Shown here in pieces: positions 1 to 57,587 of a DNA stretch of 57,587 nt (positions are counted from its first letter, which is position 1; each line of letters begins with the position of its first letter). Both the position numbers and the translations under genes were made by a program. The DNA comes from Pseudomonadota bacterium. GTDB lineage: Bacteria; Pseudomonadota; Gammaproteobacteria; Steroidobacterales; Steroidobacteraceae. The notes under the pieces are model-generated. The model was not told the DNA's origin, made no database searches, and saw only the letters and a program-made list of their open reading frames with translations. Location of the stretch: assembly GCA_947459825.1 (NCBI GenBank), contig CANHFH010000005.1, positions 1 through 57,587 on the forward strand, read 5' to 3'.

Positions 1-1
1 G

Positions 2-577
2 GTCGCGGACTTCTCCTCGAGCATCCTGTCGCAGCCCATCGATGTCGCGCGCTTCGGGCTCATCTACGCCGGCGCCCAGAAGAACATCGGCCCCTCGGGG
101 CTCGTGATCGTCATCGTGCGCGACGACCTGATCGGCAAGGCGAGACCGGTGACGCCCCCGATCTGGGATTACGGCGTGATGGCGCGGGAAGGGTCCATGC
201 TCAACACGCCGCCCACCTTCAGCGTCTACATCGCAGGGCTGGTGTTCCAGTGGCTGAAGGGCGAGGGCGGTGTGGCGGCCATCGGCGCCCGGAACGCCGC
301 CAAGGCCGCGCTGCTCTACGGCTTCATCGACCGGTCGGGTTGGTATCGTTGCCCGGTTCATCCCTCCTGCCGGTCGCGCATGAATGTGCCGTTCACGCTG
401 CCGGATACCGCCCTCGAGAAGCCCTTCGTCGAACAGGCGGCCGCGGCGGGTCTCACCAACCTCGAGGGGCACCGGTCAGTCGGTGGGATGCGGGCATCCA
501 TCTACAACGCGATGCCCATGGAAGGCGTGCAGGCGCTGGTGGCCTTCATGCAGGATTTCCAGCGCCGTCACGGCTGA
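2..577 (+). CDS. serC: phosphoserine aminotransferase, C-terminal part
   Basis: This is the last 191 codons of a gene that starts before the window. The product transfers the amino group of glutamate to 3-phosphohydroxypyruvate in serine synthesis, and to the related vitamin B6 precursor. The reading frame opens with [14 protein letters not shown] followed by [12 protein letters not shown], which carries the lysine that binds pyridoxal phosphate. Near the end, [18 protein letters not shown] is the conserved phosphate-binding C-terminal stretch of this family. The next gene downstream is pheA, and serC-pheA-aroA is a common proteobacterial order. Only the truncation by the window edge is unusual. 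Confidence 0.96.
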
Positions 578-687
578 ATCCGCGGTCCGAGACTGCGCCT
601 GCGGTCGCATTCGCGGCGGCGGCGGGTTAACCTGACCTCACGCTGACCCGTAAGATTCCGCCTTGAACCTGATGCCGCAACGCTGAC

Positions 688-1878
688 ATGGCCCGACGCA
701 ACCCGCCCAAGAAGACCGCTGCTCGCAGCAAGCCCAGGCAAGACCGCAAGACCGCGCCGGCCGCCAAGGCATCCGACGCGACCGCCGCCCTCGGCGACCT
801 TCGCGGCCGCATCGATGCCGTCGACCGCGAGCTGCACGCGCTGCTCAACGAGCGCGCGCGGCTGGCGCGTGCGGTGGGCGTCTCGAAGAGCAAGCAGGGA
901 AGGCTCGTCGACTTCTACCGGCCCGAGCGAGAGGCTCAGGTGCTGCGCATGGCGCTCGAGCGCAACGCCAAGGCGCGCGAGGCGGGTGCGCTGCGCGACG
1001 ACGAGGTGGTACGGCTGTTCCGCGAGATCATGTCGGCCTGCCTCGCCCAGGAAGAACCGCTCAAGATCGGCTTCCTCGGCCCCGAGGGCACCTTCTCGCA
1101 GGCCGCGGTCTACAAACATTTCGGTCATTCGGCGCGTGCGCTCGCGCTCGGTTCCATCGACGAGGTGTTCCACGAGGTGGAGGCGGGCAACGCCGACTTC
1201 GGCGTGGTGCCCATCGAGAACTCGACCGAGGGCAGCGTCAACCACACGCTCGACCGGTTCCTGTCCTCGCCGCTGCGCATCTGCGGCGAGGTGGAGCTGC
1301 GCATCCGTCAGAACCTCATGGGCCGCATGCGCTCGATCGCCGATGTGAAGCGCGTCTGCAGTCATCCGCAGTCGCTCGCACAGTGCCGCGAGTGGCTCAA
1401 CGAACACCTGCCCGACGCCGAGCGCGTCCCGGCATCGAGCAACGCCGAAGCGGCGCGCCGCGCGCGCGATGAGAAGGGCACCGCGGCCATCGCCGGTATC
1501 ACCGCGGCCGAGGTCTACTCGCTCGAGGTGCTGGCGGCCGACATCGAGGACCGCCCCGACAACACCACGCGCTTCCTCGTGGTCGGCAAGCGCAGCTTCG
1601 GGCCGAGCGGCAAGGACCGCACCACGCTGTTGCTCTCCACCGGCCACACCGAAGCGCCCGGCGCGCTGCACCGGCTCCTCGAGCCGCTCGCGCGCAACCG
1701 CGTGAGCCTGACGCGCATCGAGTCGCGGCCCTCGCAGCGTCGCAAGTGGGACTATGTGTTCTTCATCGACCTCGAGGGCCATGCCGAGGATCCGCCGGTC
1801 GCGCGCGCGTTGGCGCGCCTCAAGGACCGCGCCTCGCTGTTCCGCGTGCTCGGGTCCTATCCGCGCGCCGTCCTTTGA
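688..1878 (+). CDS. pheA: bifunctional chorismate mutase / prephenate dehydratase (P-protein)
   Basis: The 396-residue protein makes phenylpyruvate from chorismate in the cytoplasm. A Lys/Arg-rich leader of about 30 residues is followed by an AroQ chorismate mutase domain (roughly 35-115, with LRGRIDAVDRELHALLNERA). The prephenate dehydratase domain follows (roughly 125-300, with GFLGPEGTFSQAAVY, the ENSTEGSVNHTLD segment and the TRFLVVG motif). A C-terminal ACT domain (roughly 310-390) contains the ESRPS motif that binds phenylalanine, so feedback inhibition is likely. The chosen ATG leaves 110 bases after serC. The basic N-terminal tail is longer than in E. coli PheA. Recognition is firm. 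Confidence 0.97.
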   Translation: MARRNPPKKTAARSKPRQDRKTAPAAKASDATAALGDLRGRIDAVDRELHALLNERARLARAVGVSKSKQGRLVDFYRPEREAQVLRMALERNAKAREAGALRDDEVVRLFREIMSACLAQEEPLKIGFLGPEGTFSQAAVYKHFGHSARALALGSIDEVFHEVEAGNADFGVVPIENSTEGSVNHTLDRFLSSPLRICGEVELRIRQNLMGRMRSIADVKRVCSHPQSLAQCREWLNEHLPDAERVPASSNAEAARRARDEKGTAAIAGITAAEVYSLEVLAADIEDRPDNTTRFLVVGKRSFGPSGKDRTTLLLSTGHTEAPGALHRLLEPLARNRVSLTRIESRPSQRRKWDYVFFIDLEGHAEDPPVARALARLKDRASLFRVLGSYPRAVL

Positions 1879-3220
1879 GGGCCGTCGTCTGAGCTCCGCC
1901 ACGCCGACTGCTGCCTGGCGCGTCGCGCCTGCGGCCGCTGCGCGCGGTCGGCTGCGCATCCCGGGTGACAAGTCGGTGTCGCACCGCGCCTTGATGCTGG
2001 GCGGCATCGCCCGCGGGGCCACCCGCATCGAGGGCTTCCTCGAGGGCGAGGACTGCCTCGCGACGCTCGGTGCGCTGCGCTCGCTCGGGGTGCCGATCGC
2101 GCGTCCGGCACCGGGTGTGGTCGAGGTGCAGGGTGTGGGACCCGACGGTCTCAAGGGCTGCACGCAGGCGCTCGACATGGGCAACGCCGGCACGGCGATG
2201 CGGCTCTTCATGGGGCTGCTCGCCGGTCAGACCTTCGACTCGACGCTCGTCGGCGACTCTTCGCTCATGCGCCGTCCGATGGAGCGCGCCGCCGTGCCGC
2301 TGCGGCTGATGGGCGCGTACATCGAGACCCGCGAGGGCCGTCCGCCGGTGCACATCCGCGGCGGCCAGCGTCTGCAGGGCATCGACTTCTCCATGCCGGT
2401 AGCGAGCGCGCAGGTGAAGTCCGCCGTGTTGCTCGCCGGGCTGTACGCCGACGGCGAGACCCGGGTCACCGAACCTGCCGTCACCCGCGACCATACCGAG
2501 CGCATGCTGCGCGGCTTCGGCGTCGACATCCGGCGCGAGGGCGCGACTGCGATCCTGCGCGGCGGCCAACCGCTCACCGGCGCACGCGTCGCCGTGCCCG
2601 GCGATTTCTCCTCGGCAGCGTTCTTCATGGTCGCGGGCAGCATCGCCGGCGCGGGCGAGCTCGTGCTCGAGGATGTGGGCCTCAACCCCACGCGCACCGG
2701 CCTGCTAGAACTGCTGCTCGCGATGGGCGCCGACATCACGGTCACCGATCGGCGCGACGACGGTCCGGAACCGATCGGCACGCTCATCGTGCGCCCGGCG
2801 CGGCTGCGCGGCATCGAGGTGCCCGAGCATGTGGTGCCGCTCGCCATCGACGAGTTCCCGGTGTTCTTCGTCGCGGCGGCCTGCGCGGAAGGTCCCTCGC
2901 TGCTGCGCGGCGCCGAGGAGCTGCGCGTCAAAGAAAGCGATCGGCTCGCGGTGATGGCCGAGGGCCTGCGTGCGCTCGGGGTCGAGCACGAACTGCTGCC
3001 GGATGGCATGCGGCTCGCCGGTCGCGGCGGCGCGGGGCCGGTGTTCCGCGGCGGCGCCGTGGACAGCCACGGCGACCACCGCATCGCCATGTCCTTCGCC
3101 ATCGCCTCGCTGCAGGCCGCCGGGGACATCCGCATCGCTGATGTCGCCAATGTCGCGACCTCGTTCCCGGGCTTCGCCGACCTCGCGCGCGGCATCGGCC
3201 TGTCGCTGGAGGCTGTGTGA
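1781..3220 (+). CDS. aroA: 3-phosphoshikimate 1-carboxyvinyltransferase (EPSP synthase)
   Basis: The enzyme joins shikimate 3-phosphate and PEP in the shikimate pathway. Visible motifs are RIPGDKSVSHRALMLGG, MGNAGTAMRLFMGLL and DSHGDHRIAMSFAIASLQ. The overall pattern is closer to class II enzymes than to E. coli AroA. In the NAGTAMR loop the residue after Arg is Leu, where E. coli has Pro101. The start is uncertain. The first conventional upstream start is ATG 1781, but it overlaps pheA by 98 bases and adds a low-complexity, shadow-like N-terminus. The conserved domain would fit a start near 1889, where a CTG (CTGAGCTCC) lies 10 bases after the pheA stop and would give 443 residues. The gene end overlaps the cmk start. 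Confidence 0.92.
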   Translation: MPRIRRSRARWRASRTAPRCSACSGPIRAPSFEGRRLSSATPTAAWRVAPAAAARGRLRIPGDKSVSHRALMLGGIARGATRIEGFLEGEDCLATLGALRSLGVPIARPAPGVVEVQGVGPDGLKGCTQALDMGNAGTAMRLFMGLLAGQTFDSTLVGDSSLMRRPMERAAVPLRLMGAYIETREGRPPVHIRGGQRLQGIDFSMPVASAQVKSAVLLAGLYADGETRVTEPAVTRDHTERMLRGFGVDIRREGATAILRGGQPLTGARVAVPGDFSSAAFFMVAGSIAGAGELVLEDVGLNPTRTGLLELLLAMGADITVTDRRDDGPEPIGTLIVRPARLRGIEVPEHVVPLAIDEFPVFFVAAACAEGPSLLRGAEELRVKESDRLAVMAEGLRALGVEHELLPDGMRLAGRGGAGPVFRGGAVDSHGDHRIAMSFAIASLQAAGDIRIADVANVATSFPGFADLARGIGLSLEAV

Positions 3221-3921
3221 GCGCCCCGGAAAGGTCCGCAACACCCGTGCCGGTGGTGGCGGTCGACGGCCCTTCGGGGTCCGGCAAGGGCACGGTCTGC
3301 CGGCGGCTTTCCGGGCGGCTCGGTTGGCACCTGCTCGACAGCGGCGCGCTCTACCGGCTGACGGCCCTCGCGGGGCGGCGAGCTGGCTTGGGTCCGGAGG
3401 ACCGGGAGGGTCACGCCGCGCTCGCCGGTCGCATGGCCGTGGTGTTCGGGGTGGCCCCGGACGGCGGGGAGCTCATCACCCTCGACGGTGAGGACGTCAC
3501 CCGGCTCGTCAGGGCTGAGGAGACGGGGCAGGGGGCCTCCAGGGTCGCCGCCTGGCCGGAGGTCCGTACCGCCCTGATGGGGCGCCAGCGGGCCTTTGCC
3601 GAGCCCCCTGGCCTGATCGCCGACGGGCGTGACATGGGCACCGTGGTCTTCACCGATGCCCCCCTCAAGATCTTCCTCACCGCGAGCGCCGACGAGAGGG
3701 CACTCCGGCGCCATAAGCAGTTGAAAGACAAGGATTCCGCTGTTAGTCTTGCCGCCCTTTCGCGGGAGATCGCCGAGCGTGACCTGCGGGATTCAACCCG
3801 CAGCGTGGCACCGCTCAGGCCTGCGTCCGACGCGTTCGTGATCGACTCCACCGGCATCGCCGTGGAAGAGATCGTCGAACGGGTGATCGAACTCGGACGC
3901 GCGCGCGCCTTGTGGCGCTGA
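3217..3921 (+). CDS. cmk: cytidylate kinase
   Basis: The 234-residue enzyme phosphorylates CMP and dCMP with ATP. The P-loop [19 protein letters not shown] is at residues 13-31. The following LLDSGALYR segment, the [10 protein letters not shown] motif and the lid-like R-rich stretch [11 protein letters not shown] are all typical of the family. The GTG start overlaps the aroA stop as GTGA, so translation is probably coupled. The position between aroA and rpsA is the usual one in gammaproteobacteria. Confidence 0.96.
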
Positions 3922-3953
3922 CCCTCCGAAACCTTCGATCGGTTTTCCAAGGC

Positions 3954-3975
3954 GGCTCGGCATGGATGCCGGGCC
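3954..3975 (+). other. stem-loop in the cmk-rpsA spacer (rpsA leader)
   Basis: The stem GGCTCGGCA pairs with TGCCGGGCC around the tetraloop TGGA: nine pairs, one of them G-T. It lies 33 bases after the cmk stop and about 80 bases before the rpsA start. It is followed by TTGTGTG rather than a clean T-run, so it is weak as a terminator. In E. coli, rpsA has a structured leader used in autoregulation by S1, and this hairpin could play that role here. The role is inference. Confidence 0.5.
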
Positions 3976-4054
3976 TTGTGTGCAACCCCCCGCGGCCGCG
4001 GAACATGGCCATCGGGACAACCCCGCGGTGCTCCGGCACCGCACGAGAGACAAG

Positions 4055-5743
4055 ATGACCGAATCATTCGCACAACTGTTCGAACAGAGTCTGGCCAGCC
4101 AGCGCATCCGCCCGGGCCAGATCCTCTCCGGCCTCATCGTCGACGTCGGCACCGACATGGTGATCGTGAACGTCGGCCTGAAGTCCGAGGCCGTGATCCC
4201 CGTCGAGCAGTTCAAGAACGAGCATGGCGAGATCGAGGTGAAGGCCGGCGACATGGTCGAGGTCGCCCTCGATGCCGTCGAGGACGGCACCGGCGAGACC
4301 CGCCTGTCGCGCGAGAAGGCCAAGCGCGCCCGCACCTGGACCCGCCTCGAAGAGGCGTTCAACAACGCCGAGATCGTCACCGGCATCATCACCGGTCGCG
4401 TCAAGGGCGGCTTCACCGTCGAGATCGAGCATGTCCGCGCGTTCCTGCCGGGTTCGCTCGTCGATGTGCGCCCGGTCCGCGACACCGCCTACCTCGAGAA
4501 CAAGCCGCTCGAGTTCAAGGTCATCAAGCTCGACCAGAAGCGCAACAACGTCGTCGTGTCGCGCCGCGCGGTCGTGGAGCAGGAGTTCTCCGCCGAGCGC
4601 AGCGCGCTCATGGACAACCTGCAGGAAGGCTCGGTCGTCAAGGGCACCGTCAAGAACCTCACCGACTACGGTGCGTTCGTGGACCTCGGCGGCATCGACG
4701 GCCTGCTGCACATCACCGACATGGCCTGGAAGCGCGTCAAGCATCCGTCCGAGGTCGTCAAGGTCGGCGACGAGATCGATGTGCGCATCCTCAAGTTCGA
4801 CCGCGAGCGTTCGCGCGTCAGCCTCGGCCTCAAGCAGATGGGCGCCGATCCCTGGGAGAACATCGCCCGCCGTTACCCGCCCAACACCCGCGTGTTCGGC
4901 AAGGTCACGAACATCGCCGACTACGGCGCGTTCGTGGAGATCGAGGACGGCGTCGAGGGCCTGGTCCACGTGTCCGAGATGGACTGGACCAACAAGAACG
5001 TCAACCCCTCCAAGGTCGTGCAGACCGGTCAGGAGGTCGAGGTCATGGTGCTCGACTGCGACGAGGAGCGTCGGCGCATCAGCCTCGGCCTCAAGCAGTG
5101 CGCGTCCAACCCGTGGCGCGAGTTCTCCGAGAACCACAACCGCGGCGACAAGGTGTCGGGTCAGATCAAGTCGATCACCGACTTCGGCATCTTCATCGGC
5201 CTGCCGGGCAACATCGACGGTCTCGTGCACCTCTCGGACATCTCCTGGGATGTCGCGGGCGAGGAGGCTGTGCGCAGCTTCCAGAAGGGTCAGACGATCG
5301 AGGCCATGGTGCTCGCGATCGACCCCGAGCGTGAGCGCATCAGCCTCGGCATCAAGCAGCTCGCGAAGGACCCCTTCGCCGGCTACATCGCCGACAACCC
5401 GAAGGGCAGCATCGTCCGCGGCGTCGTCAAGGAAGTGGACGCACGCGGCGCGGTCATCGACCTCGGCAACGGCATCGAGGGCCAGCTGCGTGCCTCGGAC
5501 ATCGGTCGCGACCGTGTCGAGGACGCGCGCCAGTTCCTGAGCGTGGGCGACGAGGTCGAGGCCAAGTTCATGGGCGTCGACCGCAAGACCCGCAGCATCT
5601 CGCTCTCCATCAAGGCCAAGGAGGCCCATGAGGAGGCGGAGGCGATGCAGAGCTACCGTTCGGAGCAGGGTCCGGCCACCGCCGGCACCAGCCTCGGCGA
5701 GCTGCTCAAGGCGCAGATCCGCTCGGACGCTGACAAGGGCTGA
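4055..5743 (+). CDS. rpsA: 30S ribosomal protein S1
   Basis: The 562-residue protein (E. coli S1 has 557) brings mRNA to the 30S subunit. It is built of six S1 RNA-binding repeats. The repeat signature is seen again and again: [65 protein letters not shown], each followed by SLGLKQ or SLGIKQ. I chose ATG 4055 ([13 protein letters not shown]) because it matches the family N-terminus; upstream in-frame codons are low complexity. Only a weak GAGA purine tract precedes the start, as is usual for rpsA. The ihfB gene follows. Confidence 0.98.
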
Positions 5744-5750
5744 ACCCGGA

Positions 5751-5780
5751 GCGCCGCGTCCCCGTGAGGGGGCGCGGCGC
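5751..5780 (+). other. strong hairpin between rpsA and ihfB
   Basis: GCGCCGCG plus CCCC pairs with GGGG plus CGCGGCGC across the loop GTGA, with one T-G pair in between. No T-run follows, so it may protect the 3' end of rpsA mRNA or attenuate into ihfB rather than end transcription cleanly. Confidence 0.55.
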
Positions 5781-5817
5781 GCCGTCGGCTTCGACGCGGG
5801 GACGCACGGGGCAGGGC

Positions 5818-6120
5818 ATGACGAAATCCGAACTCATCGAGCTCATCACCGCCAAGCAGAAGCATCTGCCGGCGAAGGATGTCGAGCTCGCGCTCAAGCA
5901 GATGCTCGAGATCATGAGCGATGCGCTGGCCGCCGGCGAGCGCATCGAGATCCGCGGTTTCGGCAGCTTCTCCCTGCACTTCCGTCCGCCGCGCCAAGGC
6001 CGCAACCCGAAGACCGGTGAGGCCGTCGCGCTCTCCGGCAAGTATGTCCCGCACTTCAAGCCGGGCAAGGACCTGCGCGAGCGGGTCAACGACGGGATCG
6101 CCCAGCCCATCCGGGACTGA
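5818..6120 (+). CDS. ihfB: integration host factor beta subunit
   Basis: This 100-residue HU-family protein pairs with IhfA to bend DNA. It begins [14 protein letters not shown]. The beta-arm region carries [18 protein letters not shown] followed by [10 protein letters not shown], with the arm-tip Asn-Pro that intercalates into DNA. The C-terminal [11 protein letters not shown] is typical of the beta subunit. ATG 5818 was chosen by alignment with the family; upstream in-frame sequence lies within the GC-rich hairpin region. The rpsA-ihfB neighbourhood is the standard gammaproteobacterial order. Confidence 0.96.
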
Positions 6121-6127
6121 CACCGCG

Positions 6128-6162
6128 ACGCCGCTAGCCGGCGTGCGCGCGCCGCGGCGCGC
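6128..6162 (+). terminator. tandem hairpins after ihfB
   Basis: Two adjacent stems follow the ihfB stop. The first is ACGCCG/CGGCGT (6128-6144). The second is a perfect 16-base palindrome GCGCGCCGCGGCGCGC (6147-6162), followed by ATTTCTG. They could serve as a GC-rich terminator, although the T-tract is poor. Confidence 0.45.
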
Positions 6163-6187
6163 ATTTCTGCACGGATACACCTGATCT

Positions 6188-6210
6188 GGACCTCGCCGAG
6201 AGCGGGGTCC
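6188..6210 (+). other. hairpin upstream of the ComEA-like gene
   Basis: GGACCTCGC pairs with GCGGGGTCC (one T-G pair) around loop CGAGA, 37 bases before the next gene. It may be a leader structure or part of the ihfB terminator region. I saw no clear promoter here. Confidence 0.35.
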
Positions 6211-6246
6211 GCGCGTAGCCTCCCAGAGACCAAGAGGGGGTGCGCC

Positions 6247-6663
6247 ATGTCCCATCGGTTCCCTGTCGCGTCGTCCGTGGCGATGCTGATGCTCGCCGTG
6301 CTTTCCCTGTCCGCCTGCGGCGCGGCGCGCGCGCAGGCGGCGGCAGGGCCCGGCGTCGATCTCAACGCCGCCGACGCGGCGACGCTTGCGCGCGAGCTGC
6401 AGGGCATCGGCGAGTCGCGCGCCCGCGCCATCGTCGAGCATCGGCGTCGGCACGGACCGTTCCGTTCGGTCGACGAGCTCGCGCTGGTGCGGGGCATCGG
6501 CCCCAAGACCGTCGAGCGCAACCGTGCGCGGCTGCGCATCGGTGGCGGAGTGCCCGCCGGCACGACCGAGGTCACGGTGTCACGCCCGTCCGCCCGGACC
6601 TCCTCCCGACGGCAGGACGAGGGACCGATCATCATCGAGGGCCTGCCGCGCGAGGGCGGATGA
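6247..6663 (+). CDS. ComEA-type helix-hairpin-helix lipoprotein
   Basis: The 138-residue protein has a hydrophobic signal ending in the lipobox-like LSAC (residues 21-24), so it is probably a lipoprotein or otherwise exported. Residues 38-98 form a helix-hairpin-helix pair: [19 protein letters not shown] and [17 protein letters not shown]. Such domains bind DNA without sequence preference, as in ComEA of natural transformation systems. The C-terminal 40 residues are polar and likely disordered. A role in DNA binding outside the inner membrane is plausible but unproven. In many gammaproteobacteria lapA/lapB follow ihfB; they are absent here. Confidence 0.75.
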
Positions 6664-6739
6664 CGGTGGTTTATCATGCCGTCCTCGAGCGCCGTGCGGC
6701 GCAGGCAGGCCCCTCAGGCGGGGCGAGGGAACGGACGGC

Positions 6740-7633
6740 ATGCGCAGACGCTCACCCATCCAGACGGCGGTTTTCCCGGTCGCGGGCCGCGGCACGCGCT
6801 TCCTGCCGGCCACCAAGGCGAGCCCGAAGGAGATGCTGCCGGTCGTCGACAAGCCGCTGATCCAGTACGCGGTGGAGGAAGCCCTCGCCGCGGGCGCGCG
6901 CCGGCTGGTGTTCGTCACCGGCGCCTCCAAGCGCGCCATCGAGGACCACTTCGACTCCGACCAGGAGCTCGAGCAGCTGCTCGAGCAGCAGGGCAAGTCG
7001 GACCTGCTGCGTCAGCTGCGCAGCGTGCTGCCGAGCTATGCCACCTGCATCTACATCCGCCAGCCGGCGCCGCTCGGTCTCGGCCACGCGGTGCTCTGCG
7101 CTCGGCCGGCGGTGGGCGACGAGCCTTTCTTCGTGCATCTCGCCGACGACCTCATCGACGCCGAGCAGCCGGTGCTCGCGCAGATGTCCGATGTCTACGC
7201 GGCGCGGCAGGCGAGCGTGATCGGTTGCCAGGTCGTGCCCCGTGCCGAGACCGGCAAATACGGCATCGTCGCCACGCAGGGCCGCGGCGACACGCGGCGC
7301 ATCCACGGCATCGTCGAGAAGCCGCGGCCGTCCGCTGCACCCTCGACGCTGGCGGTGGTGGGGCGCTACCTGCTCACGCCGCGCATATTCGACCATCTCG
7401 AGCGCATCGGACGCGGCGCGGGCGGCGAGATCCAGCTCACCGACGGCATCGCCCGACTGCTCGACGAGGAGGCGGTGTACGCACACCGTTTCGTGGGCAC
7501 CCGTTACGACTGCGGCAGCAAGCTCGGCTATCTGCAGGCCACCGTCGACTACGCGCTGGCGCACCCGGAGCTCGGCGCCGCCTTCGGCGCCCACCTGCGG
7601 CGCGTGGTTCAGGGACGGCCCAAGAAGAGATAG
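6740..7633 (+). CDS. galU: UTP-glucose-1-phosphate uridylyltransferase
   Basis: This 297-residue cytoplasmic enzyme makes UDP-glucose for envelope polysaccharides. The nucleotide-binding start [19 protein letters not shown], then [20 protein letters not shown], is diagnostic. Further on are the FVHLADD segment, GIVEKP, and the [11 protein letters not shown] motif of this family. ATG 6740 gives the expected length (E. coli GalU has 302). The last 25 bases overlap the convergent patatin-like gene. Confidence 0.95.
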
Positions 7634-9879
7634 TACGCGCGGCGGCCGCCCTCGCCGAAGCCCACCGCGAGGTAGAGCGGTCCCAACGCCGTATCGGCCG
7701 CCATGAAGACCGATGCGCCTGCGATCCACCGGTCCTCGACGGCGACGCGCGCGGTGCGCGCCGAGATCGAGTTCAGCTGTTCGTTGGCCCGCCCCGCCTC
7801 AAGCGACCCGCCGATGTAGAACGCCTTGGCGGCCGCACCGCCGCCCTCCAACTGATAGGCGTACACGGAGCGACCGAACGCCACACGGTTGGCGAGGATC
7901 TGGCGCTCGGCGAAGCCCGAGATGTTCTGGAATCCGCCGAGCGTGAAGGACTCAACCAGCGGCAGGTCGCTGCCGAAGGCGGTGCCGTAGCGCGCCGTGA
8001 ACGACAGGCTGTGGCGGTCGCGGCCGAAGGCCTGCTGCAGTTCCACGCCGCCTTTGCGGTATCCGAGGTCGTCGTCGAAGACCTCGAGGGCCTGCTCCAG
8101 CGATACGGTCGCGTACAGGCCGCTGCGCGGGAACTCCCAGTCGTCGAGCCGATCGACGGTGTAGCGCAGCAGGGCGACATTGCCGGCGCTGCTCTTGTCG
8201 CCGAGGTCCACGCCGCTCTCGCGCCGCTGGTCGTACCAGGAGCGCTGCAGACCGAACTGGATCTCGGCGTCCGTGAAGTAGCGGCTGCGCATGCCGATGC
8301 CGGCGCGCAGCACGGAGTTGCGATAGCTCGCCGCGGCGTCCTGGTCGAGGTAGAGCGTGTCGATCCGGCGGCGGGCGTCGATGTAGGCGCTGCCGAGCCA
8401 ACGTCGCTGCAGGTCGACCGGCTGCAGCAGCTCGGTGCGCACGCCCATCAGGTCGCCGAGGGCCACCGAGGTGCGCCATTCCAGGCCTTTCCGGTTGAGC
8501 CAGGTGGCGCGCAGGTCGCCGACCAGGCTGAAGCCGCTGTTGCCCTCGAGGTTGGTGCCGAGCGAGGTGCCGAAGCGCAGGTAGTTCGGTCCCCAGCTCT
8601 TCTCCCGCGGTTCGATGATCACGGCATCGGCGCCGCTACGCGACTCGGTGCGCAGGGTCACCTGCTCGAAATCATCGGTGGCGTAGAGCGCCTCGACCGC
8701 ATCCTCGACGACACGCTCCGGCGGCGAGGTCTGTCTCACGGCCTCGAACACCGCCTGCACGCTCTGCGGATCCACGGACTTCAGGCCGTCGGTCTTGACG
8801 ACCACCGTCGCCGGGCCACCCGTATCGGGGATGCGGCGCGGCAGCTTGGCGGTACGCCACGCCTGCCACTCGGCGTCCGGGACGGCGAACGCGGCGAGAC
8901 GGTCGGCCACCTTGCGGGCCGCACGCTCGCCGATCCCGACCGTGGTCCAGGCCTCCTTGAAGTTCGCGGCGCTGTAGTCGCCGAGCTCCGGCGTGATGAG
9001 CAGATCCTGCGGCCCGAGCTGCGCGAGCGAGGCGTTGACGTTCTGGTCGGTGAGGATGTTGATCATCTGCGCGGTGACGCCGACCAGCGACTGCACCTGT
9101 TCGCGCGGCATCAGCGTGGTGCCGAGGTTGACGGCGATGACGCGCGCCGCACCCAGCTTGCGCGCGATGTCGACGCCGAGGTTGCGCACCAAGCCGCCGT
9201 CGACCAGCAGCCTGCCGTCGATCTCCTGCGGCGCGAAGGCCCCCGGCACCGACATGCTGGCGCGCACGGCGGCGTTGAGACTGCCCTTGTCCAGCACCAC
9301 CATCTGGCCCGTGGTGATATCGGTGGCGATGGCGCGGTAGGGGATGGGCAGCTCGTCGAAGGAGGCGCGGGTGACGGGCGGACCTAGCAGGCGCTGCAGG
9401 AAACCCTCCAACTGCTGGCCGATGACCGCACCGCCCGGCAGCAACGCACCCTGCTTGCCGACGCCGATCTCGGCGCCGATGGCGCGCTCGCGCTCGAGCT
9501 CCTTGCTGCGCCAGGACCGCCGTGGTCGCGGCGGCTGGTCGCCGAGCACCACATCCCAGTCGGCGGTCTTGAGGGCGTCTTCCATCTCGACGATGGTCGT
9601 GCCCGAGACCCATGAGGCGCCGACGATCGAGCCCATGCTGGTGCCGACCACGCAGTCGATGGGCACCCGCAGCTCCTCGAGCACCTTGAGGACGCCCACA
9701 TGCGCGGCACCGCGGGCGCCGCCGCCGCTCAGCACCAGGCAGGTCTTGGGGCGGGGCGTCATCGCCGATGTCTGCGCCTGCGCCGCGGCGGTCGAGGTCA
9801 GGGTCAGGGCCGCCAGGGCCGCGGCGAGGGCCGCGGCGAGCGACGCGATCGGGGTGCGGGAACGGATGGGCAGTGTCAT
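7609..9879 (-). CDS. patatin-like phospholipase with POTRA and outer-membrane barrel (PlpD/type Vd-like)
   Basis: The 756-residue protein has a signal peptide (about 1-35) and then a patatin domain. The oxyanion motif GGGARG is at 52-57, the nucleophile is Ser81 in GTSMGS, and Asp227 sits in the DGG motif, so the catalytic dyad is intact. A POTRA-like segment follows (around 330-400), and the rest is a beta-barrel with repeating aromatic, alternating strands. This order matches PlpD of Pseudomonas, a type V secretion (Vd) protein in which the barrel displays or secretes the lipase. The product probably cleaves phospholipid acyl esters at or outside the outer membrane. It is divergent from the acyl-CoA dehydrogenase at 9947. 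Confidence 0.88.
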
Positions 9880-9946
9880 GGTCCTAATGCTATCTTCCTG
9901 CGGTTACCCCGTACGAGCCAAAACGCGAAGGAGTGGTGTCTTGCCG

Positions 9947-11092
9947 ATGCTTGCCTATGAATCCCCCTGGATGGACGACGACCTGCAGACCTTCCGCGAG
10001 ACCGTCGCCCGATTCGTCGAGACCGAGATGGTGCCGAACGACCCGAAGTGGCGGGCCCAGCACGGTGTCGGCAAGGAGATCTGGCGCAAGGCCGGCGAGA
10101 TGGGGCTGCTGTGCCTCGACCTGCCCGCCGAATACGGCTGCGGCGGCGGTGACTTCCGTCACGAGGCCGTGCTCTACGAAGAGCTCTCGCGTCGGGGTCT
10201 CTCGGGCTTCGGCCAGGGCGTGCACAGCATGTGCGCGCACTATGTCTACAACTACGGCACCGAGGCGCAGAAGCAGCGCTGGCTGCCGCGCATGGCGCGC
10301 GGCGAGCTCATCGGCGCCATCGCGATGACCGAGCCCGGTGCCGGTTCGGACCTGCAGGGCGTGCGCACGCGTGCCGTGCTCGAGGGCGACCACTACCGCA
10401 TCAACGGCTCGAAGATCTTCATCACCAACGGCGGTCAGGCGTCGCTCCTGATGCTGGTCACGCGCACCAACACCGAGGACCGCAAGCGCGGTCTGTCGCT
10501 GATCATGGTCGAGACCGAGAACCTGCCGGGTTACCGCGTCGGCCGCGTGCTCGACAAGATGGGCATGCCGGCGCAGGACACCGCGGAACTCTTCTTCGAG
10601 GATGTGCGCGTCCCCGCCGATTGTCGGCTCGGCGCCGAGGAAGGCCTCGGCATGTACCAGCTGATGGGTGATCTGCCCTATGAGCGGCTCGTCATCGCGC
10701 TGTGCGGTGTCGGCGCGATGGAAGGCGCGGTCGCCGAGACCTCGAAGTATGTGAAGGAGCGCAAGGCCTTCGGTCAGGTCATCGGCCAGATGCAGCACAT
10801 CCGCTTCAAGCTCGCCGAGTGCGCGACCATCACCCGCGTGGCGCGCGTCTTCGTCGACGACTGCATCATGAAGCTGATGCAGGGCAAGCTCGACACCGAG
10901 ACCGCCTCGATGGCCAAGTATTGGGTGACCGACATGCAGCAGCAGGTCATCGACGAGTGCGTGCAGCTGCACGGCGGCTACGGCTACATGAACGAGTACC
11001 TCGTCTGCCGCATGTTCGCCGACTCGCGTGTGCAGCGCATCTACGGCGGCACCAACGAGATCATGAAGGAGCTGATCTCGCGCTCGGTCTGA
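9947..11092 (+). CDS. acyl-CoA dehydrogenase, long-chain type (copy 1)
   Basis: This 381-residue FAD enzyme should oxidise acyl-CoA to 2-enoyl-CoA. Features are AMTEPGAGSDLQG (FAD/substrate loop), RINGSKIFITNGG, the QLHGGYGYMNEY motif and the C-terminal IYGGTNEIMKE. As in mitochondrial long-chain enzymes (ACADL), the C-terminal site reads IYGGT rather than IYEGT, and the catalytic Glu is expected at residue 246 in LPYERL. A TTG at 9941 sits 7 bases after an AAGGAG box (9928-9933) and may be the true start; ATG 9947 is given. It is about 93% identical to the gene at 53764. The convergent FadH-like gene ends one base beyond its stop. Confidence 0.93.
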   Translation: MLAYESPWMDDDLQTFRETVARFVETEMVPNDPKWRAQHGVGKEIWRKAGEMGLLCLDLPAEYGCGGGDFRHEAVLYEELSRRGLSGFGQGVHSMCAHYVYNYGTEAQKQRWLPRMARGELIGAIAMTEPGAGSDLQGVRTRAVLEGDHYRINGSKIFITNGGQASLLMLVTRTNTEDRKRGLSLIMVETENLPGYRVGRVLDKMGMPAQDTAELFFEDVRVPADCRLGAEEGLGMYQLMGDLPYERLVIALCGVGAMEGAVAETSKYVKERKAFGQVIGQMQHIRFKLAECATITRVARVFVDDCIMKLMQGKLDTETASMAKYWVTDMQQQVIDECVQLHGGYGYMNEYLVCRMFADSRVQRIYGGTNEIMKELISRSV

Positions 11093-11093
11093 G

Positions 11094-14208
<3,115 letters not shown>

Positions 14209-14212
<4 letters not shown>

Positions 14213-15168
14213 GGGGCCGTCCCCGGCAGGGCGCGCCCTTGCGGCGATGCCGCGGCGTGGAACTCGGTGGCGATGCGCGCCACCAGCTGTGCGACCGGCA
14301 GCACGGCGTCGACACCGCTCACGGAGTGCCCGGCGCTCCACAGATCGCGCCAACGGGCGGGAGGAGGGGCAGCACCGCCATGCACCTGCGCTGCGGTCGC
14401 GCGGCCCAGTTCCTCGGGGATCGCGTCCGGGTCGAGGCCGGCGGCCGCCAGCGACGGGCGGAGCATGCTGGTCGGCAGGCCGGTGAAGGCGGAGGTGAGC
14501 AGCACATCGTCCATGCCGCTCTCGACGAGCATCTTTTTGTAGGCCGCGGGCGCGGGGCTCTCCTCGGTGGCGATGAACCGCGTGCCCATGTAGCCGAGGT
14601 CGCAGCCGAGCGTGACCGCGGCTCGCAGCGCGACGCCGTCGGCGAGACCGCCCGCGAGCACCACCGGACCGTCGAAGAATCCGCGTACCGCGCGCGCGAA
14701 GGCGAAGCCGTTGAGGTGGCCAGTCTGTCCGCCGGCGCCCGCGGTGAGCAGCACGAGACCGTCGACACCGGCCGCCAAGGCTTTCCGCGCGTGCGCGACC
14801 GAGGCGACATCGGCGAACACCAGCGCGCCCGCGTCGTGCAGCGGTCCGACCACCGCGGCGGGCGAACCGACGCTCGTGATCACCATCTCGACGCGGTGTG
14901 CGCAGAGCCGCTCCAGGTGCTCGCGGAGGTCAGGGCGGCGGATCACGAGGTTGGCGCAGAACGGCGCGTCGTCCGGCCCGAGCTCCGCACGCAACCGCGC
15001 GAGCCAGCCGTCGAGCTCCTCGGGCGTCCGGCAGTTCGCGGTCGGGAAGGCACCGATCACGCCGGCTCGACAGGCGGCGATGACGAGCCGCGGATCGGAC
15101 ACGGTGAACATCGGCGCAGCGATCAGCGGCAGCGACAGCCGCCGTGCGAGGCTCTGGGGCAGCGACAT
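14209..15168 (-). CDS. nitronate monooxygenase / enoyl-reductase-like FMN protein
   Basis: The 319-residue protein is an FMN-binding TIM barrel of the nitronate monooxygenase (2-nitropropane dioxygenase) group. It begins LPLIAAPMFTVSDPRLV, has LLTAGAGGQTGHLNGFAFA (phosphate-binding region), PVVLAGGLADGVAL and MGTRFIATEES. Members next to acyl-CoA genes are common in catabolic operons and may handle nitronates or act as enoyl reductases; the true substrate cannot be read from the sequence. Its ATG directly abuts the stop of the CoA ligase, and its stop overlaps the kinase start. Confidence 0.88.
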
Positions 15169-16725
<1,557 letters not shown>

Positions 16726-16726
16726 G

Positions 16727-17734
16727 TCAGCGTCTCGCGAAACAGCTATCGAAGAAACGGAGGGTCGCGGCATGCGCGCGTTCCTCCTCGCGCCGCTGCT
16801 CGTCGGTCTTCGCGCCGCGCCCCGCGCGCGCGCCGAATTCGCCCTCGCGGCCCCAGTAGAAGCCGTGCAGGCTTTTGTCCACGGCGACGATCTCCGCGGG
16901 GTTCCCCGCGCGGGCGAGCGCATCGATGAGGCCTTGCACCATCACTGGCGGCACCTGCTCGTCGGCGCGGCTCGTCAGCAGCAGCACGCGGGCACGGATC
17001 TTCGCGGCGTCGGCCTGCGAGGAGTGCGCGACGAGCAGCTGCTCCGGGGTCTGCTGGGCGCGCTGCGACGCCCTGCTTACGGCGAGCTGCAGCCGTTCAC
17101 GGGTCGCACCCATCCACGCCTCCGCCCCGGGCGAGATCTGCGACCAGGGCGGCTGCGTCTTGTCACCGAAGAACGCCGGCGGATGCGTGAGGAAGGGCGA
17201 ACCGGCGCCGACGCACTTCATGGCGGTCGGGTCGAGCACCGCAGCGCGCAGCGTAAGGCGGCCGCCGTTGCTGCCGCCGAACACGCCGACGCGGCGCGGG
17301 TCGGCCTTCGGCAGCTGGGCGGCGTAGCGCACGGCGTCCACGAGGTCGGTCTCCTCGGCCCCGAACCAGTCGTTGCGGTAGCCCGGCGCGAGGATGATCC
17401 AGTCCTTGAGGTTGAAGAGCTGCACCATGGGCGCATCGCTCGCCGGGTCGGCGACATTGCGCAGCACCTCGTAGCTGCGGTCGCCTTGGCCGCCGTGCAC
17501 GGCGACGAGCACCGGGAAAGGTCCGGGGCCCGAGGGCATCGAGAGCACGGCCTTGAGCGGTCGGCCGTCGCGCGCGGGGAGGGTGATCTCGGTGACGGTA
17601 CGCTGCGGCGCCGCAGCAGGCGCGGCGCTCGCAAGCGCGGGCTTCGACTGCGACGCCGAAGGGGCACCCGCGCAGGCGCCGAGCGCCAGAGACACGGACA
17701 GCGTAGTGATGGCGATCGCGTACAGACGGGTCAT
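16727..17734 (-). CDS. alpha/beta hydrolase lipoprotein, prolyl-oligopeptidase/dienelactone-hydrolase type
   Basis: The 335-residue protein has an export signal ending in the lipobox LGAC (Cys21). The hydrolase core shows LVAVHGGQGDRS (oxyanion region), the nucleophile Ser155 in GGSNG, a late Asp in SRADEQVP and a terminal His in the SLHGFYWGREGEF segment. ATG 17734 follows a GAGGAAG box by 5 bases. The region around the catalytic His and the C-terminal tail closely resembles the protein at 34315, which has an EF-hand instead of a lipobox, so the two are paralogues serving different operons. It probably cleaves an ester at the outer membrane or in the periplasm. Confidence 0.85.
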   Translation of the reverse strand: MTRLYAIAITTLSVSLALGACAGAPSASQSKPALASAAPAAAPQRTVTEITLPARDGRPLKAVLSMPSGPGPFPVLVAVHGGQGDRSYEVLRNVADPASDAPMVQLFNLKDWIILAPGYRNDWFGAEETDLVDAVRYAAQLPKADPRRVGVFGGSNGGRLTLRAAVLDPTAMKCVGAGSPFLTHPPAFFGDKTQPPWSQISPGAEAWMGATRERLQLAVSRASQRAQQTPEQLLVAHSSQADAAKIRARVLLLTSRADEQVPPVMVQGLIDALARAGNPAEIVAVDKSLHGFYWGREGEFGARAGRGAKTDEQRREEERAHAATLRFFDSCFARR

Positions 17735-17772
17735 CGTGCTTCCTCGCATGGTGTCGCTCCGGTCCGGTGGAC

Positions 17773-18801
17773 TCAAGGGGGCAGGGTGAGCGGACGCAGG
17801 AAATCCCAGATGTACGCCGGGCCGTCGACTTCGCGGCTGACGGAACCGCGCGCTTCGCCGAGTCCGGCTTCGCGTTGCAGCCGCGCAGGTGTGCGACCGT
17901 CGGTGCCGGGCATGGAATGGCCACCGCCGGTCACGGTCATCAGGCGCGTGGTGGCGGCGCATCGGACGCCGTCCTCCACGCGGATGGTGGTCCCGTCGTC
18001 GGGGAGCCTGTCCGGCCAGTCCTCGCGCGTGACGCGCTTCGGATCGCAACGGTTCGCTTTGCGCCAGAAGTCGAAGGTCGGCCGCGCACCGATGACGGTG
18101 CCGCGGTCCTGCCGGGTCGCCGCGGCGACCGCGCCTCCCGCGTAGGGCATCATGTCGTCGTCGGTGCCCGAGATGAGCAGCATCGGGATCGGTCGTGAGG
18201 GCTTGCAGCGGTCGACGAAGTTGGTCGGCAGGCTGCCCGAGACCGCCGCCCCGCCGGCCACGGCATCGGCGAGTTCGCAGGCGAGCCGCAGCGTCATCAG
18301 CGCACCGTTGGAGCCGCCGGTCACATAGATGCGCCGCGGGTCGGCGGTGCCGTCGGCGACGAAGCGCGCGATCATGGCGCGGAAGAATGCGACATCGTCC
18401 GGTGCACCGCCGCGCTCGAGCAGGAAACCGGTGTCGCGGCCGTCGTTCCAGCCGGCGCCGAGGCCGTTCGGATGCACGGTCACGAAGCCCTCGCGAGGCG
18501 CGATGTCCTGGAAGCGGTAGCGGAAGGTCACGCGGGCGTCCGAGGTGCCGCCGCCGTGCAGCACGAAGAGCAGCGGCCGCGGCTTTGGGGTCTCGAGGGC
18601 GGGCGCGACGAGCCAGTAGCTGCGCGTCCGCCCATCGACCTCCAAGGTCTGCTGCACCGCCCCGGCCGGCGTCGCTTTGGCGAGCGCCTGCTCGCGCGCC
18701 GAGGGCGCCGCAGCCGCGCCGTCGGCCTGCTGCGCCGTGGAGTGGACGGCCGCGACCGCCGTCAGACAGACGGCGACCGCGGCGACGGTCCGGGCGGTCA
18801 T
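17773..18801 (-). CDS. secreted PHB-depolymerase/feruloyl-esterase-like hydrolase (LpqC type)
   Basis: This 342-residue secreted esterase has a short signal peptide (about 1-23). LLFVLHGGGTSDAR carries the oxyanion hole, the nucleophile is Ser164 in TGGSNG, ISGTDDDMMPY carries the acidic residue, and the catalytic His is in TGGGHSMPG. The family (esterase PHB, LpqC/CE1-like) cuts polyester or aryl-ester bonds. Start ATG 18801 lies 7 bases after the TonB receptor stop, so it is the second gene of the operon. It likely acts on the compound that the receptor binds. Confidence 0.86.
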   Translation of the reverse strand: MTARTVAAVAVCLTAVAAVHSTAQQADGAAAAPSAREQALAKATPAGAVQQTLEVDGRTRSYWLVAPALETPKPRPLLFVLHGGGTSDARVTFRYRFQDIAPREGFVTVHPNGLGAGWNDGRDTGFLLERGGAPDDVAFFRAMIARFVADGTADPRRIYVTGGSNGALMTLRLACELADAVAGGAAVSGSLPTNFVDRCKPSRPIPMLLISGTDDDMMPYAGGAVAAATRQDRGTVIGARPTFDFWRKANRCDPKRVTREDWPDRLPDDGTTIRVEDGVRCAATTRLMTVTGGGHSMPGTDGRTPARLQREAGLGEARGSVSREVDGPAYIWDFLRPLTLPP

Positions 18802-18808
18802 GCGCCGA

Positions 18809-21187
18809 TCAGAACTTGTAGCCGACCGCCACGCGCCAGGTGCGCGGCTGGTTCTGCTGGGCGTTGAACGAGAGGTTGCCCGGCGAGATGTTGAAATAGC
18901 TCTCGTCGAGCACGTTCTTGCCGCTGAACACGAGACGCCAGCTGTCGCTCTCGACGCCGATCGAGGCGTCGACCAGGCTGACATCGTCCATCTTGTTGTT
19001 GTTGCTCGGGTCCTCGAAACCGCCGAACTCGCCGCGCCAGGCGAGCAGGGTGACGAGATCGAGGTCCTTGCCGACGGGCGTACGCCACGACAGCGAGGTG
19101 GCGGTGGTCCAATCGCGCAGCCGCTGCAGGCTCTTGCCGTCGATCGAGACCGTGGTCAGCGTGGTCGCGGGGTTCGTCTGCTGGTTGGCGTAGACGAAAC
19201 CGCCGTCGTACTCGCCCTTCGCCCAAGCGAAGGCGAGACGCAGCGACAACGACCCCGCGCCGACCTCGAAGCGCTGCGCCAGTTCGCCGTCGACGCCGTA
19301 CTGGAAGGAATCGCCGGCGCTCGCCAACACGCCGACGTTGCGGACGGTGTTGGTCGCGGCTGTGCCGGTGAACACCGCGTAGTTCACGAGGGTGCCCGTC
19401 TTGAGGTTGTAGTAACCGTTGAGCGAGTAGCGCAGGCCGCCGGCGAACCGGCCGCGCAGACCGGCTTCATAGGCCTTCACGAACTCCTCACCGTAGGACA
19501 GCGGCACGGCGATGTTGCTGACGCCGTCGCCCGGCTCGCCGATGTCGTTGTTGAAGCCGCCGGCGCGGAAACCCGTGCCGATGCGGCCGAACAGGTACTG
19601 CCGGTCGGCGTACTGCCAGGTGACCGAGGCGCTCGGCGTCCAGCGGTCGAAGGTCTCGGACGCGAGGATGTTGCGCGTCAGCTGCTCGTTGACCGTGGCG
19701 GTGGCGGGGTTGTCGAGACGGAAGACGTTAGACAGCCTGAAGTTCTTGTCGTCCTTGTTGTAGCGGGTGTCGACGCTCAGCTGCAGACGATCGCTCGGTC
19801 GCCAGTTGACGGCCGCATAGCCGGCGTATGACTTGTCGTCGACGCCGGAGTTCTCGACCCGGTAGCCGTTCCGGGCCGTGGTCTGCACGGTCGCGAGCGT
19901 GCAGGTCGGTGCGACCGTACAGTCGGCGGGCAGCGTCGTCGGGACATCGGTGATGCCGTCGAAGATCTCGTTGCGGTTCGCATCGGCGTAACGGTCGGTG
20001 CGGAAGGTGGAGTCGACCTTGTTGTATTCCGCGCCGACCAGCCAGTCGACGGCACCGCCGGTGCCCGACAGCAGGCGCAGGTCCTGCGTGAACCGCTCGA
20101 ACTGCTCGGAGCCCTGCGCGACCGTCGGGATGAGACGCGCGACCTTGTTCGTGCCGAAGGCGTCGACGTCGGTGTTGGAGCGTGCGCCGCGTTCCCGCTG
20201 ACCGGTGGTGGACTGCAGCGTGAAGTCGCCGAACTTCAAGCTCATCTCGAGCAGCCGCGTGTCGGTGGCGCGATCGAAGTAGCTGTCGGTGTCCACGGGC
20301 TTCGTGAACCGCGGCACCGAGAAGCCGGAGGGTGCGCCCGTCGGATTGTTCGGCGGGTCGTCGGTCGCCAGCACCTGGCCGAAGGCGACCACATTGGGGC
20401 CGAACTCGTCTGCACGTTCGATGAGCAGGTTCGCGTCGAAGGCATCAGAGGGCTGCCAGCCGAGCTGCAGGCGGTAACCGGAGGCGTTCTCCCGGTCGAG
20501 CGTCTTGCCCGTGATCGAGCTTTTGTAGAAGCCGCGCTGCTGGTTGGACTTCAGGCCGCCGAGGCGCAGGTTCAGGCTCTCGGCGAGCGGTACGTTGAGC
20601 ACGATCTCGCCGGCCGAAGACTGGTTTGTGCCGTACTCGACATCGACCGATCCCTCGTACTTGTCGGTCGGGCGCTGCGAGACGATGTTGACGGCGCCGC
20701 CGAGGGCGTTGCGGCCGAAGAACGAGCCCTGCGGACCGCGCAGCACCGTCACGGAGCCGGCGTCGAAGAAATCGATGGGGATGAAGTTGCGCCCGCCGGC
20801 GTTGCCGCCCGGGATGAACATGCCGTTGCGGTAGAGGCCCGAGCCGGTCTCGGCGTTGTTCTGGCGCGCCGCGCCCTCGCCGCGGATCAGGAACTCGTCG
20901 TTGAAGCCCGAACCGTTGTCGATCACGGTGAGCGCCGGGGTGATGCGCGTCAGGTCCTTGCCGGAGCCGACATTCAACTCCCGCAGGTAGGACTCGTCGA
21001 AGTAGGAGATGGAGAGCGGGACGTCCTCGAGGCGCTCGGAGCGCTTGCGCGCCGTGACGACGACCTCTTCGAGCGTCGCGTCTGCGGCGGCGCCCGTCGC
21101 CTGCGCGCGGGTCGGCGCGGCGACCGAGAGGCCGGCGATCGTGGCGACGCCGGCGGCGAGGAGCGAGGTGGAAAGTCTGACGGTCAT
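18809..21187 (-). CDS. TonB-dependent receptor
   Basis: The 792-residue outer-membrane receptor begins with a signal peptide ending near APTRAQA, then a plug domain from EEVVVTARKRSERLEDVPLS, with VTVLRGPQGSFFGRNALGG in the plug. A 22-strand barrel follows and ends in the aromatic VAVGYKF, a normal beta-signal. No SusD gene is adjacent. It is the first gene of the leftward seven-gene operon and has a good promoter facing the divergent TetR gene. The receptor type (VVTARKR, ETGS plug) is typical for uptake of hydrophobic or aromatic compounds rather than siderophores, but that is only a tendency of the family. Confidence 0.94.
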   Translation of the reverse strand: MTVRLSTSLLAAGVATIAGLSVAAPTRAQATGAAADATLEEVVVTARKRSERLEDVPLSISYFDESYLRELNVGSGKDLTRITPALTVIDNGSGFNDEFLIRGEGAARQNNAETGSGLYRNGMFIPGGNAGGRNFIPIDFFDAGSVTVLRGPQGSFFGRNALGGAVNIVSQRPTDKYEGSVDVEYGTNQSSAGEIVLNVPLAESLNLRLGGLKSNQQRGFYKSSITGKTLDRENASGYRLQLGWQPSDAFDANLLIERADEFGPNVVAFGQVLATDDPPNNPTGAPSGFSVPRFTKPVDTDSYFDRATDTRLLEMSLKFGDFTLQSTTGQRERGARSNTDVDAFGTNKVARLIPTVAQGSEQFERFTQDLRLLSGTGGAVDWLVGAEYNKVDSTFRTDRYADANRNEIFDGITDVPTTLPADCTVAPTCTLATVQTTARNGYRVENSGVDDKSYAGYAAVNWRPSDRLQLSVDTRYNKDDKNFRLSNVFRLDNPATATVNEQLTRNILASETFDRWTPSASVTWQYADRQYLFGRIGTGFRAGGFNNDIGEPGDGVSNIAVPLSYGEEFVKAYEAGLRGRFAGGLRYSLNGYYNLKTGTLVNYAVFTGTAATNTVRNVGVLASAGDSFQYGVDGELAQRFEVGAGSLSLRLAFAWAKGEYDGGFVYANQQTNPATTLTTVSIDGKSLQRLRDWTTATSLSWRTPVGKDLDLVTLLAWRGEFGGFEDPSNNNKMDDVSLVDASIGVESDSWRLVFSGKNVLDESYFNISPGNLSFNAQQNQPRTWRVAVGYKF

Positions 21188-21244
21188 GGTGTTCCCCCAG
21201 GGTGATGCCCGACGATGCTTGCGCGGGACTAATCGGTACGGTGT

Positions 21245-21272
21245 AGTATCATTTATTCCGAAAATGAGTCAA
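21245..21272 (-). promoter_or_regulatory. promoter for the TonB-receptor operon, with candidate TetR operator
   Basis: Read leftward, the -35 box TTGACT (21267-21272) and -10 box GATACT (21245-21250) are separated by 16 bases. Inside the spacer lies the imperfect palindrome ATTTATTCCGAAAAT (21251-21265) with core TTC-C-GAA. It sits between the receptor operon and a divergent TetR gene, so it is a natural operator candidate. The region is clearly more AT-rich than its surroundings. Confidence 0.6.
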
Positions 21273-21295
21273 GGCATCGGCGACCGCCGGAGGTC

Positions 21296-21985
21296 GTGTT
21301 GAGTCCACCCCTCAAGACCCGTTCAGCCAAGGTCGCGCATCTCCCTGCGGGTCGGCCGCCGCGCGGCGTCGCCGATGCGCGGCGGCAGGAGCGCGAGGAT
21401 GAACTGCTGCGTGCGGCGGCAATGGTGTTGGCTCGCCGCGGTGTCCGCTCCACCTCGATGGACGCGCTGGCCGACGATATGGGGATACCCAAAAGCGTTC
21501 TATATAGGTACTTCGGCACCCGTGAGGCTCTGCTGGCCGCCATCCTCGGCGGTTTCGCCGCCCAGATGCGTGCGTTGCAGAGCCGGCCATGGCGCGGTCT
21601 GGGTCGCAACTTACGGGAGGTGGTGGCGCTGGCGCGCGCCAACCGCAGTGAATTCCTGCTGATCACCCGGCATTGCCCAGCGGATCCCGAGTACCGCTGC
21701 TATTTCGAGGACCTGCACACGAGCATCGTCGAGCGCACTGACGTGCTGCTGAAGGAGTCCAGCCACGCGCTGTCGGACGATGCCACGCTCCGTCAACTGT
21801 CGTCGCATGCCACCGCCGGGTTCCTCATCGATGCCGTCCTATGGTGGGTCGAACAGGGCGATGCTGCCCGTGACGACGACTTCGTGGCCTGGACCCGCAG
21901 GGCTATGGACACCATGTACGCCGGCTGGCAAGCGAGGCCCGAGATGCGCCCGACGCGTGCGCCGACGGATGCATCCGGAGCCTGA
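21296..21985 (+). CDS. TetR/AcrR-family transcriptional regulator
   Basis: The 229-residue protein has an N-terminal helix-turn-helix domain (about 38-85: ELLRAAAMVLARRGVRSTS, then MDALADDMGIPKSVLYRYF) and a C-terminal ligand domain with a Trp-rich end (AVLWWVEQG). GTG 21296 is given; TTG 21299 lies 5 bases after a GGAGG box (21289-21293) and is an equally good start. It is divergent from the TonB receptor operon and probably represses it until a ligand, perhaps an acyl-CoA intermediate, binds. Its 3' end overlaps the sigma-factor gene by 17 bases. Confidence 0.9.
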   Translation: MLSPPLKTRSAKVAHLPAGRPPRGVADARRQEREDELLRAAAMVLARRGVRSTSMDALADDMGIPKSVLYRYFGTREALLAAILGGFAAQMRALQSRPWRGLGRNLREVVALARANRSEFLLITRHCPADPEYRCYFEDLHTSIVERTDVLLKESSHALSDDATLRQLSSHATAGFLIDAVLWWVEQGDAARDDDFVAWTRRAMDTMYAGWQARPEMRPTRAPTDASGA

Positions 21986-22526
21986 GCAGCAGGATCCCGA
22001 CCATGACCTCGCAGCGCGCATCCGCCGCGGCGACCCTGCGGCGTTGCAGCGCTTGGTCGACGCGAAGCTGCCCCGCATCTTCGGCTTCGCGCGCCGCATG
22101 TTGGGCGATGCCGGCGACGCCGAGGATGTCGCGCAGGAGACCCTGCTGCGGACCTGGCAGCGTGCGCCGGACCGAGAGCCGGGTGGGCCACCGCTCGACG
22201 CCTGGATGCATACCGTCGCGATGAACCTCTGCCGGGACCGCCTGCGGCGTCGGCGCGAGACCTACGTCGAGGTGGTGCCCGACCTGCCCGGAGAGGGCCC
22301 GGGTCCGGTGGCGCGCCTCGAGGCAGCTTCTGACGCCGATCGGGTGCAGGCCGCGATCGCCCGCCTGCCGGCCCGGCAGCGCGAGGCGGTGGTCCTGTGC
22401 CATTTCCAGGAGATCTCGAACATCCGAGCGGCGGAAATGATGGAGATCAGCGTTGAAGCATTGGAAAGCCTGCTGTCGCGCGGTCGGCGAGCCCTGCGGG
22501 CGTTGCTCGCCGACCTGATGGCTTGA
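21969..22526 (+). CDS. ECF-type RNA polymerase sigma factor
   Basis: The 185-residue protein has sigma region 2 (LPRIFGFARRMLGDAGDAED then VAQETLLRTWQRA) and region 4 (IARLPARQREAVVLCHFQ, then SVEALESLLSRGRRALRALL). No region 1 or 3 is present, which defines the ECF group. ATG 21969 overlaps the TetR end by 17 bases; longer starts would run deep into the TetR gene. The next two genes encode small membrane proteins, as is usual for ECF systems. The signal is unknown. Confidence 0.92.
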   Translation: MHPEPEQQDPDHDLAARIRRGDPAALQRLVDAKLPRIFGFARRMLGDAGDAEDVAQETLLRTWQRAPDREPGGPPLDAWMHTVAMNLCRDRLRRRRETYVEVVPDLPGEGPGPVARLEAASDADRVQAAIARLPARQREAVVLCHFQEISNIRAAEMMEISVEALESLLSRGRRALRALLADLMA

Positions 22527-22576
22527 TCGGCAGGCGTATAGGTAAAGGATGGCCAAGGAAGGCTGAGGAAGAGGTC

Positions 22577-23032
22577 ATGGACAAGCAACGGTTGGAATCG
22601 ATCCTGGAGGCTTACGGCGCCGCCCCGCGCCGATGGCCGGCGAGCGAGCGCGAGGCGGCGCTGCAGGCGAGCGCCCGCTGGGCGGAGGAGATCGGCGGCA
22701 TCGAGGCGGAGGCCCGGGCCATCGACGCCGCGCTCGCACGGTCGACCGGGCCGGTCGTCGACGCAGCGCTGCGCGATCGGGTCGTGGCTGCCTTGTCCGC
22801 GGTCGATCGGGCCGCCACCGGCGGCACGACAGGCCCGCGCCGCGGTCTGCGGCCGGCGCCGCGTTGGGGTCTGGTGGCGGGTCTCGCCGCAGCCTGCTTC
22901 GGCGGTTATTCCTTCGCCGCCCTGCTCAATGCGGACCTCGCAGCCCGCCGCTACGAAGCGGCGGCGCTCGCCGTGGTGCAGGGTTATGACGACCCGACCC
23001 TGGATGTGCCGTCGCCCGAGGCTCATCGATGA
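22577..23032 (+). CDS. putative anti-sigma factor, single-pass membrane protein
   Basis: I recognise no named family. The 151-residue protein has a charged cytoplasmic part of about 95 residues starting MDKQRLESILEAYGAAPRRW, one membrane segment (about 98-118, GLVAGLAAACFGGYSFAALL), and a short periplasmic tail. The position directly after an ECF sigma gene and before a metal-sensor-like gene, with an ATGA overlap into the latter, suggests it holds the sigma factor at the membrane. This role is inferred from position and topology only. Confidence 0.6.
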   Translation: MDKQRLESILEAYGAAPRRWPASEREAALQASARWAEEIGGIEAEARAIDAALARSTGPVVDAALRDRVVAALSAVDRAATGGTTGPRRGLRPAPRWGLVAGLAAACFGGYSFAALLNADLAARRYEAAALAVVQGYDDPTLDVPSPEAHR

Positions 23033-23508
23033 GCGAGTCCTCGCAGCGCGACTGGCGTCGGGCTTTCCTCGCCGCCTTGGTGCTCAACGTCTTCCTCGCG
23101 ACGGCGTTGGTCGCGCTCGTTGCGCTCGTCTACCGTAGCGCGGGGGTCTGGCCGTTCGGTGGCGCATCGTCGGCGTTGCACCCTGGTCTTACGGCCGCGG
23201 AGCGGGACGGTCTGCGCGGCGCATTGCGCGCCGCCGCGCCGCGGATCGGTCCGTTGCTCGACGAGGCCCGTAGCGCGCGCGAGGCGTCGCGTGAGCTGCT
23301 GCGCGCCCCGGTGCTCGACCGCGTCGCCGTCGAGGCGGCGCTCGCACGCTCGCGCGAGGTCGAGGGCAGACTGAAGGTGGAGGTCGATCGCGCGATCCTC
23401 GGTTACGCAGCGACGCTGCCGCCGGAGCGTCGGGTCTTGGTCGGCGATACCGTCCGCCCCGGGCGCAGGATGCTCGACTCCGCCCGTATCGCGCCGGATC
23501 CCCGCTGA
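23029..23508 (+). CDS. periplasmic heavy-metal-sensor-like protein
   Basis: The 159-residue protein has one membrane anchor (about 12-35, AFLAALVLNVFLATALVALV) and a helical periplasmic region of about 120 residues. LTAAERDGLRGALRAAAPRI and later LPPERRVLVGDTVRPGRRML resemble the CnrX/Spy/CpxP-like heavy-metal-resistance domain. The start overlaps the previous stop as ATGA. It would sit with the putative anti-sigma factor and sense a periplasmic signal. No obvious His/Cys metal cluster is visible, so the metal link is weak. Confidence 0.6.
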   Translation: MSESSQRDWRRAFLAALVLNVFLATALVALVALVYRSAGVWPFGGASSALHPGLTAAERDGLRGALRAAAPRIGPLLDEARSAREASRELLRAPVLDRVAVEAALARSREVEGRLKVEVDRAILGYAATLPPERRVLVGDTVRPGRRMLDSARIAPDPR

Positions 23509-23597
23509 GGGCGACGGACTGCGCTTCCCCTGGCGTTAGCTTCACCAGACGCTTGCTCATCCATCCACGCCTAATCGGCTCACTTGAGGTACCCCCG

Positions 23598-23993
23598 ATG
23601 AAGATCATCGACAACAAGCTCGTCGCTCTGCTCGCGCTCGTCGCCGTCGCGACCGCGGCGCACACCGCTTCAGCGCAGACCGCTGCCGCCCAGGCCACGC
23701 CGCCGGCGGCCGCCGACGCCGCGGCGCCGCCCGCGGGTGATGGCGCGGGTCAGCGCGCGGGGCGCGGTGAAGGCCGCGCGGGCGCCGGCGGTGGCGGCAA
23801 CCGGTTGCAGGCGGCCGACACCAACAACGACGGCATCCTCACCAAGGAAGAGTGGAACGCCGCGGGCCTTCCGGAACAGGCGTTCGCGGCGTTCGACGCC
23901 AATGGCGACGGCAAGGCCGACGCCGACGAGATCAAGGCCGGTCGCGAGCGCATGCGTCAGGCCCGTGGCGGCGGCGGTGGTGGCCGCGAGTGA
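23598..23993 (+). CDS. secreted EF-hand calcium-binding protein
   Basis: The 131-residue protein has a signal peptide (about 1-27, ending TASAQT), an Ala/Pro/Gly-rich linker, and two EF-hand loops. The first is DTNNDGILTKEE (74-85) and the second DANGDGKADADE (100-111), both with acidic residues at positions 1 and 5 and Glu at 12. The tail is Gly-rich. Small EF-hand proteins often lie next to ECF sigma/metal-sensor genes. A sulfatase, itself a calcium enzyme, follows; an alternative GTG start of that sulfatase overlaps this stop. Confidence 0.85.
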   Translation: MKIIDNKLVALLALVAVATAAHTASAQTAAAQATPPAAADAAAPPAGDGAGQRAGRGEGRAGAGGGGNRLQAADTNNDGILTKEEWNAAGLPEQAFAAFDANGDGKADADEIKAGRERMRQARGGGGGGRE

Positions 23994-24034
23994 TCCCGTC
24001 CGTCCCTGAGCGGTCCACCCGCGTCGCGGACGGC

Positions 24035-25477
24035 ATGCCATCGGCGCGCTTACGGGCGCGCCTGTTGGCCGCGGTCCTGTCGGTGGTCCCCGTCATCGTC
24101 GCCGCCCCTGCGGCGATGGCGCGGGGCGGCGCGGCAGAGCGGCCGAACATCATCTTCTTCATCGCCGACGACCTCGGTGTCGGTGACGTGCGCTATCTGC
24201 GCGACGGTTATTTCGAGACCCCCAACATCGACCGGCTCGCCGCGCAGAGCGTGAACTTCAGCCAGGCCTATGTCACGGCGGCCGTCTGCAGTCCCTCCCG
24301 CGCGGCGCTGCACACCGGGCGGTATCAGGCGCGCTTCGGCCACGATTTCAACCCCGGCAGCGCGGCGGACATCGTGCAGATGGCGCTCCCCGCATCGGAG
24401 CGCTCCATCGCCGAACGCATGAAGGCGGCGGGCTACCGTACGGGTCTCATCGGCAAGTGGCATCTCGAGAACAGCCAGCGGCAGTCGAGCCCGCTGGTCC
24501 GCGGTTTCGACTACTACTTCGGCTTCGCGAGCGGCGGCAACTACATCCTCAACCTGCGCGACGGCGACCAGACCATCAAGGTCGAAGGCGAGCGCGACCG
24601 CGATGTGCGCTCGCAGGGTTTCAGCCGGCAGGGTACGCGCGTCGAGATCGACGACTACAAGACCGATGTCATCACCGACGAGGCCGTGCGCTACATCGAG
24701 GCGAACCGCAGCGCTGACGAGCCGTATTTCCTGGTCGTGGCGCACCACGCGCCGCATGTGCCGCTCGAGGCGACCAAGAAGTATCTCGACCGCGTCGTCA
24801 ACGTGGCGGACCCGATGCATCGCGTCTACGCCGCGATGGCGACGGCGCTCGACGACGGTCTCGGCAAGGTGCTCGACGCCGCCGACGCGTCGGGGTCACG
24901 GCGACCGACCATGGTCGTCTTCCTCAGCGACAACGGCTGTCCCGAGTACGCCTCGGCAGCCTGCTCCAATGCGCCGTATTCGGGGTTCAAGCGCGAGCTG
25001 CGCGAGGGCGGGCTGCGCACGCCCTTGCTCATCCGCTGGCCGGACCACAAGGCATGGGCGGGTCGCAAGGTCGGCCAGCCCGTCTCGTCGCTCGACGCGG
25101 TGGCCTCGATGGTGGTCGCGGCAGGTCTGTCGTCGCAGCTCGGCGAGCTCGACGGCGTCGATCTGCTGCCGGCGGTGCGCAGCGGCCGCACACCCCGCAC
25201 GCGGATTTTCTGGCGCGCCGGAACGGACTACGCCGTTCGCGAGGGCGACTGGAAGCTCGTGGTCACGAGCCGTGCGGACGGCAGTCCCGCGACCTTCCTG
25301 TTCGACCTGAAGGCCGACCCGAAGGAGACCCGTGACCTGTCGGCGAAGGAGCCGGCGCGGGTGCGCCGCCTGACCGAGGCCTTCGCGGTCTGGGACAAGG
25401 GCAATGTCCCCTCGCGCATGCAGGGCCGCCTGCACGACAGCCGCATCGCCGGGCAGGACGTCAAGGTCCGCTACTGA
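24035..25477 (+). CDS. sulfatase, Cys type (arylsulfatase family)
   Basis: The 480-residue exported enzyme should hydrolyse an organic sulfate ester. The formylglycine site is Cys85 in VCSPSRAALHTGRY (C-x-P-S-R). Calcium ligands are Asp45-Asp46 in FFIADDLG and the later SDNG motif; HHAPH and GKWHLEN add further active-site residues. A signal peptide spans about 1-30. An in-frame GTG at 23990 overlaps the EF-hand stop as GTGA and could be the true start, giving 15 more residues. Activity needs a formylglycine-generating enzyme, not found in this window. It resembles the sulfatase at 35403. Its end overlaps the convergent carboxylesterase by 7 bases. Confidence 0.92.
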   Translation: MPSARLRARLLAAVLSVVPVIVAAPAAMARGGAAERPNIIFFIADDLGVGDVRYLRDGYFETPNIDRLAAQSVNFSQAYVTAAVCSPSRAALHTGRYQARFGHDFNPGSAADIVQMALPASERSIAERMKAAGYRTGLIGKWHLENSQRQSSPLVRGFDYYFGFASGGNYILNLRDGDQTIKVEGERDRDVRSQGFSRQGTRVEIDDYKTDVITDEAVRYIEANRSADEPYFLVVAHHAPHVPLEATKKYLDRVVNVADPMHRVYAAMATALDDGLGKVLDAADASGSRRPTMVVFLSDNGCPEYASAACSNAPYSGFKRELREGGLRTPLLIRWPDHKAWAGRKVGQPVSSLDAVASMVVAAGLSSQLGELDGVDLLPAVRSGRTPRTRIFWRAGTDYAVREGDWKLVVTSRADGSPATFLFDLKADPKETRDLSAKEPARVRRLTEAFAVWDKGNVPSRMQGRLHDSRIAGQDVKVRY

Positions 25478-26961
25478 GTCTGCGTCCGCTCGCGCAGCCG
25501 CTGCCACGGCTCCTGACCGCCGGGCGCGCGGCGTGACGGACGCGCTGACGCGGCCGGCGTCGGCGGAGCGGGCTTGACCGCGATCGCCTCGTTGCCGAAC
25601 ACCATCACGCTGCGCCGCTCCGCATCGAACGGGGTCCACGCGGGACGCCCGGCGACATCCGGTCTGCCGGTGTGCATGAAGGTCGTCCAGTAGTCCATCA
25701 CCGCCTCGGTCATCGCCCTGGCCGGGGTACCGGCCTCGCTCCGCACCGTGCCGAACAGGTAACCGACCACCTCGCCGTGCTGCGCGGTGCGGGGCCGCTC
25801 GGGCGGCACGAAGGTGAAGTGGAACACCCACGGCGCCTGACCGGCGCGCACCATCGCATCGGCGAGCTGCAGCTGGAACGCGAATCCGCCGCCGACGGCG
25901 ATGTCGTCGCCGTAGCCGCGCGCGCCCGATTCCCCGTTCGCCGAGCCGATGAGCAGCGGCACTTTGCGCTGACGGCCCGCGGCGAACACCTCGGCGACCG
26001 ACGCGGTGACGAGGCGGCCATCGACGAACGGCTTGACCGGCAGTTCGAGGCGGCGCGTGCGCTCAGGTCCGAGAGCGAACGCCGAGCCGGGCAGGGCGCG
26101 CAGGCCGGCGAGGCCGGGCGGGTCGACCTTGAGGTCCTCGGCGAGGCGCACGCCTGCGGCCTCGGCTTCGGCCAGCGTGAGCACGTTGTCGAAGCCGCCG
26201 CTGTGCTGGATGATCACCTTGTCGTAGAAAGCATCGGCCTCGCGCACGCCGAGCAGGTAGAGGATCGCGGTCGCGCCGGCGGACGATCCGGAGATCGTGA
26301 TGTTGCGCGCATCGCCGCCGAACGCCGCGATGTTCTTCCGAACCCAGCGCAGCGACTGGATCATGTCGAGCAGCAGGTAGTTGCCGAGCGGCTCGCCGGG
26401 CTTCGCCGCCGCGGTGAGTTCCGGGTGCGCGAACAGGCCGAGGGCGCCGAGCCGGTAGTTGATCGAGACCACCACCACGCCGCGTTCGGCGAGCGCCCGG
26501 CCATCCGATCTCGGGTCGGCGGCCGAGTTCTGGATGAAGCCGCCGCCGTGGAACCACACCAGCACCGGGGCGTCCTTCGCCTTCGCGGGTGCCCAGATGT
26601 TGAGCAGCAGCGCGTCCTCGCTCTGGTTCTCGGGTCCCGCGCGGCGGTCGACCTGCGGGAAGATCTTGCCGAAGGCCAGCGCCTTGCGCACGCCCTTCCA
26701 GTCCTCGGGCGGTTGCGGAGCGGCCCAGCGCCGCTCACCGACCGGCGGTGCAGCGTAGGGGATGCCGCGGTAGGCGCGCACAGCGCCGAGGTCCTCGCCG
26801 ACCAGTTTGCCGCTCTCGACGCGGACCGCGGGCGTCTCTCGCGGCGTTTGCGCACCGGCGGTCGGCGCGAGCGCCGCGATCGCCGCGAGAGCGGCGCACG
26901 CCGCGGCCGCCAGCGCCCATGTCCTGGCGGCGCGCACGCCGTCCGAGCCGCTCCCGGTCAT
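25471..26961 (-). CDS. carboxylesterase type B, secreted
   Basis: The 496-residue enzyme has a signal peptide (about 1-38) and the type B esterase fold. RGIPYAAPPVGERRW is a family start motif, the oxyanion loop is HGGG (138-141), and the nucleophile is Ser227 in GSSAG. SEDALLLNIWAP stands where the family motif SEDCLxLN is expected, with the usual Cys replaced by Ala. The ATG overlaps the TonB receptor stop as ATGA, so receptor and esterase are coupled: import and hydrolysis of an ester are likely paired. Its 551-residue relative at 32623 lies on the other side of the same divergent promoter region. Confidence 0.92.
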   Translation of the reverse strand: MTGSGSDGVRAARTWALAAAACAALAAIAALAPTAGAQTPRETPAVRVESGKLVGEDLGAVRAYRGIPYAAPPVGERRWAAPQPPEDWKGVRKALAFGKIFPQVDRRAGPENQSEDALLLNIWAPAKAKDAPVLVWFHGGGFIQNSAADPRSDGRALAERGVVVVSINYRLGALGLFAHPELTAAAKPGEPLGNYLLLDMIQSLRWVRKNIAAFGGDARNITISGSSAGATAILYLLGVREADAFYDKVIIQHSGGFDNVLTLAEAEAAGVRLAEDLKVDPPGLAGLRALPGSAFALGPERTRRLELPVKPFVDGRLVTASVAEVFAAGRQRKVPLLIGSANGESGARGYGDDIAVGGGFAFQLQLADAMVRAGQAPWVFHFTFVPPERPRTAQHGEVVGYLFGTVRSEAGTPARAMTEAVMDYWTTFMHTGRPDVAGRPAWTPFDAERRSVMVFGNEAIAVKPAPPTPAASARPSRRAPGGQEPWQRLRERTQTQ

Positions 26962-29426
26962 CGGCGATCGCGAGAGCCCGCGCTCGACATCGTGAACCGG
27001 ATGCCCATGGTGCGCGGCTCGGAGCGGCGCACCAGCTGCCGGTTGACCGACAACTGTCCTTCGTAGGTGTTCAGGTTGCCGCGCGAGAGGATGTCGTCGA
27101 AGCCGAGCACGTTGTCGATGAACAGCGTCAGCTGCCACGGCCGACCGCTCGCGTCGCCGTCGATGCCGATGTTGGCGTTGAGGCGGCGCCGCGGATCGAC
27201 CTGCAGCGTGCTGGTCGAAGGGGTCTTCGGTGACTCGTATTCGCCGTTGAGACGGACGAAGAACCCGTCGAGTCCGTTCGGACCGCCGGCCAAGCCGCGG
27301 CGATAGGAGAGGTTGGCGTTGTAGTTGTCCTTCGGCACGTCCTGCAGCGCCTCACCGGCGGCAGGTCCGCTGAGGATCTCGCTGTCGGTACGGGTGTAGC
27401 CGATGTTCCAGCGCAGCGAGCCGGCGGTCCACAGGAAGCGCTCGACGACGCCCTGCAGTTCGATGTCGAGGCCGCGGACCTCCGCGTCGCCGATGTTCAC
27501 CAGCTGCGAGCCGAGGATCACGGTGTCGGCATCGCCCGAGCCGCCTCCGGCGAGGACCACTGCATTGCGCAGGATGTCGGTGTAGTCGGCCTGATAGGCG
27601 ACGATGCCGTACTGGAAGGGGAACGAGAACAGCGACCACTCGCCTTTGAGGCCGAGCTCGATGTTCTCGGACTTCTCGTCGTTGTAGCGCAGCGGCACGG
27701 CGATACCGGCGATGTTGGCGGGCGCGTTGGCCGTGCCCGAGGCCCGGTTGTAGCCACCTGACCGGTTCGCCCGCGCGAGCGAGGCGTAGACCATCTGCTG
27801 ACCGAACTTGTAGCTGACGGTGAACGTCGGGTCGACGCCGTCGACGCTCAGGCTCTCGTCGGCCGAGGTCTCGAGCTGCGGCGGCGCGTTGTCGAGCTGC
27901 AGCACGCGCAGCTTGAGGCCTTTCTCCTCGCTGGTGTAGCGCGCGCTGCCGGCGACCATCAAGCTGTCGGTGATGTTGTACTCGGCGCTGAGGAAGGCGC
28001 CGTAGCTCTTGGTGAAGATCTCCGAGTCGGACGAATAGTTGTAGAACTGGCCCGCGCCGGTGAGGTTCGGGAAGCGTCCATCGCGGACCTCGAGGACCGG
28101 GTTGCTGAAGTCGCGGTAGTCCACGCCCGCCAGCCACTTGAACCGGCCCTCGGAGGACGACAGCAGACGCAACTCCTGCGAGAAGTCGCTGGAGGATGTG
28201 GTGTTCGCGTTGGTGCAGGCGCGCTGGGTGGTCACCGAGGTGAACTGGCGTTGCGCGTTGGTCACGGTGCGCACGCAGACCGAGTTGGTGGTCGAGTTGA
28301 CGCCGGGCAGCTGTCCGGCACGCAACACCGTCACGGTGGCCGCTGGACCGCCGATGTAGCTCTGGTCGGCGTCCACCAGCGTGTTGAAGCTGCGGTCGCG
28401 GTAGTTGGTGATCGACTGCAGCGTGGCGAACGACAGGCTGTGGTTGACGGTGAGGTTGAGGTTCTTGGTCTTCAGGCGATAGAAGCCGTCGGTGTCCACC
28501 GCGCTGCGGCGTTCGTCATACGGCGAATTGGCCTGATAGCCGCTCGTCGCCGGCAGCGGGTTGCCGCGGTCGTCGAGGGCGCCGATGGTCAGGTAGGTCT
28601 CGGGTGAGACGCCGGTCCTGCGGGTGCCGGAATCGATGAAGTCCTGGTGGTGGTAGTCCTCCCAGTCGAGGAACAGCGTCGCGTCGGTCGCCTCGGAGAA
28701 GAGGGCGCGCAGGCCGACGCGGACGCCGAGCGAATCGAGGGGCAGCGCCGGCTTGTTGAGGAACTCGTTCCAGTAGAGGCCCTTCTCCTTCGAGTACTGC
28801 ACGCCGGTGCGCAGGAACAGCCGGTCGGCGACCAGCGGCACGTTCAGCACGCCCTCGGCGCGGACCTGCTCCTTGTCGAAGCCGAGCGAGGCGAGGCCGT
28901 TCCATTCGAGGTTCTCGTTGGGCAGGTTGTTGACGACGTTCAGCACGCCGCCGACGGCGTTGCGGCCGAACATCGCGCCCTGCGCGCCGCGGTAGAACTC
29001 GATCTGTCTGGTGTCGAACTGGTCGATGCGCGTGAACGCGCGGCCGCCGAAGCCCGCCGCGATGCTGGCACCGTTGCGCAGCTGCAGCACCGACGCTTCG
29101 GCGTTGGTGTTGGTGGCGACGCCGGCACCGCGTGCCTTGTACTCGGGCAGGTTCTCGTCGTCGACCTGGAGGCCGGGCAGCAGGTCGCCGAGCTGCAACG
29201 GATCGACGATTCCGCCGACTTCGCGGAGGACGTCCTCGGAGATCACGGAGACGGAGCCGGGGATGTCCTTGAGCGCCTCCTGGCGCTTGCGCGCGCTCAC
29301 CACCACCTCGTCGAGACCCGAGGCGTCGGTGCCGCTCGTGGTCTGCGCGGTGGCGACGCCGGTGAGGCAGACCGCGGCGGCGGTGAGCAGGGTGGTCGAG
29401 AGGTTCAGCGAGCCCTTGGTGCGCAT
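26958..29426 (-). CDS. TonB-dependent receptor
   Basis: The 822-residue outer-membrane receptor has a signal peptide (about 1-27), then a plug starting near DEVVVSARKRQEALKDIPGS with RQIEFYRGAQGAMFGRNAVG. The barrel follows. The last strand ends near MGIRFTM, but about nine polar residues (SSAGSRDRR) extend beyond the usual aromatic end; this extra tail includes the overlap with the carboxylesterase start. The promoter side faces the DUF1800 operon and carries two GTCGAC palindromes. Substrate unknown. Confidence 0.93.
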   Translation of the reverse strand: MRTKGSLNLSTTLLTAAAVCLTGVATAQTTSGTDASGLDEVVVSARKRQEALKDIPGSVSVISEDVLREVGGIVDPLQLGDLLPGLQVDDENLPEYKARGAGVATNTNAEASVLQLRNGASIAAGFGGRAFTRIDQFDTRQIEFYRGAQGAMFGRNAVGGVLNVVNNLPNENLEWNGLASLGFDKEQVRAEGVLNVPLVADRLFLRTGVQYSKEKGLYWNEFLNKPALPLDSLGVRVGLRALFSEATDATLFLDWEDYHHQDFIDSGTRRTGVSPETYLTIGALDDRGNPLPATSGYQANSPYDERRSAVDTDGFYRLKTKNLNLTVNHSLSFATLQSITNYRDRSFNTLVDADQSYIGGPAATVTVLRAGQLPGVNSTTNSVCVRTVTNAQRQFTSVTTQRACTNANTTSSSDFSQELRLLSSSEGRFKWLAGVDYRDFSNPVLEVRDGRFPNLTGAGQFYNYSSDSEIFTKSYGAFLSAEYNITDSLMVAGSARYTSEEKGLKLRVLQLDNAPPQLETSADESLSVDGVDPTFTVSYKFGQQMVYASLARANRSGGYNRASGTANAPANIAGIAVPLRYNDEKSENIELGLKGEWSLFSFPFQYGIVAYQADYTDILRNAVVLAGGGSGDADTVILGSQLVNIGDAEVRGLDIELQGVVERFLWTAGSLRWNIGYTRTDSEILSGPAAGEALQDVPKDNYNANLSYRRGLAGGPNGLDGFFVRLNGEYESPKTPSTSTLQVDPRRRLNANIGIDGDASGRPWQLTLFIDNVLGFDDILSRGNLNTYEGQLSVNRQLVRRSEPRTMGIRFTMSSAGSRDRR

Positions 29427-29699
29427 GGGAGTCCCTCCGAGATGGGTCTGATATTATTGATGTAGAAGTGTCGACACTTCGTAAAGATATGTCGACAACC
29501 TAAATCCTTTCGCCCTGTAGCGCAAGCCCCGGCCAGGTGCGCGGCTCGCCGTCCTCCACAGCGATCGGTCGACGTCCGTCGCGCGTCCGCCCCCTGCGAC
29601 GGAATGTCGGCGACCGTGCGTATTCATGGGAGTGCGCCCCGGTCCCGCGGGTCGGGGCGGCCACGGCATCCGGCGACGACGCGATCTTCAGGAGGGGCG
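29427..29699. promoter_or_regulatory. divergent intergenic region with paired palindromes
   Basis: The 273 bases separate the TonB receptor and DUF1800 operons. GAAGTGTCGACACTTC (29465-29480) is a perfect 16-base palindrome. A second, TGTCGACA (29490-29497), has its centre 21 bases away, so the two lie on the same helix face. The flanks (29450-29515) are AT-rich. An AGGAGG box at 29690-29695 serves the DUF1800 start. No gene is seen in 29500-29690. Confidence 0.75.
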
Positions 29700-31379
29700 A
29701 TGTCCATCGAAGCAGCCACGGCGACGAACCGGTTCGGGATGGGCGCAGGCGCGGGTGACATCGAACGGGCAGGGCGCGACCCCCGCGGCTGGCTGCTCGG
29801 CCAGCTCGAGCCGCGGCGCACGCTGTCCGCGGAGTTCAAGGGTCTGCCGTCGAGCACGGAGATCCGCGCGGCGCACTGGCACCGCTACGGCGAGGCGAGT
29901 CCCACGCTCAACCGCAGGCTCGAGGCGCTGCAGGCCAAGGGTGATGCCGCAGCCGTCGAGGCCGCCTCCAAGGACGTCCAACGCATGCTCGGCGGCTATG
30001 TCATGTGGGCGACGCAGGTGGCCCACACGGAGTTCGCCGCCCGCACCCGCCACGCGCTCGGCACCGACCGGCCCTTCGAGGAGCGCTTGGTGCGGTTCTG
30101 GTCGAACCATCTGGTCGTTCCCACGGCCAAGGTGCCGGCGACCATCCTGGTCGGCGCGTACGAGCGCGAAGTCATCCGTCCGCATGCCGCCGGCAAATTC
30201 CGCGACATGCTGACCGCCTCCGCGAAGCACGCCGCGATGCTCACCTTCCTCGACAACGACACCTCGATCGGTCCCAACTCGCCGTTCGGCCGAGAGCGCA
30301 AGATGGGGCTCAACGAGAACCTCGGACGCGAGATCCTCGAGCTGCACACCATGGGTGTGGACGGCGGCTACACGCAGGCCGATGTCATCGCGCTCGCCAC
30401 GGGGTTGACCGGATGGAGCACCGCGCCCGCGATCCTGCGCGCCAACACCGTCTACGCCAGCGCACTCCTGCTGCCGCAGCGTGCGCCGGACGGACCGTAT
30501 GCATTCGCGTTCTATCCGGACTGGCACGAACCCGGTCCGGTGAAGATGCTGGGCAAGACCTACGCCGACGAGGGCGTGCGCCAGGCCGAGACCATGCTCG
30601 CCGACCTCGCGAAACATCCGGCGACCGCGCGTTTCCTCGCCCAGAAGTTCGCGCGCCACTTCGTCAGCGACGATCCGTCGGAGTCGCTGGTCAAGCGACT
30701 GGCCGATGTCTATCTCGCCCACGACACCTCGATCGGCGCGATGGCGCGGGCGTTGGTGGAGTCGCGCGAGGCCTGGACGCCGGAGAAACGCAAGCTCAAA
30801 CAGCCGGAGGACTTCGTGATCTCCGCGCTGCGCGGTGTCGGCGCCGAGGTCGCGGCCCTGCCGCCGTACCCGGCGTATCGTTTCGACACCTACCGTCCGC
30901 CACCGGGCGCGCGGCTGCCGAGCGGCGACCGCGTCGCCTCGGCCGGCGGCATGGCCGGCGGAATGGCGGGTGGGATGGCGGGTGGCATGGCTACGCGCGA
31001 TCCCGCGATGGCTGATGCGGCCGGTGAGCCGAGACGCAGACGGCGCACGGCGACGGGCGGCACGACGGCCCTCGTGCCCTCCGAGCTCTACGAAGAGCTC
31101 GGCAAGATGGGCCAGAAGCCGTTCGGCGCCCCGGGCCCGCAGGGTTGGTACGACCGCGTCTCCGATTGGTCGGGAGCGGCGTCGCTCGTGAAGCGCATCG
31201 AATGGTCGGCCGAGCTCGCGCAGTCGCGCGCGAACGACCTGCCCGAAGGTCCGAGGATGCTCGATGCCATGTTGGGCGGGTCCGCCACGGCGGAGCTGCG
31301 GCGTGCGGTGGAGCGCGCGGCGACCCGCGAGCAGGCCTTGACCCTGATCCTGGCCAGCGCGGAATTCCAGAGGAGATGA
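29700..31379 (+). CDS. DUF1800 family protein
   Basis: The 559-residue protein belongs to DUF1800 and is typically paired with a DUF1501 gene, as here. Family features are ATNRFGMGAG, the VRFWSNHLVVP segment, and MGLNENLGREILELHTMGVD. Near residues 415-430 there is a low-complexity insert with GGMA repeated four times, followed by an Arg-rich stretch. ATG 29700 is chosen by its AGGAGG box 4 bases upstream. No signal peptide is seen. Biochemical function of the family is not settled; the location suggests catabolism or export with the DUF1501 partner. Confidence 0.88.
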   Translation: MSIEAATATNRFGMGAGAGDIERAGRDPRGWLLGQLEPRRTLSAEFKGLPSSTEIRAAHWHRYGEASPTLNRRLEALQAKGDAAAVEAASKDVQRMLGGYVMWATQVAHTEFAARTRHALGTDRPFEERLVRFWSNHLVVPTAKVPATILVGAYEREVIRPHAAGKFRDMLTASAKHAAMLTFLDNDTSIGPNSPFGRERKMGLNENLGREILELHTMGVDGGYTQADVIALATGLTGWSTAPAILRANTVYASALLLPQRAPDGPYAFAFYPDWHEPGPVKMLGKTYADEGVRQAETMLADLAKHPATARFLAQKFARHFVSDDPSESLVKRLADVYLAHDTSIGAMARALVESREAWTPEKRKLKQPEDFVISALRGVGAEVAALPPYPAYRFDTYRPPPGARLPSGDRVASAGGMAGGMAGGMAGGMATRDPAMADAAGEPRRRRRTATGGTTALVPSELYEELGKMGQKPFGAPGPQGWYDRVSDWSGAASLVKRIEWSAELAQSRANDLPEGPRMLDAMLGGSATAELRRAVERAATREQALTLILASAEFQRR

Positions 31380-31381
31380 GC

Positions 31382-32626
31382 ATGGTCACTCGCAGATCCA
31401 TCGTCCAGGGCATGGTCGCCGGCGGTACGCTGCTCACGCTCGCACCGGGATTCGCGGTCGCGATGACGGGCGGTGAACGGCGGTTCGTGTTCATCTTCCT
31501 GCGCGGGGCGATGGACGGATTGTCGGCCGTACCCGCCTACGGCGAGCCGCGCTTCAAGGCGCTGCGCGGCGAGCTCGCCGACGGCAGCCCCGGGGAGGGC
31601 ACGCCGTTCGACGCCTTGAAGCTCGACGGGCTGTTCGCGCTCAACCCGGACCTGCCGACGCTGCACAAGCTCTACGGCGCCGGCGAGCTCACCGTGGTCC
31701 ACGCGGCCTGCCACGGCTATCGCGACCGTTCGCACTTCGATGCGCAGGACGCGTTCGACCGCGGCACCGTCGACAAATCGTTCCGCGACGGTTGGCTCAA
31801 CCGTGCGCTCGCCTACCTGCCGCCGCGCAAGGAGGGCGACCTCGCGATGGCCATCGGGCCGACGCCGCCGCTGTCGATGCGCGGCGATGTCGCCATCGCC
31901 TCGTGGGTACCGGCCGAGGGCGAGGGGCTCGACCCCGACACCATCGTGCGCCTCGCCGAGCTCTACCGTCCCGATGCCGATCTCGGGCCGAACTTCGAGA
32001 AGGGCTTCAAGGCCGAGGCCATGGGCCGCGCGATGGCGGACGGCGGCAAGGACGAACTCACGAGCGCGCAGGCGCGTGGCTTCATCAAGCAGGCGCGCGC
32101 CGCCGCCGGGTTCCTGCGCGACCCGGCCGGTCCGCGCGTCGTCACCATCGACTTCGGCAATTGGGACAGCCACGCCTCGCAGAACGTGCGCTTCATGCCG
32201 GGCCAGCAGTCCGCCGGCGGCTACCAAGGCCGCTTCGCCGAGCTCTACATCGCGCTCGACCGCGGCATCGCCGCGCTCAAGGAAGGGCTCGGTCCCGAGT
32301 GGGCCAACACCGCCGTGATGGTCATCACCGAGTTCGGCCGCACGGTGCGCATCAACGGCAACCGCGGCACCGACCACGGCACCGGCGGCGCCGGTTTCCT
32401 GCTGGGCGGTGCGGTGGCGGGCGGGCGCATCATCGCCGACTGGCCCGGCCTCGGCGAGGGCAAGCTCTTCGAGGACCGCGACCTGCTCACCACCACCGAC
32501 CTGCGCGCGCTGTGCAAGGGCGTGCTGCGGGAGCACCTGAGCATCGCGGACGGCGCGCTGGAGACGATCTTCCCGGACAGCCGTGCGGTGAAGCCGCTCG
32601 AGGGCCTGATCCGGAGACGCGCATGA
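31382..32626 (+). CDS. DUF1501 family protein, Tat-exported
   Basis: The 414-residue protein starts with a twin-arginine signal (VTRRSIVQGMVAGGTLLTLA). It shares the alkaline-phosphatase/sulfatase superfamily fold; FLRGAMDGLSAVPAYG, the FGNWDSHASQ segment and ITEFGRTVRINGNRGTDHG are the conserved metal-site regions of DUF1501. ATG 31382 lies 6 bases after AGGAG (31371-31375); ATG 31376 overlaps the DUF1800 stop and is less well spaced. It is coupled with DUF1800 and overlaps the carboxylesterase start as ATGA. Reaction unknown. Confidence 0.88.
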   Translation: MVTRRSIVQGMVAGGTLLTLAPGFAVAMTGGERRFVFIFLRGAMDGLSAVPAYGEPRFKALRGELADGSPGEGTPFDALKLDGLFALNPDLPTLHKLYGAGELTVVHAACHGYRDRSHFDAQDAFDRGTVDKSFRDGWLNRALAYLPPRKEGDLAMAIGPTPPLSMRGDVAIASWVPAEGEGLDPDTIVRLAELYRPDADLGPNFEKGFKAEAMGRAMADGGKDELTSAQARGFIKQARAAAGFLRDPAGPRVVTIDFGNWDSHASQNVRFMPGQQSAGGYQGRFAELYIALDRGIAALKEGLGPEWANTAVMVITEFGRTVRINGNRGTDHGTGGAGFLLGGAVAGGRIIADWPGLGEGKLFEDRDLLTTTDLRALCKGVLREHLSIADGALETIFPDSRAVKPLEGLIRRRA

Positions 32627-34278
32627 CCGCTCGCCGAACGCGGCCCGCGGCATCGATCGCGGCAGCGGCGCTCCTCGCAGCGTCCATCGCCGCGTTCTCT
32701 GCAGCGTCGGTCGCGACAGCCGGGGCCTCCGGGACCGCGTCGGCGGCGTCGACCGCAGCGCCCGCCGTCCGCAGCGTCAGCGGCGGCAAGGTGCAGGGCC
32801 TCGCGCTCGACGGTGTCCATGTCTGGCGCGGCATCCCGTTCGTCGCGCCGCCGGTGGGTCCGCTGCGCTGGCGGGCACCGCAGCCCGTCGTGCCGTGGCA
32901 GGGCGTGCGCGATGCCACGCAGTTCGGGCCGGCCTGTCCGCAGCCCAACCTCTTCTACGATGTGCCGCAGAGCGAGGACTGCCTGACGCTCAACATCTGG
33001 GCGGCGCCCGGTGCGCGCAAGGCGCCGGTGCTCGTCTGGATCCACGGGGGGGGCTTCATCAACAGTTCCTCGACGCAGCCCGCGACCGACGGCACGGAGC
33101 TCGCCAAGCGCGGCATCGTGGTCGTCGCCGCCAACTATCGGTTGGGTGCGCTCGGCATGTTCGCGCACCCGGCGCTCGCGCGTGAAGCGGCCGCGGCCGG
33201 CGAACCCACCGGCAACTTCGGCATCCTCGACCAGATCGCGGCGCTCAAGTGGGTGCGCGACAACATCGCGCGCTTCGGCGGTGACCCGTCGAACGTCACC
33301 GTGTCGGGCGTGTCCGCCGGCGGTACCAGCAGCCTCATCCTCGTGCAATCGCCGCTGGCGCGAGGGCTGTTCACCAAGGCCATCGTGCAGAGCGCGGGCG
33401 GGACCGAGGGCGTGCAGACGCTGGCGCAGGCCGAGGCCGCCGGCGTCGCGTTCGCTGCCGAGTTCGGTGATGCGGCCGGCGATCCCGCGAGGTTGCGGGA
33501 CATCCCGGCCAAAGACATCGTCGCGAAGCGCGGTTTCCCGATGACCGAGCGCCGCCAGCGCATGCTGGCCGGCAACGAGTTCGGCGGGCAGTACGAGGCC
33601 GTCCAGAGCCGCGGCGGTGCCGAGGGCATGCCGACCAAGCCCTTCGTCGACGGCAAGGTGTTGGTGAAGGACCTCGGCGAGGCCTACGGCGCGGCGGAGG
33701 TCGCATCGGTGAGGATGATCATCGGCGCGACCAACGGTGAGTCGGGCGGGCAGGGCGGCGCAACGGACCGCATCGAGGCGCGCGGCGCGATGGCTGCCGC
33801 CTTGGGACGCGCCGAAGGCGTGGCGAAAGCGGGCGGCAAGGCCTGGCTCTACTACTTCACCTATTCACCGGGCCGTGGGCCGGCGCCGCACGGCGCCGCG
33901 ATGCCCTACACCTTCGGCAACCTCGGCAAGGCGCAGGGCAACGTGGATTCGCAGGTGTTCGCGCGCACCGGCCCCACCAGCGGCCAGGTCATCGCCGGCA
34001 ACCGCGAGCGTGCGGAGGGCCGCGGGGAGCGGCGCCGCCGCACATCCGCGGAGGTACCGCCGGCGATGGCGGCGGACCGGCAGGCCGTGGCCGATGCCTT
34101 GCTGGCGTACTGGATCTCGTTCATGCGCGACGGTCGGCCGGCCGCCGACGGCAAGACCGCGTGGCCGGACTCCTCGCCCGGCGATCCGCGCGCCTTGTTG
34201 GTCGACGGACCTGCGCCGCGCCTCATCCCGGTGCGCACCGCCCCCGCGGCCACGGCCGCGACCGACCGGCGCCCTTAG
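32623..34278 (+). CDS. carboxylesterase type B, secreted
   Basis: The 551-residue esterase has a long Ala-rich signal region (about 1-47). Family motifs are RGIPFVAPPVGPLRW, SEDCLTLNIW, the oxyanion HGGG (141-144) and nucleophile Ser231 in GVSAG. A charged insert around 460-490 (RERAEGRGERRRR) is unusual for the family. The ATG overlaps the DUF1501 stop. It probably releases an alcohol or acid from the same type of ester as the esterase at 25471. Confidence 0.92.
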   Translation: MTARRTRPAASIAAAALLAASIAAFSAASVATAGASGTASAASTAAPAVRSVSGGKVQGLALDGVHVWRGIPFVAPPVGPLRWRAPQPVVPWQGVRDATQFGPACPQPNLFYDVPQSEDCLTLNIWAAPGARKAPVLVWIHGGGFINSSSTQPATDGTELAKRGIVVVAANYRLGALGMFAHPALAREAAAAGEPTGNFGILDQIAALKWVRDNIARFGGDPSNVTVSGVSAGGTSSLILVQSPLARGLFTKAIVQSAGGTEGVQTLAQAEAAGVAFAAEFGDAAGDPARLRDIPAKDIVAKRGFPMTERRQRMLAGNEFGGQYEAVQSRGGAEGMPTKPFVDGKVLVKDLGEAYGAAEVASVRMIIGATNGESGGQGGATDRIEARGAMAAALGRAEGVAKAGGKAWLYYFTYSPGRGPAPHGAAMPYTFGNLGKAQGNVDSQVFARTGPTSGQVIAGNRERAEGRGERRRRTSAEVPPAMAADRQAVADALLAYWISFMRDGRPAADGKTAWPDSSPGDPRALLVDGPAPRLIPVRTAPAATAATDRRP

Positions 34279-34314
34279 CAGACTCGACCCCCATCCTTTC
34301 CGGAGCATCGAACC

Positions 34315-35403
34315 ATGCAGAGCGCGAAACTCAGCCTTCTCGTCGGCGGACTCTTACTCGTCGCGGCAGCGTCGGCCCAGCAGACGCCCGCCACCGACCC
34401 GCGGCTCAAGCGCTTCGACACCAACGGCGACGGGGTGATCGACGCCTCGGAGAAGAACGCGGTCCGCGACCGGGTCCGCGAGCAGGCGTCGCGTGGTCGT
34501 CAGGAGCCGAAGCCGGGCTTCGACATCATCGCCGGCCGCCGCATCACCGAGATGATGTTCCCGTCGCACGATGGCCGTCAGACGCGCGCCGTGCTGAGCG
34601 TCCCCGAGAACATGCCCAAGAAGAGGATCCCGCTCGTGGTCACCATCCACGGCGGTCAGGGCAACCGCGACTTCGGCTACCTGCGCACGCTCGCGACGCC
34701 GCCGGAAGAGGGTGCCATGACCTCATCGCCCACGGTCGCCATGTTCAACGAGCAGCCTTGGGCCATCCTGTCCATCGACTACCGGCTGGGCGGCGGCGAC
34801 ATCTGGAAGGACGCGCTCGCCGGCATCCGCTACGCCAAGACCCTGCCCGGCGTGGACCCCGACCGCGTCTGCGCGATGGGTGGAAGCCACGGCGGAAAGC
34901 TGTTGATGGAGGTCCTGACCACCGTCGGACGCGATGAGTTCCGCTGCGCCATCGCCGGTTCGCCCTTCCAGCCGAACGCCTACGTCTCGCTGGTGCAGGA
35001 CATCGATACGCCACCGCTCGATGCGCTGACGCCCTCGGCGCGACAGGTGCTGCTCGACATCCGCTCGCGCATGGGCAAAGGCTCGCGTCGGACGAAAGAG
35101 GAGCTCGTGGCGAATTCCTTCGAGACCCACGCCGGTAAGGTGCGCATCCCGACGCTCATGCTCGCGAGCAAGGGAGACGACCAGGTGCCCTATGTGCTGC
35201 TACAGGGCACCATCGAACGCATGCAGGCGGCCAAGGCGCCGCTCACGCTGTTCGTCGCGGAACAGGTCCCGCACGGGTTCTATTGGGGCCGCGAGAACGC
35301 CATGGCCCGTGTCGGCCGCGGCGAGCGTTCACCCGCCGAGCGCGAGGAGGAGGCGCGCGCGCGCGCCGAGATCCTGAAGTTCCTGAAGACACAGTTCCGC
35401 TGA
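34315..35403 (+). CDS. secreted EF-hand / alpha-beta hydrolase fusion
   Basis: The 362-residue protein has a signal peptide (about 1-21), one EF-hand loop DTNGDGVIDASE (35-46), and then a hydrolase domain. The hydrolase has VVTIHGGQGNRDFGY, nucleophile Ser191 in GGSHG, an Asp in ASKGDDQVP and the terminal His in PHGFYWGREN. The hydrolase part is paralogous to the lipoprotein hydrolase at 16727; the EF-hand replaces the lipid anchor. A calcium-dependent cell-surface or matrix association is possible. Its stop overlaps the sulfatase start as TGATG. Confidence 0.85.
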   Translation: MQSAKLSLLVGGLLLVAAASAQQTPATDPRLKRFDTNGDGVIDASEKNAVRDRVREQASRGRQEPKPGFDIIAGRRITEMMFPSHDGRQTRAVLSVPENMPKKRIPLVVTIHGGQGNRDFGYLRTLATPPEEGAMTSSPTVAMFNEQPWAILSIDYRLGGGDIWKDALAGIRYAKTLPGVDPDRVCAMGGSHGGKLLMEVLTTVGRDEFRCAIAGSPFQPNAYVSLVQDIDTPPLDALTPSARQVLLDIRSRMGKGSRRTKEELVANSFETHAGKVRIPTLMLASKGDDQVPYVLLQGTIERMQAAKAPLTLFVAEQVPHGFYWGRENAMARVGRGERSPAEREEEARARAEILKFLKTQFR

Positions 35404-36809
35404 TGATGTTCCGATGTGTCGCCGCGCCGGTCGTGGCTGCGACGCTGCTGCTGTACGCGTCCACCGCGGGGGCGGCGCCGCGACCCTCCGTGGTGGTCAT
35501 CGTCGCCGACGACCTCGGCTACGGCGATGTCGGCGCCTACGGCGCCAAGACAATCCCCACGCCGAACATCGACCGCCTCGCGCGCGAGGGCATCCGCTTC
35601 ACCGCGGGCTACGCCACCGCGTCGGTGTGCAGCCCGTCACGGGCCGGATTCCACACCGGACGCTACCAAGCGCGCTTCGGTCAGGATTTCAATCCGGCGC
35701 TGCGCGAGACCCCGGAGGTGTCGCTGCCGACCGACGAGGTCACCTTGGCGCAGCGGGCGCGCACGCAGGGGTATGTGACGGGCCTCATCGGCAAGTGGCA
35801 TCTCGGCACGCAGGCGGGCTATCACCCCCTGGACCGCGGCTACGACGAGTACTTCGGCTTCGCCTCCAGCGCCGTGTACCTGCCGACGCTCGCGGTCGGT
35901 GACGGCCGTCATCTGGTACCCGGCGAGCGCGAGCGCGCGCAGCGCAAGCAAGGATTCATGCGCGGCCGACAGCCTCTTGAGGAGAGCGGCTTCCTGACGG
36001 ATATCGTCACCCGCGAGGCGGTGGACTTCATAGATCGGCACTCGGTGGACCCGTTCTTCCTCGTCGTCACGCATCACGCACCGCACGTGCCGATCGAGGC
36101 CCCCGCCGCGGTCATGCAGCGCGTCGCCGCGATCCGGGATCCGGCGCTGCGCACCTACGCCGCCATGATCGCCTCGCTCGACGACAGCGTGGGTGCGATC
36201 CTGCGCGCGCTCGAGTCCTCCGGCCGCGGACGCGACACGCTGGTGGTGCTCTTCAGCGACAACGGCTGCCCGGAGTACCTGCGCGGCACCTGCTCGAACG
36301 GCGATGTCAGCGGTTTCAAGCGCGACCTGCGCGAGGGCGGCCTGCGTGTCCCCATGCTCTGGCGCTGGCCGGATACGCTCCCGGCCGGTCGCACGGTCAG
36401 GACGCCGATGACCACGCTCGATGCGATGGTGTCCGCGCTGTCGGTGACGGGCGCTGACCTCGCCGCCGCGCCGCGCCTCGACGGTCGCGACCTGCTGCCG
36501 GCGCTGCGCGCCGGCAAGGAGTCGCCATCGACCCCGTTGTTCTGGCGTTCCGGCGACAACCATGTCGTCCGCGACGGGCGCTGGAAACTCTGGAAGGCCA
36601 AGACGCCCGAGGATGGACGTATCGACCTGTTGTTCGATCTGGAGACCGATCCGGGCGAGCTCCGCAACGTCGCGGCCGCCCAGCCTGCTGTGGTGGCGCG
36701 CCTGACGACGCTGCTGGAGGGTTTCGAGGGCGGCAACGTGCCGCCGCGTTGGGCGCCGCGGCGCGATGTCGTCGAGATCGCCGGTCAGCGCGTCGAGTTG
36801 GCCTTCTGA
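35403..36809 (+). CDS. sulfatase, Cys type (arylsulfatase family)
   Basis: The 468-residue exported sulfatase has a signal peptide (about 1-25), calcium ligands in VADDLGYGDVGAYG, formylglycine site Cys76 in SVCSPSRAGFHTGRY, GKWHLGTQ, HHAPH and FSDNGCPEY. It resembles the sulfatase at 24035 along its whole length (YQARFG-DFNP, GLIGKWHL, SDNGCPEY). The start overlaps the hydrolase stop and its stop overlaps the amidohydrolase start, both as TGATG. Two adjacent ATGs (35403, 35406) can serve as start. Confidence 0.93.
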   Translation: MMFRCVAAPVVAATLLLYASTAGAAPRPSVVVIVADDLGYGDVGAYGAKTIPTPNIDRLAREGIRFTAGYATASVCSPSRAGFHTGRYQARFGQDFNPALRETPEVSLPTDEVTLAQRARTQGYVTGLIGKWHLGTQAGYHPLDRGYDEYFGFASSAVYLPTLAVGDGRHLVPGERERAQRKQGFMRGRQPLEESGFLTDIVTREAVDFIDRHSVDPFFLVVTHHAPHVPIEAPAAVMQRVAAIRDPALRTYAAMIASLDDSVGAILRALESSGRGRDTLVVLFSDNGCPEYLRGTCSNGDVSGFKRDLREGGLRVPMLWRWPDTLPAGRTVRTPMTTLDAMVSALSVTGADLAAAPRLDGRDLLPALRAGKESPSTPLFWRSGDNHVVRDGRWKLWKAKTPEDGRIDLLFDLETDPGELRNVAAAQPAVVARLTTLLEGFEGGNVPPRWAPRRDVVEIAGQRVELAF

Positions 36810-38131
36810 TGTCCGTGATGGTCGGGAAGGGCGGCATGCAGCGCAGACCGCGGTCGGCGCGGACGTCGCTGCTCGCCGCGCTGGTGGCCTTGCTGTCGGG
36901 GTCGGTCACAGGATCCGTGACGCGCGCCGAGACCCTCGCGTTCGTCGAGACGACCGTGGTGCGTCCGGAGGAGGGGCGGTCGATCCCGCGCGTGACCGTG
37001 CTCGTCGAGGACGGCAGGATCGCCGCGGTCGGCCCGCGCATCCGCATCCCGGCCGGCGCTCGGCGCATCGATGCGCGCGGCAAGTTCCTCATGCCGGGGC
37101 TCTCCGACATGCATGTGCACCTGATGCCCATGGACACGGACGACCAGCTGTTCCTCTACCTCGCCAACGGCGTCACCACCGTGCGCGTCATGGCGGGCAC
37201 GACGCGGGCCTTGGCGCTGCGAAAGGATGTCGCCGACGGCCTGCGATCAGGTCCGAGGATGGTGGTCACCGGCCCGTTGCTCACCACACTGCCGCGGCCG
37301 GCGGGGTTCATCACCGTGGTGTCCTCGGTAGAGGAGATCCGCCGACGCATCGCCGAGTACGCCGCCGCGGGCTACGACGCCATCAAGCTGCACAACATCG
37401 AGGACGAGGCCATCTTCCTCGGCGGCATCGAGGCCGCGAAGGCCGCCGGCCTGCGTGCCGTGGGTCACATCCCGCGGACGCTCGGCGCGGCGCGCGCCAT
37501 CGACGCCGGCTTCGATTGCATCGAGCACTTCTACGGCTACCGACCCGAGGTGGACCCCACGCTCGCCGAACTCACCGTGCGCAGCGGCGTGTGGAACTCG
37601 CCGACCCTGATCGTGCTGTGGACCAATCTCCATCAGGAGGATCTGTTGCGCGAGCCTTTCCCCGAGGCCAGGTACCTGCCGGCCGGGCTCTCCCGCAGCG
37701 CCTTAGGCCGGCGCGCGAAAGCGCCGGAGACCATCGATGTCGCGGGGTTCCAGCGCGTGCTCGCCGACCTCGATCGGCGCGGCGCGCGCCTCCTGACCGG
37801 CACCGACACCGGGACGCTGCTGCTGGTGCCGGGATTTTCGCTGCACCGGGAGTTCGCGCTGTGGGCCGGGGCCGGCATCGCGCCGGCACGCATCCTCCGC
37901 GCATCGACCGTCGGCGCCGCCGAGTGGATCGACGGTTCGCCGATCGACGGCCGCATCGTCAAGGGTGCGCGCGCCGACCTCGTGCTGCTCGACGCCGACC
38001 CGCTCGTCGACATCGCGCATGCGCGCCGCATCGCGGGCGTGATGGCCGCCGGCCGCTACTTCGACCGCAAGGATATCGACGCGCGGCTCGCCGCCATCGA
38101 GGCCCGCGACACCCGTCCGAGGACACCATGA
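36809..38131 (+). CDS. amidohydrolase, secreted or membrane-anchored
   Basis: The 440-residue protein has a basic N-terminus and a hydrophobic signal (about 20-40), then the amidohydrolase fold. The metal site is complete: His102 and His104 in SDMHVHL, the Lys in AAGYDAIKLHN, His in AVGHIPR and IEHFYG, and Asp in TGTDTGT. The enzyme would open an amide, ester or lactone. The start overlaps the sulfatase stop (TGATG). ATGA at its end begins the remnant that follows. Confidence 0.88.
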   Translation: MSVMVGKGGMQRRPRSARTSLLAALVALLSGSVTGSVTRAETLAFVETTVVRPEEGRSIPRVTVLVEDGRIAAVGPRIRIPAGARRIDARGKFLMPGLSDMHVHLMPMDTDDQLFLYLANGVTTVRVMAGTTRALALRKDVADGLRSGPRMVVTGPLLTTLPRPAGFITVVSSVEEIRRRIAEYAAAGYDAIKLHNIEDEAIFLGGIEAAKAAGLRAVGHIPRTLGAARAIDAGFDCIEHFYGYRPEVDPTLAELTVRSGVWNSPTLIVLWTNLHQEDLLREPFPEARYLPAGLSRSALGRRAKAPETIDVAGFQRVLADLDRRGARLLTGTDTGTLLLVPGFSLHREFALWAGAGIAPARILRASTVGAAEWIDGSPIDGRIVKGARADLVLLDADPLVDIAHARRIAGVMAAGRYFDRKDIDARLAAIEARDTRPRTP

Positions 38132-38509
38132 CCCACAACCGAACCCCGACCCCAACGCCGACCGTAGCCTCCCGACCGCGGCATCGTGCTGCCGGCGGAT
38201 GTGCTCGGCGGTCATCCGCGCTCGGCGGCCGGGCATTGGCATGGGGCGGGTCTGCCGGTGGTGTCGTTCATCGGCGTGCCGGTCTACTACTTCGGCGCCG
38301 AGGACGGCGTGGACAAGGTCCATCGCCGCAACCTCGTGCCGATGACCCGTGCCACCATCCGCATCGTCGAGTCGATGCGTGGACAGACGAAGGCGTCGCT
38401 CGCGGCGGCCTCCGATGACATCCCCAAGGCGGGATATGACGCCACCGACGAGGCGCCGAACCCCCGCACGACCGCGCCGCGCGGCGGCCGTCAGCCGGGT
38501 ATGCCCTAG
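38128..38509 (+). pseudogene. remnant of an M28-peptidase-like gene
   Basis: An ATG at 38128 overlaps the amidohydrolase stop as ATGA, like other starts in this operon, but runs after about 15 codons into a frame with no recognisable product. From about 38168 a second frame reads RGIVLPADVLGG, then GHWHGAGLPVVSF and DGVDKVHRRNLVPMTRATIR to a stop at 38509. This looks like the C-terminal end of an M28-type aminopeptidase or related enzyme with the large N-terminal part missing. I infer an internal deletion. The family assignment is tentative. Confidence 0.5.
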
Positions 38510-39435
38510 CCCGGTCCCGCGTAGAGCGGCGAGGACGCCTTCAGGAAGGCCTGGTTGAGGATCATCTCGGCGACCAGCCCGTCGCCGAGGTACACACGGC
38601 TGCGCAGCCACATGCTCTCTGTCTTCGGCGTCTCGGTGAGCGCGATGATCTCGCGCTCGAGGCGGTACTCGATGCCGGGCGACAGCGGCCCTACGATGAG
38701 GCGGATCTCCTGATCGGCGAAGAGGCCGACGACCGGGTTCGCGACCGGGAAACCGTCGTCGGCCGCCACATGCTGGCAGAGCACGCTGATCATCTCCATC
38801 GGGATGGCCGGCCGTCCCCACGGCGCGACATCGCCGCGCGCGTACCACGGAGAGGTCTCGGTGATCGACGCCAGCTTCTCGGCCAGCGAGAAGGGGTAGA
38901 GGTCGCCCATCCGCAGGTCGTAGTCCATGCGTACCTGCCGGGTCGGCGCGCGCATCCCGACATGGCAGCCGGCGAGGATGCGCGGCGTCGCGAGCGCTTG
39001 TGCCCGCTGCAGTTTGGCGCCGACCGCACCGGCGTCCGCTGCGGCGCCCACCGCCGCGCTGCCGGTGAGCACCACCGTCCCGTCGCGCTTGCGCACCGAG
39101 ACCTGCGCGGTGTCGGCACCGGTGGGCATCGCCACCGCCTGCACCTCTTCGCCCTCGTAGCTCGCGTTGCGGTAGTTGGCCGAGATGCAGCCGGTCTCGA
39201 ACCATGCGCGCCCCCACAGACGGTGGAGCAGCGGCGCGAGCTGGCTGAAGTGGGTCGGCCCCTCGATGGTGCCGCCGCGGAAGCCGAGCTTCTGCGCGGT
39301 GGCATCGTCGTGGATGGACGCGTGGTCGTCGTAGGTCTGCGCCTTGAGCATGTTGGCCGGCTTGCGCCACGGTCCCTCGAGGGCGCCCGCCGGATCGGTC
39401 GCGGCGGAGATGGGGGTATCGAATGCGTCGGACAT
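38506..39435 (-). CDS. MaoC-like hotdog-fold hydratase/dehydratase
   Basis: The 309-residue protein appears to have two hotdog halves. The N-terminal half contains RKPANMLKAQTYDDHASIH and LGFRGGTIEGPTHFSQLAPL, and the C-terminal half DYDLRMGDLYPFSLAEKLAS. Such proteins hydrate or dehydrate CoA thioesters, though some bind other esters. ATG 39435 is given; a GTG at 39444 is also possible. It is the last gene of the leftward thiolase operon. Catalytic Asp/His of the R-hydratase motif are not fully clear, so activity is uncertain. Confidence 0.65.
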   Translation of the reverse strand: MSDAFDTPISAATDPAGALEGPWRKPANMLKAQTYDDHASIHDDATAQKLGFRGGTIEGPTHFSQLAPLLHRLWGRAWFETGCISANYRNASYEGEEVQAVAMPTGADTAQVSVRKRDGTVVLTGSAAVGAAADAGAVGAKLQRAQALATPRILAGCHVGMRAPTRQVRMDYDLRMGDLYPFSLAEKLASITETSPWYARGDVAPWGRPAIPMEMISVLCQHVAADDGFPVANPVVGLFADQEIRLIVGPLSPGIEYRLEREIIALTETPKTESMWLRSRVYLGDGLVAEMILNQAFLKASSPLYAGPG

Positions 39436-39463
39436 CTCTATCACCGTGTGGTTGTCGCAGCCG

Positions 39464-40828
39464 TCAGACCGGTTCGACCGGCGGCAGGCGGTAGCGACCG
39501 GAGACGAATCCCGGACCCGGGAGGTAGGCCCGCAGCACCAACGAGAACGGTCCGCGCGGGCAGGGCAGCCAGTTCGCGCGCAGCGCCGGACCGGGGTCGT
39601 CGGCGGCGATGTGGATCTCGAGGCTGCCGTCGGCGCCGCGGGTGAGTCCCGGCGTGCGATCGCCGATCGCGTAGCGCTGCAAGGGGTTGTCGAAGAAATA
39701 CAGCTCGCCGCTCGGCAGCACTTCGTAGAGCGACAGCGACCAGAACGCCCCGACCGGCGGCAGAGCGCCGGGTGCGAAGCGCAGGCGGTGGGGCCGCATG
39801 CCGTCGAAGGAGGCCGAGGGACCCGGGCCGGCCGCGCGCACATAGACCGCCTCGACGGGCGGCAGCGCAGCGAGTCCCCAGACCGCGATCGCGGCGCGGT
39901 AGAGGTAGTCTGTGCCGAAATCACCGATGGTGGGACGCGAGTAGATCCAGCCGTCCACGGTCTCGGCAGCATCGATGACAGCGCGGATGTCGCGTCGCGC
40001 GGCGTCGACGCCGCGCTCGGCCGCCGCCGCCAGCGCGCCGTCCGCTGCGACGAGCGCCGACGTGGACAGCCCCAGCGCGCGCGATCGCGCGAGGAACGGA
40101 CCGTCCGCGCGCGCAGGCGGTGCGATGCCGTCGAGCAGCCCCGACATCGCCGAGAGCTGCGTCAACGCCGGCGCGGTGGTCGGCGACATGGGGGGCGGCG
40201 AGGGCGGTGCCGCACCGCCGTCTATCCCGCGTGCGCGGACGCCGAGACCGTCCTGCACGGCATGCGCCGCCGGCAGGTCCTGCGCCGAACTGAAGAGCGT
40301 GCGTCCTTGCGCCCACACCCACCAGGTCGGCGCGCGGACCTCTCCCGCCGCCGGCGTCGCATCCGGCGGCACGAGGCGGATGCGGTGCGCTCGCCCCCCG
40401 TCGCGGCGCAGACCGCCGACATGGAAGTTGTTGGAGTGCATGTCGAGCAGGGCGATCGAGAAGTAGCGGTCGCCCGTGGCAGGCACGTCGAGCTCGACCG
40501 CGCCGGAACGCAGGTCGAGCCATGCCGACGAGTACAGCGTGTCGTTGTTCGGTGTGGTCACGCGGCGCGAGGCCGCGGAAGCGGGGGCGCGTACATGACG
40601 GAAGACGTTCGGCTGCGGCCCCATCGTGCGCTCGCGCGCCCGCGCCATCTCCAGCGCCGCGAGGCCGTAGAGATAGAGGTCGCGGCAGCCTTCGGCCAGG
40701 GGGTCGAGCGCCGCGCGCCCGCCTGCGGAACGCACCGTGGGAATCGCGCAGCCCGTCAGCAGGGCGACACCGCCGCAGGCCAGCGCGCCCTGAAGGGCCG
40801 CGCGTCGGCTTGCGACAGGACCGCGCAC
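39464..40828 (-). CDS. DUF1254/DUF1214 family lipoprotein
   Basis: The 454-residue protein has an Arg-rich signal with lipobox LTGC (Cys27). An N-terminal DUF1254 region (VTTPNNDTLYSSAWLDLRS, about 90-110) and a C-terminal DUF1214 region (ALPPVGAFWSLSLYEV, FFDNPLQRYAIGDRTPG) are clear. Function of the family is unknown, but such genes are often found with hydrolases and catabolic clusters. It lies 12 bases after the GntR gene and is likely co-transcribed. Confidence 0.85.
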   Translation of the reverse strand: MRGPVASRRAALQGALACGGVALLTGCAIPTVRSAGGRAALDPLAEGCRDLYLYGLAALEMARARERTMGPQPNVFRHVRAPASAASRRVTTPNNDTLYSSAWLDLRSGAVELDVPATGDRYFSIALLDMHSNNFHVGGLRRDGGRAHRIRLVPPDATPAAGEVRAPTWWVWAQGRTLFSSAQDLPAAHAVQDGLGVRARGIDGGAAPPSPPPMSPTTAPALTQLSAMSGLLDGIAPPARADGPFLARSRALGLSTSALVAADGALAAAAERGVDAARRDIRAVIDAAETVDGWIYSRPTIGDFGTDYLYRAAIAVWGLAALPPVEAVYVRAAGPGPSASFDGMRPHRLRFAPGALPPVGAFWSLSLYEVLPSGELYFFDNPLQRYAIGDRTPGLTRGADGSLEIHIAADDPGPALRANWLPCPRGPFSLVLRAYLPGPGFVSGRYRLPPVEPV

Positions 40829-40840
40829 CGCTGCTCCGTG

Positions 40841-41554
40841 TCAGCCGCCGACCTTGCGGCGGCGGGTGCGCTTGAGTTCCACGGGGGCGCTGCCGGCGCT
40901 CTGCGTGACACGGTTCAGCTCAAGCGCCCGCGCCACGCCGTCGGCGTGCATGCGGCGCGCCGCCGCGAAGGCGGCCGCGCCGTCGCCCGACTGGATCGCC
41001 TTGAAGAGCTGCTGATAGCCGCGCAGCTCGATGTGGCGCATCTCGCGGGTCGCGACCGCGAGATGTCCCCAGATCTCCGCCGGCCCCGCGCTCAGGTCCT
41101 GGATGGCGCGGGTGAGCCGCGGCATGGGCGCAATCCGGTACATCTTGGCCACGAAACGGTCGGTCATCCGCTGGAAGTCGCGCGGGGTGCAATCGGCGCG
41201 GGTCGCGAGCGCGGCGATCTTGACGAGCACCCGTTTGAGATTGACGAGATCGGCGGCGGTGGCGCGTGCGGCGCAGTGCTCCGCGAGCAGCGCGAACAGC
41301 ACTTCGCGCAGCTGCAGCACCTCGCGGACCTCATCGTCGCCCAAGGCGATGACGAAGGCGCCTTTCTGCGGCACGATCTTCACAAGCCCTGTCGACTCCA
41401 GAAGCCGCAGCGCCTCGCGCACCGGTCCGCGGCTGACGCCGAAGTGTTCGGCGAGCTCGAGGGCGCTGAGGTGCGAACCGGGCGGCAGACTGCCGCCGCG
41501 GATGGACTCGCGGATCTGCTCCGCGATCTGCGGTGGGCTGCGGTCGTCTGCCAT
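40841..41554 (-). CDS. GntR-family regulator with FCD domain
   Basis: The 237-residue protein has the winged helix (about 8-75: QIAEQIRESIRGGSLPPGSH, then LAEHFGVSRGPVREALRLL) and an all-helical FCD ligand domain. The tail is basic (TRRRKVGG). FadR/VanR-type FCD regulators bind short palindromes with the pattern GT(N)xAC. This fits the TGTCGACA sites at 45016 and 29465. It lies inside the thiolase operon, 20 bases after the FadB-like gene, so it would be autoregulated. The ligand is probably a pathway acid or acyl-CoA. Confidence 0.9.
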   Translation of the reverse strand: MADDRSPPQIAEQIRESIRGGSLPPGSHLSALELAEHFGVSRGPVREALRLLESTGLVKIVPQKGAFVIALGDDEVREVLQLREVLFALLAEHCAARATAADLVNLKRVLVKIAALATRADCTPRDFQRMTDRFVAKMYRIAPMPRLTRAIQDLSAGPAEIWGHLAVATREMRHIELRGYQQLFKAIQSGDGAAAFAAARRMHADGVARALELNRVTQSAGSAPVELKRTRRRKVGG

Positions 41555-41574
41555 GCGCGCGGTCCTCTCGGGGT

Positions 41575-43761
41575 TCAGGATGCTGAAGATGATACGCCGA
41601 CGACGGCCGCGGACGCGGCGTGGAAGCGCCGCCCGTCACGTGCCATCTGTCGGAGCAGACGCGGCGGTCTGAAACGTTCACCGTGTCGCTTGGCGAGCGA
41701 TACGCACGCGTTCAGCACCTGCTCGGCGCCCAGCCGGTCGATGTAGGAGAACGGTCCGCCGGTGTGCGCCGGGAAGCCGACGCCGAACACCGCACCGACG
41801 TCCCCCTCGGCGGCGTCCTCGAGCACGCCTTCCTGCATGCACTTGAGCGCCTCGATGAGCTGGATGAAGAGCAGGCGGCGACCGACCTCGTCGGCGGTGG
41901 GTTGTCCGGTACGCGGCGGCCAAAGATCTGTGAGGCCCGGCCAGAGCTGCTTGCGACCGTCGGCGGGGTAGTCGTAGAAGCCGCCCCCGCTCTTGCGACC
42001 GTGCCGGCCGAGACCATCCGACAGTCGTTCGACCACCGCGAAAGACGCGCCCGGCCGCCAGGAGTCACCGAGGTCAGACATCGTTTGGCGGGTGATGCTG
42101 ACGGCGAGGTCGATGCCCACTTCGTCCTGCACCGCGAGCGGGCCCACCGGCATGCCGATCATGCGCGCGGCGTTCTCGATCAGCGCCGGCGCGATGCCTT
42201 CACCGACCATGGTCACGCCCTCGCTGACGAAACTGCCGAAGAACCGGCTGGTGAAGAAGCCGCGTGCATCGTTGACCACGATCGGGGTCTTGCGCAGCCG
42301 CGCGACGAGATCGAGTGCGCGGGCGAGGGTCGCATCCGAGGTCTTGCGGCCGCGGATCACCTCGACCAAGGGCATACGGTCGACGGGCGAGAAGAAGTGC
42401 AGTCCGATGAAGTCCTTGGGGCGCTTCGCGAGTTCCGCGAGCCCGGTGATCGGCAGCGTCGAGGTGTTCGAGGCGAGCACGGCGTCCTTGCCGAGCACGG
42501 CATCGACCGCGGCGATGACCCCGGCCTTGATGGCGCGGTCCTCGAACACCGCTTCAATCACCAGTTGGGCGTCGCGCAGCGCGGCGTAGTCCGCGGTCGG
42601 CAGGATGCGTGCGAGCGTCTGCTCTGCCTTGGCGGCGTCCAGCCGGCCCTTGGCCACGGCGCCGCCGAGCCGTTGGGCGATCCCCGCTTTGCCGCGCTCG
42701 GCGGCCGCGGTGTCGCGGTCGATCAGGACGACCTCGAGGCCCGCGCGCGCTGCGACCTGCGCGATACCCGCGCCCATGAGGCCGGCGCCGATGACGCCGA
42801 TGCGCGTGAAGTCGGTCTTCGAGACGCCGGTCGGACGGCGGTGCAGCTTGTCGCAGCGCGCTTTGTTGATGAACAGCGTGCGGACCATGCCCTGCGCCGT
42901 GCCTTCCCGAAGCAGATGGGTCATGTGCTTCGACTCGACCCGCAGCGCCGTGTCCATGGGCAGCAGCGGACCCTCGTAGAGACAGGAGAGGATCGCGCGC
43001 GGCGCGGGAAGATTGTCCGAGGTCTTGGCGTGCACCATGGCGTTGGAGGCGACGAACAGGGTGGCCGAACGCGGATCGGCTGCTCCGGCGCCGCCCGGCA
43101 TGCGGAAGTCCCGCTTGTCCCAGGGCTTCACGCAGTCGCCGACTTCGCGCACCCAGCGCTTGGCCTCTGCGAGCGCCGCGTCCGGCGGGACCACCGCGTC
43201 GATCACCTTGGCGGCGAGCGCGGCCTTCGCGTCGAAGGCCTTGCCCTCCAGCAGCCAAGGCATCGCGGCCTGGATTCCGAGCATGCGGGCCAGGCGCTGC
43301 GTGCCGCCCCCCGCGGGCAGCAGGCCGATCTGCACTTCGGGGAGGCCGAGCTGCAGACCGGGCACATCGCCCACCACCCGGTGGTGGCAGGCGAGGGCGA
43401 CCTCGAGTCCGCCGCCCATCGCCGTGCCGGAGATCGCGCAAGCCACGGGCTTACCGCAGGTCTCGAGCTCGCGCAGCAGCCTCGAGAAGCGGAACACCGC
43501 TTCGAACACCTCCGCCACGGGCTTCGAGCGGATCGCCGTCATGTCACGTTCCATGTCCTTGAGGTCGGCGCCGGCGAGGAACAAGGACTTCGCGGAGGTG
43601 ATGACCGCCCCCTTGAGCGTGGCGTCGGACTGCAGGCGTCCGATGCAGGCCTCGAGGTCATCGAGGAACACCTCGTCGATGGTGTTCGCGGACTTGGTCG
43701 GATGGTCCATCGTCCAGACGACGAGGTCCTGGTCGATATCCTGGCGGATCACGGTGGTCAT
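41575..43761 (-). CDS. enoyl-CoA hydratase / 3-hydroxyacyl-CoA dehydrogenase fusion (FadB/FadJ type)
   Basis: The 728-residue enzyme performs two steps of beta-oxidation. The hydratase half has both catalytic glutamates, Glu120 in MGGGLE and Glu142 in LPEVQIGLLP. The dehydrogenase half has a Rossmann loop VIGAGLMGAGIAQ (about 323-335), GLHFFSPVDRMPLVEVI with the catalytic His, and a C-terminal domain with PVGPLAVQDEVGID. The thiolase gene is 11 bases upstream, as in fadBA-like operons. The C-terminal tail after MARDG is variable. Confidence 0.95.
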   Translation of the reverse strand: MTTVIRQDIDQDLVVWTMDHPTKSANTIDEVFLDDLEACIGRLQSDATLKGAVITSAKSLFLAGADLKDMERDMTAIRSKPVAEVFEAVFRFSRLLRELETCGKPVACAISGTAMGGGLEVALACHHRVVGDVPGLQLGLPEVQIGLLPAGGGTQRLARMLGIQAAMPWLLEGKAFDAKAALAAKVIDAVVPPDAALAEAKRWVREVGDCVKPWDKRDFRMPGGAGAADPRSATLFVASNAMVHAKTSDNLPAPRAILSCLYEGPLLPMDTALRVESKHMTHLLREGTAQGMVRTLFINKARCDKLHRRPTGVSKTDFTRIGVIGAGLMGAGIAQVAARAGLEVVLIDRDTAAAERGKAGIAQRLGGAVAKGRLDAAKAEQTLARILPTADYAALRDAQLVIEAVFEDRAIKAGVIAAVDAVLGKDAVLASNTSTLPITGLAELAKRPKDFIGLHFFSPVDRMPLVEVIRGRKTSDATLARALDLVARLRKTPIVVNDARGFFTSRFFGSFVSEGVTMVGEGIAPALIENAARMIGMPVGPLAVQDEVGIDLAVSITRQTMSDLGDSWRPGASFAVVERLSDGLGRHGRKSGGGFYDYPADGRKQLWPGLTDLWPPRTGQPTADEVGRRLLFIQLIEALKCMQEGVLEDAAEGDVGAVFGVGFPAHTGGPFSYIDRLGAEQVLNACVSLAKRHGERFRPPRLLRQMARDGRRFHAASAAVVGVSSSAS

Positions 43762-43772
43762 GGTGGCGTCCC

Positions 43773-44978
<1,206 letters not shown>

Positions 44979-45015
44979 GACAGTCTCCGGGAAGCTGGGC
45001 CGTGCAGCGTGATAT

Positions 45016-45044
45016 TGTCGACAGTATAATATCCAACCGTCGAC
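45016..45044. promoter_or_regulatory. paired palindromes flanking a TATAAT box
   Basis: TGTCGACA (45016-45023) and GTCGAC (45039-45044, in CGTCGACACTG) have centres 22 bases apart. Between them on the + strand is a perfect -10 hexamer TATAAT (45025-45030). A clear -35 was not found. The site lies between the divergent thiolase and acyl-CoA dehydrogenase genes, so binding would block both. Confidence 0.7.
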
Positions 45045-45062
45045 ACTGCATCAGGGGTGAGG

Positions 45063-46808
45063 ATGCTCTCCGCAGAGCTCGGATTCCAGCTGTTCGAGGT
45101 CCATGGCGCGGCCGACGCGCTCGCCCACCCGCGCTACGGCCATCTGGACCGGGACACGCTCGAGGCGATGCTGCAGAGCGCCGAGGCCTTGGCCGTCGAA
45201 CGCTTCGCGCCGATCGCGGCGGCGCTCGACGAGACGGAGCCGCGCATGGTCGCGGGCCGCGCCGTCACGGCGCCCGCGCTCGCGCCGGCGCTCCGTGCCT
45301 ACGCCGATGCCGGGTTCATCGCCGCGGGATTCTCGCCGGAGATCGGCGGGCTTGGGCTGCCGACTTCGGTCGGTACGGCGGTGATGGCGGCGTTCGGTTC
45401 GGCCTGCACGCCGGCGGCGGGCTATGTCTTCCTCACGGCCGCCGCCGCGCGTGTCATCGAGGCCTTCGGCAGCGCCCCGCAACGCGCGCAGTTCCTCGCG
45501 CCCATGCTCGACGGCCGCTGGTTCGGCACGATGTGTCTCAGCGAACCCCATGCGGGTTCGTCGCTGCTGGATGCCGCAACGCAGGCGACCCGGATGGATG
45601 ACGGGCGCTACCGCATCCGTGGCGACAAGATGTGGATCTCCGGCGGCGACCATGACGCCGCCGAGAACATCGTCCATCTCGTTCTGGCGCGCATCGTCGA
45701 GGACGGCCGCCGGTCCGACGCGCTGTCCTTGTTCATCGTGCCGCGGATCCGCGTCGACGGCACGCCGAACGGCGTCCAGTTGACGGGCCTCAACCGCAAG
45801 CTGGGTCATCACGGCACCACCAACTGTGCGCTGTCGTTCGGCGGTGCGGGAGGGTGCTTCGGCGAGCTGCTCGGCGCGCCTGGGCGCGGTCTCGAATGCA
45901 TGTTCCACATGATGAACGAGGCCCGCATCGGCGTCGGCACGACGGCTGCGGCGACCGCGTGGGCGGCGTACCGGTATTCGGCCGGCTATGCGCTCGAGCG
46001 CATGCAGGGCCGGCGCGCTGCGGACGGCGCGAAGGCGCGGCTCGTCGACCATGCCGATGTGCGCCGCATGCTGCTGACACAGAAGACGATCGCCGAGGGC
46101 GGGTTGTCGCTGTGTCTGTTCGGGGCATGCCTCGTGGACCGGCAGCGCTGCGCGACCGACGACGGGACGCGGCGGACGACACGCGAGATGCTCGAAGTGC
46201 TCACGCCCGTCATCAAGGCATGGTGCGCGGAGCGCGGCGTGGAGTCGAACTCGCTCGCCATCCAGGTGATGGGCGGCGCGGGCTATGTGCGCGACCATCC
46301 GGTCGAGCGGCTGTTCCGCGACCAACGATTGAACCCCATCCACGAGGGCACGAACGGCATACTCGCCATCGACCTCGTGGTGCGCAAGGCGCGGCGCGGT
46401 GCCGGTCTCGAGCCGCTCCTGCAGGCCATCGATGCCGAGGTGGCCGCGGCGCTGGAGGACACCGCTGCCTGCGCGGCCGCGCGGTGCGTGGCGCAGCATG
46501 TGGCCGCCGCCTCGAGCACGCTGCGCAGCGTGCTGGCGACGATCGCGGCAGACAAGCCCCCGCAGGCGGCGCTCGCGTTCGCGACGCCCATCGCGCTCAT
46601 GACGGGCGATCTCTCGGTCGCCTGGATGTGGCTCAAGCAGACGAGGGCGGTCGCCGCCCTCGACGACGTCCGAGCACAGGCCAAGCGCGCTGCCGCGCTG
46701 CACATGGTCACCCACCTCCTGCCGCAGTCCTTCGGCCTGGCCGCGACGGTGCTTTCGGGCGCTGCCGCCTACGACGATCTGCCGCCGGAGACGTTCGCCG
46801 AGGCTTGA
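45063..46808 (+). CDS. acyl-CoA dehydrogenase, large type (DmdC/FadE5-like)
   Basis: The 581-residue protein is longer than classical acyl-CoA dehydrogenases because of an extra C-terminal domain, as in 3-methylmercaptopropionyl-CoA dehydrogenase and related large enzymes. Motifs include MCLSEPHAGSSLLDAATQ, KMWISGGDHD, MMNEARIGVG, QVMGGAGYVRDHPVERLFRD and IHEGTNGILAIDL, where Glu in HEGT is the likely base. ATG 45063 follows AGGGG by 5 bases; GTG 45057 is possible. It is divergent from the thiolase operon and would share its control. Confidence 0.9.
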   Translation: MLSAELGFQLFEVHGAADALAHPRYGHLDRDTLEAMLQSAEALAVERFAPIAAALDETEPRMVAGRAVTAPALAPALRAYADAGFIAAGFSPEIGGLGLPTSVGTAVMAAFGSACTPAAGYVFLTAAAARVIEAFGSAPQRAQFLAPMLDGRWFGTMCLSEPHAGSSLLDAATQATRMDDGRYRIRGDKMWISGGDHDAAENIVHLVLARIVEDGRRSDALSLFIVPRIRVDGTPNGVQLTGLNRKLGHHGTTNCALSFGGAGGCFGELLGAPGRGLECMFHMMNEARIGVGTTAAATAWAAYRYSAGYALERMQGRRAADGAKARLVDHADVRRMLLTQKTIAEGGLSLCLFGACLVDRQRCATDDGTRRTTREMLEVLTPVIKAWCAERGVESNSLAIQVMGGAGYVRDHPVERLFRDQRLNPIHEGTNGILAIDLVVRKARRGAGLEPLLQAIDAEVAAALEDTAACAAARCVAQHVAAASSTLRSVLATIAADKPPQAALAFATPIALMTGDLSVAWMWLKQTRAVAALDDVRAQAKRAAALHMVTHLLPQSFGLAATVLSGAAAYDDLPPETFAEA

Positions 46809-46836
46809 GCGTCTTGGTGGCGAAGTAGCGCCGAGG

Positions 46837-48075
46837 TCAGCGGTTGCGGCCGAGCTCGAGCTTGGCGACGGTCTCGAGGTGCACCTCGTCCGGCCCGTCC
46901 GCGAGACGCAGGATGCGCGCCGCCGTGAACGCATAGCCGAGGAAATAGTCGTCGCAGAGGCCGCCGCCGCCATGCACCTGGATCGCGCGGTCGATCACGG
47001 CCTGGGCCATGCGCGGCGCCACCACCTTGATCATCGCGATCTCGGTGCGGGCACCCTTGTTGCCCACGACATCCATCATGTGTGCGGCCTTCAGCACCAG
47101 CAGCCGGGCCTGGTCGATCTCGATGCGCGACAGCGCGATCTGCTGGCGCACCACGCCCTGATCGGCGAGCGTCTTGCCGAACGCGGTGCGCGACTTCGCG
47201 CGCGCGACCATCGCCTCCAGTGCGCGCTCCGCGAGCCCGATGAGGCGCATGCAGTGGTGGATGCGCCCGGGACCGAGCCGTCCCTGCGCGATCTCGAAGC
47301 CGCGGCCCTCGCCGAGCAGGATGTTGCCCGCCGGGACGCGAACGCCCTCGAACAGGATCTCCGCATGGCCGTGCCCCGGTTCGTCGAAGCCGAGGGTCCG
47401 CAGCGGGCGCAGGATCTTCACCCCGGGCGTGTCCATCGGCACGAGGATCATGGACTGCTGTTGGTGGCGCGGACCGTCAGGGTCGGTCTTGCCCATGACG
47501 ATCGCGATGCGGCAGCGCGGGTTCATGGCACCGGTGGTCCACCATTTGCGGCCGTCGATCACGTACTCGTCGCCCTCGCGGCGGATGCGCGTCTCGATGT
47601 TGGTGGCGTCGGAGGAGGCGACGGCAGGTTCGGTCATGCCGAAGCAGGAGCGGATCTCGCCGGCGAGCAGCGGCGCGAGCCAGCGCGCCTTCTGCGCGTC
47701 GGTGCCGTAGCGGTGCAGCACCTCCATGTTGCCGGTATCGGGCGCGTTGCAGTTGAAGACCTCGGGTGCCCAAGTCACCCGACCCATCTCCTCGGCCATC
47801 GGCGCGTACTCGAGGTTGGTCAGCCCGGCGCCATGCTCGGCGTCCGGCAGGAACAGGTTCCAGAGGCCGGTCGAGCGGGCCTCGGCTTTCAGTTCGTCGA
47901 GGACCGGCGGCGGCGTCCAGGGCGTCGGACCCGCGGCGACCTGCTCATCGAAGAGCTTCTCGCGCGGCATGACGCGCTCGCGCATGAATTCCTTGACCCG
48001 ATCGTAGAGCACGCGGGCGCGGGGCGAGATGGGGAACAGCGGATCGTGGGCGATGTCGGGCATGGGGGTCGTCAC
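46837..48075 (-). CDS. acyl-CoA dehydrogenase, ACAD10/11 type
   Basis: The 412-residue protein matches the dehydrogenase half of ACAD10/11: [51 protein letters not shown], and the end [14 protein letters not shown] with [16 protein letters not shown]. In ACAD10/11 this domain is fused to an APH-like kinase; here a separate kinase of that type is encoded at 13133. The GTG 48075 start has no clear ribosome site; ATG 48063 is also possible. It is convergent with the preceding dehydrogenase gene. Confidence 0.9.
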
Positions 48076-48096
48076 CGATGGGTCAAAGGGTAGGGG

Positions 48097-49596
48097 TCAC
48101 TGGGTGTGGAAGGAGATCCGGCCGCACTGGAAGATCTGGACGGTCTGCTTGGGCGTCCAAGCGGAAGGCCTCATGCCGGTCTCCCAGGCGCGGAAGCGGG
48201 CCTGCAGGTCGCGCACGACCTCGGGTTTGGAGAAGGTCATGAGGTCCCGTTCCGACTGGTCGTTGGCGAGGTCGAACAGCCAGGGGAAGGCGCCCTCGCG
48301 GGTGTTCGACAGCAGCTTCCAGTCACCCGACACCACCGCGTACTCGGGGCCGGTGCGGAAGAACAGCGCCTCGTGGATGGTCTCGCCGTCGCGCCCCGGC
48401 TGCATGCGCGGCGTGAGGTCCACGCCGTCGAAGGCCGCGTCGGTCTTGACGCCGGCGGCGGTGAGCACCGTCGGAGCGATGTCCATCAACGAGACGTTGC
48501 GCGGCTCGACGCGGCCGCGCGGCCAACGCGCCGGCCAGCTCATCAGGAACGGCACGCGCGGTCCGCCCTCGAAGTAGCTGAGCTTGCCGCCGGCGAGCGA
48601 GTCGCAGTCCGACACCCCCATGTAGGTGGCGGCGCCGTTGTCGGCGGTGAAGATGACGATCGTGTTGTCGGCGTCCGGCGAGCGCTCGATGGCGTCGAGC
48701 ACCGCGCCGACGCTGCGGTCCAGCGCGCGGATCATGCCGGCATAGGTGCGGCGCACCGGATCCTTGATGTCGGCGAACGGCGCCATGTCGGCATCCAGCG
48801 CCTGGAAAGGGGAGTGCGGCGCGAGATGCGCGAGGTAGAGGAAATACGGCTGCCCCCGCGGTCCCGTCCCGATGAAGCGCACCGCCTCGCGGGTCAGCAG
48901 GTCGGTGAGGTAGGTCTTGTCGTCGGTGACGACCTCCGGCGGCCGTGGATCACCGGCGCGGTGCTTCATCAGCTGCACCCAGTCCACTTTACGCTCGAAA
49001 CTTCGGGCACCAAGGTACGGCGCTGCGACGCTCGTGAGTCCCGGGGTACCGGCGCGCGCATAAGCGGTCTCGCCCGGCAGGAAGCCCAGGAATTCGTCGA
49101 AGCCGCGCGCCGTCGGCAGGCGGTCGGGCGTGCTGCCGAGATGCCACTTGCCGAAGATCGCGGTGCGATAGCCGCCGCGCTTGAGATCGGCGGCGAACAC
49201 GCGCTGCGTCGGCGCGAGTCCTTGTCGGCCGGCATCCGCGCCTTCCGGCGTCAGGAACTCGAAGCCGTGTCGCTGCGGGTATTGGCCGGTGAGGAATCCT
49301 GCACGCGAGGGGCTGCAGACCGACGCGTTGGCGTAGCCCCGCTGGAACATGACGCCGCGCCGCGCCAAACGGTCGAGGTTCGGCGTCGGCACGGCGACCG
49401 GCGAGGCGCCGTAGGTCGCGAGGTCCGGGATGCCGAGGTCGTCGGCGACGATCAGCACGATGTTCGGGGCGCGGGCGGTGGTGCTCTTGGGCGCTGCGGG
49501 CGAGGTCGTCGCGGCGGAGGCGTGCTCGGCGCTCGCCAGCGCGAGCGCTGCGAGGCACACTGCAGTGAGGGTGGCGCTGATGATCCGACGGGACAT
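48097..49596 (-). CDS. sulfatase, Cys type
   Basis: The 499-residue exported sulfatase has a signal peptide (about 1-29), LIVADDLGIPDLATYG, the formylglycine site Cys94 in SVCSPSRAGFLTG, GKWHLGST, HLAPHSPF and TADNGAATYMG. Start ATG 49596 follows a GGAGGAA box. It is more distant from the other three sulfatases (no SDNGC motif) and has an extra loop around LAGGKLSYFEGG. It is divergent from the sulfatase at 49712 with a single GTGTCGGCAC site between. Confidence 0.92.
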   Translation of the reverse strand: MSRRIISATLTAVCLAALALASAEHASAATTSPAAPKSTTARAPNIVLIVADDLGIPDLATYGASPVAVPTPNLDRLARRGVMFQRGYANASVCSPSRAGFLTGQYPQRHGFEFLTPEGADAGRQGLAPTQRVFAADLKRGGYRTAIFGKWHLGSTPDRLPTARGFDEFLGFLPGETAYARAGTPGLTSVAAPYLGARSFERKVDWVQLMKHRAGDPRPPEVVTDDKTYLTDLLTREAVRFIGTGPRGQPYFLYLAHLAPHSPFQALDADMAPFADIKDPVRRTYAGMIRALDRSVGAVLDAIERSPDADNTIVIFTADNGAATYMGVSDCDSLAGGKLSYFEGGPRVPFLMSWPARWPRGRVEPRNVSLMDIAPTVLTAAGVKTDAAFDGVDLTPRMQPGRDGETIHEALFFRTGPEYAVVSGDWKLLSNTREGAFPWLFDLANDQSERDLMTFSKPEVVRDLQARFRAWETGMRPSAWTPKQTVQIFQCGRISFHTQ

Positions 49597-49661
49597 GTCG
49601 TTCCTCCGAGCTGCGCTGCCGACCTTGCGGTCGTGCCAAGGTGACGGCAATATTAGCATGA

Positions 49662-49673
49662 AGTGTCGGCACT
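49662..49673. promoter_or_regulatory. single GTGTCGGCAC operator-like site
   Basis: AGTGTCGGCACT is a palindrome with one mismatched pair, related to the AGTGTCGACACT core at 29467-29478. It lies in the AT-richer spacer between two divergent sulfatases. No partner 21-22 bases away was found. Confidence 0.45.
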
Positions 49674-49711
49674 ACGCGCCGTCATCCATCCTGTCGGAGG
49701 TCGTACCCGTC

Positions 49712-51232
49712 ATGCGCCATCACCATCGCCTCGTGCTGCTCGCCGCGCTGCTCGCATCGGCCTCCTGCGTGGGCACTTCCCCGGGACCGTCCGCGACCGC
49801 GCAGAGTGCCGCGACCGGGCAGGACGCGAAGGCCTCCCGTCCCAATGTCATCGTGATCATCGTCGACGACATGGGCTACGGCGACATGGGCGCGTACGGG
49901 GGACGCATCCCGACGCCGAACCTCGACGCGCTGGCCGCCGCCGGCGCCCGCATGACCTCGGGGTACGTCACCGCCGCCGTCTGTGCGCCTTCCCGATCCG
50001 CCTTGCTCGCCGGGCGGCCGCAGACACGGTTCGGTTTCGAGTTCAATCCGGTCGGGCGTGACGAGACGCTTGGCCTCGACAAGGGCCAGACGCTGATCGC
50101 GCAGACCATGAAGTCGGCGGGTTACCGCACGGGCATGGTGGGCAAGTGGCATGTCGGGCAGGCGCCGGGTTATCAACCGCTGGATCGGGGCTTCGACAGC
50201 TACTACGGTGTGCTGGCAGGGGCCACCACTTTCCTGCGCAGCATCGGTCCCGGGGACCTGCACGTCGAGACCGCTGAAGACTCGAAGATCAATCGGCAGC
50301 GACTGCCGGTGTTCGACGGTCGAACTCCCGTGGATCCGGACGGCTATCTCACGGATGTATTCACCGACCGTGCGATCGACTTCATCGGTCCGCGCAGCAC
50401 CGATCCGTTCTTCCTCTATCTCTCCTACACGGCGCCGCATGCGCCGTTGCAGGCGTCGGCTCGGTACGTGGCGCGGGCCGGCGGAGGATCCGATTTCCAC
50501 CGCGTCTACGCCGCGATGATGATCGCCGTCGACGACGGCATCGGGCGCATCGTCGAGCATCTGAAGAGGACCGGCCGCTACCAGGACACGCTCATCTTCT
50601 TCGTGAGCGACAACGGTTGCGCCAGCTATATCAACGGCGGTTGTTCCAACGGTCCGCTGAACGCCTGGAAGGGGTATCCGTGGGACGGCGGGATCCGCGT
50701 GCCGTACCTCGTGAGCTGGCCGGCGCGCATCAAGCCCGCTGTACGCGGCGATCTTGTGAGCAGTCTGGACATCGCGGCGACCGCTGCCGCGGCGGCCGGC
50801 ACCAAGCACCCCAACGCCGAGGGCATCGACCTCGTCCCGCTGCTGAATAAGCCGGAGAGTGCGAGCGATCGCATGCTGTTCTGGAAGATGGGGCCTAATC
50901 ACATCGTGCGCGATGGTCGTTGGAAGCTCATCGTCGTCAACAAGGCCGCGCCGCCGTCGCCGGATGCGGCGAAGGGCGACGACCTCGGTCGTTCGCTGCG
51001 GCCCGACGGTCTGCCCGCTCAGGTGTCGCCGCTCGGTCAGTGGACCTTCCTCTACGACATGGTCGCGGATCCCGGCGAGAAGGTCGATCTGTCGGCGCGT
51101 CATCCGGAGGTCGTCGAGCGGTTGCGCCGGGAGTGGGCCGTCTGGGACAAGGGCAATGTCGCGCCGGGTTGGACCAGCCGTCGCAGCATCACGGTGCAGG
51201 TGAACGGTGCTCGAGCCGAACTCTTCAATTGA
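49712..51232 (+). CDS. sulfatase, Cys type, probable lipoprotein
   Basis: The 506-residue sulfatase has a lipoprotein signal (LLASASC, Cys19), calcium ligands in IIVDDMGYGDMGAYGG, formylglycine site Cys91 in AVCAPSRSALLAGR (C-A-P-S-R, the C-x-P-S-R form), GKWHVGQA and FVSDNGCASY. The C-terminal end VWDKGNVAPGW resembles that of the 24035 sulfatase. ATG 49712 is chosen to fit the lipobox; it lies 11 bases after GGAGG. The hydrolase-fold gene follows 16 bases later. Confidence 0.92.
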   Translation: MRHHHRLVLLAALLASASCVGTSPGPSATAQSAATGQDAKASRPNVIVIIVDDMGYGDMGAYGGRIPTPNLDALAAAGARMTSGYVTAAVCAPSRSALLAGRPQTRFGFEFNPVGRDETLGLDKGQTLIAQTMKSAGYRTGMVGKWHVGQAPGYQPLDRGFDSYYGVLAGATTFLRSIGPGDLHVETAEDSKINRQRLPVFDGRTPVDPDGYLTDVFTDRAIDFIGPRSTDPFFLYLSYTAPHAPLQASARYVARAGGGSDFHRVYAAMMIAVDDGIGRIVEHLKRTGRYQDTLIFFVSDNGCASYINGGCSNGPLNAWKGYPWDGGIRVPYLVSWPARIKPAVRGDLVSSLDIAATAAAAAGTKHPNAEGIDLVPLLNKPESASDRMLFWKMGPNHIVRDGRWKLIVVNKAAPPSPDAAKGDDLGRSLRPDGLPAQVSPLGQWTFLYDMVADPGEKVDLSARHPEVVERLRREWAVWDKGNVAPGWTSRRSITVQVNGARAELFN

Positions 51233-51248
51233 CCGGCGCTTCCCGGTG

Positions 51249-52115
51249 ATGCGTCGGGCCGCGCTGCTCGCCTGCACGGCGGCGTCGCTGCTGGCCGGTT
51301 GCGCGGCGGCCCCGCGCGCCGCTGATGCCGTGTCCGCGCGCATGGTGTCCGCCGCCCGCGGACCCATCGAGGTATTGGAGAGCGGCCCTCGCGATGGCGA
51401 GCCCGTGCTGCTCATCCCGTCGCTCGGCCGCGGTGCCGAGGATTTCGACGACCTCGCGGGCCGCCTCGCCCGCGCGGGCTACCGCGTGATCCGGCCGCAG
51501 CCCCGCGGCATCGGGCGCTCGGCGGCCTGGCAAGGTGAGCCGACGCTGGTCGAAATCGCGGAGGACGCGATGGCGGCGCTCACGGACATCCGCCCCCCGC
51601 GACGCGTGGTCGTCGTCGGCCACGCCTTCGGCAACCGCGTGGCGCGCATGATCGCGACGCGCGAGCCGGCGCGCGTGCGCGCCCTCGTGCTGCTCGCGGC
51701 CGGCGGCAAGGTGCGCATGGCGCCGGACGTGGAGCGGGCCCTTGTGCGGTCGTTCGACCTTACCCTCCCCGAGGAGGAGCGCATGCGCTCGGTCGCGCTC
51801 GCGTTCTTCGCGCCGGGCAACGATGCGTCCGTCTGGCGCGATGGCTGGTTCAAGAGCGTCGCCGAGGTGCAGATCGCCGCCACCGAACGGACTCCGGTCG
51901 ACTCCTGGTGGGCGGCGAGCGACGTGCCCGTGCTCGTCGTGCAACCGATGCAGGATGTGCTCGCGCCGGCCGAGAACGCCGAAAAGCTTCGCAAGGAGGG
52001 CGGTGACCGCGTACGCGTCGCGTATGTCGACCGTGCGGGCCATGCGCTGCTGCCCGAGCAGCCGGACGCCGTGGCGTCGAACATCCTCGCGTACCTGCGC
52101 GGCCTGCCGAAGTGA
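51249..52115 (+). CDS. alpha/beta hydrolase-fold lipoprotein with Ala at the nucleophile position
   Basis: The 288-residue protein has a lipobox (LLAGC, Cys18) and an alpha/beta-hydrolase fold: VLLIPSLGRGAEDFDDLAGR, then VVVVGHAFGNRVAR. In this strand-turn-helix the nucleophile of ordinary hydrolases would be Ser or Asp, but here it is Ala126 (codon GCC). Later, VQPMQDVLAPAEN supplies the acidic residue and RAGHALLPEQP the His. I recall GHAFGN as a recurring variant, so it may be a real subfamily with a different chemistry or a binding role rather than decay. It follows the 49712 sulfatase by 16 bases. Confidence 0.82.
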   Translation: MRRAALLACTAASLLAGCAAAPRAADAVSARMVSAARGPIEVLESGPRDGEPVLLIPSLGRGAEDFDDLAGRLARAGYRVIRPQPRGIGRSAAWQGEPTLVEIAEDAMAALTDIRPPRRVVVVGHAFGNRVARMIATREPARVRALVLLAAGGKVRMAPDVERALVRSFDLTLPEEERMRSVALAFFAPGNDASVWRDGWFKSVAEVQIAATERTPVDSWWAASDVPVLVVQPMQDVLAPAENAEKLRKEGGDRVRVAYVDRAGHALLPEQPDAVASNILAYLRGLPK

Positions 52116-52174
52116 TCTCCGCCGACGCTCTGCGCCGGGCGTGGCGCGTCGCGCCGTCCGGTCCTCGTCGCGGT

Positions 52175-53656
52175 TCAGCGCGCGAGCAGATCCCGGTCGA
52201 GCGAGCGCGAGCAGCGCCAGAAGCAGGCGGCCGCCACCAGCAGGAGCAGCGCGGTCGCCATCATGGAGTTGCGCAGGCCCTCGGCGTACACGGCGCTGCA
52301 GACCGCTTGCTGGTCCGCGGGCAGCGCGCCCGCCACCTTGGGGTTGCAGGCTGCGGCGTCGAGCACATCGCCCATGCCGCGCGACCCGAGGCCGAGCGTG
52401 ATGAAGGTGTCGCTCAGGAAGCCGATCAGCTGCGGCCCGATGCCGTTGCCGACGAGCGCGATGATGAACAGCAGGATCGCGATCGCCGATGCCCGCGAGG
52501 ACTGCGGTACCACGCCCTGTCCGATGGTGTACTGCGCGCCGAGGTAGCCGTAGTGCAGGAAGGAGGCGCCGGCCCAGAGGATGAACGCGAGGCCGAGGTT
52601 CTCGGTCTTCTGCATGAAGCCGAGCAGATAGAGCGGGGTGGCGAGCACGAGCATGATGGCGGGCAGCATCGCGACCCAACTGATCGAGCGACGCACCAGG
52701 CGTTCGGTGATGTACCCCGCCGTGATGGTGCCGATCGCGCCCGCGATGCTGAGCGGGACGCCGAACTGCAGGGCGAACTGCGCCGGCGACAGGCCATGCA
52801 TGCGCTGCATCATCGGCGCCTGGAAGGCCGAGTAGCCGTAGCCGACCATCGCGACCAAAGCGGCGGCGGCCGCCATGAACCAGAAGCTCGGCTTGCCGAG
52901 CAGCAGCCGGAAGGTGGCGCCGATGCCGGTGCGCTGCGGCGCGGGCATGCCCGGGGGGTCCGACCAGCCGCGCGGCGGCTCTTTGACGGTGAACAGCACC
53001 ACCAGCGCGTAAAGCACGCCGGGAACGCCGAGTGCGAGGAAGGCGAAACGCCAGCCGAAGTCGGTCCCCCAGCCGAGCGACTCCGGCATCCAGCCGAGGC
53101 CGAAGACGCCGAGCACCGCGACGACCTTCTCGTCCGGCAGCTGCCCCAGCGGACCGCCGATCAGGAAGGCGAGCATCGAACCCAGCATCACACCGGTGGA
53201 GTAGACCGACAGCGCCTTCGGGCGCGCCGAGGGGCGGAAGTAGTCCGCGATCACCGAGTTGGACGGCGGGTTGCTGCCCGCTTCACCGATCGCCACGCCG
53301 ATGCGCGCCACCAACAGGAACAGGAAGCCGGTGGCGAGCCCGCAGAGCGCGGTCATCAGCGACCAGAGCGCGATGCAGAACGCGATGATCGCGACGCGGT
53401 TGTAGCGATCGGCGGCCAGCGCGATCGGGATGCCCATCAGCGCGTAGAAGAGGGCGAAGGGCGGACCCGCCAGGAACCCGAACTGCGTGTCGGTGAGGCC
53501 GAAGGTGGTGATCACCGGCTGCGCGAGCACGCCGAGCAGTGCGCGGTCGATGAAGTTCAGCGTGTAGACGGCCGTGAGCGTCAGCAGCACGTACCAGCGG
53601 TAGCGCGTGCTGCCGAGGTCGCGGCCCTGCGGAGTGGTCTCTGAGGTGGTGTCCAT
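52175..53656 (-). CDS. MFS transporter, Spinster type
   Basis: The 493-residue membrane protein has about 12 membrane helices. The first helix contains TLNFIDRALLGVLAQP and is followed by FGLTDTQFGFLAG, ADRYNRVAIIA (the MFS loop A motif) and GEAGSNPPSNSVIADYF. These match the Spinster-like branch of the MFS often found in hydrocarbon and ester-degrading proteobacteria. ATG 53656 is chosen by the family N-terminus. It would carry a pathway acid or product across the inner membrane. Substrate unknown. Confidence 0.9.
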   Translation of the reverse strand: MDTTSETTPQGRDLGSTRYRWYVLLTLTAVYTLNFIDRALLGVLAQPVITTFGLTDTQFGFLAGPPFALFYALMGIPIALAADRYNRVAIIAFCIALWSLMTALCGLATGFLFLLVARIGVAIGEAGSNPPSNSVIADYFRPSARPKALSVYSTGVMLGSMLAFLIGGPLGQLPDEKVVAVLGVFGLGWMPESLGWGTDFGWRFAFLALGVPGVLYALVVLFTVKEPPRGWSDPPGMPAPQRTGIGATFRLLLGKPSFWFMAAAAALVAMVGYGYSAFQAPMMQRMHGLSPAQFALQFGVPLSIAGAIGTITAGYITERLVRRSISWVAMLPAIMLVLATPLYLLGFMQKTENLGLAFILWAGASFLHYGYLGAQYTIGQGVVPQSSRASAIAILLFIIALVGNGIGPQLIGFLSDTFITLGLGSRGMGDVLDAAACNPKVAGALPADQQAVCSAVYAEGLRNSMMATALLLLVAAACFWRCSRSLDRDLLAR

Positions 53657-53763
53657 GGGCCAATCATAGACATCACAGCGACGGACGTTGATGTTTTTTT
53701 TGGCGCACATCCTGCCGGTCGGGAGGGTTGGGCGCTACCGGATATATCTTTGTGAAGAGGTGA

Positions 53764-54915
53764 ATGACGATGCATCCCTACGAGTCCCCCTGGATGGACG
53801 ACGACCTGCGCACGTTCCGCGAGACGGCCGCGCGGTTCCTCGAGGCCGAGATGGTCCCGAACGACGCGCGTTGGCGCGCCCAGCACGGTGTCGGCAAGGA
53901 GATCTGGCGCAAGGTGGGCGAGATGGGTCTGCTGCTGACCGACCTGCCCGCCGAATATGGCTGTGGCGGCGGCGATTTCCGCCATGAGGTCGTGCTGTAT
54001 GAGGAAGCGGCCCGCCGCGGATTGTCCGGGTTCGGGCAGGGCGTGCATACGATGTGCGCCCATTACATCTACAACTACGGCACCGAGGCGCAGAAGCAGC
54101 GTTGGCTGCCGCGCATGGCGCGCGGCGAACTCATCGGCGCCATCGCGATGACCGAGCCCGGCGCCGGTTCGGACCTGCAGGGCGTGCGTACCCGAGCCGT
54201 GCTCGAGGGCGACCACTATCGCATCAATGGCTCGAAGATCTTCATCACCAACGGCGGCCAAGCCTCGCTGCTGATGCTGGTCACGCGCACCAACACGGAG
54301 GACCGCAAGCGCGGCCTGTCGCTGATCATGGTCGAGACCGAGAACCTTCCCGGTTACCGTGTCGGCCGCGTGCTCGACAAGATGGGCATGCCGGCGCAGG
54401 ACACCGCCGAGCTCTTCTTCGAGGACGTGCGCGTCCCCGCGGATTGCCGGCTCGGTCCCGAAGAAGGCCTCGGCATGCAGCAACTGATGGGCGATCTGCC
54501 CTACGAGCGGCTCGTCATCGCGCTGTGCGGCGTCGCCGCCATGGAAGGCGCGGTCGCTGAGACCTCGAAGTATGTGAAGGAGCGCAAGGCCTTCGGTCAG
54601 GTCATCGGCCAGATGCAGCACATCCGCTTCAAGCTCGCCGAGTGCGCGACCGTCACCCGCGTGGCGCGGGTGTTCGTCGACGACTGCATCGTCAAGCTGT
54701 TGCGGGGTGAACTTGACACCGCCACCGCCTCGATGGCCAAGTACTGGGTGACGGACATGCAGCAGCAGGTCATCGACGAGTGCGTGCAGCTGCACGGCGG
54801 CTACGGCTACATGAACGAGTACCTCGTCTGCCGCATGTTCGTGGACTCGCGGGTGCAGCGCATCTACGGCGGCACCAACGAGATCATGAAGGAGGTCATC
54901 TCGCGGACCTTGTGA
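53764..54915 (+). CDS. acyl-CoA dehydrogenase, long-chain type (copy 2)
   Basis: The 383-residue protein is nearly the same as the one at 9947: I count 27 differences over about 378 aligned residues, and one block of more than 120 residues, from NYGTEAQKQR to PADCRLG, is identical. The ACADL-like features IYGGTNEIMKE and PYERL are kept. Upstream and downstream sequences differ, so only the gene itself was copied or is being homogenised. The start ATG 53764 follows GAAGAGG (53753-53759). It is divergent from the MFS gene. Confidence 0.93.
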   Translation: MTMHPYESPWMDDDLRTFRETAARFLEAEMVPNDARWRAQHGVGKEIWRKVGEMGLLLTDLPAEYGCGGGDFRHEVVLYEEAARRGLSGFGQGVHTMCAHYIYNYGTEAQKQRWLPRMARGELIGAIAMTEPGAGSDLQGVRTRAVLEGDHYRINGSKIFITNGGQASLLMLVTRTNTEDRKRGLSLIMVETENLPGYRVGRVLDKMGMPAQDTAELFFEDVRVPADCRLGPEEGLGMQQLMGDLPYERLVIALCGVAAMEGAVAETSKYVKERKAFGQVIGQMQHIRFKLAECATVTRVARVFVDDCIVKLLRGELDTATASMAKYWVTDMQQQVIDECVQLHGGYGYMNEYLVCRMFVDSRVQRIYGGTNEIMKEVISRTL

Positions 54916-54951
54916 CCGGTCGCCGGCCGTCCGCGGGCAGGAGTAGGGACG

Positions 54952-55605
54952 ATGTCAGGCGTTCTGCGCGGCGGGGTGATCGGTGCGGTGGTCGCGGCGG
55001 TGGCGATCGCGCTCGGCATCGGCTGGGTGGCGCAGCGTATCGACGGCGACAAGCGCGAGGTCCGCAGCACGCTCGTCTCACCCGAGAAGCCCGTCGTCAT
55101 GCGCACCAAGGGCGGCCTGCTGGAGGTCGCGACGGTGCGCGCGCTGGAACGCTTCACCCGCGAGGACTCGCGCGACTTCTGGGGCATCGACCTCGGCACC
55201 ACGGTGTCGCAGATCCAGGCGCCGGTGACCTACCGGTTCCACGTCGAGATGGCCCGTGAATGGCCGATCGAGATCCGCGGCCGCACGGCCATCGCACGCG
55301 CGCCGGCCATCAAGCCCTCGTTACCGGTGGCCTTCGACACCACGCTCATGGAGAAGTACACCCGTGCGGGCTGGGCGCGCTTCAACAAGGAAGAGAACCT
55401 CGAGGCCTTGGAGCGCTCGATGACCCCGATGCTCGCGGAGCGGGCGGCCGGTGAGGCCTACCGCGGGCTCGCCGAGGACGCCGCACGCAAGACCATCGCC
55501 GAGTTCATCACTATCTGGTTGCTCAAGGAGACGGACTGGAAGCGCGACCCTCTGCACAAGGTGGTGGTGCTGTTCCCGGGCGAAAAGCCGCCGCCGCTGC
55601 CATAA
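54952..55605 (+). CDS. membrane-anchored protein of unknown function (possibly DUF4230-like)
   Basis: I do not recognise this protein firmly. The 217 residues begin with one membrane segment (about 7-27, GVIGAVVAAVAIALGIGWV), followed by a soluble domain with TKGGLLEVATVRALERFTRE and a helical C-terminal half (AERAAGEAYRGLAEDAARKT). The order resembles DUF4230 proteins, but this is a weak call. It lies between the acyl-CoA dehydrogenase and ppa, and is followed by a perfect hairpin. Confidence 0.65.
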   Translation: MSGVLRGGVIGAVVAAVAIALGIGWVAQRIDGDKREVRSTLVSPEKPVVMRTKGGLLEVATVRALERFTREDSRDFWGIDLGTTVSQIQAPVTYRFHVEMAREWPIEIRGRTAIARAPAIKPSLPVAFDTTLMEKYTRAGWARFNKEENLEALERSMTPMLAERAAGEAYRGLAEDAARKTIAEFITIWLLKETDWKRDPLHKVVVLFPGEKPPPLP

Positions 55606-55626
55606 TCGCCGGCGGGGGTATCAACC

Positions 55627-55646
55627 GCCGGGCGTCGTCGCCCGGC
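55627..55646 (+). other. perfect 8-bp hairpin before ppa
   Basis: GCCGGGCG pairs fully with CGCCCGGC around loop TCGT. It lies 22 bases after the previous stop and 25 bases before the ppa start. No T-run follows, so it may be a leader structure or a weak terminator. Confidence 0.5.
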
Positions 55647-55671
55647 CCGGAAGCCAGCAAAGGAGTTGCGC

Positions 55672-56220
55672 ATGGCCCTCGACCTCGTGCCCACCGGCAG
55701 GGACGTCCCGAACGACGTCAACGTCATCATCGAGATCCCGAAGGACGCCGAACCCGTCAAGTACGAGGTGGACAAGGCGACCGGCGCGATCTTCGTCGAC
55801 CGCATCCTCTCGACGCCGATGCGTTACCCGTGCAACTACGGCTACATCCCGCACACGCTGTGCGGCGACGGCGACCCCGCCGATGTGCTCGTGATCCTGC
55901 CGCTGCCGCTGGTGCCGGGGTCGGTGATCCGCTGCCGGCCGGTGGGCGTGATGATGATGCAGGACGAGGCCGGGTCCGATGAGAAGATCCTCGCCGTGCC
56001 GGTCGACAAGATCTTCAACGGCTACAGCCATGTGCAGGACATCGGCCAGGTGTCGAAGCATTGGCTGGAGCGCATCGGGCACTTCTTCCAGCACTACAAG
56101 GACCTTGAGCCCGGCAAGTGGGTCAAGATCAGCGGCTGGGGCGATGCGGCGGCGGCGCGGACCATCATCGAGGAGGCGGTGGCGCGATTCAACGCGTCGC
56201 CGGACAAGCCGCACTTCTGA
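55672..56220 (+). CDS. ppa: inorganic pyrophosphatase
   Basis: The 182-residue soluble enzyme hydrolyses pyrophosphate. It has IIEIPKDAEPVKYEV, MRYPCNYGYIPHTLCGDGDP with the D-x-D-P-x-D metal motif (DGDPADVL), and DEKILAVPVDKI. An AGGAG box (55661-55665) is 6 bases before ATG 55672, so the TTG at 55666 is not favoured. The length is right for family I (E. coli 176). The gene is convergent with the tRNA-Asn transcript and its repeats. Confidence 0.96.
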   Translation: MALDLVPTGRDVPNDVNVIIEIPKDAEPVKYEVDKATGAIFVDRILSTPMRYPCNYGYIPHTLCGDGDPADVLVILPLPLVPGSVIRCRPVGVMMMQDEAGSDEKILAVPVDKIFNGYSHVQDIGQVSKHWLERIGHFFQHYKDLEPGKWVKISGWGDAAAARTIIEEAVARFNASPDKPHF

Positions 56221-56224
56221 GTAA

Positions 56225-56459
56225 GTAGGACGGCCAGCGAAGACGCTGGAGGTAATGGCTCCCCGGGTTGGACTCGAACCAACGACCTTGGAGTAGGACG
56301 GCCAGCGAAGACGCTGGAGGTAATGGCTCCCCGGGTTGGACTCGAACCAACGACCTTGGAGTACGACGGCCAGCGAAGGCGCGAGAGGTAGTGGCTCCCC
56401 GGGTTGGACTCGAACCAACGACCTTGGAGTAGGACGGCCAGCGAAGACGCTGGAGGTAA
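56225..56459 (-). repeat. tandem 68-bp repeats holding tRNA-Asn 3' tails
   Basis: Units start at 56225, 56293, 56361 and 56429, exactly 68 bases apart; the last runs into the intact tRNA gene. The first three each carry a 33-base copy of the tRNA 3' end (56256-56288, 56324-56356, 56392-56424): the T arm, the acceptor 3' strand and the CCA. The 31 bases between them hold a hairpin with stem CCAGCG/CGCTGG, degenerate in unit 3. Read on the - strand the tails lie downstream of tRNA-Asn. Confidence 0.9.
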
Positions 56460-56535
56460 TGGCTCCCCGGGTTGGACTCGAACCAACGACCTGCGGATTA
56501 ACAGTCCGACGCTCTACCGACTGAGCTACCGGGGA
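56460..56535 (-). tRNA. tRNA-Asn (anticodon GTT)
   Basis: The 76-base gene folds as a standard cloverleaf on the - strand. The acceptor pair is TCCCCGG/CCGGGGA with G as discriminator and an encoded CCA. The D arm is AGCTCAGTCGGTAGAGC, the anticodon loop is CTGTTAATC with anticodon GTT, and the T loop is TTCGAGT. Its 3' portion is copied three more times downstream. Confidence 0.97.
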
Positions 56536-56563
56536 ACAGGAGGCCTTGTCGAAAAGGCCGCGC

Positions 56564-56592
56564 ATTGTCGGGAAACCCCGCAGTCGCGTCAA
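56564..56592 (-). promoter_or_regulatory. promoter of tRNA-Asn
   Basis: Read leftward, -35 TTGACG (56587-56592) and -10 GACAAT (56564-56569) are 17 bases apart. A GC-rich discriminator (GCGCGGCC) follows, as is usual for stringently controlled stable-RNA promoters. A leader hairpin GGCCTT/AAGGCC lies at 56542-56559. Confidence 0.75.
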
Positions 56593-56655
56593 GCCGCCGG
56601 ACCCCCATCGGGCGTTCCTCGGCAGGGGTCCGCGGGGCTATAGTGGCAGGCTGCC

Positions 56656-57587
56656 ATGGACGCCTTCCGCTTAGTCTCCGAATACGCCCCCGCGGGCGAC
56701 CAGCCGAAGGCCATCGCGGCGCTCGTCGATGGGCTGCGCACGGGGCTCGCGCACCAGACCCTGCTCGGGGTGACAGGCAGCGGCAAGACCTTCACCGTCG
56801 CCAACATCATCGCCGAGGTGCAGCGGCCGACGCTGGTCCTGGCGCACAACAAGACGCTCGCCGCCCAGCTCTACGGCGAGTTCCGCGAGTTCTTCCCCAA
56901 TAACGCGGTCGAGTACTTCGTGTCGTACTACGACTACTACCAGCCCGAGGCCTATGTGCCCTCGAGCGACACCTACATCGAAAAGGACGCCTCGATCAAC
57001 GAGCACATCGAGCAGATGCGGCTCTCGGCGACCAAGGCGCTGCTCGAGCGCCGCGACGCGATCATCGTCGCGACGGTGTCCTCGATCTACGGCCTCGGCG
57101 ACCCGGAGGCCTACCTCGCGATGGTGCTGCACCTGGTGCGCGGCGAGATCCTCGACCAGCGCAAGCTGCTGCGCCGGCTCGCCGACATGCAGTACACGCG
57201 CAACGAGATCGACTTCTCGCAGGGCGCGTTCCGCGTGCGCGGCGATGTGGTCGACATCTTCCCGGCGGAGTCGCAGCGCGAGGCGCTGCGCGTGGAGCTC
57301 TTCGACGAGACCATCGAATCGCTGGCCCTGTTCGACCCGCTGACCGGTGAGGTGCTGCGCAAGCTGCCGCGCTACACGGTGTACCCGGGCACGCACTTCG
57401 TCACGCCCAAGGACCGGATCACGGGCGCCATCGACCAGATCCGCGACGAACTGCGCGGCCGGCTCGCCGAACTGCGCGCCGCCGACAAGCTGGTCGAGGC
57501 GCAGCGGCTCGAGCAGCGCACCATGTTCGACATGGAGATGATGAAGGAGGTCGGCTACTGCGCCGGCATCGAGAACTACTCGCGCTA
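56656..57587 (+). CDS. uvrB: excinuclease ABC subunit B, N-terminal part
   Basis: The first 310 codons of the nucleotide-excision repair helicase-like subunit are present; the gene continues past the window. The Walker A loop [14 protein letters not shown] is near residues 37-50. [20 protein letters not shown], then [16 protein letters not shown] (the beta-hairpin that inserts in DNA) and DIFPAESQ follow. The start [20 protein letters not shown] matches the family. Confidence 0.97.

Follow-up and report, generated by a model that had tools for sequence, protein, structure and literature searches.

Arrays of locally matched tRNA tails and similarity-linked spacers behind four tRNA genes in one bacterial family

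An array of tRNA-Asn tails downstream of the tRNA-Asn gene

The window, by which we mean the whole stretch of 57,587 nucleotides analysed here, is one contig of a Steroidobacteraceae genome (G000). On its reverse strand lies a complete tRNA-Asn(GTT) gene with an encoded CCA (56460..56535). Upstream of this gene and on the same strand, TTGACG and GACAAT are found 17 nt apart (56564..56592), a match to the sigma-70-type consensus at 9 of 12 positions. This match makes a putative promoter of the tRNA-Asn gene plausible, but the strength ascribed to it in the preliminary description of the locus goes beyond what a consensus match demonstrates. In the direction of transcription the gene is followed by three copies of its own 3' tail, each running from tRNA nucleotide 44/45 to the CCA (56392..56424, 56324..56356 and 56256..56288, all on the reverse strand). 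The copies are separated from the gene and from each other by three 35-nt spacers on that strand (spacer 1, 56425..56459; spacer 2, 56357..56391; spacer 3, 56289..56323). A terminal spacer that retains 32 of the 35 nt and has no tail behind it (56224..56255, reverse strand) closes the array and adjoins the stop codon of a convergent ORF on the forward strand (55666..56220), which we take from its sequence to encode an inorganic pyrophosphatase (ppa).

The three 33-nt tails are identical and spaced exactly 68 nt apart, as had been described, and the expectation of identical 33-mer pairs arising by chance in the window is ~2e-11. TRF reported a single 68-bp array at 56224-56492 with 4.0 copies, 95% matches and a score of 503. 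The repeats had been called exact, which is true of the tails and not of the spacers: spacers 1 and 3 are identical, and spacer 2 differs from them at 5 of 35 sites. The spacers had also been given as 31 bases long, a length that has to be corrected to 35 nt with the addition of the fourth, terminal spacer of 32 nt. Spacers 1, 3 and 4 have the hairpin CCAGCG-TCTT-CGCTGG in intact form, and in spacer 2 it carries one mismatch. Spacer model R1 matched spacer 1, with which it had itself been built, and the terminal spacer (E 4.1e-5). No intrinsic terminator was predicted on either strand between 56000 and 56800. The window comes from an assembly of 200 contigs (97.3% complete), so the copy number of the array could be an assembly estimate.

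A second array in the same genome

The genome of the window gave 32 tRNA matches, of which 30 had loci that could be inspected; at six of these loci the sequence available downstream was shorter than 500 nt (31 to 253 nt). Tail copies were present behind two of the 30, tRNA-Asn and tRNA-Arg(CCT). The latter precedes a sucA-like ORF on contig 17 and is followed by two units with 35-nt spacers; its tails copy tRNA-Arg, and its spacers resemble those of the Asn array. Taking both arrays together, 8 of 70 spacer sites vary and none of the 66 tail sites does (Fisher p 0.006), suggesting that the tails are homogenised or constrained there. A search of the genome with one Asn unit recovered the Asn and Arg-CCT arrays, two matches to tRNA-Phe tails and one match of 15 nt. 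Contigs 21 and 49 (L013 and L014) both stop at a tRNA-Phe gene of identical sequence, so that the assembly is broken or overlaps at this point.

Spacer-tail units in related genomes

Tail scans, which require the T-loop GGTTCRANTCC and miss other T-loops, matched 15 of the 217 genomes of the bacterial family. Twelve of these carry spacer-tail units of the kind seen in the window, one (G434) has a partial tRNA-Pro duplication and two (G288 and G239) have no tail copies. The preliminary description had allowed for the repeats being absent from all relatives; relatives do carry them. Order-wide, 10 of 396 genomes matched and nine were true, the sole match outside the family (G327) having no tail copy. 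At the level of the phylum 2 of 398 matched, and only the genome of the window was true (G637 has no tail copy). Patterns built on the spacer borders found four of the 24 genomes of the genus of the window (G000, G014, G021 and G023) and missed G013 and G019; in the order they found 11 of 396, the same four being genuine and the other seven having no match in the tail scan. A pattern demanding two consecutive units found only G000 and G112 among the 217 genomes, missing the two units of G265. Behind tRNA-Pro(TGG) of G434 the last ~51 nt of the gene plus a 9-nt trailer are repeated (L278, 1449-1620), which is a plain tandem duplication.

Units occur at four loci. Within the genus, 19 genomes were inspected at tRNA-Arg(CCT), of which five have units there (G000, G013, G014, G019 and G023), and 18 at tRNA-Asn, of which two do (G000 and G021). 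The copy in G013 sits in a contig (L042, contig 140) that is palindromic around the tRNA-Arg tail and probably misassembled. In the sister genus (58 genomes), the Arg-TCT tail is present in 35 genomes, 30 of which were inspected (one of them, G368, with just 20 nt downstream); three carry units (G112, G191 and G348), while in G410 a spacer is present but no tail follows it. The sister genus also has units behind an intron-bearing tRNA-Ile(CAT) in G265, G340 and G413. In L275, L276 and L277 (1200-1600) a group I intron (Rfam RF00028, 57-65 bits) interrupts this gene, whose anticodon was read by hand from the split sequence, ARAGORN having found no gene. Copy numbers among the relatives may be wrong, their genomes being mostly fragmented.

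Tails copy the local tRNA and spacers are related between loci

At tRNA-Asn, tRNA-Arg(CCT) and tRNA-Arg(TCT) the tails start at G45, the G of GGTCG, or at nucleotide 44 where that also matches, and the Ile tails, read by eye, have the same left boundary. The tail is always a copy of the tRNA that it follows. In the genus of the window, all 10 tails in seven counted Asn and Arg-CCT arrays match the local tRNA perfectly over 32 nt. The right boundary is mostly the exact 3' end of the tRNA, the exceptions being the last tails of G191 (ending CCG) and G112 (decayed); the Ile gene seems to have no CCA encoded directly after nucleotide 73.

Across the family the tails measure 32-33 nt and the spacers 31-35 nt. 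The spacers of the different loci share an ACC near the start and a CTTCG/CTCCG core, with GGTCG following directly, in a form that is shortened at Ile. Candidate inverted ends CGACC...GGTCG are present in G019, G191, G410 and G112, and a shorter ACC...GGT in most of the others. Eight pairs of spacers, partly chosen as the best-looking, were compared with dinucleotide-shuffled spacers (5000 shuffles). No shuffle reached the observed score for the Asn and Arg-CCT spacers of G000 (z 9.0), for the G021 Asn and G000 Arg-CCT spacers (z 10.2), for the G019 Arg-CCT and G191 Arg-TCT spacers or for the G348 Arg-TCT and G265 Ile-CAT spacers. One of 5000 did so for G112 against G265 and 15 of 5000 for G000 Asn against G014 Arg-CCT. 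Two pairs were not significant, G000 Asn against G191 Arg-TCT (247/5000) and G021 Asn against G265 Ile (4553/5000). Homology of the spacers at all four loci is proposed by links, through a chain of sequence similarities that joins Asn to Arg-CCT, Arg-CCT to Arg-TCT and Arg-TCT to Ile.

A dispersed element of the REP or MITE type would be expected between genes, and no such dispersed copies were found in the search of the genome with the Asn unit or in 113 sources searched with model R1. Those sources were mostly regions around tRNA genes, and matches at E < 0.01 fell solely behind tRNA ends; one further match, at E 0.24, lies in the window at 19261-19281. Derivation of the spacer from the tRNA itself was also rejected, as 13 spacers compared on both strands with two tRNAs gave p values of 0.028-0.044 in 3 of 52 comparisons, about the number expected by chance. 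Finally, the trailers at the empty Arg-CCT sites of G001, G007, G012 and G015 start with NNACCTC; we did not count them as spacer remnants because model R1 gave them no score at E up to 1.

CRISPR arrays have repeats and spacers of similar length, and one could imagine the tRNA tail serving as a repeat with the spacers of 31-35 nt acquired by Cas1-Cas2. However, Cas1 (PF01867) was found in none of the 12 genomes of the genus that were tested, among them all six with units, and in one of four tested in the sister genus (G112), some of the tested assemblies being incomplete. The missing Cas1, together with spacers that resemble each other rather than being unrelated, makes such adaptation hardly credible.

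Occupied sites, empty sites and array ends

The Asn locus of G021 carries one unit and the orthologous locus of G020 is empty, giving a clean 68-bp presence/absence difference between downstream flanks that are 91% identical over 300 nt. In a sucA tree of 15 tips, from which G013 is absent, each of four species with an occupied Arg-CCT site has an empty close relative. Repeated gain and loss are inseparable in this pattern because direct repeats of 32 nt make clean loss easy.

The ends of 12 arrays were compared, leaving out that of G340, which is cut by a contig end. In five of them at least 5 nt of the spacer start recur after the last tail (32, 13, 10, 6 and 5 nt), which is a signature of tandem duplication. 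In the other seven, the DNA after the last tail shares just 0-2 leading nucleotides with the spacer, and in G021 it is the DNA of the empty site. The Arg-TCT locus of G410 has a hairpin spacer that ends in GGGTCGC and lacks a tail, as would a seed before duplication of the tail. It could also be a deletion product, since the DNA behind the tRNA at empty Arg-TCT sites often starts with GTCGC or GCCGC itself.

We favour, as an evenly poised proposition, a model where tail plus spacer are duplicated in tandem across GGTCG, with later growth and loss, to give a family of repeats of tRNA 3' ends. A spacer of 31-35 nt would sit directly behind the tRNA 3' end, with a GGTCG right after it that repeats nucleotides 45-49 of the tRNA. 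Misaligned replication or recombination at the two GGTCG motifs would then duplicate the segment from G45 to the end of the tRNA plus the spacer, yielding tRNA-[spacer-tail]n-spacer. Recombination between the 32-nt tails could make the arrays grow, shrink, drop the terminal spacer or vanish, while gene conversion or constraint would keep the tails equal to the tRNA. The units would probably be transcribed as part of the 3' trailer of the tRNA. The architecture, the similarity that links spacers at four tRNA loci, the local match of the tails and the empty sites are observed; duplication across GGTCG, gene conversion and transcription are inferred. The model is preferred because it accounts jointly for both boundaries of the tails, the fixed left one and the right one at the tRNA end, and for their local origin. 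The preliminary description had suggested amplification by slippage; this suits the growth of the array in the window, where the terminal spacer is present, and does not account for homologous spacers behind different tRNA genes. Indeed, the arrival of the spacer at four tRNA genes falls outside the GGTCG model as well and may have involved ectopic gene conversion or true mobility. In the seven arrays that lack a spacer start after the last tail, among them G021 with its DNA of the empty site, the arrangement resembles insertion of a unit and not tandem duplication, and the duplication model would have to invoke an additional recombination event involving an empty allele.

Such observations could also be read, though we think this rather doubtful, as the work of a minimal mobile element: the spacer would insert exactly behind the tRNA 3' end and duplicate a 32-bp target (G45 to A76), by analogy with a transposon that makes a long target-site duplication. 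This idea fits the finding, in two genera, of related spacers behind four different tRNA genes, with a local tail every time, and likewise the empty site of G020 beside the occupied G021, the seven arrays without a spacer start behind the last tail and the confinement of model R1 matches at E < 0.01 in 113 sources to tRNA ends. Against it, the spacer start does follow the last tail in five of the 12 arrays, 17 spacers have no pairing in common, no copy was found away from a tRNA and no autonomous partner was noticed, short of a profile search. It seems improbable that a hairpin-prone mobile element of ~35 bp, directed to exact tRNA 3' ends, has spread to four or more tRNA species of one family, copying 32 nt of the host tRNA at each insertion. 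If it had, the copied 32 nt would leave the host tRNA gene intact and open to renewed targeting.

Duplicated tRNA 3' ends are also a hallmark of integrative elements, and the tails could be scars or decoys of elements whose attachment sites are tRNA 3' ends. tRNA-Arg(CCT) does have the look of an attachment site that has been used. Its 3' end is present, in the absence of a tRNA gene, on five virus-type contigs (L286-L289 and L291), likely as attachment sites, and in G009 a 48-nt copy of the Arg-CCT 3' end (96% identical to the query) lies ~2.7 kb beyond the gene. Between the gene and that copy is an ORF that we presume to be nitrilase-like (L238 and L241, contig 21). The virus copies, however, reach back through the anticodon arm in all five contigs (in L286 with mismatches), whereas the array tails begin at G45. 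A spacer core followed by a tail was found in none of the virus contigs, using a pattern that fits some spacers (G019) and not those of the window. This longer extent of attachment-type copies, known here from virus contigs at Arg-CCT, weakens the attachment-site explanation, which we regard as very unlikely. Integrative elements normally carry kilobases of cargo and an integrase.

A possible role of the units as RNA

Selection of the units as RNA, either as a small RNA like rttR or as a decoy that presents T arm and CCA from the tRNA transcript, was weighed against the duplication model and appears unlikely. The constancy of the tails beside diverging spacers speaks for such selection. In the sister genus the Arg-TCT spacer and the start of the tail form a long predicted hairpin: spacer plus the first 6 nt of the tail folded at z -3.1 to -4.8 in all four cases, and six sequences gave a 12-pair consensus in which 2 pairs are changed on both sides. 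A consensus of nine sequences from the genus of the window combines the T arm with a pseudo-acceptor stem (15 pairs, 2 of them changed on both sides). Folding is nevertheless mixed elsewhere, the same test giving z -4.0 to +1.1 for nine spacers of the genus of the window and z -1.4 and -0.6 for two Ile spacers, and a consensus over 17 spacers contained 0 pairs. Pseudo-acceptor pairing between spacer and tail found no support, being on average no better than in shuffled sequences (mean z -0.3; one of 12 at 0.018). Among the loci of the genus that were inspected, units are also absent from 14 of 19 at Arg-CCT and from 16 of 18 at Asn, and the terminal tail of G112 (L089) has decayed. The decoy put forward in the preliminary description is unsupported, given the lack of a shared structure, the ordinary pairing and the decayed tail, and a decoy or regulatory RNA made from the units is possible but unsupported.

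Comparison with known tail repeats

Tail repeats of this general kind have for decades been familiar from an operon of E. coli, and we know of no general account of them. As in E. coli tyrTV/rttR, the arrays described here place the tRNA's own 3' tails, ending in CCA, downstream in the same orientation and in alternation with a repeated spacer. The parallel drawn in the preliminary description holds for this architecture: behind tyrV, E. coli K-12 has three exact tRNA-Tyr tails of 19 nt that recur every 178 bp, with one more between tyrT and tyrV. The dimensions differ, since tyrTV combines a 19-nt tail with a spacer of ~159 nt at tRNA-Tyr, whereas the family of the window has tails of 32-33 nt and spacers of 31-35 nt at Asn, Arg-CCT, Arg-TCT and Ile. 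An RNA is released from the tyrTV repeats and is related to the stringent response. The ncRNA annotated at these repeats in the K-12 record is rttR. No match to the Rfam family RtT, presumably one of the 4227 families scanned, was obtained in 55000-57587 (cmscan, E up to 1), where only tRNA, Plastid-ycf2 and Ms_AS-1 were reported. PMC12306157 places rttR among REP-containing sRNAs. Integrative elements likewise duplicate tRNA 3' ends, but the Arg-CCT cases show a longer block of identity that extends into the anticodon arm.

A GTDB-wide tail scan gave at least 118 stretches. Outside the family, among the matches listed, at least 39 arrays have tails that reach 22 matching positions of 25, some of these arrays containing runs of N or being plain partial gene duplications (L118, L150, L162 and L164). 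In 13 of the 39 listed arrays, the spacer start is matched at 10 or more of 20 positions after the last tail. These further cases indicate that tail repeats are scattered and recurrent as a kind. Those listed at tRNA-Ser-GGA in Herbiconiux, Agromyces and Subtercola and at tRNA-Phe in Clostridia repeat the tRNA's own tail once or twice at a spacing of 50-72 bp, but differ from the arrays described here in having a tail copy of ~25-29 nt and spacers that look unrelated by eye. The tRNA-Ser-GGA repeats (L111, Herbiconiux; L119, Agromyces; L134, Subtercola; also L187, L208 and L217) have spacer ends that look alike by eye, around GCGC(A/G)CA. The tRNA-Phe copies (L136, L140 and L173 in Clostridia, and L205) begin at GGTTC, so that the 5' strand of the copied T stem differs from that of the tRNA.

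A search of the open-licence literature, which is weak evidence, found no publication on arrays of the type in the window or on the tail repeats of other bacteria. As far as we found, what sets the present family apart is a single family of spacers behind four tRNA species, each with the tail of its own tRNA. With related spacers, local tails and natural alleles of both states, occupied and empty, this family makes it testable whether such arrays arise by slippage, gene conversion or insertion, and tRNA 3' ends are seen to gather repeats that look unlike the scars left by integrases.
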